This document shows, piece after piece, positions 1 to 64,000 of a stretch of 64,000 bases of DNA. This stretch comes from Rhodoligotrophos sp. CJ14 (GTDB lineage: Bacteria > Pseudomonadota > Alphaproteobacteria > Rhizobiales > Im1): contig NZ_CP133319.1 in the NCBI RefSeq assembly GCF_038811545.1, positions 682,001 to 746,000 on the forward strand. Direction: 5' to 3'. A program made the position numbers and the translations under genes. The notes beneath the pieces are model-generated. The model was not told the origin of the DNA, ran no database searches, and saw nothing but the letters and a program-made list of their open reading frames with translations. Within the stretch, counting starts at the first letter, position 1, and every line of letters begins with the position of its first letter.

Positions 1-876
1 GGCCAGCGCCACATCGGTGATGCTCATTCTGGAGTAGGTGAGCAGGTTTTCCGCGTGCTCCAGACGCAAGCGGCGATAGAAGCGGTTCGGCGCCTCGCCG
101 AGCAGGTCGGCGAAAAGACGTTCCATCTGGCGCAAGGATGTGCCGGCCATCGCCGCAAGCTCGTCCAGCGGCACGAGATCCTCGATGTGGCGCTCCATCG
201 CTTCAAGGACCGTGAGCAAGCGAGAATCACTGACCTGATAGCGCACCCGAGCTGGAAGGCGGCCTTCCGGCACGATGGCGGGCTGCCGGAAATGCACGAG
301 CTGATCAGCCACGGTGATCGCAAGCCTCGGGCCGTGCATCCGGCCGATATAGTCGAGCATCATATCGATCGCGGCCGCACCGCCCGAGCAGGTCATGCGA
401 TCCCGGTCGATCTCATAGAGCGTGTGCGTCACCGCGATCCCGGGATAGGTCTCTCGGAACCCGGGCAGGCTTTCCCAATGGCAAGTGGCGCGATAGCCAT
501 CCAGCACACCAGCCTCGGCCAGCAGAAACGGCCCCGTATCCATGCCGCCAAGGGGAATACCCTGGCGCGCGAGCCGCCTAACCTGGGCGACGGTGCTGCG
601 GGTATAGGCATGTTCCGGCTCATAGCTTGCGCAGAACATGGCAAGGTCCGGCCGGCCGATATCCGCAAGCCTGTGGGTCACGGTCACGGGGATCTCGTTC
701 GAGGCGGCAACCGGCAGGCCATCGGCGGAGACAAAGCGCCAGGAGAACACGGGTCCGGCGAAGCGGTTGGCCACCCGCAACGGCTCCACCGCGCCGAACA
801 GGGCAATCATCGAAAATTTGGGGAACAGCACGAAAGCGATCTCGCCTCGTCCATCCCCGTTTTGCGCGGCGGGCAA
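1..876 (-). CDS. GlxA family (AraC-type) transcriptional regulator, probable carnitine regulator CdhR; C-terminus cut by window edge
   Basis: The protein has an N-terminal DJ-1/PfpI-like sensor domain and then the start of an AraC helix-turn-helix. Readable blocks include [20 protein letters not shown] near the N-terminus, [11 protein letters not shown] at the position of the nucleophile-elbow segment of this family, and [13 protein letters not shown] with [14 protein letters not shown] in the first HTH. The second HTH lies off the left edge. The best start is a TTG at 876, 8 nt after GGGAG; an ATG nearby is out of frame, so the start is uncertain. The gene is divergent from the carnitine genes, as cdhR is in Pseudomonas. 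GlxA-type regulators of this group activate carnitine or betaine catabolism; the assignment to carnitine rests on the neighbours. Confidence 0.85.
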
Positions 877-981
877 CCTCGAGCTCCCGGTCGAAAATGC
901 ACCTGGCGGAAACTATCAAGTGCGCGACGAAAATCGTCAATTGGCGAACAGGCCTTCGGCTATGCTCTTCCGCAAATGAAG

Positions 982-1001
982 AGGTGCCCTGCAATGCACC
1001 T
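982..1001. promoter_or_regulatory. Candidate operator: perfect inverted repeat upstream of the carnitine operon
   Basis: AGGTGC and GCACCT arms of 6 bp are separated by 8 bp in the 140-bp divergent intergenic region and end 15 bp before the BKACE start codon. A second short repeat, GACGA-AAA-TCGTC, lies at 926-938. Either could bind the divergent GlxA/CdhR-type regulator; this is inference from position and symmetry only. Confidence 0.3.
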
Positions 1002-1016
1002 GGACAGGGGACGAGC

Positions 1017-1910
1017 ATGATCACGCCCAAGACAATCATCACCTGCGCCGTGACTGGAGCTGGCGACACCGTCGGCAAGCATCCCGCCATCCCGGTCACG
1101 CCCGAGCAGATCGCCAACGCGGCCCTGGAAGCCCATCGGGCGGGCGCCGCCATCGTGCATTGCCATGTGCGCGACCCCAAGACCGGCAAGCCCGCGCGCA
1201 AGGTCGAGTACTATGCGGAAGTGGTCGAGCGCATCAAGGCCGCCAAGACCGATCTGATCATCAATCTCACCGCCGGGATGGGCGGTGATCTCATTATCGG
1301 CGATGGCGCTCGGCCGATGGATTTCGGCCCGGATACGGATCTGGTCGGCCCCGAGGAGCGGCTGGCGCATGTGAAGCTCCTGCGCCCGGAGATCTGCACG
1401 CTCGATTGCGGCACACTCAATTTCGGCGATGGCAATACCTTGGCGGTGCAGACGCCCAACCAGCTGCGAGAACAGGCGCGCCTCATCCAGTCCTATGGGG
1501 TGAAGGCGGAGATGGAGATCTTCGATTCCGGCAATCTGTGGTTCGCCAAGCAGCTCTGCGAGGAAGGGCTCCTGGATGACCGGCCGATGTTCCAGCTTTG
1601 CCTCGGCATCCCATGGGGGGCGCCGGTGAGCCCGGCCACCGCCGTTTACCAGTCGCAGATGCTGCCGCCCAATGCTGTCTGGGCGGGCTTCGGCATCGGG
1701 CGCTGGCAAATGCCCATGGTGGCGCAAATGGTGCTGCTCGGCGGCCATGTGCGCGTCGGGCTTGAGGATAATCTCTATCTCGATCGCGGGGTCTATGCCT
1801 CCAATGGCACCCTGGTCGAGCGGGCGGTCAAGATCATCGAGATGCTGGGAAGCAGTGTCGCAAGCCCCGCCGAGGCGCGCGAGATTCTCGGCCTCAAGCA
1901 GCCGGCGTGA
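1017..1910 (+). CDS. BKACE family beta-keto acid cleavage enzyme, probable 3-dehydrocarnitine cleavage enzyme
   Basis: This 297-residue protein belongs to the BKACE (3-keto-5-aminohexanoate cleavage, DUF849) family: Zn-dependent TIM-barrel enzymes that split a beta-keto acid with acetyl-CoA into acetoacetate and a new CoA ester. The [12 protein letters not shown] block carries the two Zn-ligand histidines, and [12 protein letters not shown] carries the conserved late glutamate. Next to carnitine dehydrogenase, the expected reaction is dehydrocarnitine plus acetyl-CoA giving betainyl-CoA and acetoacetate, as for CdhC of Pseudomonas. The start is ATG 1017 after a GGGGACGAG purine run. Its TGA overlaps the next ATG (TGATG), indicating translational coupling. 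Substrate choice is inferred from the operon; the family itself is promiscuous. Confidence 0.9.
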
Positions 1911-3415
1911 TGGCCATGACGAACACCAATTCCATACGCACCGTCGGCATTATCGGCTCCGGCGTCATCGGCGCGGGCTGGTCGGCGCGGCTTCTGGTGC
2001 GCGGCTTCGATGTGATCGCCACCGATCCTGCCCCGGGCGCCGAAGAGCGTCTCAATGAGGCAATCGAGACCGCCTGGCCGGCCATGCTGAAGCTGATGCC
2101 GGTCGCCCCTGGCCCGCGCGGTCAATTGCGCTTCACCCGGTCAGTGGAAGAGGTCGCGGAAGCCGCCGACTTCATCCAGGAGGCCGCGCCCGAGCGCGAG
2201 CAGCTCAAGATCGATCTCTTCGCCACGATCGATTCGATCGCGCGGCCCGAGGTGGTGATCGCCTCCAGTTCGTCGGGCTTTTTGCCATCACGGCTACAGT
2301 CTGCCTGCACGCGCCACCCTGAGCGGGTGGTGATCGGACATCCCTTCAATCCGGTCTACCTCCTGCCGCTCGTCGAATTGGTGCCGGGGGATAAGACCTC
2401 CACTGCCGCCATGGACCGGGCCGCTGCCTATTACGAGCGGATCGGCATGCATGTGCTGCGCCTGAGCAAGGAGATCGACGGCTATATCTGCGACCGGCTG
2501 CAGGAGGCGCTATGGCGCGAGGCTCTGCACATTCTCAACAAGGGGGTGGCGACCACCGCGCAGATCGACGATTCGATCGTCTATTCCGCCGGCCTGCGCT
2601 GGGCATTTATGGGCTCGTTCCTCACCTATCATCTGGCCGGCGGCCCAGGCGGCATGCGCCACTTCATGGCCCAGTTCGATCCCACGCTGGACCTGCCCTG
2701 GACCGATCTCAAATATCCCGCATGGAGCGATGAGCTCTCGGAGCGGCTGATCTCGGGATGTGAAGCGCAAGCGGCCGGACGTTCGGTGCGGGAGCTCGAA
2801 TCCTTGCGCAATGACGTGCTCGTCGATCTCATGCGCGTGCTGCAGCAGCACAAGATCGGAGCCGGCACGGTGCTGGCCCGCGAGGAAGCGGCCGCATATC
2901 AATCACGCGGTATCAGGCCATGGCAGCCGGGCGATGCAATTGCGGCGCCGCTCGAGCTCTACCGCAGCCATGTCTCGCCGCAATGGGTCGATTACAACAA
3001 CCATATGAGCGAGAGCTATTATCTCACCGCCTTTGGCGATGCGACCGATGCCCTCTTCCGTTTCATCGGAGATGACGAGGCCTATCGGGCAACCGGGCTC
3101 TCCTTCTACACAGTTGAGACGCATATCAATTATCTGAAGGAGGTCGCGGCGGGCGAGCCCTTGCGCTTCACCACCCAGATCCTCGGCCTTGATGCGAAGC
3201 GGATGCACATCTTTCATCAGATGTTCCACGGACAGACCGGCGATCTGCTTGCCACCACCGAGCAGATGCTCCTCCATGTGGACACGAAGGCGCAGAAGGC
3301 CTGCCCGATCCGCGAGGATGTCTTCTCGGCCCTCAAGGCCATCTGGGCCATACACAAAACCATGCCGAAGCCCGGTCAGGTCGGCCGGATCATGACCGTG
3401 CCGGAGCCGGTGTGA
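1910..3415 (+). CDS. L-carnitine 3-dehydrogenase fused to a C-terminal thioesterase (hotdog) domain
   Basis: The N-terminal two thirds match 3-hydroxyacyl-CoA dehydrogenase-like carnitine dehydrogenase: a Rossmann NAD site GSGVIGAGW around residues 15-25, then SSSSGFLPS and GHPFNPVYLLPLVE. From about residue 345 to the end is a 4HBT hotdog domain with the signature WVDYNNHMSESYY. The expected role is NAD-dependent oxidation of L-carnitine to 3-dehydrocarnitine, with the thioesterase probably releasing glycine betaine from betainyl-CoA made by the neighbouring BKACE enzyme. Fused versions are known in rhizobia; in Pseudomonas the two activities are separate genes. A GTG directly precedes ATG 1910; ATG 1916 is also possible. 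The stop overlaps the next start (TGATG). Confidence 0.92.
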   Translation: MAMTNTNSIRTVGIIGSGVIGAGWSARLLVRGFDVIATDPAPGAEERLNEAIETAWPAMLKLMPVAPGPRGQLRFTRSVEEVAEAADFIQEAAPEREQLKIDLFATIDSIARPEVVIASSSSGFLPSRLQSACTRHPERVVIGHPFNPVYLLPLVELVPGDKTSTAAMDRAAAYYERIGMHVLRLSKEIDGYICDRLQEALWREALHILNKGVATTAQIDDSIVYSAGLRWAFMGSFLTYHLAGGPGGMRHFMAQFDPTLDLPWTDLKYPAWSDELSERLISGCEAQAAGRSVRELESLRNDVLVDLMRVLQQHKIGAGTVLAREEAAAYQSRGIRPWQPGDAIAAPLELYRSHVSPQWVDYNNHMSESYYLTAFGDATDALFRFIGDDEAYRATGLSFYTVETHINYLKEVAAGEPLRFTTQILGLDAKRMHIFHQMFHGQTGDLLATTEQMLLHVDTKAQKACPIREDVFSALKAIWAIHKTMPKPGQVGRIMTVPEPV

Positions 3416-4179
3416 TGACGGGCCAGCGCGTCATGGTCACGGCGGCGGCACGCGGTATCGGGCGCGCAATTGCGCTTGGCTTCGCCGCGGCCGGCGCGCG
3501 GGTGCATATCTGCGATGTCGACGACGAGGCGCTGGAGGAGTTTCGCGCAGAGGCTCCGGAGATCGAGGCCGCCTATTGCGATGTGACCGATGAGGATGAT
3601 GTCGACCGCTGGTTTGCCGATGCGCTGGATGAGCTCGGCGGTCTCGACGTGCTCGTCAACAATGCCGGGATCGCAGGCCCCACGGCTGCCGTCGAGGATA
3701 TGAGCCTTGATGGCTGGCGGCATTGCGTGGCCGTCAATCTCGACAGCCAGTTTCTCTGCGTGCGGCGCGCTGTGCCGATCATGAAGCAGCAGGGGCGCGG
3801 CGCCATCATCAACATGTCCTCGACGGCCGGTCTCTATGGCTACGGCTATCGCACGCCCTATGCTTCGGCCAAATGGGCGGTGATCGGCTTCACCAAATCC
3901 CTGGCGGTCGAGCTCGGACCCCATGGCATCCGGGTGAACGCCGTCTGCCCTGGCTCGGTCGAGGGCGAGCGGATGGATCGAGTGATAGCTGCCCAGGCAC
4001 GCGTTTCCGGCCTGAGCGAGCACGAAATCCGCACAGATTATGCAAAGCAAGCCTCCCTGCGCCGCTTCGTCGACCCGGAGGAAATTGCGGATATGGTGCT
4101 GTTCCTGGCCTCGCCCCAGGCTGCGATGGTCTCCGGCCAAGCCATCGCGGTCGATGGACATACCGAGACCTTCCGCTGA
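3415..4179 (+). CDS. SDR family NAD(P)-dependent oxidoreductase
   Basis: A classical 254-residue short-chain dehydrogenase. It shows a nucleotide-binding AAARGIGRAIA near residue 10, the structural NNAG motif, a catalytic Ser in INMSSTAGLYG, YASAKWAV for the Tyr-x3-Lys pair, and a late VCPGSVEGERMDR segment. It is translationally coupled to the carnitine dehydrogenase, so it probably acts in the same catabolic route, for example oxidising a 3-hydroxy intermediate. The exact substrate cannot be read from the sequence. The start ATG 3415 is preceded by an in-frame GTG. Confidence 0.88.
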   Translation: MTGQRVMVTAAARGIGRAIALGFAAAGARVHICDVDDEALEEFRAEAPEIEAAYCDVTDEDDVDRWFADALDELGGLDVLVNNAGIAGPTAAVEDMSLDGWRHCVAVNLDSQFLCVRRAVPIMKQQGRGAIINMSSTAGLYGYGYRTPYASAKWAVIGFTKSLAVELGPHGIRVNAVCPGSVEGERMDRVIAAQARVSGLSEHEIRTDYAKQASLRRFVDPEEIADMVLFLASPQAAMVSGQAIAVDGHTETFR

Positions 4180-4251
4180 AAAGGGGAGATGCGGCCCTGA
4201 GGGCGCCGCCAAGGGGACCGCTTCAACAACACAGAAACAAAGGGGAGCTCC

Positions 4252-5415
4252 ATGGATTTCTCGCTCACCGACGAACAGAAGATGCTCATCCGCACGACCC
4301 GCGCCTTCGTGGAGCAGGAGCTGTTTCCGCATGAGGCAGAGGTCGAGCGCACGGGCGAGTTGAGGCGCGAGCTTGCCGAGGACATCAAGGCCAAGGCGAT
4401 CGCCGCCGGACTTTATGCGGCCAATATGCCCGAGGAAGCGGGCGGGGCTGGCCTCGATGCGGTCTCATGGGTGCTTTATGAGAAGGAACTGAGCCGCGCC
4501 AATTACGCGCTGCATTGGAACTGCGTGGCGCGGCCATCGAACATCCTGATGGCCTGCACGCCTGAGCAGCGCGAGCGTTATCTCTACCCCACGGTGCGCG
4601 GCGAGCGCAGTGATTGCCTGGCAATGACCGAGCCCGAGGCTGGCTCGGACGTGCGCTCGATGAAATGTTCGGCGGTTCAGAACGGCAGCGACTGGGTGAT
4701 CAACGGCACCAAGCATTTCATCAGCCATGCCGACGTGGCCGATTTCGTCATCCTGTTCGCCGCATCTGGAGTGGAGGATACGCCGAGGGGGCCCAAGAAA
4801 CTGATCACCGCCTTCCTCATCGATAAGGGCACGCCCGGCTTCGAGGTGCTCCCGGGCTACGAGAATGTCTCGCATCGGGGCTACAAGAACTCTATCCTGC
4901 GCTTTGAGAATTGCCGTGTGCCGGCGTCCCAGGTTCTCGGCGAGGTGCATAAGGGCTTCGAGGTTGCCAATGATTGGCTCGGGCCCACGCGGCTCCAGGT
5001 TGCCGCGGGCTGCCTCGGCCGGGCGGAGCGAGCCCTCGACCTGGCGCTGCAATGGGCAGCCTCGCGCAAGCAGTTCGGACAGCAGATCGGCAAGTTCCAG
5101 GGCGTCTCGTTCAAGCTTGCGGATATGGCGACCCGCTATAAGGCGGCCGAGATGCTGGTACTCAATGCGGCGTGGAAATCCGATCAGGGCGCGATGACGG
5201 ATGAGGATGCGGCCATGGCCAAGCTCTATGCCAGCGAGATGCTCGCCTTCGTGACCGATGAAGCGTTGCAGATCCACGGCGGCATGGGGCTGATGAGCGA
5301 ATTGCCGCTCGAGAGACTGTGGCGTGATGCACGGATTGAGCGCATCTGGGAGGGCACGAGCGAGATCCAGCGCCATATCATCTCGCGCGCGCTCCTCCGC
5401 CCGCTTGGTGCCTGA
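4252..5415 (+). CDS. Acyl-CoA dehydrogenase
   Basis: The protein has 387 residues, normal for a flavin-dependent acyl-CoA dehydrogenase. Signature blocks are AMTEPEAGSD (FAD/substrate site), the middle beta domain with GTKHFISHADVADF, and the C-terminal RIWEGTSEIQRHIISR, whose Glu is at the usual catalytic position. A strong AAAGGGGAGCTCC precedes ATG 4252, and 72 bp separate it from the SDR gene. Within a carnitine cluster followed by an acyl-CoA synthetase, a reasonable idea is dehydrogenation of a trimethylammonio-acyl-CoA such as gamma-butyrobetainyl-CoA, feeding the carnitine route. This is inference; short-chain or branched acyl-CoA substrates remain possible. Confidence 0.92.
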   Translation: MDFSLTDEQKMLIRTTRAFVEQELFPHEAEVERTGELRRELAEDIKAKAIAAGLYAANMPEEAGGAGLDAVSWVLYEKELSRANYALHWNCVARPSNILMACTPEQRERYLYPTVRGERSDCLAMTEPEAGSDVRSMKCSAVQNGSDWVINGTKHFISHADVADFVILFAASGVEDTPRGPKKLITAFLIDKGTPGFEVLPGYENVSHRGYKNSILRFENCRVPASQVLGEVHKGFEVANDWLGPTRLQVAAGCLGRAERALDLALQWAASRKQFGQQIGKFQGVSFKLADMATRYKAAEMLVLNAAWKSDQGAMTDEDAAMAKLYASEMLAFVTDEALQIHGGMGLMSELPLERLWRDARIERIWEGTSEIQRHIISRALLRPLGA

Positions 5416-5423
5416 GGACCTCC

Positions 5424-7514
5424 ATGGCGTTGTCCACCATCTCGCCCTCTTGCGAAAGGCCGGCGCGCGCGCCGGCCGCCGAACGCCTCAACCGCCTGTT
5501 CAAGCCCCGGTCGATCGCCTTCATCGGGGGCCGCGAGGCGGAGATCGCCTTGCGGCGCACCCTCGAGCTCGGCTTTCCCGGCAAGCTCTATGCGGTTCAC
5601 CCGAAGCGCGAGCAGATGGCAGGCCTTGCCTGCCTCCGGAGCCTCGATGATCTCCCCGAGCCGATCGATGCGGCTTTTATCGGTGTACCGCGCGGCCCGA
5701 CCATCGAGCTTGTGCGAGAGCTAGCGCGCCGCGGCTGCGGAGGTGCGGTGCTCTATGCTTCGGGCTTCAGCGAGACGGGCGAGGACGGCGCCAGGCTGCA
5801 GCAGACGCTGCTGGAGGCTGCCGGCGGCATGCCGGTCATGGGACCCAACTGCTATGGCTATGTGAGCATGCTCGAGCGCTGCGCACTCTGGCCCGATGTG
5901 CATGCCTTGCGTGACCGTGAGGACGGCGTCGCGATCGTCACCCAAAGCGGCAACATGGCCTGCAACTTCACCTTCACACAGCGCGGGCTACCGGTCGCAG
6001 CCGTTTATGCGCTGGGCAACCAGGCGGATATCGGCATCGCCGATATGGTGGACGTGTTCGTGGCGGATGAGCGGATCAAGGCGATCGGCCTCCATATCGA
6101 GGGGCTCAGCGATATCCGCGCCTTCGCCGCGGCTGCGGAACGCGCGCGGCTGGCTCGCAAGCCGATCGTGGTGCTCAAGACCGGCCGATCGGCAGCTGGC
6201 GCCAGAGTGGCGATGAGCCATACGGGATCGCTTGCGGGGGCGGATGCGCTTTATGACGCCATGTTCGCGCGCTATGGCGTCGTGCGCGCCAAGAGCATGA
6301 CGGCCTTTGCCGAAACGCTGAAGTTCCTGGCCATCGTAGGGTCCTTGCCCGGCAATCGCCTGGTCTCGCTGTCCTGTTCGGGAGGCGAAGCGGCGCTGGT
6401 CGCCGATATGGCCGAAGATCGGGATTTGTGCTTCCCGCCCTTCGGTGACAGTGCCTCGGCAGTGCGCGCGACACTCAACGAGTATGTGGCGATCGAGAAC
6501 CCGCTCGATTACCACACCTTCATCTGGGGACACCCGGAACAGCAGAAGGCGACCTTCCGTGCGGCGCTTGCCGGCCCGTTCGATCTCGGCCTTCTGATCC
6601 TCGACATGCCGACTGGCGGCCTGAATGATGCGGATTGGGTCGCTGCAGCCGATGCCATGGCCTGGGCCTCCGAGCAAACGGGAACCCGCGCCGCGGTGGT
6701 GGCAACGCTCCATGAATGCCTGTCGGAGCCGGTGCGCGACATGCTGGCTGCGCGTGGGGTTGCACCCATGATCGGCCTTGATGATGCGCTCACCGCATTC
6801 GAAGCGGCAGCAGGGGTCCATATCGCCTGGTCGCGCGAAGCACCACCCCTCCCCGCACCGATTAGTCGAGCGCAAGCGCCCGTCCGCAGCATCAGCGAGC
6901 GCGCGGCCAAGGACATGCTCGCCCGCTTCGATATTCCCGTGCCGTCTGGTGCCGTGTGCGCTCCCGACGCGGCGGGCGATGTGGCTGATCGGATCGGCTA
7001 TCCCGTGGTCGCCAAAGCCTCAGGCGATCAGCTTCTGCACAAATCCGAGGTCGGCGGCATCGCGCTCAATCTGCGCGACCGGTCAGCGGTTAAGCAAGCC
7101 GCCGCCCGGCTCTCCTCCCTTTCCGGCGAGCTCCTGGTTGAGCGCATGGTCGAGGATGCGGTCTGCGAGATCATTGTCGGTGCGATTGAGGATCCCCAGT
7201 TCGGCCAGGCTTTGGTGATCGGCGCAGGCGGGGTGCTCACCGAGCTTGTCGGTGATAGCGCAACGCTCCTTTTGCCCACCGGCCGCGCTGAGGTGGAGCA
7301 GGCTTTGAGCAGGCTCAAGGTTGCCAAGCTCATCGACGGCTTCCGCGGCAAGTCGGGGGATCGTGAGGCTCTGATCGCCGCGATCCTGAGGATTGGCGAT
7401 TTTGTCCTGGCTCATGCCGGCCGGCTTGCCGAGCTCGATATCAACCCGTTGCTTGTGCGCCCTCCTGGCAAAGGGGTCGTTGCCGTCGATGCGCTGATCC
7501 GGATCCGGGATTGA
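5424..7514 (+). CDS. NDP-forming acyl-CoA synthetase (acetate-CoA ligase, ADP-forming, family)
   Basis: This 696-residue protein fuses both parts of ADP-forming acyl-CoA synthetases. The N-terminal half has CoA-binding and succinyl-CoA-synthetase-like domains with MGPNCYGYVSM, TQSGNMACNF and MSHTGSLAGAD, the last carrying the phosphohistidine-type His. The C-terminal half, from about residue 500, is an ATP-grasp domain with GYPVVAKASGDQLLHKSEVGGIALNL and a late LAELDINPLLVRP. It would ligate a carboxylate to CoA. It starts 8 nt after the acyl-CoA dehydrogenase stop with GAGGACCTCC before ATG 5424, so it is co-transcribed and probably activates the substrate of that dehydrogenase. The substrate is unknown. 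Confidence 0.9.
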   Translation: MALSTISPSCERPARAPAAERLNRLFKPRSIAFIGGREAEIALRRTLELGFPGKLYAVHPKREQMAGLACLRSLDDLPEPIDAAFIGVPRGPTIELVRELARRGCGGAVLYASGFSETGEDGARLQQTLLEAAGGMPVMGPNCYGYVSMLERCALWPDVHALRDREDGVAIVTQSGNMACNFTFTQRGLPVAAVYALGNQADIGIADMVDVFVADERIKAIGLHIEGLSDIRAFAAAAERARLARKPIVVLKTGRSAAGARVAMSHTGSLAGADALYDAMFARYGVVRAKSMTAFAETLKFLAIVGSLPGNRLVSLSCSGGEAALVADMAEDRDLCFPPFGDSASAVRATLNEYVAIENPLDYHTFIWGHPEQQKATFRAALAGPFDLGLLILDMPTGGLNDADWVAAADAMAWASEQTGTRAAVVATLHECLSEPVRDMLAARGVAPMIGLDDALTAFEAAAGVHIAWSREAPPLPAPISRAQAPVRSISERAAKDMLARFDIPVPSGAVCAPDAAGDVADRIGYPVVAKASGDQLLHKSEVGGIALNLRDRSAVKQAAARLSSLSGELLVERMVEDAVCEIIVGAIEDPQFGQALVIGAGGVLTELVGDSATLLLPTGRAEVEQALSRLKVAKLIDGFRGKSGDREALIAAILRIGDFVLAHAGRLAELDINPLLVRPPGKGVVAVDALIRIRD

Positions 7515-7700
7515 AGCAAAAACGCGCACCGGTCTGCCACATCAGCTTGAGCCTTTCTAAGGCCCTCGACCTCGCGCGCGGGAATGCTCGCAATTGCATG
7601 CTCGCGCAGCGAAGATCATTAACCCACAGAGGGTTAGAAGCGGGAACCAATCGCGGAAAGGAGGTATTATCAAACAAGTCAACTTTTAGGGAGTAGCCCA

Positions 7701-7967
7701 ATGTCGCAGCCATACGACAATCAGCCGCCTCGGATGCCCCCGCCGCAGAGGACCGGCACCAGCTTGGCCATCCTCTTTGCCGCACTGCTCGCCGTGGTCG
7801 CAGCGCTCAGCTATTTCGTGTTCGGCACGGATCAGAGGGGCGATCAGACAGCGCAGACGGGCGCCAGCACCACGGCTGAGAACACGGCGGAAGCCCCTGC
7901 TATTGCACCAAATCCCGCCCCCAATCCCATTCCGGGCCAGCCGAGCCAGCCGAACCAGGCACAGTAA
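7701..7967 (+). CDS. Small single-pass membrane protein with Pro-rich tail, unknown function
   Basis: This 88-residue protein has a Pro-rich N-terminus (residues 5-17), one hydrophobic helix (TSLAILFAALLAVVAALSYFVFG, about residues 20-42) and a low-complexity Ala/Pro/Gln/Thr tail. It is preceded by TTAGGGAGTAGCCCA. The tail is probably periplasmic. The 186 bp before it hold no recognisable promoter. I do not recognise a family, and composition gives no function. Confidence 0.65.
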   Translation: MSQPYDNQPPRMPPPQRTGTSLAILFAALLAVVAALSYFVFGTDQRGDQTAQTGASTTAENTAEAPAIAPNPAPNPIPGQPSQPNQAQ

Positions 7968-8027
7968 GCCAGAGTCGCGCCCAGTTCCTCTCCCATGCCG
8001 GGATCGATATCAGTCGGGCTGGCCTAT

Positions 8028-9287
8028 TCAGTTCGCAGGTCCGACGCTCTGGGTTCGAAGGCCCACCCGTGATCCGTCGATCAATCCGGTATCCTTCGGG
8101 AACACGCGCCAACCGAGTTTCTTGAAGCCCTGCTGCGCGTCCTCGGTCACAGTGCCGGTGATGCGCAGCTCAAGGCCATTGGCCCGCTCCTTGAGAATGC
8201 GTTCATTCATGGCCAGGGCCGCCTTCTCCACCGCATCCGTCCAGGCGATCATGTCGACGGGAAAGAAGCCGACCAGCTTCCCATCGGCCCGGCGCATGAA
8301 AGGCATGCCCACCATGGAGACGAAGGCCTCGAGCGGGGCAACCCTCGCATGATAGGCGGCTATCCATTGGGTCTGGAGCCGGTGAAAGAAAGCAAGATCA
8401 GGGCGTTGCGCCTTGGCGATCAAGGATAGATAGAGAGATAATCCCTCTGCCTGCCGCATCGTGCTCAACGCGGCCACGATCATCGTCTTGTCGGTGGGGG
8501 TGTAATTGCCATTGGCAAGGAAGGCTTGCGCCGCGCGCTCGTCGATACCCAGGGAATGCAGGGCTTCCCTGTTCAAAGCCTCAAGCTCGGGGACCGTCTT
8601 GGTGCGAATGAGCTCGCCGGTCTTGCCGCTTGATTTGGGGCCGGCAGCCGCGAGGCCGGCCGGTGCCTTTACCGCCCCCTTCACCGCAATGCCGCCGAGT
8701 GCGCTTGCCTCGGCGAGCTGGTTGAGGCGGGCCGCAAGGGGCGGAAAGCTAGTATAGGGATCGACATCATAGTCATAGGCGATCTGCCGCCTGGCAGCGG
8801 AGGCGCTGATCAGCGCTTCGGTCGCATTGGCAGGCTTGGGGTAAGGGTCAGTGAGACCCGCGCCGACTTTGCCAAAGGCCTCGCCAAAGCCGGACACTGC
8901 GCCGCTGGCCAGTGCGAGTGGATTGGTCATGGCATCGGCAACGGCATCGATCGGCTTTCCAAGCCCCGTGGCGAGGCCACGGCTGAATTCCTCGCTGGTG
9001 GACAGAGCTTCCAGCTTCTCGAGCACCGCAAGCTCGTGCAGCCTCAGCTTCAGGAGCTGCTCGCCGAAGACAGTATGGCGGCCAAAGGGCGTCTCGAGAG
9101 TGAACGCATAGAGCATCCCGTCGGACGCGACAGGGGTTTCGATCGTATAATTCGTCCCTTTCACGGCTGTGCCGAGCAAGGTTGCCGCCTCGGTCAAGGG
9201 CGGCTGCTCAGTGGCAGCGAGCGTCGAGAAGGATGTGAGCAGCAGGCCCAGCGCAACCAGCCGTGTTGTGAGCTCAAATCCCGCCAT
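8028..9287 (-). CDS. Exported protein of unknown function with Sec signal peptide
   Basis: The start is ATG 9287, preceded by GGGGAGGGCAC, which gives a typical signal peptide (FELTTRLVALGLLLTSFSTLAA) with cleavage near residue 25; an in-frame upstream ATG lacks a ribosome site. The mature part, about 395 residues, is Ala/Gly-rich in the middle (SGAVSGFGEAFGKVGAGL) with mostly helical segments later. No enzyme motif or lipobox cysteine is visible. It is divergent from the 2OG-Fe(II) oxygenase gene with about 120 bp between the starts. I do not recognise the family. Confidence 0.7.
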   Translation of the reverse strand: MAGFELTTRLVALGLLLTSFSTLAATEQPPLTEAATLLGTAVKGTNYTIETPVASDGMLYAFTLETPFGRHTVFGEQLLKLRLHELAVLEKLEALSTSEEFSRGLATGLGKPIDAVADAMTNPLALASGAVSGFGEAFGKVGAGLTDPYPKPANATEALISASAARRQIAYDYDVDPYTSFPPLAARLNQLAEASALGGIAVKGAVKAPAGLAAAGPKSSGKTGELIRTKTVPELEALNREALHSLGIDERAAQAFLANGNYTPTDKTMIVAALSTMRQAEGLSLYLSLIAKAQRPDLAFFHRLQTQWIAAYHARVAPLEAFVSMVGMPFMRRADGKLVGFFPVDMIAWTDAVEKAALAMNERILKERANGLELRITGTVTEDAQQGFKKLGWRVFPKDTGLIDGSRVGLRTQSVGPAN

Positions 9288-9408
9288 GTGCCCTCCCCGC
9301 GAACAAACCCGATGCAGCTTGGTTAATAGACAGAAGCGCCTCTCCATTGGCAATAGAGCGGCAGCGTTCTAAAACGGATCCTGGAGAACAAAACTCGGGG
9401 GAGAGAGC

Positions 9409-9975
9409 ATGGACCCGTTCATCCGCTGGTATGACAAGGCGCTCAGCACAGAGACCTGTCGCGACATCATCAGCCGCTTCGATGCCGATAAGCGGAAAAT
9501 CGTGGGCAAGGTGTCCGGCAATCACGGCCCGGAGGTAGACCTCAAGGGCAAGCAGACAACTGAGCTGATCTTGCCGGACGAGGGCTGGAGCGATGTCAAG
9601 CATGCGCTCACAAGAAACCTGATCGAGACGCTGCAGACCTACACGCGTGACGTCAAATTTCTCGCAGCGAGCGATCACAAGGAGCTCTATATCGAGCCGC
9701 TCCGGATCAAGAAATACGATATTGGCGGCCAGTTCTCCTGGCATATCGACTGCAATTCCAGCCAGAATCACACCCGCGTTCTGGCCGCCCAGTGGTATTT
9801 CAATGACGTCGCCGAGGGTGGCCGCACCGAGTTCGAGGATCAGGCCATGGCCATCGACTGCGTGGAGGGGCGACTGGCCTTCTTTCCCGTGGCCTGGACC
9901 TATCGCCATCGCGGCGCGCCGCCCGTCAGCGGGCCCAAATATGTATGCACCACATTCATCCACCGGCGCTTCTAG
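9409..9975 (+). CDS. 2-oxoglutarate/Fe(II)-dependent oxygenase (prolyl 4-hydroxylase-like)
   Basis: The 188-residue protein keeps the double-stranded beta-helix core of 2OG-Fe(II) oxygenases. Iron ligands can be placed at His112 and Asp114 (FSWHIDCN) and His167 (TYRHRG). Lys177 (GPKYVCTTF), ten residues after the distal His, is suited to bind the 2-oxoglutarate carboxylate. FNDVAEGGRTEF is the usual block in P4Hc-type members. A GGGGGAGAGAGC ribosome site precedes ATG 9409. The substrate is unknown: hydroxylation of a protein side chain or small molecule is typical of the family. The next gene, cysK, is 87 bp downstream. Confidence 0.85.
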   Translation: MDPFIRWYDKALSTETCRDIISRFDADKRKIVGKVSGNHGPEVDLKGKQTTELILPDEGWSDVKHALTRNLIETLQTYTRDVKFLAASDHKELYIEPLRIKKYDIGGQFSWHIDCNSSQNHTRVLAAQWYFNDVAEGGRTEFEDQAMAIDCVEGRLAFFPVAWTYRHRGAPPVSGPKYVCTTFIHRRF

Positions 9976-10014
9976 AGCACGGGACAGCGGCTTGCCTCTT
10001 TCCGCGGCCCTGGG

Positions 10015-10032
10015 CTAGTTTGCCTTAACTAG
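10015..10032. promoter_or_regulatory. Perfect inverted repeat upstream of cysK, candidate operator
   Basis: CTAGTT and AACTAG arms of 6 bp flank 6 bp, ending 30 bp before the cysK start codon. The position suits a repressor or activator site in the cysK promoter. No regulator is assigned. Confidence 0.3.
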
Positions 10033-10062
10033 GATGATAAGCAGCAGCCCGGAAAGAAAGCC

Positions 10063-11109
10063 ATGGACATCAGAGCCAGCGTCGTCGATGCCATCGGCAA
10101 TACACCACTGATCAAGCTGAAGCGCGCATCGGAAGAGACGGGCTGTACAGTGCTTGGTAAAGCCGAGTTCATGAATCCCGGTCAGTCCGTCAAGGACCGC
10201 GCGGCCCTCTCCATCATCAAGGACGCGATCGCCCGCGGGCAGCTGGAACCCGGAGGCGTCATCGTCGAAGGCACAGCAGGCAATACCGGCATCGGGCTTG
10301 CGGTGGTCGCCGGCGCGCTTGGCTTTCGCACCGTGATCGTCATCCCCGAGACTCAGTCGCAGGAAAAAAAGGACGCCCTGCGGCTCCTGGGTGCGGAGCT
10401 GGTCGAAGTGCCGGCGGTGCCCTATAGCAACCCCAACAATTACGTCAAATATTCCAGGCGGCTTGCCGAAAGCCTCGCCAAAACGGAGCCGCATGGAGCG
10501 ATCTGGGCAAACCAGTTCGACAATATCGCCAACCGGCAGGCCCATTACGAGACGACGGCAGTCGAGATCTTTACGCAGACCGACGGCAAGATCGATGGCT
10601 TTTGCTGCTCGGTGGGCTCGGGCGGCACCCTGGGCGGGGTCAGCGATCGCCTCAAGGACTATGACAGCAAGATTCGGATAGCGCTTGCCGATCCCCATGG
10701 GGCGGCTCTCTACAGCTACTATACGACCGGTGAGCTTAAATCATCGGGCTCCTCCATCACCGAGGGCATCGGCCAAGGCCGGATCACAAAGAATCTGGAG
10801 AATGTCGCGGTCGATGCTGCCTATCTGATCGATGATGCCGAGGCGCTCGACATCATCTTCAAGCTCGTGCGGGAAGAAGGCCTCTGCCTCGGCGGCTCAT
10901 CCGGCATCAATATCGCCGGCGCCATCCGCCTCGCCCGTGACATGGGCCCGGGCCACACCATCGTCACGGTGCTGTGCGATTATGGCAATCGCTATCAGTC
11001 GAAACTCTTCAATCCGACCTTCTTGCGCAGCAAGGGCTTGCCGGTGCCCGAATGGCTGGACGGCGAACCCTCCCCTCTGCCTCAGGTCTTCGAGGACGTT
11101 CCCGCATGA
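10063..11109 (+). CDS. cysK: Cysteine synthase A (O-acetylserine sulfhydrylase)
   Basis: The 348-residue PLP enzyme makes cysteine from O-acetylserine and sulfide. The PLP lysine lies in NPGQSVKDRAALSII, the substrate loop is EGTAGNTGIGLA, and the phosphate-binding loop is GSGGTLGG. The C-terminal part is somewhat longer than the short CysK isoforms, as is common in alphaproteobacteria. GGAAAGAAAGCC precedes ATG 10063. Its stop overlaps the start of alaX by 4 bp, and sseA and a GNAT gene follow in the same tight operon. A CysK2/CysM-type specificity cannot be excluded. Confidence 0.93.
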   Translation: MDIRASVVDAIGNTPLIKLKRASEETGCTVLGKAEFMNPGQSVKDRAALSIIKDAIARGQLEPGGVIVEGTAGNTGIGLAVVAGALGFRTVIVIPETQSQEKKDALRLLGAELVEVPAVPYSNPNNYVKYSRRLAESLAKTEPHGAIWANQFDNIANRQAHYETTAVEIFTQTDGKIDGFCCSVGSGGTLGGVSDRLKDYDSKIRIALADPHGAALYSYYTTGELKSSGSSITEGIGQGRITKNLENVAVDAAYLIDDAEALDIIFKLVREEGLCLGGSSGINIAGAIRLARDMGPGHTIVTVLCDYGNRYQSKLFNPTFLRSKGLPVPEWLDGEPSPLPQVFEDVPA

Positions 11110-11828
11110 CCGAGCTCGTGTTCCGAACCGATGCTTACGCGCGCGAAGTCGAGGGGCGATTGCTGGGGCTCAATGCTCGCGGTGGTCTTGTGCTCGACCG
11201 CACCAATTTCTACGCGACCGGCGGCGGACAGCCGGGCGACCGGGGCACGATCGAGGTGGAGGGGTTCGGCCCGATCGAAATCGCCACCACGGTTTATGAC
11301 GATGACAAGTCGATCGTACATGTGCCCGCGAGCCCGGTGAGCAGCCTGCCCGAGGGTGCCGCCGTGCGCGCCTTGATCGACTGGCCGGCACGCTATCGAC
11401 ACATGCGCATCCATACCTGCCTGCATCTGCTCTGCTCGCTGGTGCCTTACCCCGTGACCGGCGGCCAGATCGCGGCCGATGGCGGGCGGCTTGATTTCGA
11501 CATTCCGGAGGCCGGCATCGCGGATAAGGATCAGCTCACTGAACAGCTGATGGCGCTCATTGCCGCCGACCATCCGGTCAGCGAGCAATGGATCAGCGAT
11601 GAGGAGCTTGAGGCCAATCCGCAGATGGTCCGCACCATGGCCGTCAAGCCGCCGATGGGCACCGGCCGGGTGCGGCTGGTTGCGATCGGTGATATCGATC
11701 TGCAGCCCTGTGGTGGCACCCATGTGCGCTCGACCGCCGAAATCGGCGCGGTCACCGTGGCCAAGATCGAGAAGAAGGGCCGGCAGAACCGGCGCATCCG
11801 GGTGAGCTTCGTGGAGGATGGTGTATGA
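11106..11828 (+). CDS. alaX: Alanyl-tRNA editing protein AlaX
   Basis: This stand-alone editing domain resembles the C-terminal half of alanyl-tRNA synthetase and hydrolyses mischarged Ser-tRNA(Ala) or Gly-tRNA(Ala). The Zn site is visible as HTCLH and as CGGTH near the C-terminus, and [13 protein letters not shown] is the conserved N-terminal block. ATG 11106 overlaps the cysK stop; an in-frame start further upstream would lie inside cysK and is rejected. The length of 240 residues fits the AlaX-M class. Coupling to cysK could link serine and cysteine flux to editing of serine mischarging, which is inference. Confidence 0.9.
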
Positions 11829-12676
11829 GTGATCGCTCGGAGGATCTCGTCTCGACCGCATGGCTTGCGGAGCATCTCACCGCCCCGGACGTCATCGTGA
11901 TGGATGCGTCCTGGTATCTGCCCGCCGATCAGCGCGATCCGCGCGCGGAATATCTCGCAGAGCACATACCCGGTGCGCTCTTCTTCGATATCGACGAGAT
12001 CTCTGACACCGCCTCCCCCCTGCCCCATATGCTGCCTTCGCCGGAGAAATTTGCATCCACCATGCGCGCGATGGGTGTGGGCGATGGCCACAAGATCGTG
12101 GTCTATGACAGTAAAGGCCTGTTCTCGGCGGCCCGCGCCTGGTGGATGTTCCGGGTGTTCGGCCATGAGGAGGTTGCCGTGCTCGATGGCGGCTTGCCGA
12201 AATGGAAGGCGGAAGGGCGGCCGCTTGAAGATCTGCCGCCACCGCCGCGCCAGTCCCGTCACTTCACGGCGCGTCTCAACCGGCTGCTGCTTCGGGATTG
12301 GCAAGAGGTCAAGCGGGCGCTCGACAGCGGCGAGGCGCAGGTGGCGGATGCCCGCTCGCCCAGCCGCTTCCGAGGCGAGGAACCAGAGCCGCGGCCGGGC
12401 GTGCGGCCGGGCCATATGCCGGGTGCGCGAAACGTGCATTATGCGAGCCTGCTCAATCCGGATGGCACGCTCAAATCACCAGGCCGGCTGCGCGAGGCTT
12501 TTACTGCGGCCGGGGTTGATGTGGAAAGGCCGGCCATCACCAGCTGCGGATCAGGGATCACTGCCGCCATTCTGAGCCTCGGGCTTTCCGTTGCGGGAGC
12601 GCCTGAGAGCGGGCTCTATGACGGGTCCTGGGCGGAATGGGGCGCAAGAGAAGACTTGCCCGTCGACAAGGGATAG
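11825..12676 (+). CDS. sseA: 3-mercaptopyruvate sulfurtransferase (tandem rhodanese)
   Basis: The 283-residue protein has two rhodanese domains. The N-terminal one (about residues 10-140) contains DASWYLP and [16 protein letters not shown] and is structural. The C-terminal one ends in [10 protein letters not shown], the CG(S/T)G(V/I)T-type active loop that favours 3-mercaptopyruvate over thiosulfate. [17 protein letters not shown] is the usual inter-motif block. It overlaps alaX by 4 bp and sits in the cysK operon, consistent with cysteine-derived persulfide metabolism in the cytoplasm. Confidence 0.92.
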
Positions 12677-12678
12677 CC

Positions 12679-13197
12679 ATGCCATCCACCGTCGAGACAA
12701 CGGTCACCTTTCTCGAGATGAACACACCGTCGGCGCTGATGGTGCATCCGCCCGCGAATCTGAAGCTCGCGCTCATGCAAGCGGTGAAGCCCCCGGTTCA
12801 CTTCTACCGCTATCTCTATGACACGGTGGGCGCCAATCATGCCTGGGTTGACCGGCGCAAGATGGGGGACGAAGCGCTCGCGGCAGAGATCCATGCGGAG
12901 GGCATCGAGATCTTCGTGGCCTATGTGAGCGGCTGTCCTGCCGGCTATTTCGAGCTCAATGCGCAGAATCCGGAGGAAATTTGGCTCGCCTATTTCGGCC
13001 TTATCCCTGACTTTCTGGGGCTCGGGCTTGGCAAATGGCTGCTTTCACAAGCGCTCGCAGCTGCCTGGGCGAAGGGACCCGAACGGGTGCGGGTTGAGAC
13101 CTGCACGCTCGATCATCCCCGCGCCCTGCCGCTCTATCAGAAGCTCGGCTTCAAGCCCTATGCGCAAAAACATAAGGTGATGGAGCTGTTGGATTGA
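12679..13197 (+). CDS. GNAT family N-acetyltransferase
   Basis: This 172-residue acetyltransferase has the acetyl-CoA loop region GLIPDFLGLGLGKWLLSQALAAAW followed by the C-terminal block LDHPRALPLYQKLGFKPYAQKH. The start ATG 12679 is two bases after the sseA stop; an upstream in-frame ATG would overlap sseA and is not preferred. It is the last gene of the cysK-alaX-sseA operon and runs convergently into the SLC13 permease gene 14 bp away. The acceptor substrate is unknown. Confidence 0.88.
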   Translation: MPSTVETTVTFLEMNTPSALMVHPPANLKLALMQAVKPPVHFYRYLYDTVGANHAWVDRRKMGDEALAAEIHAEGIEIFVAYVSGCPAGYFELNAQNPEEIWLAYFGLIPDFLGLGLGKWLLSQALAAAWAKGPERVRVETCTLDHPRALPLYQKLGFKPYAQKHKVMELLD

Positions 13198-13211
13198 CGA
13201 CGCTGTAATCA

Positions 13212-14993
13212 TCATCCCGACAAAGGCCAGATCAGCGCGATCAGCGGCACCCCAACGAGCACCACAAGGATCGAGAGCGGCAGGCCAAGGCGCCAATAAT
13301 CCTCGAACCGATAGCCGCCCGGGCCCATGACCAGGGTGTTGCATTGATGGCCTATGGGGGTGAGGAAATCACAGCCCGCGCCGATCGCCACCGCCATCAG
13401 GAACGGATCGGGATTGAAGCCCAGATTGGTGGCCATGCTCGCCGCAATCGGCGCGACGACCAGGACGGTCGCCGCGTTGTTGAGAAAGGGCGTGATCGCC
13501 ATGGCCGCAACCAGAATGAGGGCGAGCGCGCCGAGCGGGGGCAAGGCGCCGGCCGCAGACGATAGCCAGGCGGCGATCAGGTCGGTACCGCCGGTCGTCC
13601 GGATGGCCTCGCTGACGGGGATCAAGGCGCCAACCAGGATCAGAATGGGCCACTCAATGACGTCATAGGCCTCGCGCAGGGAAAGCGCGCGCAGCAGCAC
13701 GAGCAGAACCGCCGCGCTGAAAAAGGCAATGACCACCGGGACGATATGCAAGGCGACCAGCAGCATGGAGATGGCGAGCACCGCCACCGGCAGGATGCGA
13801 TGGCGACCACGGCCAAGCTGAATGCCGCGCTCGGCCAATGGCAGACAGCGGAGCTCGCCCAAGGTTTCCGGCATATCGGTGAGATTGCCTTGCAGCACGA
13901 TGACATCGCCCGGGCGGAATTTGAGCGAGCGCAGACGATGGGTGACCCGCGCACCACTACGGCTCACCGCAAGCAGAGTGAGCTCATAGCGCTCGGCCAA
14001 GCGCACCTGAGCCGGCGAGCGGTCAACCAGAGGGGAATCAGCGGTCACCACCGCTTCCACCACGCCAATCTCGTCCGAGCCGCCCTTGGCATTCGCCGTG
14101 CCATTGCTTGCCTCTACCAGCTTGAGCCTCGCCCGTGCGACGAGGCGCTCTAGAGCGGCGGGCTCACCCTCAAGGATTAGCACGTCATCGGCATTCAACG
14201 TCCAGTGATCTGACGGCGTATAGCGGCGGAAGCGCTCGCGAATGATGGTTGTCACATCGACCTCACCCTCGCTCAACGCCTCGAGATCGGCGACCGTCTT
14301 GCCGACCAGGCTCGAATCGGCCGGGAGCCGCGCCTCGGTCATGTAGTTTTCGATGTTGAAGGCGGCATCCATCGAGGCTCCGCCCTTGCGCAAGGGAAGC
14401 AGCCGATAGCCGAGCACCAGAAAGATAACGCCCACCACGGCAATGCCCGTCCCCACCGGCAAGAAGTCGAACATGCGAAAAGGCGCGCCCAGAAGATCTT
14501 CCCGCATCCGCGAGACAATGATGTTGGGCGAGGTGCCAACCAGGGTGGTGATGCCTCCCAGCAGCGAGCCGAAGGCCATTGGCATCAGAAAGTAAGAAAC
14601 CGGCGTCTGGTTGCGGCGTGCGATCTGGAAGGCCACGGGAATGAGCATGGCAAGCGCGCCAATGTTCTTCACGAAGGCGGAGAGTGCGGTCACTGCCATC
14701 ACCAGCACCATGATCTGGGAGCGCTCCGTGCGCAGATAAGGTCCGAGCCGGTGAAGCGCTGCTTCAACAGCGCCCGAGCGCGCCACGGCGGCGCTGACGA
14801 GCAACGCGCTGGCGATAATGATGACGATATCGTCGCTAAAGCCGGTGAATGCCTTTTCCGGCTCGACGATCCCCGTGACGATACAGGCGAGCAAGGCAAG
14901 AAGCGCCACCAGATCGTAGCGGATACGGCCCCAAACGAAGAGCGCCATCATACCGATGACGATGGCAAAGGCGACAGCTTGGTCTAGCGTCAT
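13212..14993 (-). CDS. SLC13 (DASS) family permease with two internal RCK_C/TrkA-C domains
   Basis: The 593-residue inner-membrane transporter has N-terminal helices (FAIVIGMMALFVWGRI and following), a central soluble insert of about residues 200-380 with two TrkA-C domains (ARLPADSSLVGKTV and VVTADSPLVDRSPAQV, each ending in a GDVIVLQG-like strand), then further helices. This resembles the SLC13/CitMHS permeases of bacteria annotated for sulfate, thiosulfate or dicarboxylate uptake. A location beside the cysK operon makes a sulfur anion plausible but not shown. Its ATG overlaps the stop of the upstream CBS gene by 4 bp. Confidence 0.9.
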   Translation of the reverse strand: MTLDQAVAFAIVIGMMALFVWGRIRYDLVALLALLACIVTGIVEPEKAFTGFSDDIVIIIASALLVSAAVARSGAVEAALHRLGPYLRTERSQIMVLVMAVTALSAFVKNIGALAMLIPVAFQIARRNQTPVSYFLMPMAFGSLLGGITTLVGTSPNIIVSRMREDLLGAPFRMFDFLPVGTGIAVVGVIFLVLGYRLLPLRKGGASMDAAFNIENYMTEARLPADSSLVGKTVADLEALSEGEVDVTTIIRERFRRYTPSDHWTLNADDVLILEGEPAALERLVARARLKLVEASNGTANAKGGSDEIGVVEAVVTADSPLVDRSPAQVRLAERYELTLLAVSRSGARVTHRLRSLKFRPGDVIVLQGNLTDMPETLGELRCLPLAERGIQLGRGRHRILPVAVLAISMLLVALHIVPVVIAFFSAAVLLVLLRALSLREAYDVIEWPILILVGALIPVSEAIRTTGGTDLIAAWLSSAAGALPPLGALALILVAAMAITPFLNNAATVLVVAPIAASMATNLGFNPDPFLMAVAIGAGCDFLTPIGHQCNTLVMGPGGYRFEDYWRLGLPLSILVVLVGVPLIALIWPLSG

Positions 14994-15457
14994 GACTGAG
15001 GCGCCGCCGTTTCCTCGTCATTGCTACGCTCCTCGCTGCGATGAGGCTCGACGATGTCGCGCAGCATTTCGGCGGTGGCGGTTGGATCGCGCGCGAGCTT
15101 GCCGAGATCGCTGAGGGTCACGAGACCTATTGGTTTGCCGTGCTCGTCGACAACCGGAAGCCGCCTCACCTGCCGCTCCGTCATCTCGCGCAGCACATCG
15201 GCGACATCGTCCGTCTCCCGGCAGGTAAACAGGGTCGATGACATCACATCGCGAACGAGAACCCCTGTCACGTCGAGCCCATCGACCACCACGCGCAGGA
15301 TGATGTCGCGATCGGTCAGGATTCCCTGCAGCGCATCCTCGCTCCCCACCAAGACGGCGCCAATATCCTCCTCCGCCATGCGAATGGCGGCCTCCTGCAC
15401 CGTGGCATTCGGCTGAACCGGGTCTATTCCGCGACTCATCACATCGGCAACGATCAT
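14990..15457 (-). CDS. Tandem CBS-domain protein
   Basis: The protein has 155 residues. Two CBS motifs cover about residues 1-125: VADVMSRGIDPVQPNATVQEAA with GILTDRDIILRVV, then VRDVMSSTLFTCRETDDVADVL with RRLPVVDEHGKPIGLVTLSDL. CBS pairs usually bind adenosine nucleotides and regulate a partner. Because it is translationally coupled to the SLC13 permease (ATGA overlap), that permease is the likely partner. The last 25 residues are acidic and probably disordered. Confidence 0.88.
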   Translation of the reverse strand: MIVADVMSRGIDPVQPNATVQEAAIRMAEEDIGAVLVGSEDALQGILTDRDIILRVVVDGLDVTGVLVRDVMSSTLFTCRETDDVADVLREMTERQVRRLPVVDEHGKPIGLVTLSDLGKLARDPTATAEMLRDIVEPHRSEERSNDEETAAPQS

Positions 15458-15800
15458 CCAAATTCTCCATCCGCGGCCCTGCCGGGGAGATCAGGGGAGC
15501 GCTTTCGCTCGGCCTCCGCCAGACGAAACCGCTCTAGGTCTTGCTTGGTCGCATTCTCTTCACCGCGTTGCTCTCCATGTCGCTCGAAAACGCTCTAGGA
15601 ACGCAGCCAAATCACCCCCTGTTCCGCGGTCTCATTCCGAATGATCGCAGCGACACGGCTGCAGCCGGAAGGACATGCGCCCGAATCACACATCGCTGCT
15701 CTCAATCTGCCGTCGATTGGCGATGTCGGCCAGTGAGCCTGTCCCGTAATCCGGGGTGCGCGCAGTGTCACTGTCGCGCGAAAATGGCCAACAGGTAGCA
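15458..15800. other. Intergenic region without a supported gene
   Basis: This stretch separates the promoter side of the CBS gene from the terminator of the first small tandem gene. Short open frames exist on both strands, but they lack ribosome sites and family features. I see no RNA gene. Confidence 0.6.
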
Positions 15801-15833
15801 AAAAGAACCCCTCGCGGCCTGGCCGGAGGGGTT
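15801..15833 (-). terminator. Rho-independent terminator of small tandem gene 1
   Basis: Read on the minus strand, an AACCCCTC / GAGGGGTT stem with a GC-rich loop is followed by CTTTTTGC. It lies about 100 bp downstream of the first small paralogous gene. It closely resembles the terminator at 16421-16457 in stem sequence and spacing. Confidence 0.75.
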
Positions 15834-15932
15834 TGTTAGACCTTAGAGGGCTGCTCTATCTTGAGCGTTCAAGCCTGCCTATGCGCTGCGCGGCAATAGT
15901 GAAACGCGCCATGCGTCGCTAAGGCATGCACC

Positions 15933-16190
15933 TCAATGAGCCCAATTGGAATCTGGAACCTGATGATCCGGCTGCGGCGGAAGCTCATCGTGCGGCAGAG
16001 GCGTAGGCGCGGGCATGGGGTGCGTGCTTATCGGCGGCTGCTCCGGCCCGTGGTCGTGCCCTCCTCCGAAGGCAGTTTGCAACCCATTGCCAATCCCATG
16101 GACGGCATCACCCAAGCCATGGGCTATCCCTCCGGTGATTCCTCCGAAGGCCTGGCTTATTCCGCTTAGTACATTACCAACAAAACTCAT
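15933..16190 (-). CDS. Small Gly/His-rich protein, tandem paralogue 1 (C-terminal WAH)
   Basis: The first half of this 85-residue protein is hydrophobic and Gly-rich with a regular small-residue pattern (GNVLSGISQAFGGITGGIAHG). The second half is Pro/His-rich and ends in SNWAH. The start at ATG 16190 is chosen because it gives MS..., as in the neighbouring paralogue; an in-frame TTG 36 nt upstream is possible but has no ribosome site. Shared features with the second copy are an MS start, GG-rich amphipathic helix, a D-x2-H-x2-G...T-x-FG...DHG core, a Pro-rich tail and the final WAH. The family is not recognised. The pattern recalls pore-forming or bacteriocin-like peptides, but nothing proves it. 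Confidence 0.6.
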   Translation of the reverse strand: MSFVGNVLSGISQAFGGITGGIAHGLGDAVHGIGNGLQTAFGGGHDHGPEQPPISTHPMPAPTPLPHDELPPQPDHQVPDSNWAH

Positions 16191-16420
16191 AACGGTCAAT
16201 CCATAAGCTGAAATATTATGCGCCAATAATCATGAAGCATGCTTATAAACAGACAGTAAATATGGTGACATTGGCCAATATACATCAGAACAAAAGCCGA
16301 ATATATAAGATTTACAGTCGATTGACCACACAATTTCGGCGCTGATTCTCGATGACAGGATCAAAGCCGTCGCGGTTGGGATGCAAATTGAACCGCATGC
16401 ACCTCGGTGCACGGAGGTAG

Positions 16421-16457
16421 AAAACACAAAACCCCTCACGGTTTGGCCGGAGGGGCT
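16421..16457 (-). terminator. Rho-independent terminator of small tandem gene 2
   Basis: On the minus strand a GCCCCTC / GAGGGGT stem is followed by TTTGTGTTTT. It sits 96 bp after the stop of the second small gene. The rest of the 16191-16552 interval holds no supported gene and forms the upstream region of small gene 1. Confidence 0.78.
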
Positions 16458-16552
16458 TATTTGCGCACAAATGTAGTCTTTCTTGAGCGACCCGAACCTG
16501 GCCCGTACGGTTTCTGCTCGGGCAAGCATGAAGAGCGGTACTCGGAGGCGCG

Positions 16553-16819
16553 TTAGTGCGCCCAAGGCGATTCTTGAGGCGGATTGGTCGGTTCCACCTT
16601 CCCTGTATCAGAGGTTTCAGGTGTTGGCACTGGAACCTGAATTATAATCGGACCCTTAGCGGAACCGTGGTCTGGCTCAACGCCAAAGATCGTTTGAGCC
16701 GCATTTCCAAAAGTGTCAAACATATCACCGGTGTTATGGAGCAAATCGCCGAGACTTCCTCCAATGAAATGGGCGACACCTCCAACTCCCTGCTTTATTC
16801 CCTGATAAATAGCCGACAT
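16553..16819 (-). CDS. Small Gly-rich protein, tandem paralogue 2 (C-terminal WAH)
   Basis: This 88-residue protein begins MSAIYQGIKQGVGGVAHFIG, passes through TFGNAAQTIFGVEPDHG and ends in a Pro-rich QESPWAH. It is paralogous to the preceding-coordinate gene and has its own matching terminator, so the unit looks duplicated as gene plus 3' region. A strong ACGAGGAGTAACTA precedes the ATG, which supports real translation. There is no signal peptide or cysteine. Function is unknown; one weak hint is the nearby RTX metalloprotease, also a probable exported product. Confidence 0.68.
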   Translation of the reverse strand: MSAIYQGIKQGVGGVAHFIGGSLGDLLHNTGDMFDTFGNAAQTIFGVEPDHGSAKGPIIIQVPVPTPETSDTGKVEPTNPPQESPWAH

Positions 16820-17143
16820 TAGTTACTCCTCGTGAAATCACATGAAATCTACAGAAACTATGCCATCTACATATTCTCAATCTGCGGTTGAGTCCAGTGG
16901 GAAACGGCTTCCCGTGGCTAAATGCACCGTTCCGGCACGTATCAGGATAGCCTGTTCCGGAGGTACGCGCCGCGTCTCAGCCTATGCTGAGAGCGTATCG
17001 GCCGAGAATCGATAAGCTGCGCCGTTTGCCGGGTCAGCCAAGGAAGACCGTATCCCGAAAGGCGCCGCGAGCGGCAAGCAGAAAAGCGCTGCCCAAAAGC
17101 TCCGGCGCGGAGCTGAACAACTGTATTATTTGGCTGATGAAAG
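16820..17143. other. Intergenic region without a supported gene
   Basis: This is the upstream region of small gene 2 on the minus strand and the downstream region of tRNA-Asp. It carries the ribosome site of small gene 2 at its low end. I found no convincing frame or structured RNA. Confidence 0.55.
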
Positions 17144-17220
<77 letters not shown>

Positions 17221-17429
17221 GTCCCGAGGACGGGCTGGACGACCAATGCCGTCCAGATGGCGCTGATGTAGGCGATAGGGCGGCCTCAAGTCAAGCGAAG
17301 ATCTCCACAATTCTGCATTATCCCCACCGACGGGAGCTCGGCGCGTCTCACCGCCACCGTGCGCAGCGTCGTGCCGCAGGAAGCGGCTCAGGCACTGCCT
17401 GGGCAAGGGGAAACTTGCCTTCGCAGCGC

Positions 17430-19004
17430 TTAGGCCACCATCAGGTACTGTATGTCGGCGAGTGTGAGTTCGGCAGGCATCAACCCTGGGAGACATATGG
17501 TAGCCTCTCCAGACAAGGTCAGCGCTGTTCCCCAGTCCGTTTGCCGCGCTGTTGCCAGGACGGATTCGGCATCGTTCTTGGTCACCCCGAGCGGGGACAG
17601 ATCAATGACGTCGTGACATGCGGATCGGGTTCTCGGCGTGAAATCGACGATAGTGACCGAGGCTTCCGGCGTCGTCAGAGTGAAGGTGTCACGGCCGGAA
17701 CCACCATGCAGCCAGTGACGGCCTGGGCCGGCGATAAGCACATCATTGCCGTCGCCACCGAATAGCCAGTTCTCCCCGGTTCCACCATCAAGCCTGTCAT
17801 TGCCGCTCTCCCCGAACAGCCGATCATCGCCGGCTCCTCCGAACAGCTGGTCCTTGCCCTCGCCTCCATGGAGTTCATCGTCCCCATCATTACCGTAGAG
17901 CGTGTCGTCGCCGTCGTCGCCTTCAATTTTATCGTCGCCGGCATCTCCGGAAAGAACATCATCGCCGTCCCGCCCACGAATGTGGTTGGCCGCTTCATTG
18001 CCGTGAATACGATCATCGCCCGCACCGCCAGTGGCGTCCTCGATCAGCGCGCGCGGGTCGCCATTGTACAGCAGAGCGTTCAAAATGACACCGCGTGGAT
18101 GCACGCCTTCCGGCTCCTGCGTCGCCCTCGCAGGTGCGATGAAACTCGCCTTTCCCGGGCGCAGATCCACAGTTACGGGTTCATGCATATTCGAAAAGTC
18201 GTAGCGGTCCCGCCCACCGCCATCCCAGATGGTCAGCCAGGGCGCGGGATGTGCGGGAGCACCTTGGCCGACGCCGTTTATGAACATCTGGCCGGTGGTT
18301 GGACTGAACGTATAGACCGTGTCGGTGTTGCGGGTGCCGTAATTTGGCCCATAGAGATGCTGTAGAGCGGCGATATCGAACTGGGAGAAGGACTGCGGCC
18401 GGACCCCTGTCTCGTCATCGCCGTTATACGTCATGAGAGAGAAGAGCGGTCCGTCGTGATCCGGGGTCAGCACCGAGTAACCTGAGTCCCCGTGGCCATG
18501 CTCAAGCCCCAGAGCATGACCAATCTCGTGCAGCACGATGTGATAGAGCATGCTGCCGGGCTTGATGCCCTCTTCACAGAGCCGACTATTGATCACCACG
18601 TCCTGCGGTGCTGGCGCCCAGGGATAGGAGGAGGTAAGCCCACCATACCCGTCCTCCATTCCGCTCTTCAATGCGAAGCGAATATCCGCCGTCTCCGGGG
18701 ACTGCGTCACTTCCGAGAACTGCAGCCGGGCCACGTCCGACACTTGTCTCAACGCGTGCCGGATTGCTTCCCGGACCTCCTCGGGCATCGGCACATAAGA
18801 GCCGACGTTCTCGTCCTCCCCGTCCTCCTGGGGGATTTGATTCACCGGGACGAGGAGACCCGGCCTGGAAAACTCGTTCTCTGCAGGAAAGGAAAAGGTG
18901 ATCGCGGAGCTGGTCCAACGAAAGTCGCCCAGAAGCGCGTTGATGTTCGCCTGGTGCGACGGCCTAATCCCACCGATCTTCGCATGCTTAGAAAACTCAA
19001 ACAT
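17430..19004 (-). CDS. M10 family (serralysin-like) zinc metallopeptidase with RTX repeats
   Basis: The protein has 524 residues. The zinc motif HEIGHALGLEH is at residues 159-169 with a Met-turn SLMTY at 189-193, the metzincin pattern of serralysins. From about residue 326 to 440 there are about a dozen nonapeptide-type repeats (GGAGDD, GDDGDD, GGEGKD) that bind calcium and form a beta-roll. No Sec signal is present, as expected for type I secretion through a C-terminal signal; the last 80 residues would hold it. No ABC exporter, membrane fusion protein or inhibitor gene is adjacent. ATG 19004 has only a weak ribosome site (GGATCCCTTTT). Confidence 0.9.
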   Translation of the reverse strand: MFEFSKHAKIGGIRPSHQANINALLGDFRWTSSAITFSFPAENEFSRPGLLVPVNQIPQEDGEDENVGSYVPMPEEVREAIRHALRQVSDVARLQFSEVTQSPETADIRFALKSGMEDGYGGLTSSYPWAPAPQDVVINSRLCEEGIKPGSMLYHIVLHEIGHALGLEHGHGDSGYSVLTPDHDGPLFSLMTYNGDDETGVRPQSFSQFDIAALQHLYGPNYGTRNTDTVYTFSPTTGQMFINGVGQGAPAHPAPWLTIWDGGGRDRYDFSNMHEPVTVDLRPGKASFIAPARATQEPEGVHPRGVILNALLYNGDPRALIEDATGGAGDDRIHGNEAANHIRGRDGDDVLSGDAGDDKIEGDDGDDTLYGNDGDDELHGGEGKDQLFGGAGDDRLFGESGNDRLDGGTGENWLFGGDGNDVLIAGPGRHWLHGGSGRDTFTLTTPEASVTIVDFTPRTRSACHDVIDLSPLGVTKNDAESVLATARQTDWGTALTLSGEATICLPGLMPAELTLADIQYLMVA

Positions 19005-19252
19005 AAAAGGGATCCACTAACACGAAGGATAACTGCGTAGCGGTGATCCCGATCTTCGGAAATCCAGGAGAAACTGAGACCCTATTGGGGCCCCTGCGTG
19101 CTTATAAACAGGACCGGGCTACCGGCTCCTGGCGAAGAGACCGGCTGCCGAAGGGCAGCAGCGCGGGACGCGCCTGACCAAATGGGAGCCGCGCAGTAAG
19201 ACAAATTAGTGGAAGATTGTCAGGCCATGCGCCTGGCCCGAGCCAGGCAAGG

Positions 19253-19328
19253 TGGTGGGCGGTGAGAGACTCGAACTCCCGACATCCTCGGTGTAAACGA
19301 GGCGCTCTACCAACTGAGCTAACCGCCC
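19253..19328 (-). tRNA. tRNA-Val (anticodon TAC)
   Basis: The minus strand reads GGGCGGT acceptor, GCTCAGTTGGTAGAGC D arm, anticodon loop TTTACAC with TAC, T arm GGGAGTTCGAGTCTC and an encoded ACCA end. It lies downstream of hupB on the same strand. Confidence 0.96.
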
Positions 19329-19469
19329 AAAACTAGCCGTCTCCGGTCGCCCGATGGCGACCGGCAAGATCTATGCGTGGTTCGGAAAAATCGCAACCCG
19401 CTTGGACCACGCTGCCCATAACCCACATTGGCATGATCGGCAAGACCATGCCGTGTCGGCGTCTCGGGT

Positions 19470-19745
19470 TTAAGCGTTCACCGCGTCCTTGAAGGCCTTG
19501 CCAGCCTTGAACTTCGGCGCCTTCGAGGCCGGAATCTTGATGGTCTCGCCGGTGCGTGGGTTGCGCCCCTCTGCCGCGGCACGGCTCGCAACGGCGAAGG
19601 TGCCGAAACCGACAAGCCGGACTTCATCGCCCTTGCCGAGGGCCGAGATGATTGCGTTCAACGTGGCCTCGACGGCTTCGCTCGCATCGTTCTTCGACAG
19701 ATTGGCGTCTTTGGCCACTTGGGCGATCAGCTCATTCTTATTCAC
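19470..19745 (-). CDS. hupB: HU family DNA-binding protein
   Basis: The 91-residue histone-like protein has the N-terminal helices MNKNELIAQVAKDANLSKND and the beta-arm signature GFGTFAVASRAAAEGRNPRTG, followed by KIPASKAPKFKAGKAFKDAV. As a homodimer it bends and compacts DNA non-specifically. The start is a GTG at 19745 after GAGAGGACC. It lies downstream of lon and is separated from it by the lon terminator, so it has its own promoter in the short gap. Confidence 0.96.
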   Translation of the reverse strand: MNKNELIAQVAKDANLSKNDASEAVEATLNAIISALGKGDEVRLVGFGTFAVASRAAAEGRNPRTGETIKIPASKAPKFKAGKAFKDAVNA

Positions 19746-19892
19746 CGATAGGTCCTCTCTTGCTGTGAAACGGCAGCCGAGCGGCGGTTAAACGCCCGGC
19801 GCGGCTGGAAGGTCATGCGAAAATCCGCAGAAACGCAAGGGTTTTCTGACGATTCCACCGCGTCTTGCAGAAAAATCAGCAACTTAGGGGAG

Positions 19893-19932
19893 GAAAAAAC
19901 ATTCGGGGCCGGCGAAAACCTCGCCAGCCCCG
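19893..19932 (-). terminator. Rho-independent terminator downstream of lon
   Basis: On the minus strand a strong hairpin (CGGGGCTGGCGA, 5-nt loop, matching arm with one bulge) is followed by AATGTTTTTTCC. It lies about 150 bp after the lon stop and before the hupB start. Confidence 0.82.
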
Positions 19933-20080
19933 CAGAATTCCGCCAAAAATTCGAATCAAGCTGGTCGCCAAAGTCGTACAATCAGCAACCACTCGCAATC
20001 GAGAGCCTCGCCCGCAGCCGCTTGGCCCGGTGGGCCGCAGGCGTGGCTGTGAGAACGCGCCACGCCCGCTTTGGCTCCCG

Positions 20081-22510
20081 TCAATGGGCGCGAACGCCCT
20101 CTTGCTTCTCGCTGACCGTGGCTGCCCGCGCCGCCTCCTTGAGGTCGGCAGCCTCTTCATCCCATTCGATGGGCTCCGGCATGCGCACCAGGGTGTGCTT
20201 CAGCACGTCCTCGATGCGGCTCACCGGCACGATCTCGAGCCCGTTCTTCACGTTCTCAGGGATGTCGGCGAGATCCTTCACGTTATCCTCAGGGATCAGC
20301 ACCTTGGTGAGGCCGCCGCGCAGGGCCGCCAGCAGCTTCTCCTTGAGCCCACCGATCGGCAGGACACGTCCGCGCAAGGTAATCTCACCGGTCATGGCGA
20401 CCTCACGCCGCACAGGAATGCCCGTCAGAACCGAGACGATCGCCGTCACCATCGCGATACCCGCAGAAGGCCCATCCTTTGGCGTTGCCCCTTCCGGAAC
20501 GTGCACGTGGATATCGCGCTTCTCGAACAAGGGCGGCTTGATGCCGAAATCGATCGACCGCGAGCGCACATAGGAGCTTGCCGCCGAGATGGATTCCTTC
20601 ATCACGTCGCGCAGGTTGCCCGTGACGGTCATCTTGCCCTTCCCGGGCATCATCACCGCCTCGATGGTCAGCAGCTCGCCGCCAACCTCGGTCCAGGCCA
20701 GCCCCGTGACGACACCGACCTGATCCTCGAGCTCCGCCTCGCCGAACCGGTATCTCGGCACGCCGAGATAATCCTCGATGGTCTTGGCGGTCACCTTGAT
20801 CTTGCGCTTCTTGGACGTGAGCAGCTCCTTCACCGCCTTGCGGGCGACGGTTGAGATCTCACGCTCCAGATTGCGAACGCCAGCCTCCCGCGTATAGCGG
20901 CGGATGATGGTGGTCAGCGCATCATTGCTGATCTCCAGCTCCTTGGGATCGAGCCCATGGCTCTTGAAGATCTTCGGGATCAGATGCCGCCGCGCGATCT
21001 CGAGCTTCTCGTCCTCCGTATAGCCGGCGATGCGGATGACCTCCATGCGGTCCATCAGCGGCCCGGGAATGTTGAGCGTATTGGCCGTGGTCACGAACAT
21101 CACGTCAGAAAGGTCGTACTCGACCTCCAGATAGTGATCCATGAACGAGCCATTCTGCTCGGGATCTAGCACCTCCAGAAGCGCCGAAGACGGATCGCCG
21201 CGGAAATCCATGCCCATCTTGTCCACCTCATCGAGGAGGAACAGCGGGTTCGACTTCTTGGCCTTGCGCATCGACTGGATCACCTTGCCAGGCATCGAGC
21301 CGATATAGGTGCGCCGATGGCCGCGGATCTCGGCCTCGTCCCGCACGCCGCCCAAGGACAGGCGCACGAACTCACGTCCGGTCGCCTTGGCGATGGACTG
21401 GCCAAGAGAGGTCTTCCCCACACCGGGCGGGCCCACAAGACACAGGATCGGGCCCTTCAGCTTGTTGGCACGCTGCTGCACGGCGAGATACTCGACTATG
21501 CGGTCCTTGACCTTGTCGAGCCCGTAATGGTCATCGTCCAGCACCTTCTGGGCGAAACCCAGGTCCTTCTTGACGCGGCTCTTGTTCTGCCACGGAATGC
21601 CCAGCAGCCAGTCGAGATAGTTACGCACGACGGTTGCCTCGGCCGACATCGGGCTCATCTGCCGCAGCTTCTTGAGCTCGGCCTCCGCCTTCTCGCGCGC
21701 TTCCTTCGACAGCTTGGTCTTCTTGATGCGCTCTTCGATCTCGCCGAGCTCATCGCGCTCGTCGCCATCGCCGAGTTCCTTCTGAATGGCCTTCATCTGC
21801 TCATTCAGGTAGTACTCGCGCTGGGTCTTCTCCATCTGCCGCTTCACACGGCTGCGGATGCGCTTCTCGACCTGAAGGACGGAAATCTCGCCCTCCATCA
21901 GCCCATAGACGCGCTCCAGCCGCTCGCTCACGGATGCGACCTCAAGCAATTGCTGCTTCTCGGGGATCTTGACCGCGAGATGGGCGGCGACGGTATCGGC
22001 CAGCTTCGAATAGTCCTCAAGCTGGCTCACCGTGGAGATGACCTCCGGTGGGACCTTTTTGTTGAGCTTCACATAGGCTTCGAACTGCGAGACGACCGAG
22101 CGGGCGAGCGCCTCGGTCTCGCGCGGATCGCCCTCCTGCTCCGGAATGGGCTCGGCAACGCATTCGAGGAAATCATCGCGCTCGGTGAAACTCACAACGC
22201 GCGCACGCTCACCGCCTTCGACCAAGACCTTCACCGTGCCGTCCGGCAGTTTCAGAAGCTGCAGCACCGATGCGATCGTGCCAATCTGGTAAATGCCCTC
22301 AGGCGATGGAGCATCGTCAGTCGCGTTCTTCTGAGCGACCAGGAGGATGCGCTTGTCTTCGCGCATCACCTCTTCCAAGGCGCGGATCGACTTCTCCCGA
22401 CCGACAAATAGCGGCACGATCATATGGGGAAAGACGACGATATCGCGCAAGGGAAGAACGGCGAACCGTTCCTGCGCGCCGTAGGAAGTTGTGATGTCGT
22501 GTTCACTCAT
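20081..22510 (-). CDS. lon: ATP-dependent protease Lon
   Basis: The protein has 809 residues, the normal length. It has an N-terminal LAN domain ([22 protein letters not shown]), a coiled-coil segment around residues 200-290, an AAA+ module with Walker [10 protein letters not shown] and [10 protein letters not shown], and a C-terminal serine protease domain with PKDGPSAG (catalytic Ser) and the lysine in [10 protein letters not shown]. It degrades misfolded and selected regulatory proteins in the cytoplasm. It lies in the conserved order clpP-clpX-lon-hupB. A possible heat-shock-type promoter is discussed for the upstream gap. Confidence 0.98.
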
Positions 22511-22956
22511 GGGACATAAGCCCTTTCTTTTCTAAGCGAGTGCCGTGCCTGACCACCGAACCCTGATCGGCGTTTGGCGGCGGCTCCGCGGAAACAGAAC
22601 ACACCAGACTGCGTGCTGCGTTGCTTTCTGTTCGCCCGTCTGGGATCCGGTCGAAATCCAAGACCTGGCGTCATCAGAGAGAATGATTCGCGGGGTGAGC
22701 AACTCTTTGTGGTCAACGATTAAGTGGCCACGGTGGCGACCCCCGTCAAGATCTTGAAAAGACTTATGGCAAATCTCGCGCCAGACGTCACGGGCAGAGC
22801 GCGCGACCGCATGCCGCTCGACGGCGTTTTCCAGCTTCTTCCGCAGCTTCAGCCGACAACCCAGCGTTAATCCCCCGCGCTTGCCCACAAATAAAAAGGA
22901 CGGCGAGCCAGCCCAGAGGCGCAGCAGCCGTCCTTGCAGGCGTCGTCGGGTCCGCG
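22511..22956. other. Intergenic region between clpX and lon, with a weak promoter candidate
   Basis: No gene is supported here; minus-strand frames that read through it lack family features. On the minus strand, CTTGAC (plus 22745-22750) and CCACTTAAT (22719-22727) are about 17 nt apart and lie some 200 nt before lon. This weakly resembles a stress-type promoter; the spacing is not ideal. Confidence 0.35.
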
Positions 22957-24222
22957 TCATGCGGAGCTGTTCATCTCCTCGCCGCGGTCGGCATAGATCA
23001 GCAACGGCTTAGCCTCGCCTTCCACCACGTCTTTGGAGATCACCACCTCTTCGACACCATCGAGACTCGGCAGCTCGAACATGGTCTCAAGCAGGATCGA
23101 TTCCAGAATGGACCGGAGACCTCGTGCACCGGTCTTCCGCTCGATCGCACGCCGGGCAATGCCCTTCAGCGCCTCATCGGCAAAGGTCAGGCGCACGTCC
23201 TCCATCTCGAACAGGCGCTGATACTGCTTGACCAGCGCATTCTTCGGCTCGGACAGGATCTTCATGAGAGCGGACTCATCGAGATCCTCGAGCGTCGCGA
23301 TCACCGGCAGACGGCCAATGAATTCCGGGATGAGCCCGAATTTCAGCAGATCCTCGGGTTCGACCTCGCGCAGGATCTCGCCAGTCCGCCGGTCCTCGGG
23401 CGATTTCACCTCGGCGCCGAAGCCAATGGATGTCCCCTTGCCGCGGCCGGAGATGATCTTCTCAAGCCCGGCAAATGCGCCACCGCAAATGAACAGAATA
23501 TTCGTGGTGTCGACCTGCAGAAACTCCTGCTGCGGATGCTTACGCCCGCCCTGCGGCGGCACTGACGCGACGGTGCCTTCCATGATCTTGAGCAGAGCCT
23601 GCTGCACCCCCTCGCCCGACACGTCCCTCGTGATGGACGGATTGTCGGACTTGCGGCTGATCTTGTCGACCTCGTCGATATAGACAATGCCACGCTGCGC
23701 CCGCTCCACATTGTAGTCGGCGGCCTGCAGAAGCTTCAGAATGATATTCTCGACATCCTCACCGACATAGCCTGCTTCGGTCAGCGTGGTCGCATCGGCC
23801 ATGGTGAAGGGCACATCGAGAATGCGCGCTAACGTCTGTGCGAGCAGCGTCTTGCCGCAGCCCGTAGGCCCGACGAGCAGGATGTTGGACTTGGCCAGTT
23901 CGACATCGTTGCTTTTCGATGCGTGGTTGAGACGCTTGTAATGATTATGCACCGCGACGGACAGAACGCGCTTGGCATGCACCTGACCGATGACATAGTC
24001 ATCCAGGACCTTGCAGATCTCTTGCGGCGTCGGTACACCGTCGCGTGATTTCACCAGCGAGCTCTTGTTCTCCTCGCGGATGATGTCCATGCAAAGCTCG
24101 ACGCACTCATCGCAGATGAATACGGTAGGCCCCGCAATGAGCTTGCGCACCTCATGCTGGCTCTTCCCACAGAAAGAGCAGTAGAGAGTGTTTTTCGAGT
24201 CGCTCCGGTTACGATCGCTCAT
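22957..24222 (-). CDS. clpX: ATP-dependent Clp protease ATP-binding subunit ClpX
   Basis: The protein has 421 residues. It has an N-terminal four-cysteine zinc domain ([11 protein letters not shown] and [10 protein letters not shown]), a AAA+ core with Walker [12 protein letters not shown], Walker [11 protein letters not shown] and the substrate pore loop GYVGED, and the ClpP-binding IGF-type loop region after IISGRGKG. It unfolds tagged substrates and feeds them to ClpP. It is downstream of clpP, separated by a gap long enough for its own promoter. Confidence 0.98.
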
Positions 24223-24529
24223 AAGCTATCCCTGATCAAAGTTCGCAGGCTTGGCTCGAGACCCCGATAATGGCCCTGGCCTTGCCAGACGAACTTCTTG
24301 TGCACTGCCGCACTCCGCCAGACCGGTGAGACGGCGCCGGACTGCCCCCCGGGAAAGACGCTACCGCGCCTCGGCAGCCAGGTTTCCCGATTATCTCAGC
24401 ATGGTATGGCCCGTTGGATCAACAACAGATTAACCCAGCTACCCAGACCCACCGCTTTGGCAAGGCGAAGGATCGATATCCCCGCTATCCGCTTAGCCAA
24501 GTTCTGTCCGGCTAAGATAAGAGCGGAGA
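24223..24529. other. Intergenic region between clpP and clpX
   Basis: This 307-bp stretch has no supported gene. It is the upstream region of clpX on the minus strand. I see no clear terminator or promoter consensus. Confidence 0.5.
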
Positions 24530-25159
24530 TCACTTTTCGGTTGCGACATCCGGACGCTTGTCGATCACTTTGTCGATAAGGCCGAATTCCTTGGCCGCCT
24601 CCGCCGTCATGAAATGGTCGCGGTCGAGCGCCTTCTCAATGGCCTCGATCGGCTGGCCAGTGTGGCGGGCATAGATCCTGTTGAGCCGCTCGCGGACCTC
24701 CAGAATCTCCTTGGCGTGGCGCTCAATGTCAGAGGCCTGACCTTGGAACCCGCCCGACGGCTGATGCACCATGATTCGGGCGTGCCGCAGCGCAAAGCGC
24801 ATTTCCGTCTCGCCAGCGCACAGCAGAAGCGACCCCATGGATGCTGCCTGGCCGATGCAGGTGGTCGACACGGCAGGCTTGATGAACTGCATCGTGTCGT
24901 AAATGGCGAGGCCCGATGTCACCACGCCACCCGGCGAGTTGATATACATCGAGATCTCCTTCTTGGGATTCTCGGATTCCAAGAACAGGAGCTGGGCGGT
25001 GACCAAGGTCGCCATGTGGTCCTCGACAGGACCCGTTACAAAGATGATCCGCTCCTTGAGCAGGCGCGAATAGATATCATAGGCGCGCTCACCGCGGTTG
25101 GTTTGCTCGACCACCATCGGGACGAGCGTGTTCATGTAGACGTCGTACGGATCGCGCAT
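24530..25159 (-). CDS. clpP: ATP-dependent Clp protease proteolytic subunit ClpP
   Basis: The start ATG 25159 ([19 protein letters not shown]) gives 209 residues and matches the usual alphaproteobacterial N-terminus; a longer in-frame version upstream is rejected. Catalytic residues are visible as Ser107 in GQAASMGS, His132 in [11 protein letters not shown] and Asp181 in ALDRDHF. It forms the tetradecameric chamber used with ClpX. It lies between tig and clpX, the common bacterial order. Confidence 0.97.
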
Positions 25160-25296
25160 AAGTGCCGCAAGCCTCGCAATAATCGGGGAGTCGCCGTGCT
25201 GACCGAGCAGGCTGGTCAGCAGGCCATGACACCGCATATATGGTTCTGCCGAAGCCGGCCGCAAGCTTTACGGCCAGAGCCAGCTTCAGCCTTGCT

Positions 25297-25325
25297 GATT
25301 AAGTGCTTCGCCCGGGCGGTGCAAG
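25297..25325 (-). promoter_or_regulatory. Candidate stress-type promoter of clpP
   Basis: On the minus strand CTTG, 18 nt, CTTAATC resembles the alphaproteobacterial RpoH pattern (CTTG, 17-18 nt, CYTATNT) with mismatches in the -10 part. It lies about 140 nt before the clpP start. A related CACTTAATC string occurs upstream of lon. Confidence 0.3.
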
Positions 25326-25349
25326 GTCTTGTTTGTCAAGACGCGCAAG

Positions 25350-25391
25350 CACCCGCTCACGGCGGCCACGAGGGCCGCACACAAGCGGGTG
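25350..25391 (-). terminator. Nested hairpin between tig and clpP
   Basis: CACCCGCT / AGCGGGTG arms enclose a second stem GGCGGCC / GGGCCGC. It sits 35 bp after the trigger factor stop. There is no T-run, so it may be a Rho-assisted terminator or a transcript-stabilising hairpin. Confidence 0.45.
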
Positions 25392-25425
25392 AACTGGGGA
25401 TAAGTGTGGAGAAGGACGCGCGCGG

Positions 25426-26985
25426 CTACTCGCCGTCCTGCTCCTTCTTGGCCGCCTTCTTCGCTGCAGGCTTCTTCTTGGCGGCAGGCTTTTTCTCATC
25501 CTCGCCATGATCGTGCTCATGGGCATGATCATGGTCGTGGGTGTGCGCATGATCGTGATGATCATGGGAATGGTCGTGATCGTGGGCATGATCATGGCTA
25601 TGGCTGTGCGCATGATCATGGGAGTGGACGTGGTTATGCTCCTCGTCCGGATCGGCGTAGAGCTCCTCGCGGGTCACGCTCTTCTCGGCCACCTTGCTTT
25701 GGCCGACGATGTGATCGACGACCTTCTGCTCGAAAATCGGGCCGCGCAGCTCGAGCATGGCCTGCGGATTGTTCCGATAGAACTCAAAAACCTGACGCTC
25801 CTGGCCGGGGAACTGGCGGGCGCGGTTGATCATCGCCCCCTGCAGCTCCTGGTCAGTGACGGTCACATTGACCTGCTCGCCGACACGGCCAAGCAGAAGA
25901 CCGAGACGCACCCGGCGCTCCGCGATGCGGCGATATTCGGCGCGCGCCTCATCTTCCGTCGTGTTCTCGTCCTCGAAGCTGCGCCCTTCGCGCTCCATCT
26001 CGGCGGTCAGCGAGCGCCAGATCTGCTCGAACTCGTTCTCGACCAGGCGCTCGGGCAGCGCAAAATCGTAGCGCTCATCCAAGCGGTCGAGCAGCTGGCG
26101 TTTCAGCTTGGACTGGGAGACCTGCTCATATTCCGAGGCGATCTGCTCGCGCACACGCTCACGCAGGGTCGCCAGATCCTCGAGCCCGAGCTTCTTTGCA
26201 AATTCATCGTCGATCGCCAGCTCCTTCGGTGCGGCGACCTCTTTCAGGGTGACATCGAAGGTTGCCGGCTTGCCCGCAAGCCGCTCGACGCCATAATCCT
26301 CGGGGAAAGTCACGTGCACGACGGTGTTCTCGCCCGCTTTGAGCCCGATCAGCTGCTCCTCGAAGCCGGGAATGAAGGTGTTCGATCCCAATTCGAGCTT
26401 GGCGTCCGTCCCGCTGCCGCCTTCGAACGGGACGCCATCGATCTTGCCGGTGAAATCGAGGGTCACCCGGTCGCCATTATGCGCGGTCTCGCCCTCCGCG
26501 CGCGGCTCGAATTCCCGGTAATGCCTGGCCATATTGGCCAGCGCCTCGTCGATGGTCGCATCCTCGACCGGGGCCACTTCCTTTTCGAGCTCGATGTCGC
26601 TGAAATCCCCGATCTCGAAGGAGGGAACGATCTCGAAGCTCACAGTATAGGCGAGATCCGCCTTACCCTCGATCACCTGCTCGATGTTGTCTTTATCTTC
26701 AGGCAGCTCGATCTGCGGCTGGTAAGCCGGCTTCTCGTTGCGCTCGGCAATGGCTTTCTGGCTCGAATCATCAACCGTCTTCTGGACGACCTCGGCCATC
26801 AGCGACCGGCCGTATAGCCGCCGCAAATGGTTGACGGGCACCTTGCCCGGCCGGAAACCGCGAACCCGGACCTGATCCTTGATCTCGTGGAGCCTTTGTT
26901 CGAGCTGGCTCTCCAGCTCCTGTGCGCCCACAACCACCTTCAGCTCGCGCTTCAGGCCCTCATTCAGGGTCTCGGTCACCTGCAC
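25426..26985 (-). CDS. tig: Trigger factor with histidine-rich C-terminal extension
   Basis: Residues 1 to about 445 are an ordinary ribosome-bound chaperone and peptidyl-prolyl isomerase: the ribosome-binding signature VRGFRPGKVPVNHLRRLYG in the N domain, then an FKBP-type domain (GDRVTLDFTGKIDGVPFEGG), then the helical C domain. The last 72 residues are unusual: about 23 His alternating mainly with Asp, Ala and Ser (residues 450-493), then a Lys/Ala/Pro tail. The total of 519 exceeds the usual 430-490. The start is GTG 26985 after GCGAGGAA; the frame continues upstream but into the tRNA-Leu. The tail could bind Ni, Zn or Cu, as in SlyD or HypB; this is inference. Confidence 0.95.
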   Translation of the reverse strand: MQVTETLNEGLKRELKVVVGAQELESQLEQRLHEIKDQVRVRGFRPGKVPVNHLRRLYGRSLMAEVVQKTVDDSSQKAIAERNEKPAYQPQIELPEDKDNIEQVIEGKADLAYTVSFEIVPSFEIGDFSDIELEKEVAPVEDATIDEALANMARHYREFEPRAEGETAHNGDRVTLDFTGKIDGVPFEGGSGTDAKLELGSNTFIPGFEEQLIGLKAGENTVVHVTFPEDYGVERLAGKPATFDVTLKEVAAPKELAIDDEFAKKLGLEDLATLRERVREQIASEYEQVSQSKLKRQLLDRLDERYDFALPERLVENEFEQIWRSLTAEMEREGRSFEDENTTEDEARAEYRRIAERRVRLGLLLGRVGEQVNVTVTDQELQGAMINRARQFPGQERQVFEFYRNNPQAMLELRGPIFEQKVVDHIVGQSKVAEKSVTREELYADPDEEHNHVHSHDHAHSHSHDHAHDHDHSHDHHDHAHTHDHDHAHEHDHGEDEKKPAAKKKPAAKKAAKKEQDGE

Positions 26986-27085
26986 GTCGCATTTCCTCGC
27001 AAAACGTGGCCCAGATCGCTGCTGAAGCGCCTTAGGCCAAATAAACCGGCAATATGGCATGCAGCCCGCTCGAAGCGCTCGCGCA

Positions 27086-27171
27086 TGGTGCGGGCGGAGG
27101 GATTTGAACCCCCACGGGCTAAGCCCACGAGGACCTAAACCTCGCGTGTCTGCCAATTCCACCACGCCCGC
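27086..27171 (-). tRNA. tRNA-Leu (anticodon TAG)
   Basis: The minus strand shows acceptor GCGGGCG pairing with CGCCCGC, anticodon loop TTTAGGT with TAG, a long class II variable arm (TCGTGGGCTTAGCCCGT), T arm GGGGTTCAAATCCC and encoded CCA. The length of 86 nt fits leucine tRNA. It lies just upstream of tig on the same strand. Confidence 0.95.
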
Positions 27172-27309
27172 AGGCGCGCAAGGCGTCCGTCCGGCTGCAT
27201 AGTCGGGCGCCTCTATAGCACAAGGACTTTTCGCCACGCCAGAGCGCAACGCGCCAGTTTGACGCTTTTATCAATTGAAAAGGCCGCGTCGTCTTCGCGA
27301 AAGCCAGTG

Positions 27310-27453
27310 CTAACGCGTGATCATCCAGGCAAGGCTTGCGATATATCCGCTGAATGCAAGCGCCGTGACCATCGCGGACAGTGAGGGCTCACCGTCGGAA
27401 AAGAGCATAAGCGCAAGCATGCCAAAGCCGACGATGCCCGCCAGTTTAATCAT
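27310..27453 (-). CDS. Small two-helix membrane protein, unknown function
   Basis: With ATG 27453 the product is 47 residues: IKLAGIVGFGMLALMLFS and a second helix AMVTALAFSGYIASLAWMI joined by a short DGEPS loop. GGGGAGACTGTCGAA before the ATG is a good ribosome site and is the main support. No family is recognised. It lies between tRNA-Leu and nnr on the same strand. Confidence 0.5.
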   Translation of the reverse strand: MIKLAGIVGFGMLALMLFSDGEPSLSAMVTALAFSGYIASLAWMITR

Positions 27454-27581
27454 TTCGACAGTCTCCCCACCGGGCTGTTCCTTTTCGAAACAGGCCATCG
27501 CTCGTTGCCATCATTTGGCTGCAATGTAGCAATCCGCTTGCCAAGTTCGGCCGTGACGGCCCCCTGGCGAGCTGCGAGCTT

Positions 27582-29090
27582 TCAGCGCGGGTCCTGCGCG
27601 GTTTCGGCGAGAACAGCTTGTAAGGCCTGCGGGATCCGCTGCGGCAGATCTTCCGCGATCAGCCCCGCTCCGAAGCGGGCCGCCGCCGCCCCATGCAGCC
27701 ATACCCCCATGGCTGCAGCCTCCCAGGCGGGTACGCGCTGCGCGAGGAGGCCGAGAATGATGCCGGCAAGGACGTCGCCACTGCCGGCGGTGGCGAGGAT
27801 TGGGGGTGCGTTCGTATTGATGGCGATGCGTCCATCCGGGCTTGCAATGACCGTATCCGGTCCTTTGAGGATCACTACGGCGCCCGCGCGATGGGCCGCC
27901 GCAAGGGCACGTTCCGGCTTTCCCCTCGCCACCTGCTCCATGGCACCGAACAGTCTTGTAAATTCGCCTTGATGCGGGGTCATCACCACCGGCCGATCAG
28001 ATCTGGCGGCAATGGCCTCAAACAATGCCGAGGGCTCGTCGGCGAAGAGTGTCAGCGCGTCCGCATCGAGGACCACAGCGGCACCGCTTGCAAGGCACGC
28101 CAGAACCTTCGCCCGCGTCCCGTCCGTAACACCCGCGGCGGGGCCGATCAGCACGGCATTGCGGCGGTGGTCCTCAAGAAGCCTCGCCAGGGCATCCGCG
28201 CTGCCCGCTTCGGCGAGCATGATCGCGGTGAGGTGGTTTGCGAGCACATCGAGCGCTGGCGCAGCCGCCGCCACGGTGACCAGCCCCGCCCCACTGCGCA
28301 GGGCCGCCAGAGCGGAAAGGCGAATGGCGCCCGTGTGCCATTTGTCGCCCGAGACCGCGAGCGCATGACCCCTGCCATATTTATGGCCGGCCGGATCAAG
28401 ATGCGGGAGCGCATGAGACCACAAAGCCGGCCGGTTCTCGAAGCGGCTCGGGCCGATCTGCTCGAGCACGCCCTCGGGAATGCCGATATCGATCACCTCC
28501 AGCTTGCCGCAGTATAATCGCCCCGGCATCAGCACATGGCCCGGCTTCTTGCGGAAGAATGTGACCGTGGTCTCGGCGCGGATGGCCGTGCCCCTCACCT
28601 CGCCGGTCAAGCCGTCAATGCCTGAGGGAATGTCAACCGCCATCACGGCACGCCCGCTTTGGTTCACGCGATCGATGAGCCTCAAGGCCTCCCCATCGAT
28701 ATCGCGGGACAAACCGGCGCCGAACAGCGCATCCACGACGAGATCCGCCCCGGCGAGATCGGCCTCGGCCAGGGGGGACACACGGCCGGGCCACTGGGCG
28801 GCTGCTTGCGCCGCATCCCCTCTGAGCGCCGCAGACTGGCCATAGAGGGCGACACTCACATCAAATCCCTGGTGCCTGAGTTGGCGGGCTGCAACGAAGC
28901 CATCGCCGCCATTATTGCCAGGACCGGCCAGCACCAGCACGCGCCGGCCGGCATAGTCACGCGCCACCGCTTGCGCAACGCCCGCCCCGGCTTGCTCCAT
29001 CAGCTCGGTGCCCGAGATGCCGCCCGCCATCGCCAGGCGGTCCGCCTCGTACATTTCGCGCGGTGTGAGCAGTGCACATGAACCAGACAT
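27582..29090 (-). CDS. nnr: Bifunctional NAD(P)H-hydrate epimerase / ADP-dependent dehydratase
   Basis: The protein has 502 residues. The N-terminal YjeF_N epimerase domain (to about 215) shows LVLAGPGNNGGDGFVAARQL and DALFGAGLSRDIDG; the C-terminal carbohydrate-kinase-like dehydratase domain shows KYGRGHALAVSGD, LDADALTLFA, VMTPHQGEFTRLFG and ATAGSGDVLAGIILGLL. Together they repair hydrated NADH and NADPH. The start is ATG 29090 after AAAAGGGAAAAC; an upstream in-frame ATG is not preferred. It is divergent from glnB with 300 bp between. Confidence 0.95.
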   Translation of the reverse strand: MSGSCALLTPREMYEADRLAMAGGISGTELMEQAGAGVAQAVARDYAGRRVLVLAGPGNNGGDGFVAARQLRHQGFDVSVALYGQSAALRGDAAQAAAQWPGRVSPLAEADLAGADLVVDALFGAGLSRDIDGEALRLIDRVNQSGRAVMAVDIPSGIDGLTGEVRGTAIRAETTVTFFRKKPGHVLMPGRLYCGKLEVIDIGIPEGVLEQIGPSRFENRPALWSHALPHLDPAGHKYGRGHALAVSGDKWHTGAIRLSALAALRSGAGLVTVAAAAPALDVLANHLTAIMLAEAGSADALARLLEDHRRNAVLIGPAAGVTDGTRAKVLACLASGAAVVLDADALTLFADEPSALFEAIAARSDRPVVMTPHQGEFTRLFGAMEQVARGKPERALAAAHRAGAVVILKGPDTVIASPDGRIAINTNAPPILATAGSGDVLAGIILGLLAQRVPAWEAAAMGVWLHGAAAARFGAGLIAEDLPQRIPQALQAVLAETAQDPR

Positions 29091-29279
29091 GTTTTCCCTT
29101 TTGCCCTTGCCCGTGGCATGATGCGGCCGTCGCTGGCGCAACGCCATGGTGAAGTTCAAGGCATTTGCCTATTATTTAGCCAGCACGCCGCAGCCGAACG
29201 ATTGCGGTGGGCCGAGGCAATAGCTCGGCGGTTAGGGTACATCCTTGAAATTACGTGAATTTTTTCTTGCGACGAGAAC

Positions 29280-29294
29280 TGGCACGCCGGCTGC
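29280..29294 (+). promoter_or_regulatory. Sigma-54-type -24/-12 promoter of glnB
   Basis: TGGCACGCCGGCTGC matches TGGCACG-N4-TTGC with one mismatch (C for T in the -12 element) and the correct spacing between the GG and GC pairs. It lies about 97 bp before the glnB start. In rhizobia glnB is transcribed from an RpoN/NtrC promoter. No clear NtrC half-site pair was seen upstream. Confidence 0.6.
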
Positions 29295-29360
29295 ATTCTC
29301 AAGGGCGAGCATCGCGACTGGCAGGCAAGCCACCGGGTCATGACCGAGTGGCGGGACTGA

Positions 29361-29729
<369 letters not shown>

Positions 29730-29821
29730 GCAAGAGCGGCTGGATCATCTGCGGCCGTGCTCCTGCTGGGCGCGGGCGCATCGTTACATGCAACTGTGAA
29801 GACGTGAAAAGGGGATTATCC

Positions 29822-31240
29822 ATGGCGACCGAGCAGACGCCCGAGTCCGTCCTGAAGCTCATCAAAGACAAGGACATCAAATTCGTCGACCTGCGTTTCA
29901 CCGATCCAAAGGGCAAGCTGCAGCACGTCACGATGGATGCGGACCTCGTCGACGAAGACATGTTCGCGGAAGGCGTCGCTTTCGACGGGTCCTCGATCGT
30001 TGGCTGGAAGGCGATCAATGAATCCGACATGATGCTGATGCTGGACCCGGAATCCGCGCATCTCGATCCATTTTATGCCCAGTCGACACTCGGCATCTTC
30101 TGCGATGTGCTGGAGCCGACGACGGGCGAGGCCTATGAGCGCGATCCGCGGACGACGGCAAAGAATGCGGAGGCCTATCTCAAGTCCACCGGCATCGGTG
30201 ATGCAGTCTTCGTCGGGCCGGAAGCCGAATTCTTCATCTTCGATGATGTCCGCTTCACCAGCGAGCCTTATCACACCGCTTTCAGGGTCGATTCGAGCGA
30301 ATTGCCGAGCAACACCAACACGGAATATGAGCAGGGCAATCTTGCCCATCGTCCGCGTATGAAGGGCGGCTATTTCCCGGTCAATCCGATCGACAGCTGC
30401 CAGGATATCCGGTCCGAGATGGTCTCGGTGCTTTCCCAGATGGGGGTCAAGACCGAGAAGCACCATCATGAGGTGGCCGCAGCCCAGCACGAGCTCGGCA
30501 TCTTCCGCGAGACGCTGACCAAGATCGCCGATGGCATGCAGCTCTATAAGTATGTCGTCCACAATGTGGCGCATGCCTATGGCAAGACGGCAACCTTCAT
30601 GCCGAAGCCGGTCTTCGGCGATAACGGCTCGGGCATGCATGTGCATATGTCCATCTGGAAGGAAGGCAAGCCGATCTTCGCCGGAAATCAGTATGCGGAT
30701 CTGTCGCTCGAGTGCCTCTATTACATCGGCGGCATCATCAAGCACGCCAAGGCCCTGAACGCCTTCACCAACCCGACCACCAATTCCTACAAGCGGCTGG
30801 TTCCGGGTTATGAAGCACCGGTGCTTCTGGCCTATTCCTCACGCAACCGCTCCGCATCCTGCCGCATTCCGCATGCCACCTCGCCCAAGGCGAAGCGCGT
30901 CGAGGTGCGTTTCCCGGACCCGGCGGCCAATCCCTATCTCGCATTTGCTGCGATGCTGATGGCGGGTCTCGATGGCATTCAGAACAAGATCCATCCCGGC
31001 GATCCCATGGACAAGGACCTCTATGATCTGCCGCCGGAGGAGCTGAAGCAGGTGCCGCACGTATCGGCAAGCCTCGGTGAGGCGCTCGACAATCTCGAGG
31101 CCGACCATGCCTTCCTGACCAAGGGCAATGTGTTCACGGAAAGCCAGATCCGGTCCTATATCGATATCCGCCGGGCAGAACTCGAGCGCTTCCAGATGAC
31201 GCCCCACCCGGTCGAGTACGACATGTATTACAGCGTCTGA
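29822..31240 (+). CDS. glnA: Glutamine synthetase type I
   Basis: The protein has 472 residues, GSI-beta length. Visible blocks are [17 protein letters not shown], the FDGSSIVGW substrate segment, [18 protein letters not shown] with metal and substrate ligands, [17 protein letters not shown], and the adenylylation tyrosine in [12 protein letters not shown]. It condenses glutamate and ammonia. The start ATG 29822 follows AAAAGGGGATTATCC; an in-frame ATG six codons upstream lies before that site and is not preferred. A strong terminator follows. Confidence 0.98.
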
Positions 31241-31268
31241 TCGCGGCATCAGACCTGCCAGTCATAGG

Positions 31269-31294
31269 CGAAGGGGCCGGTTTCGGCCCCTTCG
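31269..31294 (+). terminator. Rho-independent terminator of glnA
   Basis: CGAAGGGGCC, a 6-nt GGTTTC loop and GGCCCCTTCG form a perfect 10-bp stem followed by TCGTTT. It begins about 30 bp after the glnA stop and 17 bp before the convergent gene's stop, so it may serve both strands. Confidence 0.85.
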
Positions 31295-31310
31295 TCGTTT
31301 CGAGCGATTG

Positions 31311-32411
31311 TCAGCTTGGTTGCTGCCATTCCTGCCAGTCCGCCGCACCAGGCATGGTGCAGCCCTTGAGCTCAACGGTTGGCAATGCACGCAAGGCGCC
31401 CCTCCGGTATCGCCAGCTATGCAGTTTTTTGCACCGCGGCCCGTCTTCGACGAGCTGTACGAACACACGGTTCGGCCCATCGAACATCAGTTCGGGGACA
31501 GTCGGTGTCGTCTGGAGCTTGCCGTCCCGCTGCACCGGGATCCCGATATGTTCGGGCGCGCGCCCCTGGCGCTGGGCAATGACCGCATAGTACTGATCCG
31601 GCGCCGGCTGGCCGCAGGGCAGCAGATAGACCAGAGCTGCCGCGCCATCATCGATCACAACCCCGTCGGCGGCCGCGAATTGATCCGGTTCTGCGGTCCC
31701 GCAGCCACTTTGGCTGAGCACCTTCAGGACCGCCGCGGGCACATCCTTACTTTCACCGATCGCATCCAGCATGATGCCGTGTTTCGATTGCCGCTGGTCA
31801 AGCCAGCGCAGCATCTTGGAAATGCCGCTCAACGATATGGTCTCGGCCGTCGGCGAGCGCGCGGAGGGCTCATCCGCTGTAAAGGAGATGCGCGCCGGTG
31901 CGGCCTGATCCCTCTCGGAGGAGGAAGACGGCGTGGAGAAGGAGACCTCCGCGATGGTTCCGGTTTTCAGCATGCGCATGAGGCTGGGGGTCACGGTTGC
32001 AAAACTACAATCGCCCTCGCCCTTCAGGATCGCTTGCTGTTGATAGGCAATGATGGCCCGCTCTGCGGGGCCCTCGATGCCTTGAGCATCGCGCGTGGGC
32101 CTCGCTTTGGCGAGCTGCATGGGATTTCCATCCACCATCAGCCGCCAGCTCGCCGGGTCCACCGCTAGGGTCGGATCGGGCCGATAGCAGATGAAGGTGC
32201 GGGCGTCGCGGGCCGTATGGCGGACTATGATGAGCTTGCCCTGCGTCGTCTGGGCAGAGATCTCGCACAGAGAGAGGTTCGAGCAGCGCCCGCTCCATTC
32301 GCCCGCCTGGCTGAAAGGGGGAGTGCCCTCGGCCAGTGCCATGGACGATGCTGAAGACAGAAGAGCGATGATCCCAAGCTTTGTCAGGGATCGAAATATG
32401 TTCGGCATCAT
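31311..32411 (-). CDS. DUF1176 domain-containing exported protein
   Basis: The 366-residue protein has a signal peptide (SLTKLGIIALLSSASSMALA) cut near residue 27. The mature part has the DUF1176 pattern: an early W-x2-C...C segment (EWSGRCSNLSLCEISA), middle GISKMLRWLDQRQSKHG, and a C-terminal WRYRRGALRALPTVELKGC...W. DUF1176 proteins are periplasmic and of unknown role. Double ATG start at 32411. It is convergent with glnA. Confidence 0.75.
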   Translation of the reverse strand: MMPNIFRSLTKLGIIALLSSASSMALAEGTPPFSQAGEWSGRCSNLSLCEISAQTTQGKLIIVRHTARDARTFICYRPDPTLAVDPASWRLMVDGNPMQLAKARPTRDAQGIEGPAERAIIAYQQQAILKGEGDCSFATVTPSLMRMLKTGTIAEVSFSTPSSSSERDQAAPARISFTADEPSARSPTAETISLSGISKMLRWLDQRQSKHGIMLDAIGESKDVPAAVLKVLSQSGCGTAEPDQFAAADGVVIDDGAAALVYLLPCGQPAPDQYYAVIAQRQGRAPEHIGIPVQRDGKLQTTPTVPELMFDGPNRVFVQLVEDGPRCKKLHSWRYRRGALRALPTVELKGCTMPGAADWQEWQQPS

Positions 32412-32622
32412 GGTTCAGCTAATCTCACTTCGTCTGGACAAATGTTCAGGATCGGCTGAAGCTGTATGACTGACGGCCGCGGTGGCGATGACATGCCAGC
32501 TCAGGGGCTGATCCCCCTGCCCTTTTGCCAGGATGCAGAACGGCAGAGTTGGGCAGCCCGGATTGCGCTTGAATTAGACAGATGAATTCTGTACCACCCG
32601 TGAAAACAATACTTAGACTTCA

Positions 32623-33894
32623 GTGCATTTACGCAAATTGCGCGACAGCGTTTGGGACTCTGATAGGGCGTCGGCATTGGTCTCCGTAAATCTCTCGACC
32701 GCACTGAGCCTGGTTTCCCCCGCAATTCTAATAGTATTTGCGGCAAGTTTTCTTTTTACCTGGTTGCTCGACCGCAATAGACGGCACCTTATTCTACTCA
32801 GCGCATCACTAATCTTGTATTGCGCCTTGGCCACTGTCAGAGTGATCGGTCCATCGGAGGAACTGGCGCGCGGCGGTTTCTGGCACGCGACCCTGCTCAG
32901 CTTGAGCCTGGTTCTGTTTTGCGAAGGCGTTCTGCGACGAAAAGGCCGTAGCCTCGGCGCGAGGCTCTGCCTCGGTGGACTGCTGTGCATCGCGGCGCTG
33001 GCCGGCATCGCAGCGGTTACCGAGATGCGTCCGACACTGGCCATACAGGCGCTCTATGCGGCCAACTGTGTCCTCGTGCTCCATGCGGTCTGGCGCCTGT
33101 TGGACCAGAGGCAAGCCTCCGCAAGTGACCGCCTGATCTTTTGGGCTCTGCTGGCTTTGGCCTTGCAACTCCTTGCTCATATCGTCTTTCCCATAAGTTT
33201 CGGGCCGGTCGTCAGCTTGTTCGAGAACGCGCGCCTCGCCTTCACGGCGGACTTGGCTCAAGCCGTGACAGGCATCATCGTTTCCGCAATGGTGCTGATC
33301 GCGACCACGACAGAAATCATTCATGATCTCAGGAATGACAGAGACACAGACCCACTCACGCAAGTCTTGAACAGGCGCGGCTTTGAAGAGCGCGGCGGCG
33401 ATCTCATCGCGCGGAAAAGCAATTTGCCAGCCGCCATGATCGCCTGCGACATCGACCACTTCAAACGGATCAATGATACCTACGGACACTCGGCGGGAGA
33501 CGCCGTGTTGCGATCCATTACGGCGACGCTGCTAGAACAGACGAAACCATCCGACCTCATCGGACGGGTGGGCGGGGAAGAATTCGCCATTCTCCTCCCC
33601 GGAACATCCGGGGATGACGCAGCCTTGCTTGCGGAGGCCATCCGCAAACGGATCGAATGCAGAACATTTCCGGCGCTCGCGCCCCGGACCAGGATCACGG
33701 CGAGCTTTGGCGTCGCCGAGTACCGGCCTGGGGATACTGTCTGGGACATGTTCACGCGAGCAGACAGCCTGCTCTATGAGGCAAAAGCCGCTGGCCGCAA
33801 CCGCATCCAGGTGGAAACTTCCGATCACGCGCCCTCGGGCATTCGCCGCGAGACGACCCATGCGCCCGCAAATAGCGCGCGCATGGGGGCCTGA
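32623..33894 (+). CDS. Membrane-bound diguanylate cyclase (GGDEF)
   Basis: The protein has 423 residues. Six or so hydrophobic helices occupy residues 25-230, with no named sensor domain, followed by a GGDEF domain from about 242 (DPLTQVLNRRGFEER). The active-site loop is GGEEF at 317-321, a permitted variant. The inhibitory RxxD site, five residues upstream, reads KPSD, so product inhibition may be weakened. It makes cyclic di-GMP from GTP. The GTG at 32623 lacks a clear ribosome site, so the true start may be a little downstream. There is no EAL partner nearby. Confidence 0.88.
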   Translation: MHLRKLRDSVWDSDRASALVSVNLSTALSLVSPAILIVFAASFLFTWLLDRNRRHLILLSASLILYCALATVRVIGPSEELARGGFWHATLLSLSLVLFCEGVLRRKGRSLGARLCLGGLLCIAALAGIAAVTEMRPTLAIQALYAANCVLVLHAVWRLLDQRQASASDRLIFWALLALALQLLAHIVFPISFGPVVSLFENARLAFTADLAQAVTGIIVSAMVLIATTTEIIHDLRNDRDTDPLTQVLNRRGFEERGGDLIARKSNLPAAMIACDIDHFKRINDTYGHSAGDAVLRSITATLLEQTKPSDLIGRVGGEEFAILLPGTSGDDAALLAEAIRKRIECRTFPALAPRTRITASFGVAEYRPGDTVWDMFTRADSLLYEAKAAGRNRIQVETSDHAPSGIRRETTHAPANSARMGA

Positions 33895-33928
33895 CCGTCA
33901 TCGACCACTTCGCGGTTTAGCTATCGGC

Positions 33929-34225
33929 TCACGTCCGGACCATCATCCGCTTGAGCAGACCGACCACCAGCGTGAGAATGGCACCACCTGCACCGCCGCC
34001 GGCGAGGCTGGTGACAATGGAGGCAAGATCGAGACCGCCGGCACCCGCTCCAGCGCTACTGGCCAGCACGGCCTGCAGAATCTGACCCAGCACGCCACCG
34101 CCGACGAGGCCCGCTACCGAATTGCCGAGAGGCCCAAGGCTGCTCGTCTTCGCGGCAGCGCCTGCGGCGTGACCGCCAATGAGCCCCGCGACAAGCTGAA
34201 TGATAAGAGGGAGCAACTGTTCCAT
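33929..34225 (-). CDS. Small Gly/Ala-rich hydrophobic protein, unknown function
   Basis: The 98-residue protein starts at ATG 34225 after AACAGGATACGGAC. It begins MEQLLPLIIQLVAGLIGGHAA, continues through Gly-rich helices (SVAGLVGGGVLGQILQAVL) and ends in a hydrophobic LTLVVGLLKRMMVRT. It probably associates with membranes. Similar Gly-rich proteins are widespread in Hyphomicrobiales without assigned function. Confidence 0.65.
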   Translation of the reverse strand: MEQLLPLIIQLVAGLIGGHAAGAAAKTSSLGPLGNSVAGLVGGGVLGQILQAVLASSAGAGAGGLDLASIVTSLAGGGAGGAILTLVVGLLKRMMVRT

Positions 34226-34419
34226 GTCCGTATCCTGTTCTGGAAGATGATTGGCAAGCAGAAAGGCTCTTACGTCCCCAGATGCCACCACGGGCTCGGC
34301 CTATGGCCTGTCAATGCAAGCTTTAGCCCCGCGGGAAGCCACCCGCAGGCCATTGACGTCGCAGAACGCGCAACGGCCTGCCGCTGCGCCAAGTAAATTA
34401 GGCCCCGAGGCCCGCTGCT

Positions 34420-34596
34420 TCAGCTTTCGTCGACGATTTCCGCTTGCGGCCCGTTATTCCGAATAGAGTCGATCGCATTCTGAGCCGAAGCTTTCGATTT
34501 GTATCCTTCCGTCCAAAAAATCGTTTCGGCGTTGTACTTGAAGTACACCCGATATTCGCCGCTCTTGTCTTTAGAAATGATGAACTTGTGCGCCAT
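34420..34596 (-). CDS. YegP family DUF1508 protein
   Basis: With ATG 34596 the product is 58 residues, one DUF1508 unit: MAHKFIISKDKSGEYRVYFKYN then EGYKSKASAQNAIDSIRNN. The typical EGYKSKASA block is intact. E. coli YegP has two such units; single-unit versions are common. The function is unknown, with stress roles suggested for the family. A longer in-frame start 60 nt upstream adds a cysteine-rich leader and is less likely. Confidence 0.85.
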   Translation of the reverse strand: MAHKFIISKDKSGEYRVYFKYNAETIFWTEGYKSKASAQNAIDSIRNNGPQAEIVDES

Positions 34597-34880
34597 ACCT
34601 TGGGTCCCCGCATTTTTGCCACAAAATGCACACAGAGTGCGCATAGGAGAGTCCATAGGGACTTGGCAGATGTCAAGATTTCTTCACGAGATCTGTGAAT
34701 GGTCTATAAATCGGCGCGGACCAGCGTCGCCAGCCAACTGGACGGACAGATCGACGACAGGTGCCAAGACGCGGTCGTCCAGCTAGCACCGCCGGATTTC
34801 CACACGCACACTGCTCATGGACCTTACGGAAGACGACTAGACCACAGCCGCAAAGACAGTGATGAGACCTCGGACGGCAG

Positions 34881-35441
34881 CTAATAAGCCGCGTCGAAGT
34901 AATCGTCAGCGGTCATTGAGTAGATGTAGAGATCTGTTCGCAGGCCGTTGCCCACATACTGGTCCTGTGCAAATCGCTCGCGACGCATTCCGATCTTTTC
35001 CATGATCCGAATGGATGCCTCATTCTCGGCAAAGGCCTTGGCCCACATGCGCGAACAGCCGAGACGCTCAAACCCGATGGCGACAAGCGCCTGCCCGATC
35101 TCGGTGGCAAATCCGCGCCGCCATAGCTCGGGATGCACGCCCCAGCCGATCTCGGCGGATTGCGGCCTATTCAACTGGATAAAACCATCGCCGATCACAT
35201 GCCCCGTGGCCTTGAGCTCTGCTGCGAGATGATAGAGGGTCCGGTTGGGGCTCATCTGGCGGCGCAGCGAGCGGGCAACAAAGCCCTGCACATCCGCTGC
35301 GGAGGCATAGCGGACGGCAACATGCTTTTGATAGTCGTTGCGCAACATATAGGCGGCAAAGGCTCGGGCATCTCGGGCGCGAATTTCCCGCAGAGTCAGT
35401 GCCCTGGTTTCGAGGCGTGTGATTTGAAGCGCTGCACGCAT
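34881..35441 (-). CDS. GNAT family N-acetyltransferase (RimJ/RimL type)
   Basis: The 186-residue protein starts at ATG 35441 with GGGAGGAGGGCCTCG just before. Blocks typical of RimJ/RimL-like enzymes are EIGWGVHPELWRRGFATEIGQALVAIGFERLG (acetyl-CoA site) and ASIRIMEKIGMRRERF. It may acetylate protein N-termini or small amines; the substrate is not predictable. The frame stays open 105 codons upstream, but that part has no homology-like features. Confidence 0.88.
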   Translation of the reverse strand: MRAALQITRLETRALTLREIRARDARAFAAYMLRNDYQKHVAVRYASAADVQGFVARSLRRQMSPNRTLYHLAAELKATGHVIGDGFIQLNRPQSAEIGWGVHPELWRRGFATEIGQALVAIGFERLGCSRMWAKAFAENEASIRIMEKIGMRRERFAQDQYVGNGLRTDLYIYSMTADDYFDAAY

Positions 35442-35852
35442 CCGAGGCCCTCCTCCCATTCCGCGCAAACGCTGCAGAAGCGTCTGACAGGCTCGCAGAC
35501 CATAGTACTCGTCATCGCGGTCAGGTGTCGAGGGCAACGTCAGGCATCCTGACGCCGACTGGTCCAACGTTGCGGGTGCGTCACGTGATGGTGGGCACCC
35601 GCAGGATCTCTGTAAACTGCTCTGTGTTATTCTTTCGCTCGTCTCGTCGAGATCCCGCGGCCAGGTCCGGTTTTGCTGCAAGCTGCTCATCAGCAAAGAT
35701 GAGCCCCGCGGGTGTGACAATGTCTCAGCTGGTGATATGCCCGAAAAATTTGACAAAGCGTCCCGAATAATTATCTATCCGCCAAGAGTTTTGCGCGACG
35801 ATCTCCCCGCCGCAGCACTCACCATCACAAATCGGATCGCTGCTGTAATATT
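35442..35852. other. Intergenic region without a supported gene
   Basis: This divergent region lies between the GNAT gene and the helicase gene. Short frames exist on both strands without ribosome sites. It presumably carries both promoters; I could not place them. Confidence 0.5.
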
Positions 35853-37331
35853 ATGAGCTTTGACGACCTCGGACTGAGCCCAAGGGTTTTGGACGCCGTG
35901 AAAGAGGCGGGTTTTACCGAACCGACCGCCATTCAGGCCCAGGCAATCCCTCCCGCACTCGAAGGCAGAGACGTGTTGGGCCTGGCTCAAACCGGATCCG
36001 GCAAGACCGCAGCCTTCACACTCCCCATGCTCACGCTTTTGGAGCGTGGCCGGGCCAGAGCGCGTATGCCACGGGCGCTGATCCTCGAACCGACCCGTGA
36101 GCTCGCGGCGCAGGTGTATGATGCCTTCGAGACGTTCGGCAAAAACCATAAAATGACAGTCGCCCTGCTGATCGGCGGCATCTCCTTCGCCGAGCAGGAG
36201 CGCAAAATTGACCGCGGCGCGGATGTGGTGATCGCCACACCCGGACGACTGATGGATCACTTCAAGAATGGCAAGCTGCTGTTGAACGGCATTCAGATCT
36301 TCGTCATCGATGAAGCCGATCGCATGCTCGATATGGGCTTCATTCCCGACATCGAGGAGATCTGCAAGATGCTGCCGGTGACCCGGCAGACGCTGTTCTT
36401 CTCTGCAACGATGCCGCCCGAGATCCAGCGGCTGACCTCAACCTTCCTGCAAAACCCGCACCGGGTTGAAGCAGCACCGCCCTCCTCTACCGCATCGAGC
36501 ATCGTCCAGCGCCTGGTGCATGCGCCGTCTGATCCCTCCGCCAAGCGCGCTTGGCTGCGCGATCTGCTTCAGGCCCAAGCCGAGACGATCAACAACGCGA
36601 TCATCTTCTCCAACCGCAAGGACACGGTGAAGATCCTGGAGAAGTCCATGCGCAAGCATGGCTATAACGCTGCGGCCCTGCACGGGGACATGGACCAACA
36701 TAGCCGGCTGCAGACCTTGGACAAGTTCCGCTCCGGTGAAATCACCTTCCTCATCGCCTCCGATGTGGCAGCCCGCGGGCTCGACATTCCTGCGGTGAGC
36801 CATGTCTTCAATTACGATGTGCCGATCCATGCCGAGGACTATGTGCACCGTATCGGACGCACAGGCCGTGCGGGACGCGAAGGCTTTGCCTTCATGCTGG
36901 TCACGCGCCATGAAACCAAGCAGCTGACGGCGATCCAGAAGCTCATCCGCAAAGAGATTGAATGGGAAGGCCCGGAGATGATTGAGGGCAGCGAGCCGGC
37001 GGGCTTCGAGCAGACGGGCGAGCGTCGCGGCAAACGGCGTCATAATGCCCAAGAGGCGCGCGAGACGGGCAAAGGACGCGGCGGCAAAGGCAAGAGCCGG
37101 CGCGACGACCACGAGAGTTCAGAAACTGTGGTCGAGCTTGCCGCCCAGCATGCTCCCGAAAAGCCCACCAAGGGCGCGCAGAGAAAGACGGACGATGTGC
37201 AGCCGCGCGAGGAACCCCGCAGCCGCCGTGGTAATGGCCGCCACCGCGATCACGAGATCGGCTCGATCGAGGGTGCGCTGAGCTTCCAACACCAGGAAAT
37301 CCCCGCATTTCTCCTGCGCTCGGTGCGTTAG
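35853..37331 (+). CDS. DEAD-box ATP-dependent RNA helicase (RhlE-like)
   Basis: The protein has 492 residues. The helicase core (1 to about 375) has the Q motif FTEPTAIQAQAIP, Walker A AQTGSGKTAAF, PTRELAAQ, TPGRL, VIDEADRMLD, the SAT motif, and VHRIGRTGRAGREG. The C-terminal 110 residues are basic, low-complexity and probably RNA-binding (RGGKGKSRRDD, RSRRGNGRHRD). It likely helps ribosome assembly or mRNA turnover, often in the cold. The start is ATG 35853 (MSFDDLGLSPRVLDAV), without a good ribosome site. Confidence 0.93.
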   Translation: MSFDDLGLSPRVLDAVKEAGFTEPTAIQAQAIPPALEGRDVLGLAQTGSGKTAAFTLPMLTLLERGRARARMPRALILEPTRELAAQVYDAFETFGKNHKMTVALLIGGISFAEQERKIDRGADVVIATPGRLMDHFKNGKLLLNGIQIFVIDEADRMLDMGFIPDIEEICKMLPVTRQTLFFSATMPPEIQRLTSTFLQNPHRVEAAPPSSTASSIVQRLVHAPSDPSAKRAWLRDLLQAQAETINNAIIFSNRKDTVKILEKSMRKHGYNAAALHGDMDQHSRLQTLDKFRSGEITFLIASDVAARGLDIPAVSHVFNYDVPIHAEDYVHRIGRTGRAGREGFAFMLVTRHETKQLTAIQKLIRKEIEWEGPEMIEGSEPAGFEQTGERRGKRRHNAQEARETGKGRGGKGKSRRDDHESSETVVELAAQHAPEKPTKGAQRKTDDVQPREEPRSRRGNGRHRDHEIGSIEGALSFQHQEIPAFLLRSVR

Positions 37332-37377
37332 AACGTTCGAGCGAAGTCGCCGGCTCTCCGGAAGAAAATGCGACAGA

Positions 37378-37410
37378 GGCTCCAGTGATGGTCTGGAGCC
37401 TTTTCATTTT
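37378..37410 (+). terminator. Rho-independent terminator of the DEAD-box helicase gene
   Basis: GGCTCCAG, a 7-nt loop and CTGGAGCC form a perfect stem followed by TTTTCATTTT. It lies between the convergent helicase and suf genes and could also stop suf transcription from the other side. Confidence 0.88.
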
Positions 37411-37441
37411 CGGGCAGCTTGAAGAGGAATGCGGGCTTACA

Positions 37442-37822
37442 TCAATCCAGCTTGGCGGGGCTGATCGCGACGCTTTCACCGCAGCCGCAGGCTGAGGTCT
37501 GGTTCGGATTGTTGAAGACAAAGCCCGAGGATAGAAGCGAGGTCTTGTAGTCCATTTCTGTGCCGAGCAGGAACAGGATCGCCGCCGGATCGATGAAGAT
37601 CTTGGCCCCCTTGTCCTCCACAACCTCGTCGCCCGGCTTCTGCTCGGTTGCATATTCAAGTGTATATTCCATGCCGGCGCAGCCGCCCTTCTTCACCCCG
37701 ACCCGCAGGCCGAGAATCGGCTGCTCAGATCGGGTCGACAGCTCGCGCAATCGCGCGGCAGCAGCATCCGTCATGGTCATGGCCTTGGGTCTTGCCCGCA
37801 ATCTCGATTGCACTGTGCTCAT
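37442..37822 (-). CDS. sufA: Iron-sulfur cluster assembly A-type carrier protein
   Basis: The start ATG 37822 follows a GAGGGTTTGGCGC site and gives 126 residues. The A-type carrier fold is clear: LRVGVKKGGCAGMEYTL with the first cluster cysteine, FIDPAAILFLLGTEMDY, and the C-terminal ACGCGES pair. It passes clusters to target proteins. It is the last gene of the suf operon. A longer in-frame start would enter the sufT-sufA gap and is not needed. Confidence 0.93.
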   Translation of the reverse strand: MSTVQSRLRARPKAMTMTDAAAARLRELSTRSEQPILGLRVGVKKGGCAGMEYTLEYATEQKPGDEVVEDKGAKIFIDPAAILFLLGTEMDYKTSLLSSGFVFNNPNQTSACGCGESVAISPAKLD

Positions 37823-37941
37823 GCGCCAAACCCTCGAATTGGTTCGTCCCTTATATAGCGTTGCCGCCCGAATGTTACCACAAGCCTCAGGCCTGCTTTT
37901 TCCCGGGTCCGCGAGCCTTGCGCCACACACCGGGTGAAAGA

Positions 37942-38346
37942 TCACCAAGAGTTCAGGACGAGACGTGCCTCATCGGACATCCGGCTCGGATCCCAGGGCG
38001 GGTCGAACACCAAGCTCACATTGGTGCCGGCAACGCCGGGAACCGCATTGATGGCATTCTCGACCCAGCCGGGCATGTCGCCCGCCACCGGACAGCCTGG
38101 TGCGGTCAGGGTCATCTCGACCCGCACCGTGCGGTCATCGTCGATATCGACCTTGTAGACGAGGCCGAGCTCGTAGATATCGACGGGGATTTCCGGATCA
38201 TAAACAGTCTTCAGCGCCGCGACGATATCATCGGTGAGGCGCGCGAGCTCTTCAGCCGGAATGCTGCTCACCGCTTCGGCTTCATCATCCGCAGGCACGG
38301 CGCTGGTGGTCTTGTCGGCAATGCTCGCAATGCTGTTGTCGGTCAT
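37942..38346 (-). CDS. sufT: SUF system Fe-S assembly protein (DUF59/MIP18 family)
   Basis: The 134-residue protein has a DUF59 domain: IVAALKTVYDPEIPVDIYELGLVYKVDIDDD, then MTLTAPGCPVAGDMPGWVENAI and a terminal DPPWDPSRMSDEARL. The first 35 residues are low-complexity. SufT-type proteins help Fe-S maturation of certain targets. It lies 11 bp after sufS in the operon. Confidence 0.92.
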   Translation of the reverse strand: MTDNSIASIADKTTSAVPADDEAEAVSSIPAEELARLTDDIVAALKTVYDPEIPVDIYELGLVYKVDIDDDRTVRVEMTLTAPGCPVAGDMPGWVENAINAVPGVAGTNVSLVFDPPWDPSRMSDEARLVLNSW

Positions 38347-38357
38347 CGCGCGGATCC

Positions 38358-39620
38358 CTAGCTGAACAGACGGGCTGCGGCTTTCAAGGCATCAACCAGC
38401 CGGTCGATCTCTTCGAAACTATTATACATGGCGAACGAGGCGCGGCAGGTCGATGTCTGCCCGAAACGCTGCAGCAGCGGCTGAGCACAATGGGTGCCGG
38501 CCCGCACCGCAACCCCCTGACGATCAATCACGGTTGCGACGTCATGGGCATGAGCCCCTTCGAGGGCGAAGGAGATGATCGCGCCCTTGTCCGGCGCGGT
38601 GCCAAAAATGCGCAGACTGTTGATCTCCGCCATGCGGCCGGTTGCATAGGCCAGCAGCTCCGCCTCATGGGCGGCAATCGCTTCGCGCCCCACCTCCCTC
38701 ATGTAATTGAGGGCATGGCCCAAGCCGATCGCCTGGACAATCGCGGGCGTTCCCGCCTCGAAACGGTGTGGGGGCGCCGCATAGGTGACGGTATCGAGGG
38801 TTACGTCCTGGATCATCTCACCGCCACCCTGATAGGGCGGCATGGCCTTGAGATGTTCGCTCTTGCCATAGAGCACGCCGATGCCGGAAGGGCCGTAGGT
38901 CTTGTGCCCGGTAAAGACGTAGAAGTCGCAGTCGAGCGCCTGCAGATCGACCAGCGTGTGCACCGCCCCCTGGCTGCCATCCACCAGCACCGGAATGCCG
39001 CGGGCATGGGCGAGCCTGATGATCTCCTTGATGGGCGTAATGGTGCCGAGCGCGTTCGACATGTGGGTGATGGCCACCATCTTCACGCGCGGGCCGAGCA
39101 GCTTTTCGTATTCCTCGAGAATCAAGGCACCGCTGTCATCCACGGGTGCCCATTTGAGCACCGCCCCGCGGCGCTCCCGGTGGAAGTGCCAAGGCACGAT
39201 GTTGGAGTGATGCTCAAGCAGCGAGAGGACGATCTCATCGCCCTCGCCGATCACCAGTCCGCCAAAGCTCTGCGCCACGAGGTTAATCGATTCCGTGGCA
39301 TTGCGGGTGAAGATGATATTGTCGACGGACGGCGCGTTCAGAAAGGCACGCACGCTCTCGCGCGCATCCTCATAGGCCTGGGTCGCGGCATTGGACAGAA
39401 AATGCAGCCCGCGATGGACATTGGCATATTCCATCTCATACGAATGGCGCATCGCCTCGATCACCGCCTTCGGCTTCTGCGCCGAGGCGGCGTTATCGAG
39501 ATAGGTGAGCGGCTTGCCATAGACCTCGCGCGCCAGGATCGGGAAATCCGCCCGGATGCGCGCGATGTCGAGCCGGTGGGCTGCCGGCTTCACCAAACCG
39601 GCTGCGGCCGCGTCAGCCAT
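38358..39620 (-). CDS. sufS: Cysteine desulfurase SufS
   Basis: The 420-residue PLP enzyme is group II. The PLP lysine is in FTGHKTYGPSGIG and the persulfide cysteine in RAGTHCAQPLL. It supplies sulfur to the SufBCD scaffold. ATG 39620 overlaps the end of sufD by 8 bp, showing coupling; an in-frame ATG further upstream lies inside sufD. No SufE or SufU gene is visible in the operon. Confidence 0.96.
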   Translation of the reverse strand: MADAAAAGLVKPAAHRLDIARIRADFPILAREVYGKPLTYLDNAASAQKPKAVIEAMRHSYEMEYANVHRGLHFLSNAATQAYEDARESVRAFLNAPSVDNIIFTRNATESINLVAQSFGGLVIGEGDEIVLSLLEHHSNIVPWHFHRERRGAVLKWAPVDDSGALILEEYEKLLGPRVKMVAITHMSNALGTITPIKEIIRLAHARGIPVLVDGSQGAVHTLVDLQALDCDFYVFTGHKTYGPSGIGVLYGKSEHLKAMPPYQGGGEMIQDVTLDTVTYAAPPHRFEAGTPAIVQAIGLGHALNYMREVGREAIAAHEAELLAYATGRMAEINSLRIFGTAPDKGAIISFALEGAHAHDVATVIDRQGVAVRAGTHCAQPLLQRFGQTSTCRASFAMYNSFEEIDRLVDALKAAARLFS

Positions 39621-40956
39621 CCCTCTTCTCCCCACGCGAAATGAGCCAGCCTTCGGCAAGTTCGGTCAAACGCTCGCGAATGCCGTCATGCTCCACCGCA
39701 TCGAAAGCTTCCGCAACGAAGGCTGAAATCAGCATGGATTTTGCTTGCGCCTCAGGAATGCCGCGGGCCATGAGATAAAAGAGCAGGTTCTCATCCAATT
39801 GCCCCGCCGTGGCGCCGTGACCGCAGGCCACGTCATCGGCGAAGATCTCGAGCTCGGGCTTTGCATCGAACTCGGCCCGCTCCGAGAGCAGGAGCCCATG
39901 GCTCTGCTGCTTGCCATCCGTTTTCTGGGCATATTGCTCGACGATGAGCTTGCCCTGGAAAATGCCATGGGCTTCGTCGTCCAAGACCGCCTTGAACAGT
40001 TCGCGGCTCGTGCATTCCGGCACCGCGTGGTTCACGACGAGCGTCGTGTCGCAATGCTGCTTGCCGGCAAGCAGGTAAGCGCCGGAGATATTGGCCTCCG
40101 CCCCTTCTCCACGGAATTTCGCGAAGATCTGGTTGCGGGAGAGCCTGCTGCCCACCGTGGCGGTGAATTCGCGGAACTTGGCGCGCGCGCCGATCTCAAC
40201 ATGCAGATTGGCAAGGTGCGCGGCCGAAAGACCATCATCCTGCACCTTTACCCGCTGCAGGCTAGCGTCATCACCGATACGGACCTCGGTCACCATGCCC
40301 GCCACATGATCGGCATCGGCCCCGAGATGGGTCTCGATGAAGGTGAGCGATGCGCCGGCCTCGAGCACCACCACATTGCGCAGCCCACTCAGATGGGCGG
40401 CGGGATCACTGACAATCGAAACGATCTCGATCGGCTGGGCGATGGAGATGCCGGCGGCGACGTGAATGGCCGCCCCGTCTCGCAGGAAGGCGGTGTTCAG
40501 AGCACGGATCGGGTCCTGCTCGGGTCCATAGAGCTTGCCGAAGCTTTCCTTGAGCCAGGCTGGTGCTGCATCCGGCACATCGCCGAGGGTCAGAACCGTC
40601 AGGCCTTCTGCGACAGGAAGCTCCGAGCGCTGCGGATCAAACCGACCATCGACGAAGACGAGGCGCGCCGCATCAAGCCCCGTGAAGGGCGAATTCGCCA
40701 TCAGCGCCTCGATTGCGCCAGCTGCAGGAGTGGCTGGTTCGGTCAGCGGCAGGTAGGCATTCTGCAAGGCGCGGCGCAGATCGGTCCAGCGCCATTCCTC
40801 GATGCGCCGATGGGGCAGCCCCAGGGCGGTGAAGGCCGAGTAGCCCGCTTCCCGCTGCTGGTCGAGCCACGGGGCGAGAGGCGCGCCCGCACGGAAGGCC
40901 GGGAAGGCATCGATGAGCGCCTGCTCGGCCCGGGTTTGCTGAATTGCGACGTTCAT
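39613..40956 (-). CDS. sufD: Fe-S cluster assembly protein SufD
   Basis: The 447-residue scaffold subunit ends in the UPF0051 beta-helix core: RNQIFAKFRGEGAEANISGAYLL, RELFKAVLDDEAHGIFQGKLIVEQYAQKTDGKQQS and CGHGATAGQLDENLLFYLMARG. The N-terminal third (RRIEEWRWTDLRR) is typical of SufD. It forms SufBC2D with the neighbouring gene products. Confidence 0.96.
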   Translation of the reverse strand: MNVAIQQTRAEQALIDAFPAFRAGAPLAPWLDQQREAGYSAFTALGLPHRRIEEWRWTDLRRALQNAYLPLTEPATPAAGAIEALMANSPFTGLDAARLVFVDGRFDPQRSELPVAEGLTVLTLGDVPDAAPAWLKESFGKLYGPEQDPIRALNTAFLRDGAAIHVAAGISIAQPIEIVSIVSDPAAHLSGLRNVVVLEAGASLTFIETHLGADADHVAGMVTEVRIGDDASLQRVKVQDDGLSAAHLANLHVEIGARAKFREFTATVGSRLSRNQIFAKFRGEGAEANISGAYLLAGKQHCDTTLVVNHAVPECTSRELFKAVLDDEAHGIFQGKLIVEQYAQKTDGKQQSHGLLLSERAEFDAKPELEIFADDVACGHGATAGQLDENLLFYLMARGIPEAQAKSMLISAFVAEAFDAVEHDGIRERLTELAEGWLISRGEKRDG

Positions 40957-41000
40957 CGTCGATACGCGTCCTTGAGTAATGGGGCTTTGCCTCGCACGAA

Positions 41001-41744
41001 TCAGGCAGCCTGATATTCCGCATAGCCGCTGCGCTCGAGCTCGAGCGCCAGGTCCTTGTCTCCCGACTTCACGATGCGGCCGGCGGACAGAACATGCACC
41101 TTGTCGGGCACGATATAATCAAGCAGCCGCTGATAGTGAGTGATCACCAGCATGGACCGCTCGGGCGAGCGCAGGGCGTTGACGCCATCGGCCACGATCT
41201 TCAAGGCGTCGATGTCGAGCCCTGAATCCGTCTCGTCGAGCACGCAGAGGTAAGGCTGGAGCACAGCCATCTGCAAAATTTCCGCCCGCTTCTTCTCGCC
41301 ACCGGAGAAACCCACATTCACGGCGCGCTTCAACATCTCTTGCGAGATCTTGAGCTCATCGGCTTTCTGGCGCACCAGCCTCAGGAAGTCGGGTGCGGAG
41401 AGCTCCGGCTCGCCACGCTGCTTGCGCTGGGCATTGAATGCGGTTTTGAGCAGCTGCATCATCGCAACGCCCGGGATCTCGATCGGGTATTGGAAGGCGA
41501 GGAACACACCGGCTGCGGCGCGTTCATTGGGCTCCATGGCCAAAAGATCCTCGCCGCGGAAGGTGATCGAGCCTTCCGTGACCTCGTAGTCTTCCTTGCC
41601 GGCCAGCACATAAGAGAGGGTCGACTTGCCCGAGCCGTTCGGGCCCATGATCGCATGCACCTCGCCCGGCGCGATGGTGAGGTCGATGCCTCTGAGGATC
41701 TCCCGATCCTCGATCTTGACATGCAGGTTCTTGATTTCGAGCAT
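41001..41744 (-). CDS. sufC: Fe-S cluster assembly ATPase SufC
   Basis: The 247-residue ABC-type ATPase has Walker A GPNGSGKSTLSYVL, the signature FSGGEKKRAEILQ and Walker B CVLDETDSGLD followed by LVITHYQRLLDYI, all characteristic of SufC. It drives conformational change in SufBC2D. It lies 17 bp after the cupin gene. Confidence 0.97.
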   Translation of the reverse strand: MLEIKNLHVKIEDREILRGIDLTIAPGEVHAIMGPNGSGKSTLSYVLAGKEDYEVTEGSITFRGEDLLAMEPNERAAAGVFLAFQYPIEIPGVAMMQLLKTAFNAQRKQRGEPELSAPDFLRLVRQKADELKISQEMLKRAVNVGFSGGEKKRAEILQMAVLQPYLCVLDETDSGLDIDALKIVADGVNALRSPERSMLVITHYQRLLDYIVPDKVHVLSAGRIVKSGDKDLALELERSGYAEYQAA

Positions 41745-41761
41745 TTGTCTATCCGCCAGAA

Positions 41762-42126
41762 CTAGATCGTTGCGCCCATAGGCGCGGTGAATGTCTCATC
41801 AGTGATATTGCCGGTGTTCAAAACCCCGGCCGGTTCGAACAGCAGGATCTCCGCTTCCTCCTCGGCGACCGGCCGGTGCTCGACACCGCGCGGCACCACC
41901 AAGGCCTCGCCGGGCCCGAGCGCGACCACCCGGTCACGGAACTCGATGCGGATCGCGCCTTTCCACACCAGAAACAGCTCGTCTTCAGTCTCGTGGTGAT
42001 GCCAGGGAAATTCCCCCTTCACCTTGACGAGCTTCAGCTCCTGGCCGTTCAGCCTGGCAACGGTCTTAGGCCGCCAGTGGTCGCAGAACCGGGCGAATTT
42101 GTCATCGAGCGCGAACTTCTCGAGCA

Positions 42127-42130
<4 letters not shown>
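41762..42130 (-). CDS. Cupin domain protein inserted in the suf operon
   Basis: The 122-residue single cupin has the metal motif [22 protein letters not shown] (two or three His plus Glu) and a second block [25 protein letters not shown] with another His. Its ATG overlaps the sufB stop (ATGA), and sufC follows 17 bp later, so it is made together with the scaffold proteins. It could sense or bind iron or a small molecule; no function is established from the sequence. Confidence 0.88.
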
Positions 42131-43641
<1,511 letters not shown>

Positions 43642-43679
43642 CGTCTTCCTCACATCATCCGCAGCTGCCAGCCTCACTC

Positions 43680-44810
43680 TCAGGCGGCACGTTGTGTTCG
43701 CTTCCGTTCAATGATCCGTGCGAGGCTGCCAAGCAGCCTGTCTATGTCATCCGCGGTGCTCGACCAGCCGAGGCTTACGCGGATCGCGCCGGCGCTCAGC
43801 GCGTCATCCACACCCATGGCAGTCAGAACATGCGAGCGCGCAACCTTGCCTGACGAGCAAGCCGACCCCGAGCTCACCGCAATACCGTCGAGATCCAGCG
43901 CCACCAGCACGAGCTGGGCGCTCAAGCCCGGGATGGCAAAGCAACTCGTATTGGCGAGCCGGTCAGCCTTCGCACCGAAGATGACGGCGTCAGGGGCAAG
44001 CTTGATGAACGCCGCTTCAAAGTGATCGCGCAGAGCCGAGAGGCGCACCTGTTCGCGTGCCAGAGAGTCCTGTGCAACCTTTGCCGCGGCCCCGAAGCCC
44101 GCTATTGCCGCCACGTTCTCGGTGCCCGCCCGCCGGCGCTTCTCCTGACCGCCACCCCATATATGGGGTGCAAGATCAAGATTTTCACCCGCAATGAGGG
44201 CGCCGGCGCCTTGCGGCCCGCCAAGCTTATGGCCACTGAGCGACATCATGTCGGCCCCGAGCACCGGCCAGGCCAGGCTCAAGCGTCCGGCCGCCTGTAC
44301 CGCGTCAACGTGGAAGAGTGCGCCATGTTCATGGGCGAGCTGCGCAATCTCGCGGATCGGCTGCACCGTTCCGGTCTCGTTATTGGCGGCCATCACCGAG
44401 ACCAGCGTCGGCCGCGGATCGGCGAGCAGCTCGGCGAGATGATCGAGATTAATCACGCCATCCGCGCTCGTGTGGATCATGATGAGATCGCGACCACTCG
44501 CCCGCGCCGGCTCGATCACGCTCGGATGCTCGGTTGGTGACGTTACGATCCGCTCAACCGGTGCACCGAAAATTGCCAGGTTATTGGCCTCGGTGCCACC
44601 GCTGGTGAATGTGACCATCTCGGGCCGGGCGCCAACGAGGGATGCAACCTCCCCACGCGCCCGCTCGATCATGCCGTGGGCCTGACGGCCTTCCCGGTGC
44701 ACGGATGAGGCATTGCCGACCATGTCCATTGCCGCAATGGCCGCAGCGCGCGCCTCGGGGCGGAGCGGCGCAGTGGCATTGTGGTCGAGATATGCTCGGT
44801 AATCCGCCAT
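43680..44810 (-). CDS. Cysteine desulfurase, NifS/IscS type
   Basis: The 376-residue group I desulfurase has [28 protein letters not shown], a PLP lysine in [16 protein letters not shown], and the catalytic loop [16 protein letters not shown]. It is the second desulfurase of the operon and sits right after the Rrf2 regulator gene, an arrangement seen in many alphaproteobacteria. A GTG directly before ATG 44810 is an alternative start. Confidence 0.93.
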
Positions 44811-44820
44811 CACTCTGCTC

Positions 44821-45276
44821 TCAATGGGTCAGTTCAGCAGGTCGGCCGGTGTTTGGGATGCGCGCAGGCAAGCGCTTCTGCAGCACGTCCGCCAGGCTGA
44901 CCGATGCGAGATAGTCGTGAATGTGCTGGCCCAAGCCTTCCCAGAGATCGTGCGTGAGGCAACGGGCACCACCCACGCAGCCAGTCTCCGACCCGGTCTC
45001 ACAGCGCGTGATGGTGGTGGGCTCCTCGACCGCTTCGATGATGTCGGCGATACGAATGTCGTCCGCGGGGCGGGCAAGCCTAAAACCGCCCCCTGGGCCG
45101 CGGGCGCTTTCCACCAGCCCCTGGCGGCGTAACCGCACGAAAAGCTGTTCGAGATACGCGGGCGAGATCATCTGACGCTCGGCGATCTCGGCGAGACTCA
45201 CGGCGCCGCTGCCGGTCTGGCTCGCCAGATCGGCCATCGCCATCACACCATAGCGCCCACGCGTGCTCAGCTTCAT
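44821..45276 (-). CDS. iscR: Rrf2 family regulator, IscR-like
   Basis: The 151-residue winged-helix regulator has MKLSTRGRYGVMAMADLA and LEQLFVRLRRQGLVESARGPGGGFRLA. The cluster ligands Cys92, Cys100, Cys106 and His109 follow the C-x7-C-x5-C-x2-H pattern, close to the C-x5-C-x5-C-x2-H of E. coli IscR. It should bind a [2Fe-2S] cluster and repress the suf operon when Fe-S supply is sufficient. It is the first gene of that operon. ATG 45276 follows AAGGACAGGTCA. Confidence 0.93.
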   Translation of the reverse strand: MKLSTRGRYGVMAMADLASQTGSGAVSLAEIAERQMISPAYLEQLFVRLRRQGLVESARGPGGGFRLARPADDIRIADIIEAVEEPTTITRCETGSETGCVGGARCLTHDLWEGLGQHIHDYLASVSLADVLQKRLPARIPNTGRPAELTH

Positions 45277-45414
45277 TGACCTGTCCTTGCGCGACCGTTG
45301 CCTCGAAACAACCGACCAGCGCGAATTACTTGAAATCGACCGCCCGGCTTGTGATATGAAACGTCGGCGGCCAGCACGTACCCTTGAACAATTCTAAGGT
45401 GGATATAGAAAACC

Positions 45415-45429
45415 TGACTGGCCGAGTCA
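45415..45429. promoter_or_regulatory. Candidate IscR type-1-like operator of the suf operon
   Basis: TGACT-N5-AGTCA is a perfect inverted repeat with the GACT-N5-AGTC core of E. coli type-1 IscR sites; the central bases are GC-rich instead of AT-rich. It lies in the divergent 231-bp region between iscR and the alpha/beta hydrolase gene, about 140 bp before iscR and 80 bp before the hydrolase. Confidence 0.45.
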
Positions 45430-45507
45430 ACAAATGGTCGGGGGCTTTCCGCATGTCGAGAGCGGAGGGCTTCTTTTGGGATTACGAGAGCAGGCTGAGG
45501 ATCGAGA

Positions 45508-46161
45508 ATGCCGGAAGTGATATTCAACGGGCCAGCGGGTCGCATCGAGGGCCGCTACCATCACAATAAGGGCCCGAACGCACCGGTTGCCGTGATCTTG
45601 CACCCCCATCCATCCTTCGGGGGCACGATGAATCATCCGATCGTCCATGCGCTCTACTACGCGTTCGTGCGTCGCGATTTTTCAGTGCTGCGCTTCAATT
45701 TCCGCGGTGTGGCCCGCAGCCAGGGTGTGTTCGACAATGGAGCGGGCGAGCTTTCGGATGCCGCAGCGGCGCTCGATTGGGTCCAGGTCATCAATCGGGA
45801 TGCGCGCACTTGCTGGATTGCGGGATTTGATTTCGGCTCGTGGATCGCCATGCAGCTTTTGATGCGCCGTCCGGAAATCGAGGGCTTCATCTCGATTGCG
45901 CCGATGGCCAACCATTATGACTTCTCGTTCCTTGCTCCCTGCCCGGCTTCAGGCATCTTCATCAATGGCGAGAAGGACGCGGTCACGGCGCCGGAACACG
46001 TCAATAATCTCGTCAGCAAGCTCAAGACGCAGCGCGGCATCACCATCGAGCACAAGTCCGTGCCCGGTGCGAACCATTTCTTCGAGAACAAGCTCGATGA
46101 ACTCATGGAGCTGGTCGAAGACTATATCGACCGGCGGCTTGCCCAGAGCGAGGCGGCCTGA
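45508..46161 (+). CDS. Alpha/beta hydrolase family protein with Asp at the nucleophile position
   Basis: This 217-residue compact alpha/beta hydrolase has AVILHPHPSFGGTMNHPIV (oxyanion region), VLRFNFRGVARSQG, the nucleophile elbow AGFDFGSWIAMQLL, Asp157 in NGEKDAVTAPEHV and His190 in PGANHFFENK. The elbow carries Asp108 where serine is expected. The gene is conserved next to iscR/suf in Hyphomicrobiales, so it may relate to Fe-S or thiol metabolism. ATG 45508 follows a GGATCGAGA stretch. The substrate is unknown. Confidence 0.88.
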   Translation: MPEVIFNGPAGRIEGRYHHNKGPNAPVAVILHPHPSFGGTMNHPIVHALYYAFVRRDFSVLRFNFRGVARSQGVFDNGAGELSDAAAALDWVQVINRDARTCWIAGFDFGSWIAMQLLMRRPEIEGFISIAPMANHYDFSFLAPCPASGIFINGEKDAVTAPEHVNNLVSKLKTQRGITIEHKSVPGANHFFENKLDELMELVEDYIDRRLAQSEAA

Positions 46162-46192
46162 GCCCTGTCAAAAGCGCAAAGCGGATGAGCGA

Positions 46193-46223
46193 TGAGCGCC
46201 TGGAGTCTTGAACCGGGCGCTCA
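46193..46223. terminator. Hairpin between convergent genes
   Basis: TGAGCGCC and GGCGCTCA form a perfect 8-bp stem with a 15-nt loop in the gap between the alpha/beta hydrolase gene and the convergent small gene. There is no T-run, so it may be a bidirectional Rho-assisted terminator. Confidence 0.4.
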
Positions 46224-46239
46224 GCGTCTGCTGCGGGTT

Positions 46240-46506
46240 TCAGTCGGCAGCGAAGGCGATGCCAGCCTCGACCTCGGCGATGGCCCGGTCGACGAGTTCG
46301 ATTGCCCGCTCGCGGTGACCACCTTTGTTGGGCTCGGCACTGACGAGATTGCCACGCGCGTCCTGCAGATCGGCAAGGGCGCTTTCCATGAAAGGCTGGT
46401 TAGCAACTGCCGGCTGCATGACCTGTTGAATGCCGAGAACGGAAAGAATTCCCAGAGCAAAAGCTGCGCCCACAGCCACACGCGGCGCGGTTGACTTCAG
46501 AGACAT
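46240..46506 (-). CDS. Small exported or membrane-anchored helical protein, unknown function
   Basis: The 88-residue product starts at ATG 46506 with ATAGGAAGTGTC before it. A hydrophobic segment (VAVGAAFALGILSVLGIQQVM) at residues 10-30 is followed by a helical domain with LADLQDARGNLVSAEPNKGGHRERAIELVDRAIAEVEAG. The pattern NKGGHR-x-AI-x-L-x2-AI-x2-V recurs in small exported proteins of alphaproteobacteria without assigned function. Longer upstream in-frame starts lack ribosome sites. Confidence 0.7.
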   Translation of the reverse strand: MSLKSTAPRVAVGAAFALGILSVLGIQQVMQPAVANQPFMESALADLQDARGNLVSAEPNKGGHRERAIELVDRAIAEVEAGIAFAAD

Positions 46507-46807
46507 GACACTTCCTATGCCATACGACTGGGTATGCGACATGATCGTCGCCCCATGCAGGCGGAATTGAAGCAGAATACCTGCCCTTGGGAAGATGTTT
46601 CCGCGGATGACGCGGACTATTCTATTGGGCTTGCTTAACCAGCGAATAATAACGCGCTGATCGTGGCGGCAGCGAACTGCCGATGACCCCCAGCCTCTGG
46701 AGTTTTCAAGCGTAACGCTTCCGCCGAACACAGCCGCCTCATCACAGCCGAGTTCCACTTGGCTAGCCCCAGCCCGGGGCAAGGCGGGCAGGCACGCTTT
46801 CCTCCCT

Positions 46808-46840
46808 CCGTCATCACCGGGCTTGACCCGGTGATCCAGG
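46808..46840 (+). repeat. REP-like palindromic element, copy 1
   Basis: The core ATCACCGGG-CTTGA-CCCGGTGAT is a perfect 9-bp hairpin flanked by CCGTC and CCAGG. The form (GTCAT..CCGGGCTTGACCCGG..ATCCA) matches a palindromic intergenic repeat common in Hyphomicrobiales genomes. It lies in the 429-bp gap between the second BKACE gene and the small exported protein gene. Confidence 0.75.
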
Positions 46841-46865
46841 AGCTAGAGAAATTGACGCCGTCCCC

Positions 46866-46896
46866 TCTGGATGCCCGGTCAAGCTGGGGCATGACG
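46866..46896 (-). repeat. REP-like palindromic element, copy 2, inverted relative to copy 1
   Basis: On the minus strand it reads CGTCATGCCCCAGCTTGACC then GGGCATCCAGA, the same design as copy 1 with compensating arm changes. The two copies face each other 25 bp apart, as in bacterial BIME arrangements. The rest of the gap holds no supported gene. Confidence 0.72.
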
Positions 46897-46935
46897 TTTT
46901 CTGAACTAAGATCGGGCAGGAATCGAGGCGGCGGC

Positions 46936-47808
46936 CTAAATCCCGATGATCTCCCGAGCCTGCGCGGGCGTTGCAATCGGATGACCGATTGCCTTCACAA
47001 TCTCCACTGCCCGCTCGACGAGCGCCGCATTGCTGGGCGCGAGCTCGCCCCGGCCGAGATAGAGATTATCCTCAAGCCCCACGCGCACATGGCCGCCCAG
47101 CACCACGGCCTGAGCCGCCATCGGGAACTGGTGGAGCCCGATGCCAAAGGCGAACCATTGCGCGCCCGCCGGCAGCATATGCTTCATATAGACCATGGCC
47201 TCGGTCGTCGCCGGCTGGCCCCAGGGCACACCAAGGCAGATCTGAAACAGGTGCGGTGCCTTGAGCAGGCCGCGCTCGATCATGCTGTTGGTCAGGCGGA
47301 TATGGCCGGCCTCGAACACCTCGAGCTCGGGCACCACGCCGACGCGCCCAATGACCTCGGCCATGGCGGCGAGATGGCCGGGCGTGTTCATGAATACGGT
47401 ATCGCCCATATTCATCGTGCCCATATCGAGACTGCAGATATCGGGCTTGAGCGCCTCGATATGCCGGGTGCGGATTTCAGGCGAGGAAAGATTGGTGCCA
47501 GGTCCGGGCTGCTGCGGATCTTCCCGCCCCGGAACGAAGCGGGCGCCGGTGCCTGTGGTCAGGTTTATGATGACGTCCTTGTTCTCAGCTTTGATCAGAT
47601 CGACCGTTTCTCGATAGAGCTCGAGATCAAGGCTGGGCCTCGTCGTCTTCGGATCACGCACATGAATATGCACGATCGCCGCACCGGCCGCCGCGGCATC
47701 GAGCGCCGACCGGGCGATCTCCTGCGGGGTCACCGGCACCGCGGGATTCTTGGATGGCGTGTCAGCACTGCCGGTTACGGCGCAACAGATGATCACCGGA
47801 CGGGACAT
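46936..47808 (-). CDS. BKACE family beta-keto acid cleavage enzyme (second copy)
   Basis: The 290-residue protein has the Zn motif IVHIHVRDPKTTRP, LTTGTGARF, CSLDMGTMN, QICLGVPWGQPAT and [21 protein letters not shown]. It is a paralogue of the enzyme in the carnitine cluster but differs in the substrate-facing segments (TGTGARFVPGREDPQQPGP against [16 protein letters not shown]), suggesting another beta-keto acid. AAGGAGCCTTGC precedes ATG 47808. No dehydrogenase is adjacent, so the substrate cannot be inferred from context. Confidence 0.9.
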   Translation of the reverse strand: MSRPVIICCAVTGSADTPSKNPAVPVTPQEIARSALDAAAAGAAIVHIHVRDPKTTRPSLDLELYRETVDLIKAENKDVIINLTTGTGARFVPGREDPQQPGPGTNLSSPEIRTRHIEALKPDICSLDMGTMNMGDTVFMNTPGHLAAMAEVIGRVGVVPELEVFEAGHIRLTNSMIERGLLKAPHLFQICLGVPWGQPATTEAMVYMKHMLPAGAQWFAFGIGLHQFPMAAQAVVLGGHVRVGLEDNLYLGRGELAPSNAALVERAVEIVKAIGHPIATPAQAREIIGI

Positions 47809-47883
47809 GCAAGGCTCCTTCTCGATTGATCTTAAGCTGGCGCAGAGGAGACGGTGAAGAACCAATTTTAGGATAGCAGGATA

Positions 47884-48252
47884 TCAGGAGGTCGTGCTCT
47901 TGGCGCCGAGATCTCCGCTGATCGAGCTGAGCACGCGCTCGATATCTTCGGGCCTGAACGGCTTGGGCAAGCTCGGCACGTCAGCATAGCGGCCTTCCAG
48001 CATCGAGGTGCCATATCCTGTTGCAAAAACGAAAGGTGTGCCACGTTCCAGGAGGATATCTGCGATCGGATAGGTGAGTTCACCCTCGAGATTGAGGTCG
48101 AGGATCACGAAATCGAAGGGCTTGCTCTGGATGAGCGTCATGGCCTGGCCGAAGCGATTGCAGACCTCGATATCGCTATACCCGGAATCAAGGAGCATAT
48201 CCTCGATCAGCATCGCGACCATGGCCTCGTCTTCAACCACCAGTACGCGCAC
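47884..48252 (-). CDS. Single-domain response regulator (receiver only)
   Basis: The 122-residue receiver domain has an acidic pocket in VLVVEDEAMVAML, the phosphoacceptor Asp in FVILDLNLEG, Thr in FVFATGY and Lys in SLPKPFRPEDIERVL. There is no output domain and no kinase gene beside it. The LEGE/ATGYG style is typical of receivers working with HWE or HisKA_2 kinases in Hyphomicrobiales. The start is GTG 48252. Confidence 0.9.
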   Translation of the reverse strand: MRVLVVEDEAMVAMLIEDMLLDSGYSDIEVCNRFGQAMTLIQSKPFDFVILDLNLEGELTYPIADILLERGTPFVFATGYGTSMLEGRYADVPSLPKPFRPEDIERVLSSISGDLGAKSTTS

Positions 48253-48324
48253 TCTGAACCCCCTGTCCGTACGACGATTATCCGGGATCGGCCTGCGATT
48301 GCGGACCGATCCGATGCGTAGAGT

Positions 48325-50169
48325 TTACGAGGGAAGCTGACGAACAGCTCCCTTCGCAGCGCTTGTCGCAAAGGCGGCATAGGCCTTGAGCGCTTTGCTT
48401 ACCTTCCGGTTTCGCTTCACAGCCGGCTGCCAGGCCGCCTCGCCTTTGGCTTCCATGGCCTGGCGGCGGGATGCGAGTGCATCATCGCTAACGGCGAGAT
48501 GGATGCGGCGGCCGGGAATGTCGATCTCGATCATATCCCCATCTTCCACGAGGCCAATCGTGCCGCCCTCGGCGGCTTCCGGCGACACATGTCCGATCGA
48601 GAGGCCCGAGGTGCCGCCTGAGAAGCGGCCATCGGTCACCAGCGCGCAGGCAGCACCGAGCCCTTTGGATTTGAGATAGCTTGTGGGATAGAGCATCTCC
48701 TGCATGCCAGGCCCGCCGCGCGGTCCTTCATAGCGGATCAGCACCACGTCACCGGCTTTGATCTTATTGGTGAGAATAGCGCTCACCGCCGCATCCTGGC
48801 TCTCAAAAATGCGTGCAGGCCCTTTGAAGCGGAGGATGCTCTCATCGACACCTGCCGTTTTAACGATACAGCCGTCCTCCGCAAGATTGCCGTAGAGCAC
48901 CGCGAGCCCGCCATCTCGGGCGAAGGGATGCTCGGCGGAGCGGATCACCCCGCTTTCGCGGTCATCATCGACGCTGTCATAGCGGCGATCCTGCGAGAAG
49001 GCGACTTGGGTTGGCACACCGCCGGGGGCTGCCCGATAGAAATCATGAACCGACGGGCTCTTCGTGCGCTTGATATCCCAGCGGTCGAGGGCTGCCGCAA
49101 GCGTCTCGGAATGGATGGTGCCGACACTGGTATCGAGCAGCCCGGCCCGGTCGAGCTCGCCGAGAATGCCCATGATGCCGCCGGCGCGATGCACATCTTC
49201 CATATGGACGTCGCTCTTCGCGGGCGCCACTTTGCAGAGAACTGGCACGCGCCGTGAGAGCCGGTCGATATCACTCATGGTGAAATCGATTTCACCCTCG
49301 TGCGCCGCCGCCAGAAGATGCAGGACAGTATTGGTCGAGCCGCCCATGGCGATGTCGAGCGTCATGGCATTCTCGAAAGCGGCGAAACTCGCAATCGAAC
49401 GCGGCAGCACGCCTTCATCGCCCTGCTCGTAATAGCGGCGGGCGAGATCGACGATCAGGTGGCCTGCTTCGACGAACAGGCGCTTGCGATCCGCATGGGT
49501 GGCCAAGACCGAGCCATTGCCAGGCAAGGCAAGCCCCAATGCTTCGGTGAGGCAGTTCATGGAATTGGCCGTGAACATGCCCGAGCACGATCCGCAGGTG
49601 GGACAGGCCGAACGTTCGATGGCCTGCACATCCTCATCCCGCACCCGGTCATCGGCCGCCGCCACCATGGCATCGACCAGATCGAGCGCACGGCTCTTGC
49701 CCGCGAGAACCACCTTGCCCGCTTCCATCGGGCCGCCCGACACGAACACCGCCGGAATATTCAGGCGCAATGCCGCCATCAGCATGCCCGGCGTGATCTT
49801 GTCGCAATTGGAGATGCAAACCATGGCATCTGCACAATGGGCATTGACCATGTACTCGACGCTGTCGGCGATGATCTCGCGTGATGGCAGCGAATAGAGC
49901 ATGCCATCATGGCCCATGGCGATGCCGTCATCCACCGCGATGGTGTTAAATTCCTTTGCAACGCCGCCGGCTTTCTCGATCTCGCGCGCGACGAGCTGGC
50001 CCAGATCCTTCAGATGCACATGCCCAGGCACGAATTGCGTGAAGGAGTTCACCACCGCGATGATCGGCTTGCCGAAATCCTCATCCCTCATGCCAGTGGC
50101 GCGCCAAAGCCCGCGCGCGCCGGCCATGTTGCGGCCGTGGGTGGTGGTTCTGGAGCGATAAGGTGGCAT
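48325..50169 (-). CDS. ilvD: Dihydroxy-acid dehydratase
   Basis: The protein has 614 residues, the normal length. Cluster and substrate blocks are [100 protein letters not shown]. It dehydrates dihydroxy-isovalerate and -methylvalerate in valine and isoleucine synthesis, using an Fe-S cluster, in the cytoplasm. ATG 50169 begins [21 protein letters not shown]. Confidence 0.98.
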
Positions 50170-50430
50170 CGTCGTCTGGTCCCTATATTCTCAACGTCGG
50201 CTGACGCGTCCGCTCCAAATTCACTTAATGGAAGATCGGGCGGCACTCCAGCATTTTGGCTGCATTGCCGATCAGCTCGACAAGACTGCCATCCGGCAAG
50301 CTTGATCTCTTCGCAAGCTTATGCCCCCGGCCGGATACTCACAATAGGCAGCAACGTCCCCGCGCCTCAGCTGACAAAATCCCCGACGTCGAGGAATAAA
50401 GGAGCAAGGGACCCCCTCGTCGGCCCAGCT

Positions 50431-50463
50431 CTGGGGCAAGTCCAAGGCTGGGGCAAGTCCAAG
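50431..50463 (+). repeat. Short tandem repeat, two copies of 17-bp period
   Basis: CTGGGGCAAGTCCAAG occurs twice with period 17 at 50431-50446 and 50448-50463, about 260 bp upstream of ilvD. Its role is unknown. Confidence 0.7.
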
Positions 50464-50609
50464 CAGGCCATATCGGATCTGCGCATTCGTATCACAAGCC
50501 GGATGCGGCAAATAGGCCACCAGAGCATTTCGAGCGAGCAGGATGCCGGTTCTGCAGCCTGATGGGCACGGCAATCCAGACAGCCGTAACCGGTTCCTAC
50601 AATAGCGCC

Positions 50610-50633
50610 AGCCCCGTTTGCGAGAACGGGGCT
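50610..50633. terminator. Perfect hairpin downstream of yidB (inner)
   Basis: AGCCCCGTT, 6-nt loop and AACGGGGCT give a 9-bp GC-rich stem. It has no T-run on either strand. Confidence 0.4.
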
Positions 50634-50660
50634 GCTATCAGCGTCTATCGCTCGAAGGAA

Positions 50661-50703
50661 TCAATGGGGTCGCTCCGGGCCAGGCGCCGAGCGGCCCCAT
50701 TGA
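50661..50703 (-). terminator. Long hairpin directly downstream of yidB
   Basis: Fifteen-base arms TCAATGGGGTCGCTC / GAGCGGCCCCATTGA pair with a single T-G wobble around a 13-nt loop. It begins 14 bp after the yidB stop, where a terminator is expected, but a T-run is missing. Confidence 0.5.
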
Positions 50704-50717
50704 TTGAGGCTATAGGC

Positions 50718-51215
50718 TCATTGCTGCTTGAAGATCGAGGCGATCTGCTGAAGGCTTGGCAGCTGACCATTCGGCGTCAGCTTATCAATCACGCCGGGCA
50801 GAGCCTGAGCCAGCTGGTTCAGCAGGTCCTGCTCACTCATGCCCGTCTGTTGCGCGAGGTTGCTTACGGTCTGCTGGCCGAGTGCCGCACCGAGATGGTT
50901 GGGATCGATCGGCTTATTCTGCCCTGTGCCGACCCAAGAGGCTGCGGTGTCGCCATGTCCTGCATCCGACAGCTTGTTGAGGAGGCCTGACAGGCCGCCG
51001 AGCAACCCGCCGTCCTGATCAGAACCCGGAGCAGCGCCCGGAGCCATCCCCGCCGACTGGGGCATCCCAGCGGACTGAGGCATTCCCGCAGCCTGCGCAT
51101 CTGAACCAGACCCGAAACCGCCGCTGAGCATCTTGCCCACGAGCAGCGATCCAAGAGCGACGATCACTGGCTTTGCCAGATTTCCGCCGGGAGCAACATC
51201 ATCAAGAAGGCCCAT
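50718..51215 (-). CDS. YidB family protein (DUF937)
   Basis: The 165-residue protein begins MGLLDDVAPGG, typical of YidB; ATG 51215 is preferred because GGAGATCGAA stands before it, although an in-frame ATG lies 4 codons upstream. The middle has an AGMPQS direct repeat and a Gly-rich linker, and the C-terminal half (WVGTGQNKPIDPNHLGAALGQQTVSNLAQQTGMSEQDLLNQLAQALPGVIDKLTPNG) is the conserved domain. The function of the family is unsettled. Confidence 0.85.
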   Translation of the reverse strand: MGLLDDVAPGGNLAKPVIVALGSLLVGKMLSGGFGSGSDAQAAGMPQSAGMPQSAGMAPGAAPGSDQDGGLLGGLSGLLNKLSDAGHGDTAASWVGTGQNKPIDPNHLGAALGQQTVSNLAQQTGMSEQDLLNQLAQALPGVIDKLTPNGQLPSLQQIASIFKQQ

Positions 51216-51350
51216 TTCGATCTCCATTCAATTTTTATTCGAGTGCCGAGTGAAGCAGCATGAATAGCCATATATTTTCACCCAAGGATTTAAGGATTCT
51301 ATACGAAGACCGGTTTAAATTATCCTTCCCCAATTCTGAGAGGTGTTTAC

Positions 51351-51602
51351 ATGTCGATCCTTGCCTGGGTTATTCTCGGTCTCATCGCCGGATTTATTGG
51401 TAGCAAGATCGTGAACAGAAGCGGCCAGGGGCTGTTCATGGATATTGCTCTCGGCATCATCGGCGCAATTGCCGGCGGCTTTCTATTCAGCTTCTTCGGT
51501 GCAACCGGCATTACTGGGCTCAATCTGTATAGCCTGCTAGTCGCCATCATCGGCTCTGTTGCGGTGCTGACGATCTACCATCTCGTTGCGCGCCGAAGCT
51601 GA
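51351..51602 (+). CDS. GlsB/YeaQ/YmgE family stress-response membrane protein
   Basis: The 83-residue protein has three hydrophobic helices: MSILAWVILGLIAGFIGSKIV, then MDIALGIIGAIAGGFLFSFFG, then LLVAIIGSVAVLTIYHLV. Conserved Gly positions match the transglycosylase-associated (PF04226) family. A GAGGTGTTTAC ribosome site precedes the ATG. It is often induced by stress; the molecular role is unknown. It is divergent from yidB. Confidence 0.92.
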   Translation: MSILAWVILGLIAGFIGSKIVNRSGQGLFMDIALGIIGAIAGGFLFSFFGATGITGLNLYSLLVAIIGSVAVLTIYHLVARRS

Positions 51603-51813
51603 CCGAGGACCATGCCAGCTGTCGTTGGCCATGTGAGGCGCCGGCGACAGCAGGCATCCCGCGTTATCCGCATTCACCATAAGGCGCAATTTCCGTGCCC
51701 TTGGATGGCTTGACGATGGCCAAGCAACCGGCCAGCCGCTATCACGGATTTGACGCAAGAAGCCCTATAGCTCACATCGGATTTGAAAGGGCCGACGCCA
51801 GGGAGGACGCCAG

Positions 51814-52434
51814 ATGCTGATGACGACCGACGCCCGCGAAGCTTTGATCCTCATCGATGAGCGCAATCGCCGCGTCGGCACGGCCGAAAAATACCCCGCC
51901 CATCACCAGGGCCTGTTGCATAGGGCGTTTTCGATTTTCCTCTTCGATGATCAGGGCCGGACGCTGCTGCAGCGGCGCGCTGCTGGCAAATATCACTCAG
52001 CCGGCAAATGGGCGAATAGCTGCTGCGGTCATCCCCGGCCGGGTGAATCAACGAGGCAGGCAGCCTCGCGCCGGATCTCCGAAGAGCTGAACATCACCGT
52101 TGACCTGACCTTCGGCTTTCATTCGCGTTACCGCGCAGAACTCGACCGCGGCATGATCGAGAACGAATTCGTCTATGTCTATGCCGGGCGCGTGCCTGAG
52201 GGCGAAATATCGCCCAATCGCGCCGAAGCGGACCGCATCATGCTGGTTTCGCTCGATGAGTTGAGCGATCAGGTTGCGCAATCCGATCAACGCTATGCCT
52301 TCTGGCTCCGGCATTATCTAAGACAGCACCGCGCCGAGCTGGATCGGATGGCGGCGGAAATGGTCAAGCTGTCTGCAGGTTCCGTCCCGCCGCGCCAGTT
52401 GCCCGATCAGGTGCCCGCAAGAAACCTGTCATAA
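51814..52434 (+). CDS. idi: Isopentenyl-diphosphate delta-isomerase, type I
   Basis: The 206-residue Nudix-fold isomerase has the catalytic cysteine in WANSCCGHPRPGE, RRISEELNI of the Nudix-like helix, and the catalytic glutamate region ENEFVYVYAG. It interconverts IPP and DMAPP in isoprenoid synthesis. CAGGGAGGACGCCAG precedes ATG 51814. The last 28 bp overlap the end of the convergent hydrolase gene. Confidence 0.95.
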   Translation: MLMTTDAREALILIDERNRRVGTAEKYPAHHQGLLHRAFSIFLFDDQGRTLLQRRAAGKYHSAGKWANSCCGHPRPGESTRQAASRRISEELNITVDLTFGFHSRYRAELDRGMIENEFVYVYAGRVPEGEISPNRAEADRIMLVSLDELSDQVAQSDQRYAFWLRHYLRQHRAELDRMAAEMVKLSAGSVPPRQLPDQVPARNLS

Positions 52435-54032
52435 GCCAGAAGCGTATCGCGCACAGCTGCCTCCGATTGACCGGGATACCACACGGTCGCCGGCAGGGCA
52501 GTGACAAGCGTGCCCTTCGGCGCGATCTCCTCGGCAAGCTTCAAGCCCTCGACCAGCATGTCCGCGGGTCCTGCGCAGATCATCGCAGGCCGCGTAAGCT
52601 TTGGAAGCCGCGCTTGCGTGTCATATTCAAAGGCGGCGCGATAGGAGCGGTCATAGGTGTGCCCGCTGGAGAGCAGCCCGACCGTCCAGTCATGCAGGAA
52701 TTGCGCATCCGGAACGCCCAGGCTGCGCGCGGCGGTGCGATCCTGCCGGTACCACGGCCAGAACAGAAACATGTCGCGGCGCATATTCCAGGCCTGCTGC
52801 AAATGCAGGCCCCACCGGTCCGGGGTGAGAGGCGGGAGATAGTTCTCGAGAATGTCGGAGGTGAAGTGCGGCGGCAGCAAGGGTGGTGCCTCCAGCACCA
52901 CCCTGCCGACCCGTTCCGGCGCGATCACCGCGAGTTCGAGCGCAACACACGCTCCCGTATGGGTGCCCCACAGGTCGAATCTGTCAAAGCCGAGCGCGTC
53001 GGCCAGCTCGAGCCCGTTGCGCGCCAGGGCCGCAATATCCGTCTTTGCGAGGGAAGGCTTGTCCGACCGCCCGTTCCCCAGAAAATCTGGAGCCACCACC
53101 GCGCGGCCAGAGCTCAAGCCGCGGATGATTTCGGCGAGTGGCGCGGATGAGCCCGGTGCGGACTGGAACATCAACAGAGGTCGTGGTCCATCGCCCGCCC
53201 GGCGCAGGTGCACCCGCCCCGAGGGCGTGTCCGCGTAATCGCACCAGATCTGCCCTTCAGCCTCCGGGCGCACCGCACTGCGCGTGAAGGCAATGGGAGC
53301 AGCCTTCACCCCGAGCTCTGCTAACCGCTTGTCGATCATCGCAGGCATCGAGGCATCTTCGAGCGAGACGGCCTGCGCTGCGCGATCGAAATCGTCCATT
53401 GCGGCAAGGCAGGCATTCCACAGCGCTTCATAGCGCTCGGGTGCGGCCGCTGCCGCGACGACCGTCTCATCCAGCACATTATCGGCGGGGAGAGATGCAC
53501 CGATCCGGGCAGGCTGCGAAGGATCATCCGCCTTGAGGATATGGCGGTCACGAATATGCGCCCATAGCGCCGTCAGGTGGGTGCCATCCGGGCGCGGCTT
53601 CAGCAAGGGCGCATGGCATCGGGCAGACGCCCAGCCTTTGGCAAGATCGAGATCGGCGGCGAAAACGGCTGCAGGTTTGGTCTGCAACCGATCACATAGC
53701 GCGATGGCCAGGGGCGCAGCGAGGTCGTAGGTGAGCAACGGCGCATCGCCAAGGCCAAGCGCCGTCCAGGCCTCGGCGATAACTGCTGCGGCGCTTTCCA
53801 GATCCCGAGCCGGTGCAAATTCCGACCCGCCAATGCCCGGCAGCTCGAAAACCACCATCGTGCGGTCGCTGAACTCGACCGCGCAGTCTTGCGCTCTCGG
53901 ACCCGCCCCGAGAATGAGCCCCGGCAGCACCACCAAAGGCGCCCCATTACCCCCGCTCCAATAGCGCAGCTGGCCTTGGGATGTCGCCACATAGGCCGGT
54001 TTTACCGGCACCTGTTGCAGAAAGCTGGTCAT
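52407..54032 (-). CDS. Tandem alpha/beta hydrolase homologue lacking canonical catalytic residues
   Basis: The 541-residue protein contains two alpha/beta hydrolase folds. The N-terminal one (residues 15-250) has TYDLAAPLA at the elbow, without serine. The C-terminal one (265-541) has HLRRAGDGPRPLLMFQSAPGS, APDFLGNGRSDKP and LWGTHTGACVAL, where His358 replaces the serine; the usual final His region reads WYPGQSEAA. Its ATG overlaps the livF stop, so it is the last gene of the transporter operon and probably acts on or binds the imported compound. It may be a non-standard hydrolase or a pseudo-enzyme. Confidence 0.8.
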   Translation of the reverse strand: MTSFLQQVPVKPAYVATSQGQLRYWSGGNGAPLVVLPGLILGAGPRAQDCAVEFSDRTMVVFELPGIGGSEFAPARDLESAAAVIAEAWTALGLGDAPLLTYDLAAPLAIALCDRLQTKPAAVFAADLDLAKGWASARCHAPLLKPRPDGTHLTALWAHIRDRHILKADDPSQPARIGASLPADNVLDETVVAAAAAPERYEALWNACLAAMDDFDRAAQAVSLEDASMPAMIDKRLAELGVKAAPIAFTRSAVRPEAEGQIWCDYADTPSGRVHLRRAGDGPRPLLMFQSAPGSSAPLAEIIRGLSSGRAVVAPDFLGNGRSDKPSLAKTDIAALARNGLELADALGFDRFDLWGTHTGACVALELAVIAPERVGRVVLEAPPLLPPHFTSDILENYLPPLTPDRWGLHLQQAWNMRRDMFLFWPWYRQDRTAARSLGVPDAQFLHDWTVGLLSSGHTYDRSYRAAFEYDTQARLPKLTRPAMICAGPADMLVEGLKLAEEIAPKGTLVTALPATVWYPGQSEAAVRDTLLAYDRFLAGT

Positions 54033-54748
54033 GTTCCGAGATAGGCGGCCTTCACCCGCGGATTGTTGAGCAAGGCATCCGCCTTGTCCTCGAGGACCAA
54101 ATTGCCGGTTTCGAGCACATAGCCGCGATCGGCAAGCCTCAGCGCGAGATCGACCCGCTGTTCGACCAGCAGGATGGTGAGGCCCGCCTCATGCAGGCTG
54201 CGGATCGCATCCGCGAGCTGATCGACCATGATGGGAGCAAGGCCCAGAGATGGCTCGTCCAGCATGAGGCAGCGAGGCTCCGCCATGAGGCCACGCGCGA
54301 TGGCGAGCATCTGCTGCTGTCCGCCGCTCAACGTGCCGCCCTTCTGGTCGCGCCGCTCCTTGAGGATCGGAAAGATCGAATAGATCCACTCAACCCTATC
54401 CGCGAAGCTGCGCGCCTCCTTGCGCCCTGCCCCGTTTGCCCGGATCGCACCGAGCTCGATATGCTCATAGACCGTCATATCGGCGAATAGCAGCCGCCCT
54501 TCCGGCACATGCACCACTCCATGGGCGATGATCTCGTGCGGCTGCATGGTATCGATGCGCTTGCCGTCGAACTCGATACGCCCGGCGACCGGCCGCAAGA
54601 GACCCGAGATCGTCTTGAGCGTCGTGGTCTTGCCCGCCCCGTTAGAGCCGACCAGCGTCACGATCTCCCTTTCGCCAACCGTCAGCGAGAGATCATGGAT
54701 GACCTCGCGCCGGCCATAGCGGACCTTCACCCCGTCAAGCTTAAGCAC
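54029..54748 (-). CDS. livF: Branched-chain-type ABC transporter ATP-binding protein LivF
   Basis: The 239-residue ATPase has Walker A GSNGAGKTTTLKTI, signature LSGGQQQMLAIARGL and Walker B LMLDEPSLGLAPI, and the short LivF-type C-terminus (LALRLADRGYVLETG). It overlaps livG by 8 bp. It powers uptake by the LivHM membrane pair. The Liv name marks the family; the substrate in this operon is unknown. Confidence 0.95.
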   Translation of the reverse strand: MLKLDGVKVRYGRREVIHDLSLTVGEREIVTLVGSNGAGKTTTLKTISGLLRPVAGRIEFDGKRIDTMQPHEIIAHGVVHVPEGRLLFADMTVYEHIELGAIRANGAGRKEARSFADRVEWIYSIFPILKERRDQKGGTLSGGQQQMLAIARGLMAEPRCLMLDEPSLGLAPIMVDQLADAIRSLHEAGLTILLVEQRVDLALRLADRGYVLETGNLVLEDKADALLNNPRVKAAYLGT

Positions 54749-55520
54749 TGACCTGCTCCCGACCGAGATAGACGCGGATCACATCCGGATTATCGGCGAC
54801 CTCGCGCGGTGGCCCCTCCGCGATCTTGACCCCGTGATCGATGACCACCACCCGATCGCACACGCCCATGACCACGCGCATATGATGCTCGACGATCAGC
54901 ACCGCGATGCCGCGGCCGCGGATCTCGCGGATCATCTCGACGAGCCTCTGTCCCTCCTCCGGGTTCATGCCGGCTGCTGGCTCATCCAGAAGCAGCAGCT
55001 TCGGTTCGGCCGCCAGCGCGATCGCGATCTCAAGCCGACGGTGCTCACCATAAGACAGCGTGTCGGCCGGAAGATCCGCGCGCCCGTCGAGCTGCACGGA
55101 TTTCAGGATCTCGTGAACCTTGTCCACGATCTCGGCCTCCTGCCGCCGATAGCCGGAGGTGTGGAACATGGCGGCAACCCAGCCCTTGTCCGTGGTGCGG
55201 AACGTGGCGGCGCGCACATTGTCGAAGGTCGACATGGCCGGGAAGATACTGGTGATCTGGAAGGTGCGGGTCATGCCGAGCCGCGCCATCCTATGGGCGG
55301 GATAGCCGGTGCAATCCTGACCAAGGAAGCGGACGCTGCCGCTGGTCGGAGGCATGGAGCCCGCGATACAGTTGAAGAGCGTGGTCTTGCCGGCGCCGTT
55401 GGGTCCGATCAGCCCGACGATCTCATTTTGGCCGACGCTCAGATCAACATTGCTGACCGCGGTGAGGCCGCCGAACTTGCGGGTGAGCCCGCGCACCTCG
55501 AGAATGGCTGGCGATGTCAT
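54741..55520 (-). CDS. livG: Branched-chain-type ABC transporter ATP-binding protein LivG
   Basis: The 259-residue ATPase has Walker A GPNGAGKTTLFNCI, signature LSYGEHRRLEIAIAL and Walker B LLLDEPAAGMNPEE, with the LivG-type end KIAEGPPREVADNPDVIRVYLG. It is coupled to livM by an ATGA overlap. Confidence 0.95.
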   Translation of the reverse strand: MTSPAILEVRGLTRKFGGLTAVSNVDLSVGQNEIVGLIGPNGAGKTTLFNCIAGSMPPTSGSVRFLGQDCTGYPAHRMARLGMTRTFQITSIFPAMSTFDNVRAATFRTTDKGWVAAMFHTSGYRRQEAEIVDKVHEILKSVQLDGRADLPADTLSYGEHRRLEIAIALAAEPKLLLLDEPAAGMNPEEGQRLVEMIREIRGRGIAVLIVEHHMRVVMGVCDRVVVIDHGVKIAEGPPREVADNPDVIRVYLGREQVSA

Positions 55521-56515
55521 TCCGCAACCTCCCGAACGGCGAGCGGCTGGGGAGTGGCGGTTGTCGCACCCTGCGCCCCCGGGCGCTCGAACAACCGCCG
55601 CCAGAGGCTCACAATCCCACCGGGCAAGAAAATGACCGAGGCAATGAGCAGCGCCGCGAAGATCACGAGCCGCATGGCACCCAGCGGCCGCAAGAGCTCG
55701 AGCAGCCCCACATAGATGAGCGCGCCCACAATGGGTCCGGCGATCGTGCCGCGCCCGCCAACGATCACCATGATGATGATCGCGGCCATATAGGAAAGGC
55801 CCATCATCTCCGGCGTGATCACCTTCACGTAATGGGCATAGAGTGCACCGCTCACCCCCGCAATGGCGGTCGCCACCACGAAGCCGAGCAGCTTCATGTG
55901 GAAGATATCGATGCCGAGCGAGGAGGCGAGCTGCGGGTTCTCGCGGGTCGCGATGAAGGCGCGCCCCGTACGGCTATGCACGAGGGCATAGAGCACATAG
56001 GCGAAGAGCACCACGCAGGCGAGCGCCACGTAATAGAATGAGCGCGCATCATCGAAGGTGAGCCAGCCACTGCCGAAACTGAGCGGTGGGATATTGGAGA
56101 TGCCCATCGGCCCGCGCGTCACGTCCACCCAGTAATTGGTGATGGTGTAGAGGATCGAGCCGAAGCCTAAGGTGAGGATCGCAAATTGCGGACCCACGAT
56201 GCGCAGCGCCACATAGCCGATCACCAGCCCGAAGAGGCCGGCGATAACCCCCGCCGCGATGAGCCCCATAAGGCCGGGAAGCCCCATATCCATGCCGAGA
56301 ATGGCCGCGGCATAGGCCCCTATGCCGAAAAAGGCCGCATGCCCGAACGTCAGCTCGCCGAGATAGCCGATGATGATGTTGAGGCTGAGCGCCAGGAGCG
56401 CATAGAGCATCCACAGCACCAGCAGATGATGCACATAGGTGCTACCCGTCAGCAGGGGGAGCACCGCCAGCACGATGACCGCAATGAGGGAAGCCAGCTT
56501 GTTGTTCATGTTCAA
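55517..56515 (-). CDS. livM: Branched-chain-type ABC transporter permease LivM
   Basis: The 332-residue membrane protein has about nine hydrophobic helices and the LivM core ALSLNIIIGYLGELTFGHAAFFGIGAY and MSYMAAIIIMVIVGGRGTIAGPIVGA-like segment (LSYMAAIIIMVIVGGRG). It overlaps livG and livH by ATGA. It is the translocation partner of LivH. Confidence 0.95.
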   Translation of the reverse strand: MNMNNKLASLIAVIVLAVLPLLTGSTYVHHLLVLWMLYALLALSLNIIIGYLGELTFGHAAFFGIGAYAAAILGMDMGLPGLMGLIAAGVIAGLFGLVIGYVALRIVGPQFAILTLGFGSILYTITNYWVDVTRGPMGISNIPPLSFGSGWLTFDDARSFYYVALACVVLFAYVLYALVHSRTGRAFIATRENPQLASSLGIDIFHMKLLGFVVATAIAGVSGALYAHYVKVITPEMMGLSYMAAIIIMVIVGGRGTIAGPIVGALIYVGLLELLRPLGAMRLVIFAALLIASVIFLPGGIVSLWRRLFERPGAQGATTATPQPLAVREVAE

Positions 56516-57387
56516 GCCCTTCGTGCCGCACCGAACAGGCCTTGCGGGCGCCAGAGCAGGACGGCGATGATGATCGCGTAGCCGATCGCCTCCGCAAAGC
56601 CGAGCGAGACATAGCCGCCGCCAAGCGCCTCGATGACCCCGAGCAGCAACCCGCCGACCAAGGCGCCGGGAATGCTGCCAAGCCCGCCCATGATCACCAC
56701 GATGAAGCCCTTGAGCACCGCCCAGCTGCCAACGGTCGGGAAGATCATCGCGGTCGGTCCCACCAGCGCGCCGGCAAGGGCCGCAAGACCACCGGCCAGC
56801 GCGAACGTATAGGCATGCACCCGGCGGATATTGATGCCGGTCAGGGCGGCCCCTTCCGGGTTCTGAGCCGTGGCCCGCATCATCTTGCCGATGGTCGAGG
56901 TCTTGATGAAGAAATAGAGCGCCACCAGCACCGCCACGCCGACCAGGAAGATGACCACGCGCTGCTGTGTCACGATGAGGTCACCCATCTCGACGACCTC
57001 GTCCGAGAACGGACTGCTCACATATTTCGGATCAGCCCCGAACAGAACCTCACCGCCATTGGTCAAAAGCAGCGCGAGCCCGAGGCTGCATAGGAGGATC
57101 GTGAACTCATGCTCCCGGCGCAGCGGCCAGAAGAACAGCGAGTTGGCGAGGATTCCGAAACCGGCCACCACCACGGTGGCAATGACGGTGGCGGAGATAT
57201 AGTCCAGCCCCAGCAGGGTCATCGCGTAATAGGTGAAGAAGGCGCCCAGCATGTAAAACTCGCCATGGGCGAAATTCACGATCCTGAGGACGCCGAAGAT
57301 CAGGGTGAGGCCGGTCGCGATCAGCACATAGGTCATGCCATTGACCAGGCCATTCACGATCTGCTGGGTAAAGACAGCGAATTCCAT
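56512..57387 (-). CDS. livH: Branched-chain-type ABC transporter permease LivH
   Basis: With ATG 57387 the permease is 291 residues and begins MEFAVFTQQIVNGLVNGMTYVLIATGLTLIFG, the usual LivH start; a longer in-frame version is not preferred. The family block GGLGSIPGALVGGLLLGVIEALGG is near the C-terminus. Its gap to livK is 73 bp. Confidence 0.95.
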   Translation of the reverse strand: MEFAVFTQQIVNGLVNGMTYVLIATGLTLIFGVLRIVNFAHGEFYMLGAFFTYYAMTLLGLDYISATVIATVVVAGFGILANSLFFWPLRREHEFTILLCSLGLALLLTNGGEVLFGADPKYVSSPFSDEVVEMGDLIVTQQRVVIFLVGVAVLVALYFFIKTSTIGKMMRATAQNPEGAALTGINIRRVHAYTFALAGGLAALAGALVGPTAMIFPTVGSWAVLKGFIVVIMGGLGSIPGALVGGLLLGVIEALGGGYVSLGFAEAIGYAIIIAVLLWRPQGLFGAARRA

Positions 57388-57460
57388 AGATTTACTCGCA
57401 AAAGCGGTCGGGAGGCTGCGCGATGGCAGCCTCACCTCGGGTAAGATCGGACCGCAGGCG

Positions 57461-58594
57461 CTAGTTCTTGACGGTGGTGATCTTGCCGTCGACCACCCGG
57501 ATCAGATAGGTGGTCTGCAGAGCCTGCCCCTTGTCATCGAACCGCATATTGCCGAGCAGCGTATCCCAAGGATGCGCCTTGAGCGCGGCGGCGATCTTGT
57601 CATAGGCACGGGGGTCGCCCGCTTCCTGAATGGCCGCGGCGAGGAGCTCGACCGCCTGCGCACCGAGCGAGCCGATGAAGGCGGGCTCGTTGGAGAACAT
57701 GCTCTTATATTTTTCAACCCATGCCTTCAGCATGGGATTGTCGCTATCGGGCGCAAACAGCGAGGCGGAATAGACGCCCTCCAACGCGGGACCCGACAGC
57801 TCCACCAGCTTGGGGTTCATATTGCCGGCGGACGCGATGATCGTGCCCTTATAGCCGGTCTGCTTGATCTGCCGGTAGATGGTCGCGCCCTGCGAAGTGT
57901 TGATGGCCGACACATAGATCGCATCGGGCTTCAGGCTGCGCAGCTTGGTCAGCGCCGTCGTGAAATCCGTATCACTGCGGTTGTAATACTCGTTGCCGAG
58001 CGTCTTGATCCCGCATTCGCCGAGGAGCTTCTCGTAATTCTGTGCTTCGAGCCGCCCGTAATCATCATTGATGGTGATGAAGGCGATGGTCTTGAGCCCC
58101 ATCTTGTCGCATATGAACTTGGAATAGGTCGCCGAGTTCATCGTCGAGGTGGCATTCAGCCGGAACAGATATTTGTGTCCCTCCTCCGTCACCTTCGGAT
58201 GCTGGGACGAGGTCATCACGGTGATGATCTTATCGCGCGTCTCTTCCTTGAGGCTCAGGGCGACCGCGCTGAACCAGCCGCCAACCAGCACATCCACATT
58301 GTCCTGCTCGATGGCGCGCTTGGCGGCGCTCACCCCTTCCTCAGGCGTTCCCTTGTCGTCGTATTTGACGATCTCGATCTTGCGCCCATCGAGAATACCG
58401 CCTTTGTCATTGATGACGGCGGCCATCGCTTCCATGCCTTCCGCGGCGAGCTGGCCGTCAAAGGCGCCGGCCCCGCTCAACGGCAGCAGCGCGCCGATCC
58501 GCACCGGCGGCTTCTCCTGAGCATGCGCGCCGGCAAACAGGCTGCCGGCCATGAGCACCGCCGTGGCGGCCGTAAAAAATCGACGAGTAAACAT
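57461..58594 (-). CDS. ABC transporter substrate-binding protein (LivK / Peripla_BP_6 family)
   Basis: The 377-residue periplasmic protein has a signal peptide (MFTRRFFTAATAVLMAGSLFAGAHA) and a type I binding fold: PVRIGALLPLSGAGAFDGQLAAEGMEAM, IEIVKYDDKGTPEEGVSAAKRAIEQDNVDVLVGG, and later IYRQIKQTGYKGTIIAS. The start ATG 58594 follows GGGGAGGAATGGC. It fixes the substrate specificity of the LivFGHM transporter. Related binders take amino acids, aromatic acids, amides or short organic acids, so the ligand is open. Confidence 0.92.
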   Translation of the reverse strand: MFTRRFFTAATAVLMAGSLFAGAHAQEKPPVRIGALLPLSGAGAFDGQLAAEGMEAMAAVINDKGGILDGRKIEIVKYDDKGTPEEGVSAAKRAIEQDNVDVLVGGWFSAVALSLKEETRDKIITVMTSSQHPKVTEEGHKYLFRLNATSTMNSATYSKFICDKMGLKTIAFITINDDYGRLEAQNYEKLLGECGIKTLGNEYYNRSDTDFTTALTKLRSLKPDAIYVSAINTSQGATIYRQIKQTGYKGTIIASAGNMNPKLVELSGPALEGVYSASLFAPDSDNPMLKAWVEKYKSMFSNEPAFIGSLGAQAVELLAAAIQEAGDPRAYDKIAAALKAHPWDTLLGNMRFDDKGQALQTTYLIRVVDGKITTVKN

Positions 58595-58632
58595 GCCATT
58601 CCTCCCCAATCGCTTCGTCTCTGCGCTTGCCC

Positions 58633-59493
58633 TCAGCTTGCGCGCAGATATTTGAGCTGCAACTCCTCGACCTGCTTGAAGCCGATGAACTCGATGAAGT
58701 CATTATGATCGGTACGCGGCCGCGGCAGATCCTTGCTGGTTTTGGTCTTGGCGAGCACGCTCAGGTTCTCGCGCAGCGCCTCGGCGGCCGTCATGAGCGG
58801 CACCAAGGCAAAGGTTGCCATGCCTGCAACCTCCTCCACCTCCTCCGGGCTCAAGCCTTCGAGCCAGCCGAGCAGCTGCAAAGACAAGGGCACGCCGACC
58901 GCCTGGCGCATAGCGCGCAGGCCCTCGATCGACTTGAAGCACTTGCTGATCGGCTGGATGACGTCCGCGCCGGCCGCCACATAGGCCTTGCCGCGCTCCA
59001 TCGCCTCCTGCTCGTCCACCACATCGGTGCGCGCGATAATCAGCATGTTGGGATCGCGCCGGGCGGCAACCGCGGCCGAGATCTTGGCCACCGCCTCGTC
59101 CTTCTGGATCACCTCGACGCCGCCCACGCAAATGGGACAGCGCTTGGGCGCCACCTGATCTTCGAGAATGACCGCCGAGACGCCCGCCGCCTCGAACTCG
59201 CGCACGGTGCGCATCACATTGATCGCATTGCCATAGCCCGTGTCGATATCGGCGATGACCGGCACATTGACCACATTGATGACATTGCGGACCACCGTCA
59301 GATTTTCTGACATGGTATAGAGCTCGGCATCCGGCAGGCCGAGATGGGAGGCGGAGACCCCGAAGCCCGAGGTCATGACCGCATCAAACCCCGCCTGCTC
59401 GATGAGCTTGGCTGAGAGCGCGTCGTAAGCCCCCGCCGCCCACACGGTCTTCTGTGCCAGAACGCGATCGCGATACTCGCTGCTTCTCGCCAT
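58633..59493 (-). CDS. Isocitrate lyase / PEP mutase superfamily lyase
   Basis: The 286-residue TIM barrel has GAYDALSAKLIEQAGFDAVMTSGFGVSAS at the N-terminus, the Mg-site ADIDTGYGN (Asp82, Asp84) and the lid segment EDQVAPKRCPICVGG. The lid keeps the catalytic-type Cys119 but has PI where isocitrate, methylisocitrate and related lyases have GH, so substrate recognition probably differs. It lies 5 bp after the aconitase-like small subunit gene. Together they suggest hydration then C-C cleavage of a substituted malate, as in 2,3-dimethylmalate lyase pathways. Oxaloacetase or PEP-phosphonomutase-like chemistry is less likely. Confidence 0.88.
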   Translation of the reverse strand: MARSSEYRDRVLAQKTVWAAGAYDALSAKLIEQAGFDAVMTSGFGVSASHLGLPDAELYTMSENLTVVRNVINVVNVPVIADIDTGYGNAINVMRTVREFEAAGVSAVILEDQVAPKRCPICVGGVEVIQKDEAVAKISAAVAARRDPNMLIIARTDVVDEQEAMERGKAYVAAGADVIQPISKCFKSIEGLRAMRQAVGVPLSLQLLGWLEGLSPEEVEEVAGMATFALVPLMTAAEALRENLSVLAKTKTSKDLPRPRTDHNDFIEFIGFKQVEELQLKYLRAS

Positions 59494-59498
59494 GTCAG

Positions 59499-60026
59499 TT
59501 ATCCCTTGAAATCGCCCTGTCTGGGCGTCGTTTGCTTGAGGTAGGGAACGAGGCCGCCGGCCATGAGCATCTGTTCATCGGCGGCCGAAAGGGGCTCGAA
59601 GGGCAAAGATGTGCCCTTGGTGAGATTGCGCACGAGGCCCGCCTGCCAGTCGACCTCGACCTCGTCCCAGCGCTCGACGAGCTTGAGAATGCCGGGGCAG
59701 CTCACCTGGGGAAAGCCCATGCTGATCTCCCCGCGCCAATATCCGGGCGAGAAGCTTTCAGCGATCACGCCCGCAATGCCGTGATGGCGCATCGCGCGCA
59801 TTGGCGGGTAATGGGGATGCCCATAGCCGAAATTATGGGCCCCGACGAGCAGATCGCCCGGCTTCACCTTGGAAGCGAAATCCGGATCATATGAGCTCAT
59901 GGCGACCGCCGCGAGCTCGTTGATGTCGGTGATCTTGATATTCTTGACGCCGACGATCTGATCGACGTCGAAATCTTCTTCCTCGAAGATAAAGGCGACG
60001 CGCCCATGCAGATTATTGAGCGGCAT
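59499..60026 (-). CDS. Aconitase-family swivel subunit (LeuD-like) with altered active-site loop
   Basis: With ATG 60026 (GAGGCCAGCC before it) the protein has 175 residues, typical of LeuD-like small subunits. VKPGDLLVGAHNFGYGHPHYPPMRAMRHHGIAGVIAESF corresponds to the GxNFGxGSSREHAP block, but the SSREH residues, which act on and bind substrate in aconitases, are replaced by HPHYP (residues 70-74). It should pair with the large subunit encoded 8 bp upstream. Hence the pair is probably not a 3-isopropylmalate dehydratase; dimethylmaleate-type or another hydratase is possible. Confidence 0.85.
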   Translation of the reverse strand: MPLNNLHGRVAFIFEEEDFDVDQIVGVKNIKITDINELAAVAMSSYDPDFASKVKPGDLLVGAHNFGYGHPHYPPMRAMRHHGIAGVIAESFSPGYWRGEISMGFPQVSCPGILKLVERWDEVEVDWQAGLVRNLTKGTSLPFEPLSAADEQMLMAGGLVPYLKQTTPRQGDFKG

Positions 60027-60034
60027 GGCTGGCC

Positions 60035-61291
60035 TCACAGATATTTGCGGGGATCGGCAATCTGCCCCTCGATCGCCGTGGCAGCGACGGTTGCTGCATT
60101 GCAGAGATAGATTTCCGAGTCGGGGCTCCCCATGCGGCCGCGAACATTGAGCGTGCCGGTCGAGACCGCGCGCTGCTTCTCCGTCATGGTGGCGATGCGC
60201 CCGAAGCAGTAATCACAGCTGGGCGAGGAGACAAAGGCTCCCGCCTCCGCAAGGGTCGAGATCAGCCCTTCGCGACCCGCCGCGGCCATGATCTCCTGGC
60301 TCGTCGGGATCACATTGAGCTGGAAGCCCTCCTTCACCTGCCGGCCTTTGAGGATCTGGGCGGCAATCCTGAGATCCTCGAGACGGCCCGAGGCGCAAGA
60401 GCCGAGATAGCCCGCATTGATTTCGAGGCCCAGATAGTCCGAGAGATTGCGGGTGTTCGAGGGGGTCGGTGGAATCACCACCACCGGCTCGAGCCCGGTA
60501 AGATCGATATCGTAGACGGCGGAATAATCCGCATCCGGATCGCTCTGCACCGGCTCGAGTGTCTTGCGCGCCCGCTTCAGCGCATAATCCAGCCGCTCAC
60601 CCTCCGGATTGACGATCGCGGTAATGGCGCCGGTAAACATGGCAAGCCCAGTGATGGTCTGCAGCCCTTCCGTTGACAGCGATGCCAGCGCCGGGCCGCC
60701 GACCTCCAGCACCTGGAAGCGGCAGGAGGCAGGTCCCATCACCCGCACAAGGTGATGGAACACATCGCGCGCCATCACGCCGGGCGTGAGCTTGCCTCTG
60801 AGATTGACCCGCACCGTGTGCGGAACCTTGATCGATACCCGCTCGCGCACGAAGGCTTCGAGCACATTCCGCCGCATGCCGATCGCCAGCGTGCCGAAGG
60901 TGCCGAGCTGGCTGATATGCCCGTCGAAATGCACGACGAAGGCGCCGGGAACCGCATAGCCCACTTCTGCCGCAACTTGGTGACCGATCCCGCGCCGTTC
61001 GAATAGCGGCACGTTGTTCTCCTTGCACCAGGTGCGTGTGCCAATATGCAGCTCCTCCTCTTTGGGGGTCGTCGCCGGCACCATATGGTCGATGAAGATG
61101 GCGAAGCGCTCGGGCTCGGCCACGCGCTCGATGCCGAAATCCTCCTTCATCGTCTTGAAATAGACATCAGTATAGCCAGGGAAATCATAGGCCAGGACGA
61201 AATCCGGCTTGGCCATGAGTTCATCCCCCGCCTTCGCTGAGGGCACCCCTGCCGCACGCGCCAGGATCTTTTCTGTGATGGTGAAGCCCAT
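60035..61291 (-). CDS. Aconitase-family large subunit (LeuC-like hydratase)
   Basis: The 418-residue protein keeps the three [4Fe-4S] cysteines: Cys299 in YLGSCASGRLEDL, and Cys359 and Cys362 in SPSCDYCFGR. Other family blocks are TITEKILARAAG, HFDGHISQLGTFGTLAIG and STGTLNVRGRMGSPDSEIYL. The start ATG 61291 follows AGGAGAGAGTGACG. The true biosynthetic leuC is expected elsewhere; here the context is catabolic (ABC importer, ICL-type lyase, FAD oxidase). The expected reaction is reversible hydration or dehydration of a 2-hydroxy diacid. Confidence 0.9.
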   Translation of the reverse strand: MGFTITEKILARAAGVPSAKAGDELMAKPDFVLAYDFPGYTDVYFKTMKEDFGIERVAEPERFAIFIDHMVPATTPKEEELHIGTRTWCKENNVPLFERRGIGHQVAAEVGYAVPGAFVVHFDGHISQLGTFGTLAIGMRRNVLEAFVRERVSIKVPHTVRVNLRGKLTPGVMARDVFHHLVRVMGPASCRFQVLEVGGPALASLSTEGLQTITGLAMFTGAITAIVNPEGERLDYALKRARKTLEPVQSDPDADYSAVYDIDLTGLEPVVVIPPTPSNTRNLSDYLGLEINAGYLGSCASGRLEDLRIAAQILKGRQVKEGFQLNVIPTSQEIMAAAGREGLISTLAEAGAFVSSPSCDYCFGRIATMTEKQRAVSTGTLNVRGRMGSPDSEIYLCNAATVAATAIEGQIADPRKYL

Positions 61292-61303
61292 CGTCACTCT
61301 CTC

Positions 61304-62902
61304 CTAATGCCGGCCAAGCCCGAGCGAGCCCGGGTTCATGAGGCCGTGCGGGTCGACCGCCTGCTTGACCGCCTCGAGCAGCGACCAGGTCTCGGGCTTG
61401 AGCAGCTCCTTGAAGGGATAGTCCCGCGCGACCTGCCAGCTCACACCGCCCAATCGCGCATAGAGCTCCTGCGTGCCCCGGCGCAGCTCCGCCACCGCGT
61501 CCCGTGCCGCCACATTCGCCGGCCGGTCCCGCCAGGGCCTCACCACGTCATCGCCAAGGCTCTTGGCATGGAGCGGCGTGATCTCGTCCATCCAGTAAAA
61601 GGCAGGCTCGAGGAAGAACTCATTGCCAACCGTCATGGTCATGACGGAATAGACGATGCCGTGCTGCTCCATGAAATCGCGGCGGCTTGCGAAATAGTCG
61701 TCATTCGCCCGCACAACCTCCTGGGCGGTGCTCAACGGGAAGACCGCGTGGATCGGCACCCAGCGCTGCCCATCAAGCCCGAGCATGCCGCGGGTCGGAC
61801 CGAAAGGTTTCGAGCGCATGACCTTAGGGACAGTATTCTCGATCTCGGTGCCATAGCGCTGCCCGATCGCGCGGATCCGGCTCATGGACTCGGCAAGCTC
61901 CTGGGGCGTGCGCGCCTCCAGCACCAAGTGAAGTGTATAATTGTGCGCCTTGAGGAAAGCGGTGCCACCGGCTGCGACGCTGACCGCATCCTTGAGCCCG
62001 CTCAGCATGGATTTGCCGCCCTTGACCACATTGCCGAGGGTCTTCACACCATCCATGAGTTTATTGACGCTCGCCGAATGCTCGGCCTTGGTCCGATCGA
62101 TGCCGAACCCCTCGGAGATGGCGCGGGTGCGAGCCATCTCCACCTGGGCAGCCGCCATCTTTGCGATGCTCTCGAAGCCGAACGAGAGAAAGCCGACTTC
62201 CGCTGGCTTCACATTGAGCCGCAAGGTGGCGGCAAGCTTGACGCCCATGGCGCCATTATCGCCGAGGAACAGGCCGGTGAGATCAGGGCCACCTTCGCGG
62301 GTGAAGGGTTTGGCGCCCTTGCGGCCGCCGGAACCGGTGGTGACGATACGGCCATCGGCGAGCGCCACCGTCACCCCGATCACGCTTTCCGCAACCGTTG
62401 CATTGTTGGTCGATCCGAAGAAGGCGCTGTTCTGTGACAGCGCCCCACCCACCGTCGCGTTGATGCCGGAGAGCGGGCCCCAATAGGCGGTGCGCAAGCC
62501 CGTTCCATCGAGCGCTTCGTTGAGCTTGGCCCAGGTGCAGCCGGCCTCGACGGTCACATACATGTCATCCGCATTGACCTCGATCACCTTGTTCAGCCGC
62601 CGAAGATCGATCACGAGCGAATCCGGACGCGCCGGAAGATAGCCCTTGGTGTAGGACATGCCCCCGCCGCGCGGCACGATCGCAATGCCTGCGGCAATGG
62701 CCCTGCCCACCATCTGCGCCGTCATCTCGGCGCTGTCCGGCAGCAGCACCGCGAGCGGCGGGATACCCGGCTGCCAGAAGATGTCATTGGCGTAATAGGT
62801 GCGGGTTGCATCATCCGCGAGCACCGCATCGGACCCGAAATCCGCAATCAGGCGCTCAACGAGGGGATGGTTTGCGGCGCTGAGATTTTCAGCGAGTGAC
62901 AT
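61304..62902 (-). CDS. FAD-linked oxidase of the VAO/PCMH (GlcD-like) family
   Basis: With ATG 62902 (GAGGGAGGCTTTTGCCT before it) the protein is 532 residues. The FAD domain shows IVPRGGGMSYTKGYLPARPDSLVIDLRRL, VEAGCTWAKLNEAL and GPLSGINATVGGALSQNSAFFGSTNNATV. The cap and C-terminal domain end in LLEAVKQAVDPHGLMNPGSLGLG, typical of this family. It would oxidise a hydroxy-acid or alcohol. It lies between the MBL hydrolase and the hydratase genes in the operon, so it probably acts early in the route. Confidence 0.9.
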   Translation of the reverse strand: MSLAENLSAANHPLVERLIADFGSDAVLADDATRTYYANDIFWQPGIPPLAVLLPDSAEMTAQMVGRAIAAGIAIVPRGGGMSYTKGYLPARPDSLVIDLRRLNKVIEVNADDMYVTVEAGCTWAKLNEALDGTGLRTAYWGPLSGINATVGGALSQNSAFFGSTNNATVAESVIGVTVALADGRIVTTGSGGRKGAKPFTREGGPDLTGLFLGDNGAMGVKLAATLRLNVKPAEVGFLSFGFESIAKMAAAQVEMARTRAISEGFGIDRTKAEHSASVNKLMDGVKTLGNVVKGGKSMLSGLKDAVSVAAGGTAFLKAHNYTLHLVLEARTPQELAESMSRIRAIGQRYGTEIENTVPKVMRSKPFGPTRGMLGLDGQRWVPIHAVFPLSTAQEVVRANDDYFASRRDFMEQHGIVYSVMTMTVGNEFFLEPAFYWMDEITPLHAKSLGDDVVRPWRDRPANVAARDAVAELRRGTQELYARLGGVSWQVARDYPFKELLKPETWSLLEAVKQAVDPHGLMNPGSLGLGRH

Positions 62903-62917
62903 AGGCAAAAGCCTCCC

Positions 62918-63814
62918 TCAATTCGTCCAGGTGATCGGCTCGAAACGGTATCCGCCGCGCGTATTTGCAACGCGTCCCGCATGCGGCGCCCCGAAATGCT
63001 GAGGGAAGATCACGGCATTGGCCTCGGCGGCCAGGCCAAGCAGCGCCTTGCGCGTTGATGGCGCGCGCTCATTGTCCTCGCAGAACCGGGTATTGAGCTC
63101 GGGACAGACGATCTGCATGGGCTGGTGCAGCACGTCGGCGGTGAAGAGGCCCACTGCGCCATCGCACTCAAGGCGAATATTGAGCTGCCCGTCGGTGTGA
63201 CCGGGCGCATGGGTGAACGTCAAAACATCAAGCAGGCGGTCGCCCGGCTCAACCAGATCCACGAGCCCCGCCTCGACCACCGGTCGCACGCTGTCCTCGA
63301 TGACTTCGCCGCCTTCGGGCTGGGCGCGCAGGCTGCGGCCGTCTTTGGTCCAATTGGCGTATTCGCGCGCGCCAAAGACATAGCGGGCCCGCGGGAAGGT
63401 GGGCACCCAGGCGCCATCGACCAGGGCAGTGTTCCAGCCCACATGATCCACGTGCAAGTGCGTGTTGATCACATAGGTCACATCCTCAGGGCGCACGCCT
63501 GCGGCCGCCAGCCGGTCGAGAAACGGCAGATCGAGCATGTGAAAGCGCTGAAAGGCCTTCGCCGAGCGATGCTTGTGATTGCCGCAGCCCGTATCGATCA
63601 GCACCACATCATCGCCGATGCGCAGCAGCCAGCTATGCATGCTGGACATCACCTTGCCCGTCTCGGCGTGGAAGAAGTTCGGGTTGCGCAGCTCGGGGAA
63701 TTCATCGAGCAGCGCCGCGCTGAAGCCTGGAAACAGGAAGGCGGGATCAAATCCCGGGGTCAGCATCTCCTCGATGCGTGCGACCTCCACACCGCCGATC
63801 CGCGTGCTGGCCAC
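62918..63814 (-). CDS. MBL-fold metallo-hydrolase (lactonase-like)
   Basis: The 298-residue metallo-beta-lactamase-fold protein has the dinuclear zinc motif NTHLHVDHVGWN, an early DTGCGNHKH, THAPGHTDGQLNI for a further ligand, and a late IFPQHFGAPHAG. It belongs to the group with AHL lactonase-like and related hydrolases. It is the first gene of the operon and starts about 125 bp from a palindrome in the divergent region. Opening of a lactone or thioester in the same pathway is plausible. Confidence 0.9.
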   Translation of the reverse strand: MASTRIGGVEVARIEEMLTPGFDPAFLFPGFSAALLDEFPELRNPNFFHAETGKVMSSMHSWLLRIGDDVVLIDTGCGNHKHRSAKAFQRFHMLDLPFLDRLAAAGVRPEDVTYVINTHLHVDHVGWNTALVDGAWVPTFPRARYVFGAREYANWTKDGRSLRAQPEGGEVIEDSVRPVVEAGLVDLVEPGDRLLDVLTFTHAPGHTDGQLNIRLECDGAVGLFTADVLHQPMQIVCPELNTRFCEDNERAPSTRKALLGLAAEANAVIFPQHFGAPHAGRVANTRGGYRFEPITWTN

Positions 63815-63937
63815 CTCGTTTCCTCCACATGTTCTTCTTGCCCGCAGACAATCACAGCCCGTAAAGTCGTGTCAACTGACAAAATAGATTTCATATAATG
63901 AAATGGTGAATTGAACAGCCTGGGTTTGCGCCGCTCC

Positions 63938-63953
63938 GGTGTATTGATACACC
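63938..63953. promoter_or_regulatory. Perfect palindrome in divergent promoter region, candidate GntR-type operator
   Basis: GGTGTAT-TG-ATACACC has 7-bp arms and a 2-bp centre. It resembles GT-N-TA / TA-N-AC operators of FadR-type GntR regulators. It lies between the 11-gene operon and a start codon at the right edge. Confidence 0.5.
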
Positions 63954-63994
63954 AGCCGCTTTTGAAACGGATCGACCGATCGCGAGGAGTAACC

Positions 63995-64000
63995 GTGACA
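63995..64000 (+). CDS. Start of a gene leaving the window
   Basis: GTG at 63995 follows CGCGAGGAGTAACC, a strong ribosome site with good spacing. Only two codons are visible. Its divergent position makes a regulator of the neighbouring operon a reasonable guess. Confidence 0.35.

Follow-up and report, generated by a model that had tools for sequence, protein, structure and literature searches.

Eleven open reading frames on the minus strand exactly fill positions 52407-63814 of the window (the whole 64,000-nt stretch that was analysed), and the intervals between them, taken from the open reading frame list in order from the first gene to the last, are 9, 6, -4, 5, 23, 25, -4, -4, -8, and -4 nt. 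The preliminary description of an uninterrupted eleven-gene unit with short intervals is thus borne out, with gaps of -8 to +25 nt; the two longest intervals become 80 and 73 nt if other start codons are used. All gene maps were made with our own codon-usage gene caller. The features are as follows.

62918-63814, minus: MBL-fold metallohydrolase, first gene, lactonase-like (PF00753, 89.5 bits)
61304-62908, minus: FAD-dependent oxidase/dehydrogenase (FAD_binding_4)
60035-61297, minus: AcoL, large subunit of a remodelled aconitase-type Fe-S hydro-lyase (PF00330)
59499-60038, minus: AcoS, small (swivel) subunit, with a GHPH loop replacing GSSRE (NCBIfam LeuD/DmdB-like)
58633-59493, minus: ICL/PEP-mutase superfamily lyase (PF13714, 154 bits)
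57461-58609, minus: importer periplasmic binding protein, Liv-type (Peripla_BP_6)
56512-57435, minus: Liv-type permease 1 (PF02653)
55517-56515, minus: Liv-type permease 2 (PF02653)
54741-55520, minus: ABC ATPase, LivG-like (NF008449, 273.2 bits, below the cut-off of 362)
54029-54748, minus: ABC ATPase, LivF-like (NF008626, 264 bits, below the cut-off of 441)
52407-54032, minus: alpha/beta-hydrolase-fold protein, probably two domains, with a degenerate triad (fold match in the C-terminal half)
63815-64000, on to 64063 in the genome, minus: putative divergent promoter/operator region (TTGACA and inverted repeat)

Upstream of the MBL gene, TTGACA lies at 63870-63875 and an inverted repeat, ATTTCAT-ATA-ATGAAAT, at 63888-63904 in the same divergent region. 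The divergent gene at the window edge encodes an IclR regulator (IclR domains identified in L084:14064-14813), the start of which is most likely 64064; an alternative longer reading frame reads from 63911. The hexamer and its surroundings are present in 23 of the 25 loci with divergent IclR and MBL genes, and a sigma-70 scan of this genome did not report the conserved TTGACA site. A single promoter ahead of the first gene is the likely arrangement.

To assess conservation of the neighbourhood across genomes, a check proposed in the preliminary description, 100 loci were compared, own locus included, most of them obtained with the lyase as query; one relative search kept the best 80 of 137 relatives. 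All eleven gene types occur together in 21 of the 100 loci, ten genes are contiguous in 21, and in 13 the eleven genes are contiguous in identical order and strand (own locus included in each set of eleven). An arrangement shared at this frequency is not due to chance. The database names of the single parts would suggest neighbours with separate roles, namely an amino-acid transporter, a quorum-quenching lactonase, and leucine-pathway duplicates. Such a reading is very improbable in view of this contiguity and of the one conserved promoter-like site; moreover, the genome has other aconitase-family genes elsewhere, and the binding-protein site is unlike that of amino-acid binders. There the protein has Ala where four of five aligned solved chains, two of the five being the same protein, have Asp or Glu, an acidic residue that we take to be seen in amino-acid binders. 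The importer substrate may thus be a small organic acid other than an alpha-amino acid, or else a cyclic compound from which such an acid is formed, a proposal that belongs to an overall explanation we rate slightly above even.

AcoL, AcoS, and the lyase form a three-gene core that is contiguous in 79 of 83 core loci, a set that is not fully de-replicated (L115 looks like a copy of L040, and L117 of L028). The original view of one uptake-and-degradation operon with a hydratase and an ICL-type lyase at its core is supported. In the exceptions, the subunits and the lyase are separated by transporter genes (L085, L086), the core order differs (L087), or the lyase falls outside the stretch (L088). 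Most loci were retrieved by their lyase, which biases the count of this gene; in the loci retrieved with AcoS only, which are free of this bias, the contiguous core was present in 12 of 12, two of which look like copies of loci already in the set. The three proteins show concordant pairwise distances (r 0.82-0.93, inflated by shared ancestry). The hosts are soil and marine bacteria from the Pseudomonadota and Bacillota, and a Rhodococcus plasmid also carries the core. Near it are at least seven importer types, several of them unrelated, counted as importers and accessory genes were throughout by presence anywhere in the stretch rather than adjacency (the Opp genes of L118, for example, are not beside its core). 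Types that recur are TctC, TRAP, and MFS, importers that often transport carboxylates; the relatives of one TRAP binding protein yielded no verifiable ligand. Since the hydratase-lyase pair recurs beside several unrelated importers, an undescribed metabolic route is suggested. Moreover, in L121-L123 the core is accompanied by IclR and a TctC binding protein only, and it is therefore probably a complete degradative unit. Farther out in L121 are GGDEF/EAL, pilin-like, and class-V aminotransferase genes; a molybdenum hydroxylase had been suspected for two genes near this core, and was rejected when they proved to be the GGDEF/EAL and pilin-like ones.

The three core proteins constitute a discrete subfamily. 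AcoL is homologous to the aconitase superfamily along the large subunit and keeps the cluster cysteines Cys301, Cys361, and Cys364 (three Cys in 87 of 87 scorable rows), together with D70/H71, H106, D125/H127, and R388. G126, T382, and L383, by contrast, stand for the canonical Ser, Asn, and Arg, positions that we take to be equivalent to aconitase Ser166, Asn446, and Arg447; subfamily rows have G in 87/87, T in 86/87, and L in 87/87, other rows S in 18/18, N in 17/18, and R in 18/18. AcoS aligns gap-free to 3vba at the loop, and here the Ser-Ser-Arg that contains the general base (Ser642 of aconitase) has become His-Pro-His. His-Pro-His is found in 86 of 86 rows, as against S, S, and R in 16, 15, and 16 of 16 others, a figure that is partly so by construction since the 83-locus set was defined by GHPH. 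The large-subunit residues, the score gap, and a split by identity are independent of this choice: all 66 relatives with at least 46% identity have GHPH, and the 7 with 36% or less all lack it and have the canonical-type loop. At E 0.001 AcoL matched PF00330 only and AcoS had no Pfam match, and the AcnX domain is thus absent. AcoL, AcoS, and the lyase each score below every NCBIfam cut-off listed for them, including the LeuCD equivalogs (TIGR02083, 287 versus 610.65; TIGR02084, 87.4 versus 245.85) and, narrowly, LeuD/DmdB for the small subunit (107.6 versus 108.95 bits). According to one study, 20 active-site residues are completely conserved in all members of the superfamily but AcnX (PMC8184944).

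The lyase belongs to the ICL/PEP mutase superfamily, and D82, D84, E111, and C119 are invariant in 25 sequences. The KRCGH motif of methylisocitrate lyase PrpB is replaced by KxCP or KxCA: the Cys is present in 83 of 83 sequences from core loci and the GH in none. Among 19 lyases that do not belong to the core set, 4 have KxCP too. The PrpB cut-off is far from reached (184.3 versus 354.4 bits), and in a profile search the "dimethylmalate lyase" 3fa3 (E 9e-46) came behind methylisocitrate lyases (best 1.3e-56).

These data bear on the kinship, asserted in the preliminary description, to the dimethylmaleate hydratase/2,3-dimethylmalate lyase step. DmdAB and its lyase share the logic in which an ICL-superfamily lyase acts after an aconitase-type hydratase; as stated, however, the claim is not supported, since AcoLS is a distinct subfamily in which the Ser base and some pocket residues of ordinary aconitase-type enzymes are missing, and the subunits and lyase fall below the NCBIfam cut-offs, the small subunit only just. 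(The comparison of AcoS with DmdB is by that NCBIfam score.) Dimethylmaleate was not adopted as substrate, given the lost pocket residues, and was kept within a rival in which an ordinary alkyl-maleate hydratase and a dimethylmalate/methylmalate-type lyase would yield pyruvate or glyoxylate plus propionate or acetate, His-Pro-His having swapped with Ser/Arg for the same vicinal dicarboxylate chemistry. The full-length homology of AcoL to the isopropylmalate/citramalate isomerase 4nqy (E 7.7e-75), that of the lyase to methylisocitrate and dimethylmalate lyases, the near miss of the small subunit, and the recurring carboxylate-type importers favour this route, and a substituted maleate is a possible substrate. 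Nevertheless, the equivalents of Arg447, Arg644, and Ser166, which we take to bind the vicinal carboxylate in ordinary aconitase-type members, are replaced in all scorable subfamily rows, and the lyase is without KRCGH; ordinary alkyl-malate enzymes need neither change, and we regard the route as rather unlikely. The loss of Ser and Arg could even mean that AcoLS performs no ordinary hydratase chemistry at all.

Other characterized systems compare as follows. LeuCD (4nqy, 4kp1, 3vba) is, like AcoLS, a two-subunit aconitase-type enzyme that aligns at full length and keeps the cluster Cys and acid-base His/Asp, yet GSSRE is GHPH in AcoLS, the GDSHT-type motif FDGH, SNRNF GTLNV, and the TN after the first Cys AS; LeuCD functions in leucine synthesis, whereas AcoLS lies in a catabolic context. 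In the methylcitrate cycle (PrpD/AcnD/AcnB, PrpB), isomerisation is followed by an ICL-superfamily Cys lyase that gives pyruvate and a carboxylate. That order of reactions is the same, but the operon is without a citrate-synthase-type gene and its lyase without KRCGH. AcnX (cis-3-hydroxyproline dehydratase, mevalonate-5-phosphate dehydratase) is, according to two reports, a divergent branch for which gene context helped to identify the substrate (PMC8184944, PMC5144071). AcnX has a Ser proposed as base and other cluster ligands, while AcoLS has canonical ligands and has lost that Ser.

The preliminary description placed the FAD oxidase and the MBL hydrolase in the route, and this has to be revised: these two and the tandem protein lie outside the core route, because there are loci in which an importer protein accompanies the core and all three are missing. 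They are present in 29 (FAD), 35 (MBL), and 25 (tandem gene) of the 83 core loci. The FAD gene is never found without the MBL gene, and in the core tree the FAD-bearing loci are confined to a single clade (support 0.995; 80 of the 83 loci, with L115, L117, and L088 left out). The MBL and FAD enzymes are an upstream extension of the core. The dinuclear metal ligands of the MBL enzyme (HxHxDH, H, D, H) are complete, with H119, H121, D123, H124, H206, D227, and H273 kept in at least 93% of 35 relatives, and it is possible that a lactone feeds the core. Scores of both enzymes are far below named-function cut-offs (for MBL, the best NCBIfam family is the AidB lactonase, 73.1 bits, below 360); the best solved relative of the FAD enzyme is the D-lactate dehydrogenase 8jdc (E 2.7e-23).

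Accessory genes (HyuA/B, TauD, Rieske, U540) vary between loci and give no substrate clue common to all. They could mean that the core ends a nitrogen-ring or cyclic-imide route in which HyuA/B, amidase, Rieske/TauD oxygenases, or U540 yield a maleamate- or maleate-like acid, with MBL/FAD as a parallel feed. HyuA is present in 9 core loci, two HyuB-type clusters in 4 each, TauD in 4, Rieske in 4, and U540 in 10, and amidase-like proteins were seen by eye in some. The operon contains no such gene, however, and each is limited to 10 or fewer of the 83 core loci, well under MBL, FAD, and tandem; U540 has no notable Pfam, NCBIfam, or PDB sequence match, and its AlphaFold model was unusable (pLDDT 40.7, 10 rows). 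We therefore consider this route improbable.

The product of the last gene had been called a tandem hydrolase homologue. The fold stands for the C-terminal half, which matches alpha/beta-hydrolases. The two halves show no significant sequence similarity (E 0.26), and a second domain of this kind is suggested only by the predicted secondary structure. His358 occupies the nucleophile position, opposite the Ser of Est1 (8v16) in the alignment, and does so in 22 of 22 relatives. Trp518 lies, by eye, near the usual place of the catalytic His, and the Est1 alignment ends before it. A fold search of the predicted model gave general hydrolase-fold matches among the first 50 of 1853, fluoroacetate dehalogenase first, at ~20% identity. 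The protein is probably not a hydrolase.

Collectively, these data slightly favour a model, in which we infer the reactions and regulation from sequence, of an IclR-controlled, single-promoter catabolic operon that combines an importer, the AcoLS hydratase-lyase core, and an upstream MBL/FAD feed. The ABC importer would bring in a small organic acid or its cyclic precursor, and AcoLS would add, remove, or move a hydroxyl group; its invariant His-Pro-His loop would take over the work of the Ser alkoxide and Arg. The Mg/Cys lyase would split the resulting 2-hydroxy acid, yielding two central metabolites, a carboxylate and a 2-oxo acid of the pyruvate/glyoxylate type. The window's clade appears to have gained two or three more enzymes upstream of the core: oxidation of a hydroxyl or lactol by the FAD enzyme would probably give a lactone, which the MBL enzyme would probably open to feed the core, while the hydrolase-fold protein probably has a non-hydrolytic role. 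More tentatively, and at somewhat less than even confidence, AcoLS may be a second divergent aconitase branch beside AcnX, with standard Fe-S ligands, His-Pro-His for the Ser base, and a substrate that lacks the usual two vicinal carboxylates (an amide, for instance, or a lactone-derived or hydroxymethyl acid); with the Cys lyase it would form an undescribed, importer-independent catabolic module, fed in the window's clade from a hydroxybutenolide-like lactol or lactone by FAD and MBL.

Several specific substrates and products were not adopted. Itatartarate/2-hydroxyparaconate degradation, as described, uses a 127-residue lactonase and CoA enzymes unlike the operon genes, although the authors of that work speculated on an aconitase-like hydratase for itatartarate (PMC9875883), which may therefore still be a candidate. 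For the strigolactone D-ring butenolide, no bacterial route was seen among the papers listed by the literature search. Neighbouring genes did not establish glyoxylate as product: TPP enzymes near L085 and L083 miss the glyoxylate carboligase cut-off, and an FMN dehydrogenase near L085 misses the listed lactate dehydrogenase cut-offs.

Within the PMC literature searched, no description of the gene set or the His-Pro-His variant was found, in agreement with the preliminary statement that no described pathway with this exact set was known to its author. Automatic annotation names these genes for leucine biosynthesis and amino-acid uptake. The occurrence of the core beside at least seven importer types marks a compound that many bacteria meet and whose degradation we did not find described. 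The Ser base and the Arg/Asn pocket have been treated as fixed across ordinary aconitases; this clade has swapped them and kept the cluster. Such a clade makes the role of the Ser directly testable and may carry a new reaction.

The layout of the operon is borne out: eleven open reading frames fill the minus-strand span 52407–63814, spaced −8 to +25 nt apart, in a window that corresponds to bases 682001–746000 of a 4.81-Mb contig. A divergent gene for an IclR regulator most likely starts at ~64064, just past the window end. The gene families also stand as the preliminary description named them, except that the last gene (52407–54032) had been called a tandem hydrolase homologue. Sequence and structure comparison (model pLDDT 87.7) place an α/β-hydrolase fold in the C-terminal half of its product, comparison of the two halves with each other gave no significant similarity (E 0.26), and the sole basis that suggests a second domain of this fold is predicted secondary structure. 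His358 occupies the nucleophile Ser position in 22/22 relatives, and Trp518 lies, as judged by eye, close to the usual catalytic His position. The 3′ end of the operon (52407–52434) overlaps by 28 nt a convergent gene (51814–52434) that is isopentenyl-diphosphate isomerase-like by eye. In the organism's own genome a haloacid-dehalogenase-like gene (L084:14818–15555) directly follows the IclR gene, and a member of the same cluster is found near the core in locus L017.

A search for the neighborhood across genomes shows that the gene set recurs. A scan with the lyase as query found 137 relatives; the best 80 of the 137 loci, from named and metagenome-assembled genomes, were taken, and plasmid records and further genome stretches brought the total to 100, with genes called by a custom script. 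All eleven gene types are present in 21/100 loci, own locus included; in these 21, genes one to ten form an unbroken run, as do all eleven in 13. The Azospirillum loci have the last gene on the opposite side of the regulator; the cluster of Azospirillum lipoferum 4B sits on plasmid AZO_p2. The module is patchy, since a small-subunit search (E 1e-30) found matches in only 10/101 related genomes (own included, and two of the ten being of the same genus) and 4/398 genomes of a phylum sample (own included). Its core, comprising the large (AcoL) and small (AcoS) hydro-lyase subunits and the lyase, ranges over Pseudomonadota, Bacillota, and a Rhodococcus opacus plasmid (L087).

Of the 73 small subunits collected first, the 66 with ≥46% identity all carry a G(Y/F)GHPH loop and the 7 with ≤36% identity all carry a canonical-type loop. 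The GHPH form occurs in 83/100 loci, with AcoL in 83/83 of these and the lyase in 82/83 (in L088 it lies outside the fetched stretch); the three genes are contiguous in 79/83. His-Pro-His is present in 86/86 AcoS rows, which were chosen by this motif, and non-subfamily rows have Ser (16/16), Ser (15/16), and Arg (16/16). AcoL residues were not used to choose rows, and 2/89 rows could not be scored. In AcoL, Gly replaces Ser (87/87 rows; other rows Ser 18/18), Thr replaces Asn (86/87; Asn 17/18), Leu replaces Arg (87/87; Arg 18/18), and Ala-Ser replaces Thr-Asn after the first cluster Cys (84/87). The three Cys and the acid–base His/Asp residues are retained in nearly all rows, subfamily and other alike. 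In the published account, aconitases other than aconitase X all share 20 completely conserved active-site residues, Ser642 is the general base, and a Ser has been proposed for that role in aconitase X (PMC8184944). In a search of 299 genomes from the phylum to which L063 (Neobacillus) belongs, matches of 238–261 bits came from the L063 source alone, against at best 122 bits elsewhere, and lower-scoring loci had canonical GSSRE in 9/9 examined; the core subfamily is thus discrete. L088, a Polaromonas plasmid, has two large-subunit copies, each matching as two separate segments, along with several IS6 transposases.

The lyase Cys is kept in 83/83 sequences from core loci and GH is found in 0/83; GH is present in 13/19 lyases of other relatives. 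The proposed analogy with the dimethylmaleate hydratase/2,3-dimethylmalate lyase pathway is reasonable as logic, but membership is not shown. AcoS misses the LeuD/DmdB cut-off by only 1.35 bits, which counts against reading the core as a separate module. Three other loci (L071, L072, L074) combine canonical-loop aconitase-type genes, a KRCGH lyase, and common neighbors, and may be true dimethylmalate-type clusters.

Importers are interchangeable around the core. Counted anywhere within the fetched stretches of the 83 core loci, and so not always adjacent to the core, window-type Liv binding proteins occur in 28 (a related type in three more), a second Liv type in 11, TRAP in 16, TctC in 10, Opp in 6, and NitT/Ssu in 6. 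Opp genes directly flank the core in L041, L052, and L058, as does TctC in L034 and L121–L123; an MFS transporter adjoins it in L087, and a further TRAP membrane gene follows it in L063–L065. The L135 (Neobacillus) and L136 (Tistrella) genomes each have, in addition to core copies accompanied by TRAP or Opp genes, a second one that has Liv-type transporter genes. The core tree, built from 80 loci with FastTree, places the FAD loci within a single clade (support 0.995), which includes three loci with MBL and no FAD gene in the stretch (L018–L020); MBL is also present in L037, L044, and L049, elsewhere in the tree. Other accessory genes vary by clade (HyuA 9, U540 10, TauD 4, and Rieske 4 of 83), a point against the reading as one catabolic module. 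U540 (L051:10885–12504 and nine other loci) is a strongly conserved protein of ~540 residues that in nine loci lies close to TRAP-type cores and is also present in L043; it had no Pfam match and no meaningful NCBIfam or PDB sequence match, and by eye appears M29/NicX-like. A thiolase-like gene of one cluster lies near the core in three loci from two phyla (L022, L057, and L087); L022 also has a ChsH2-type OB-fold partner for it, and L057 a member of that partner cluster.

The operon probably has a single promoter. Of 25 loci in which the IclR and MBL genes diverge, 23 have a TTGACA hexamer 19–167 nt before the called MBL start, and ahead of the hexamer lies an element of TCA-n-TGA(A/C)A type that is conserved in part; the site is absent from the other two (L083, L089) and from all five loci where IclR faces AcoL. 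In the organism's own genome the hexamer is at 63870–63875 and the element is an inverted repeat, ATTTCAT-ATA-ATGAAAT (63888–63904); a general σ70 scan of this genome did not report the conserved site.

The retained cluster ligands and acid–base residues argue that AcoL–AcoS would carry out an Fe-S (de)hydration, and in the lyase the retention of Cys and of the acidic residues points to C–C cleavage to a 2-oxo acid. The His-Pro-His loop, with its His74 and His76, presumably takes over the Ser/Arg function, although the changed residues may instead reflect loss of hydratase chemistry rather than gain of a new one. In the window's clade, a lactol–lactone route may feed the core, as suggested by the intact metal site of the MBL enzyme and by weak resemblances to lactonases and lactone oxidases. 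An amino acid is an unlikely importer ligand, because the binding protein has Ala at a position occupied by Asp or Glu in 4/5 aligned solved chains (two being the same protein). The core should be enough to reach central metabolism, since a minimal form (IclR, core, and TctC binding protein) exists in L121–L123; the next genes outward in L121 are GGDEF/EAL, pilin-like, and class-V aminotransferase genes. No description of the module was found in the literature searched. Judged from sequence, this conserved catabolic module is real, and its hydratase is a new variant within the aconitase family.
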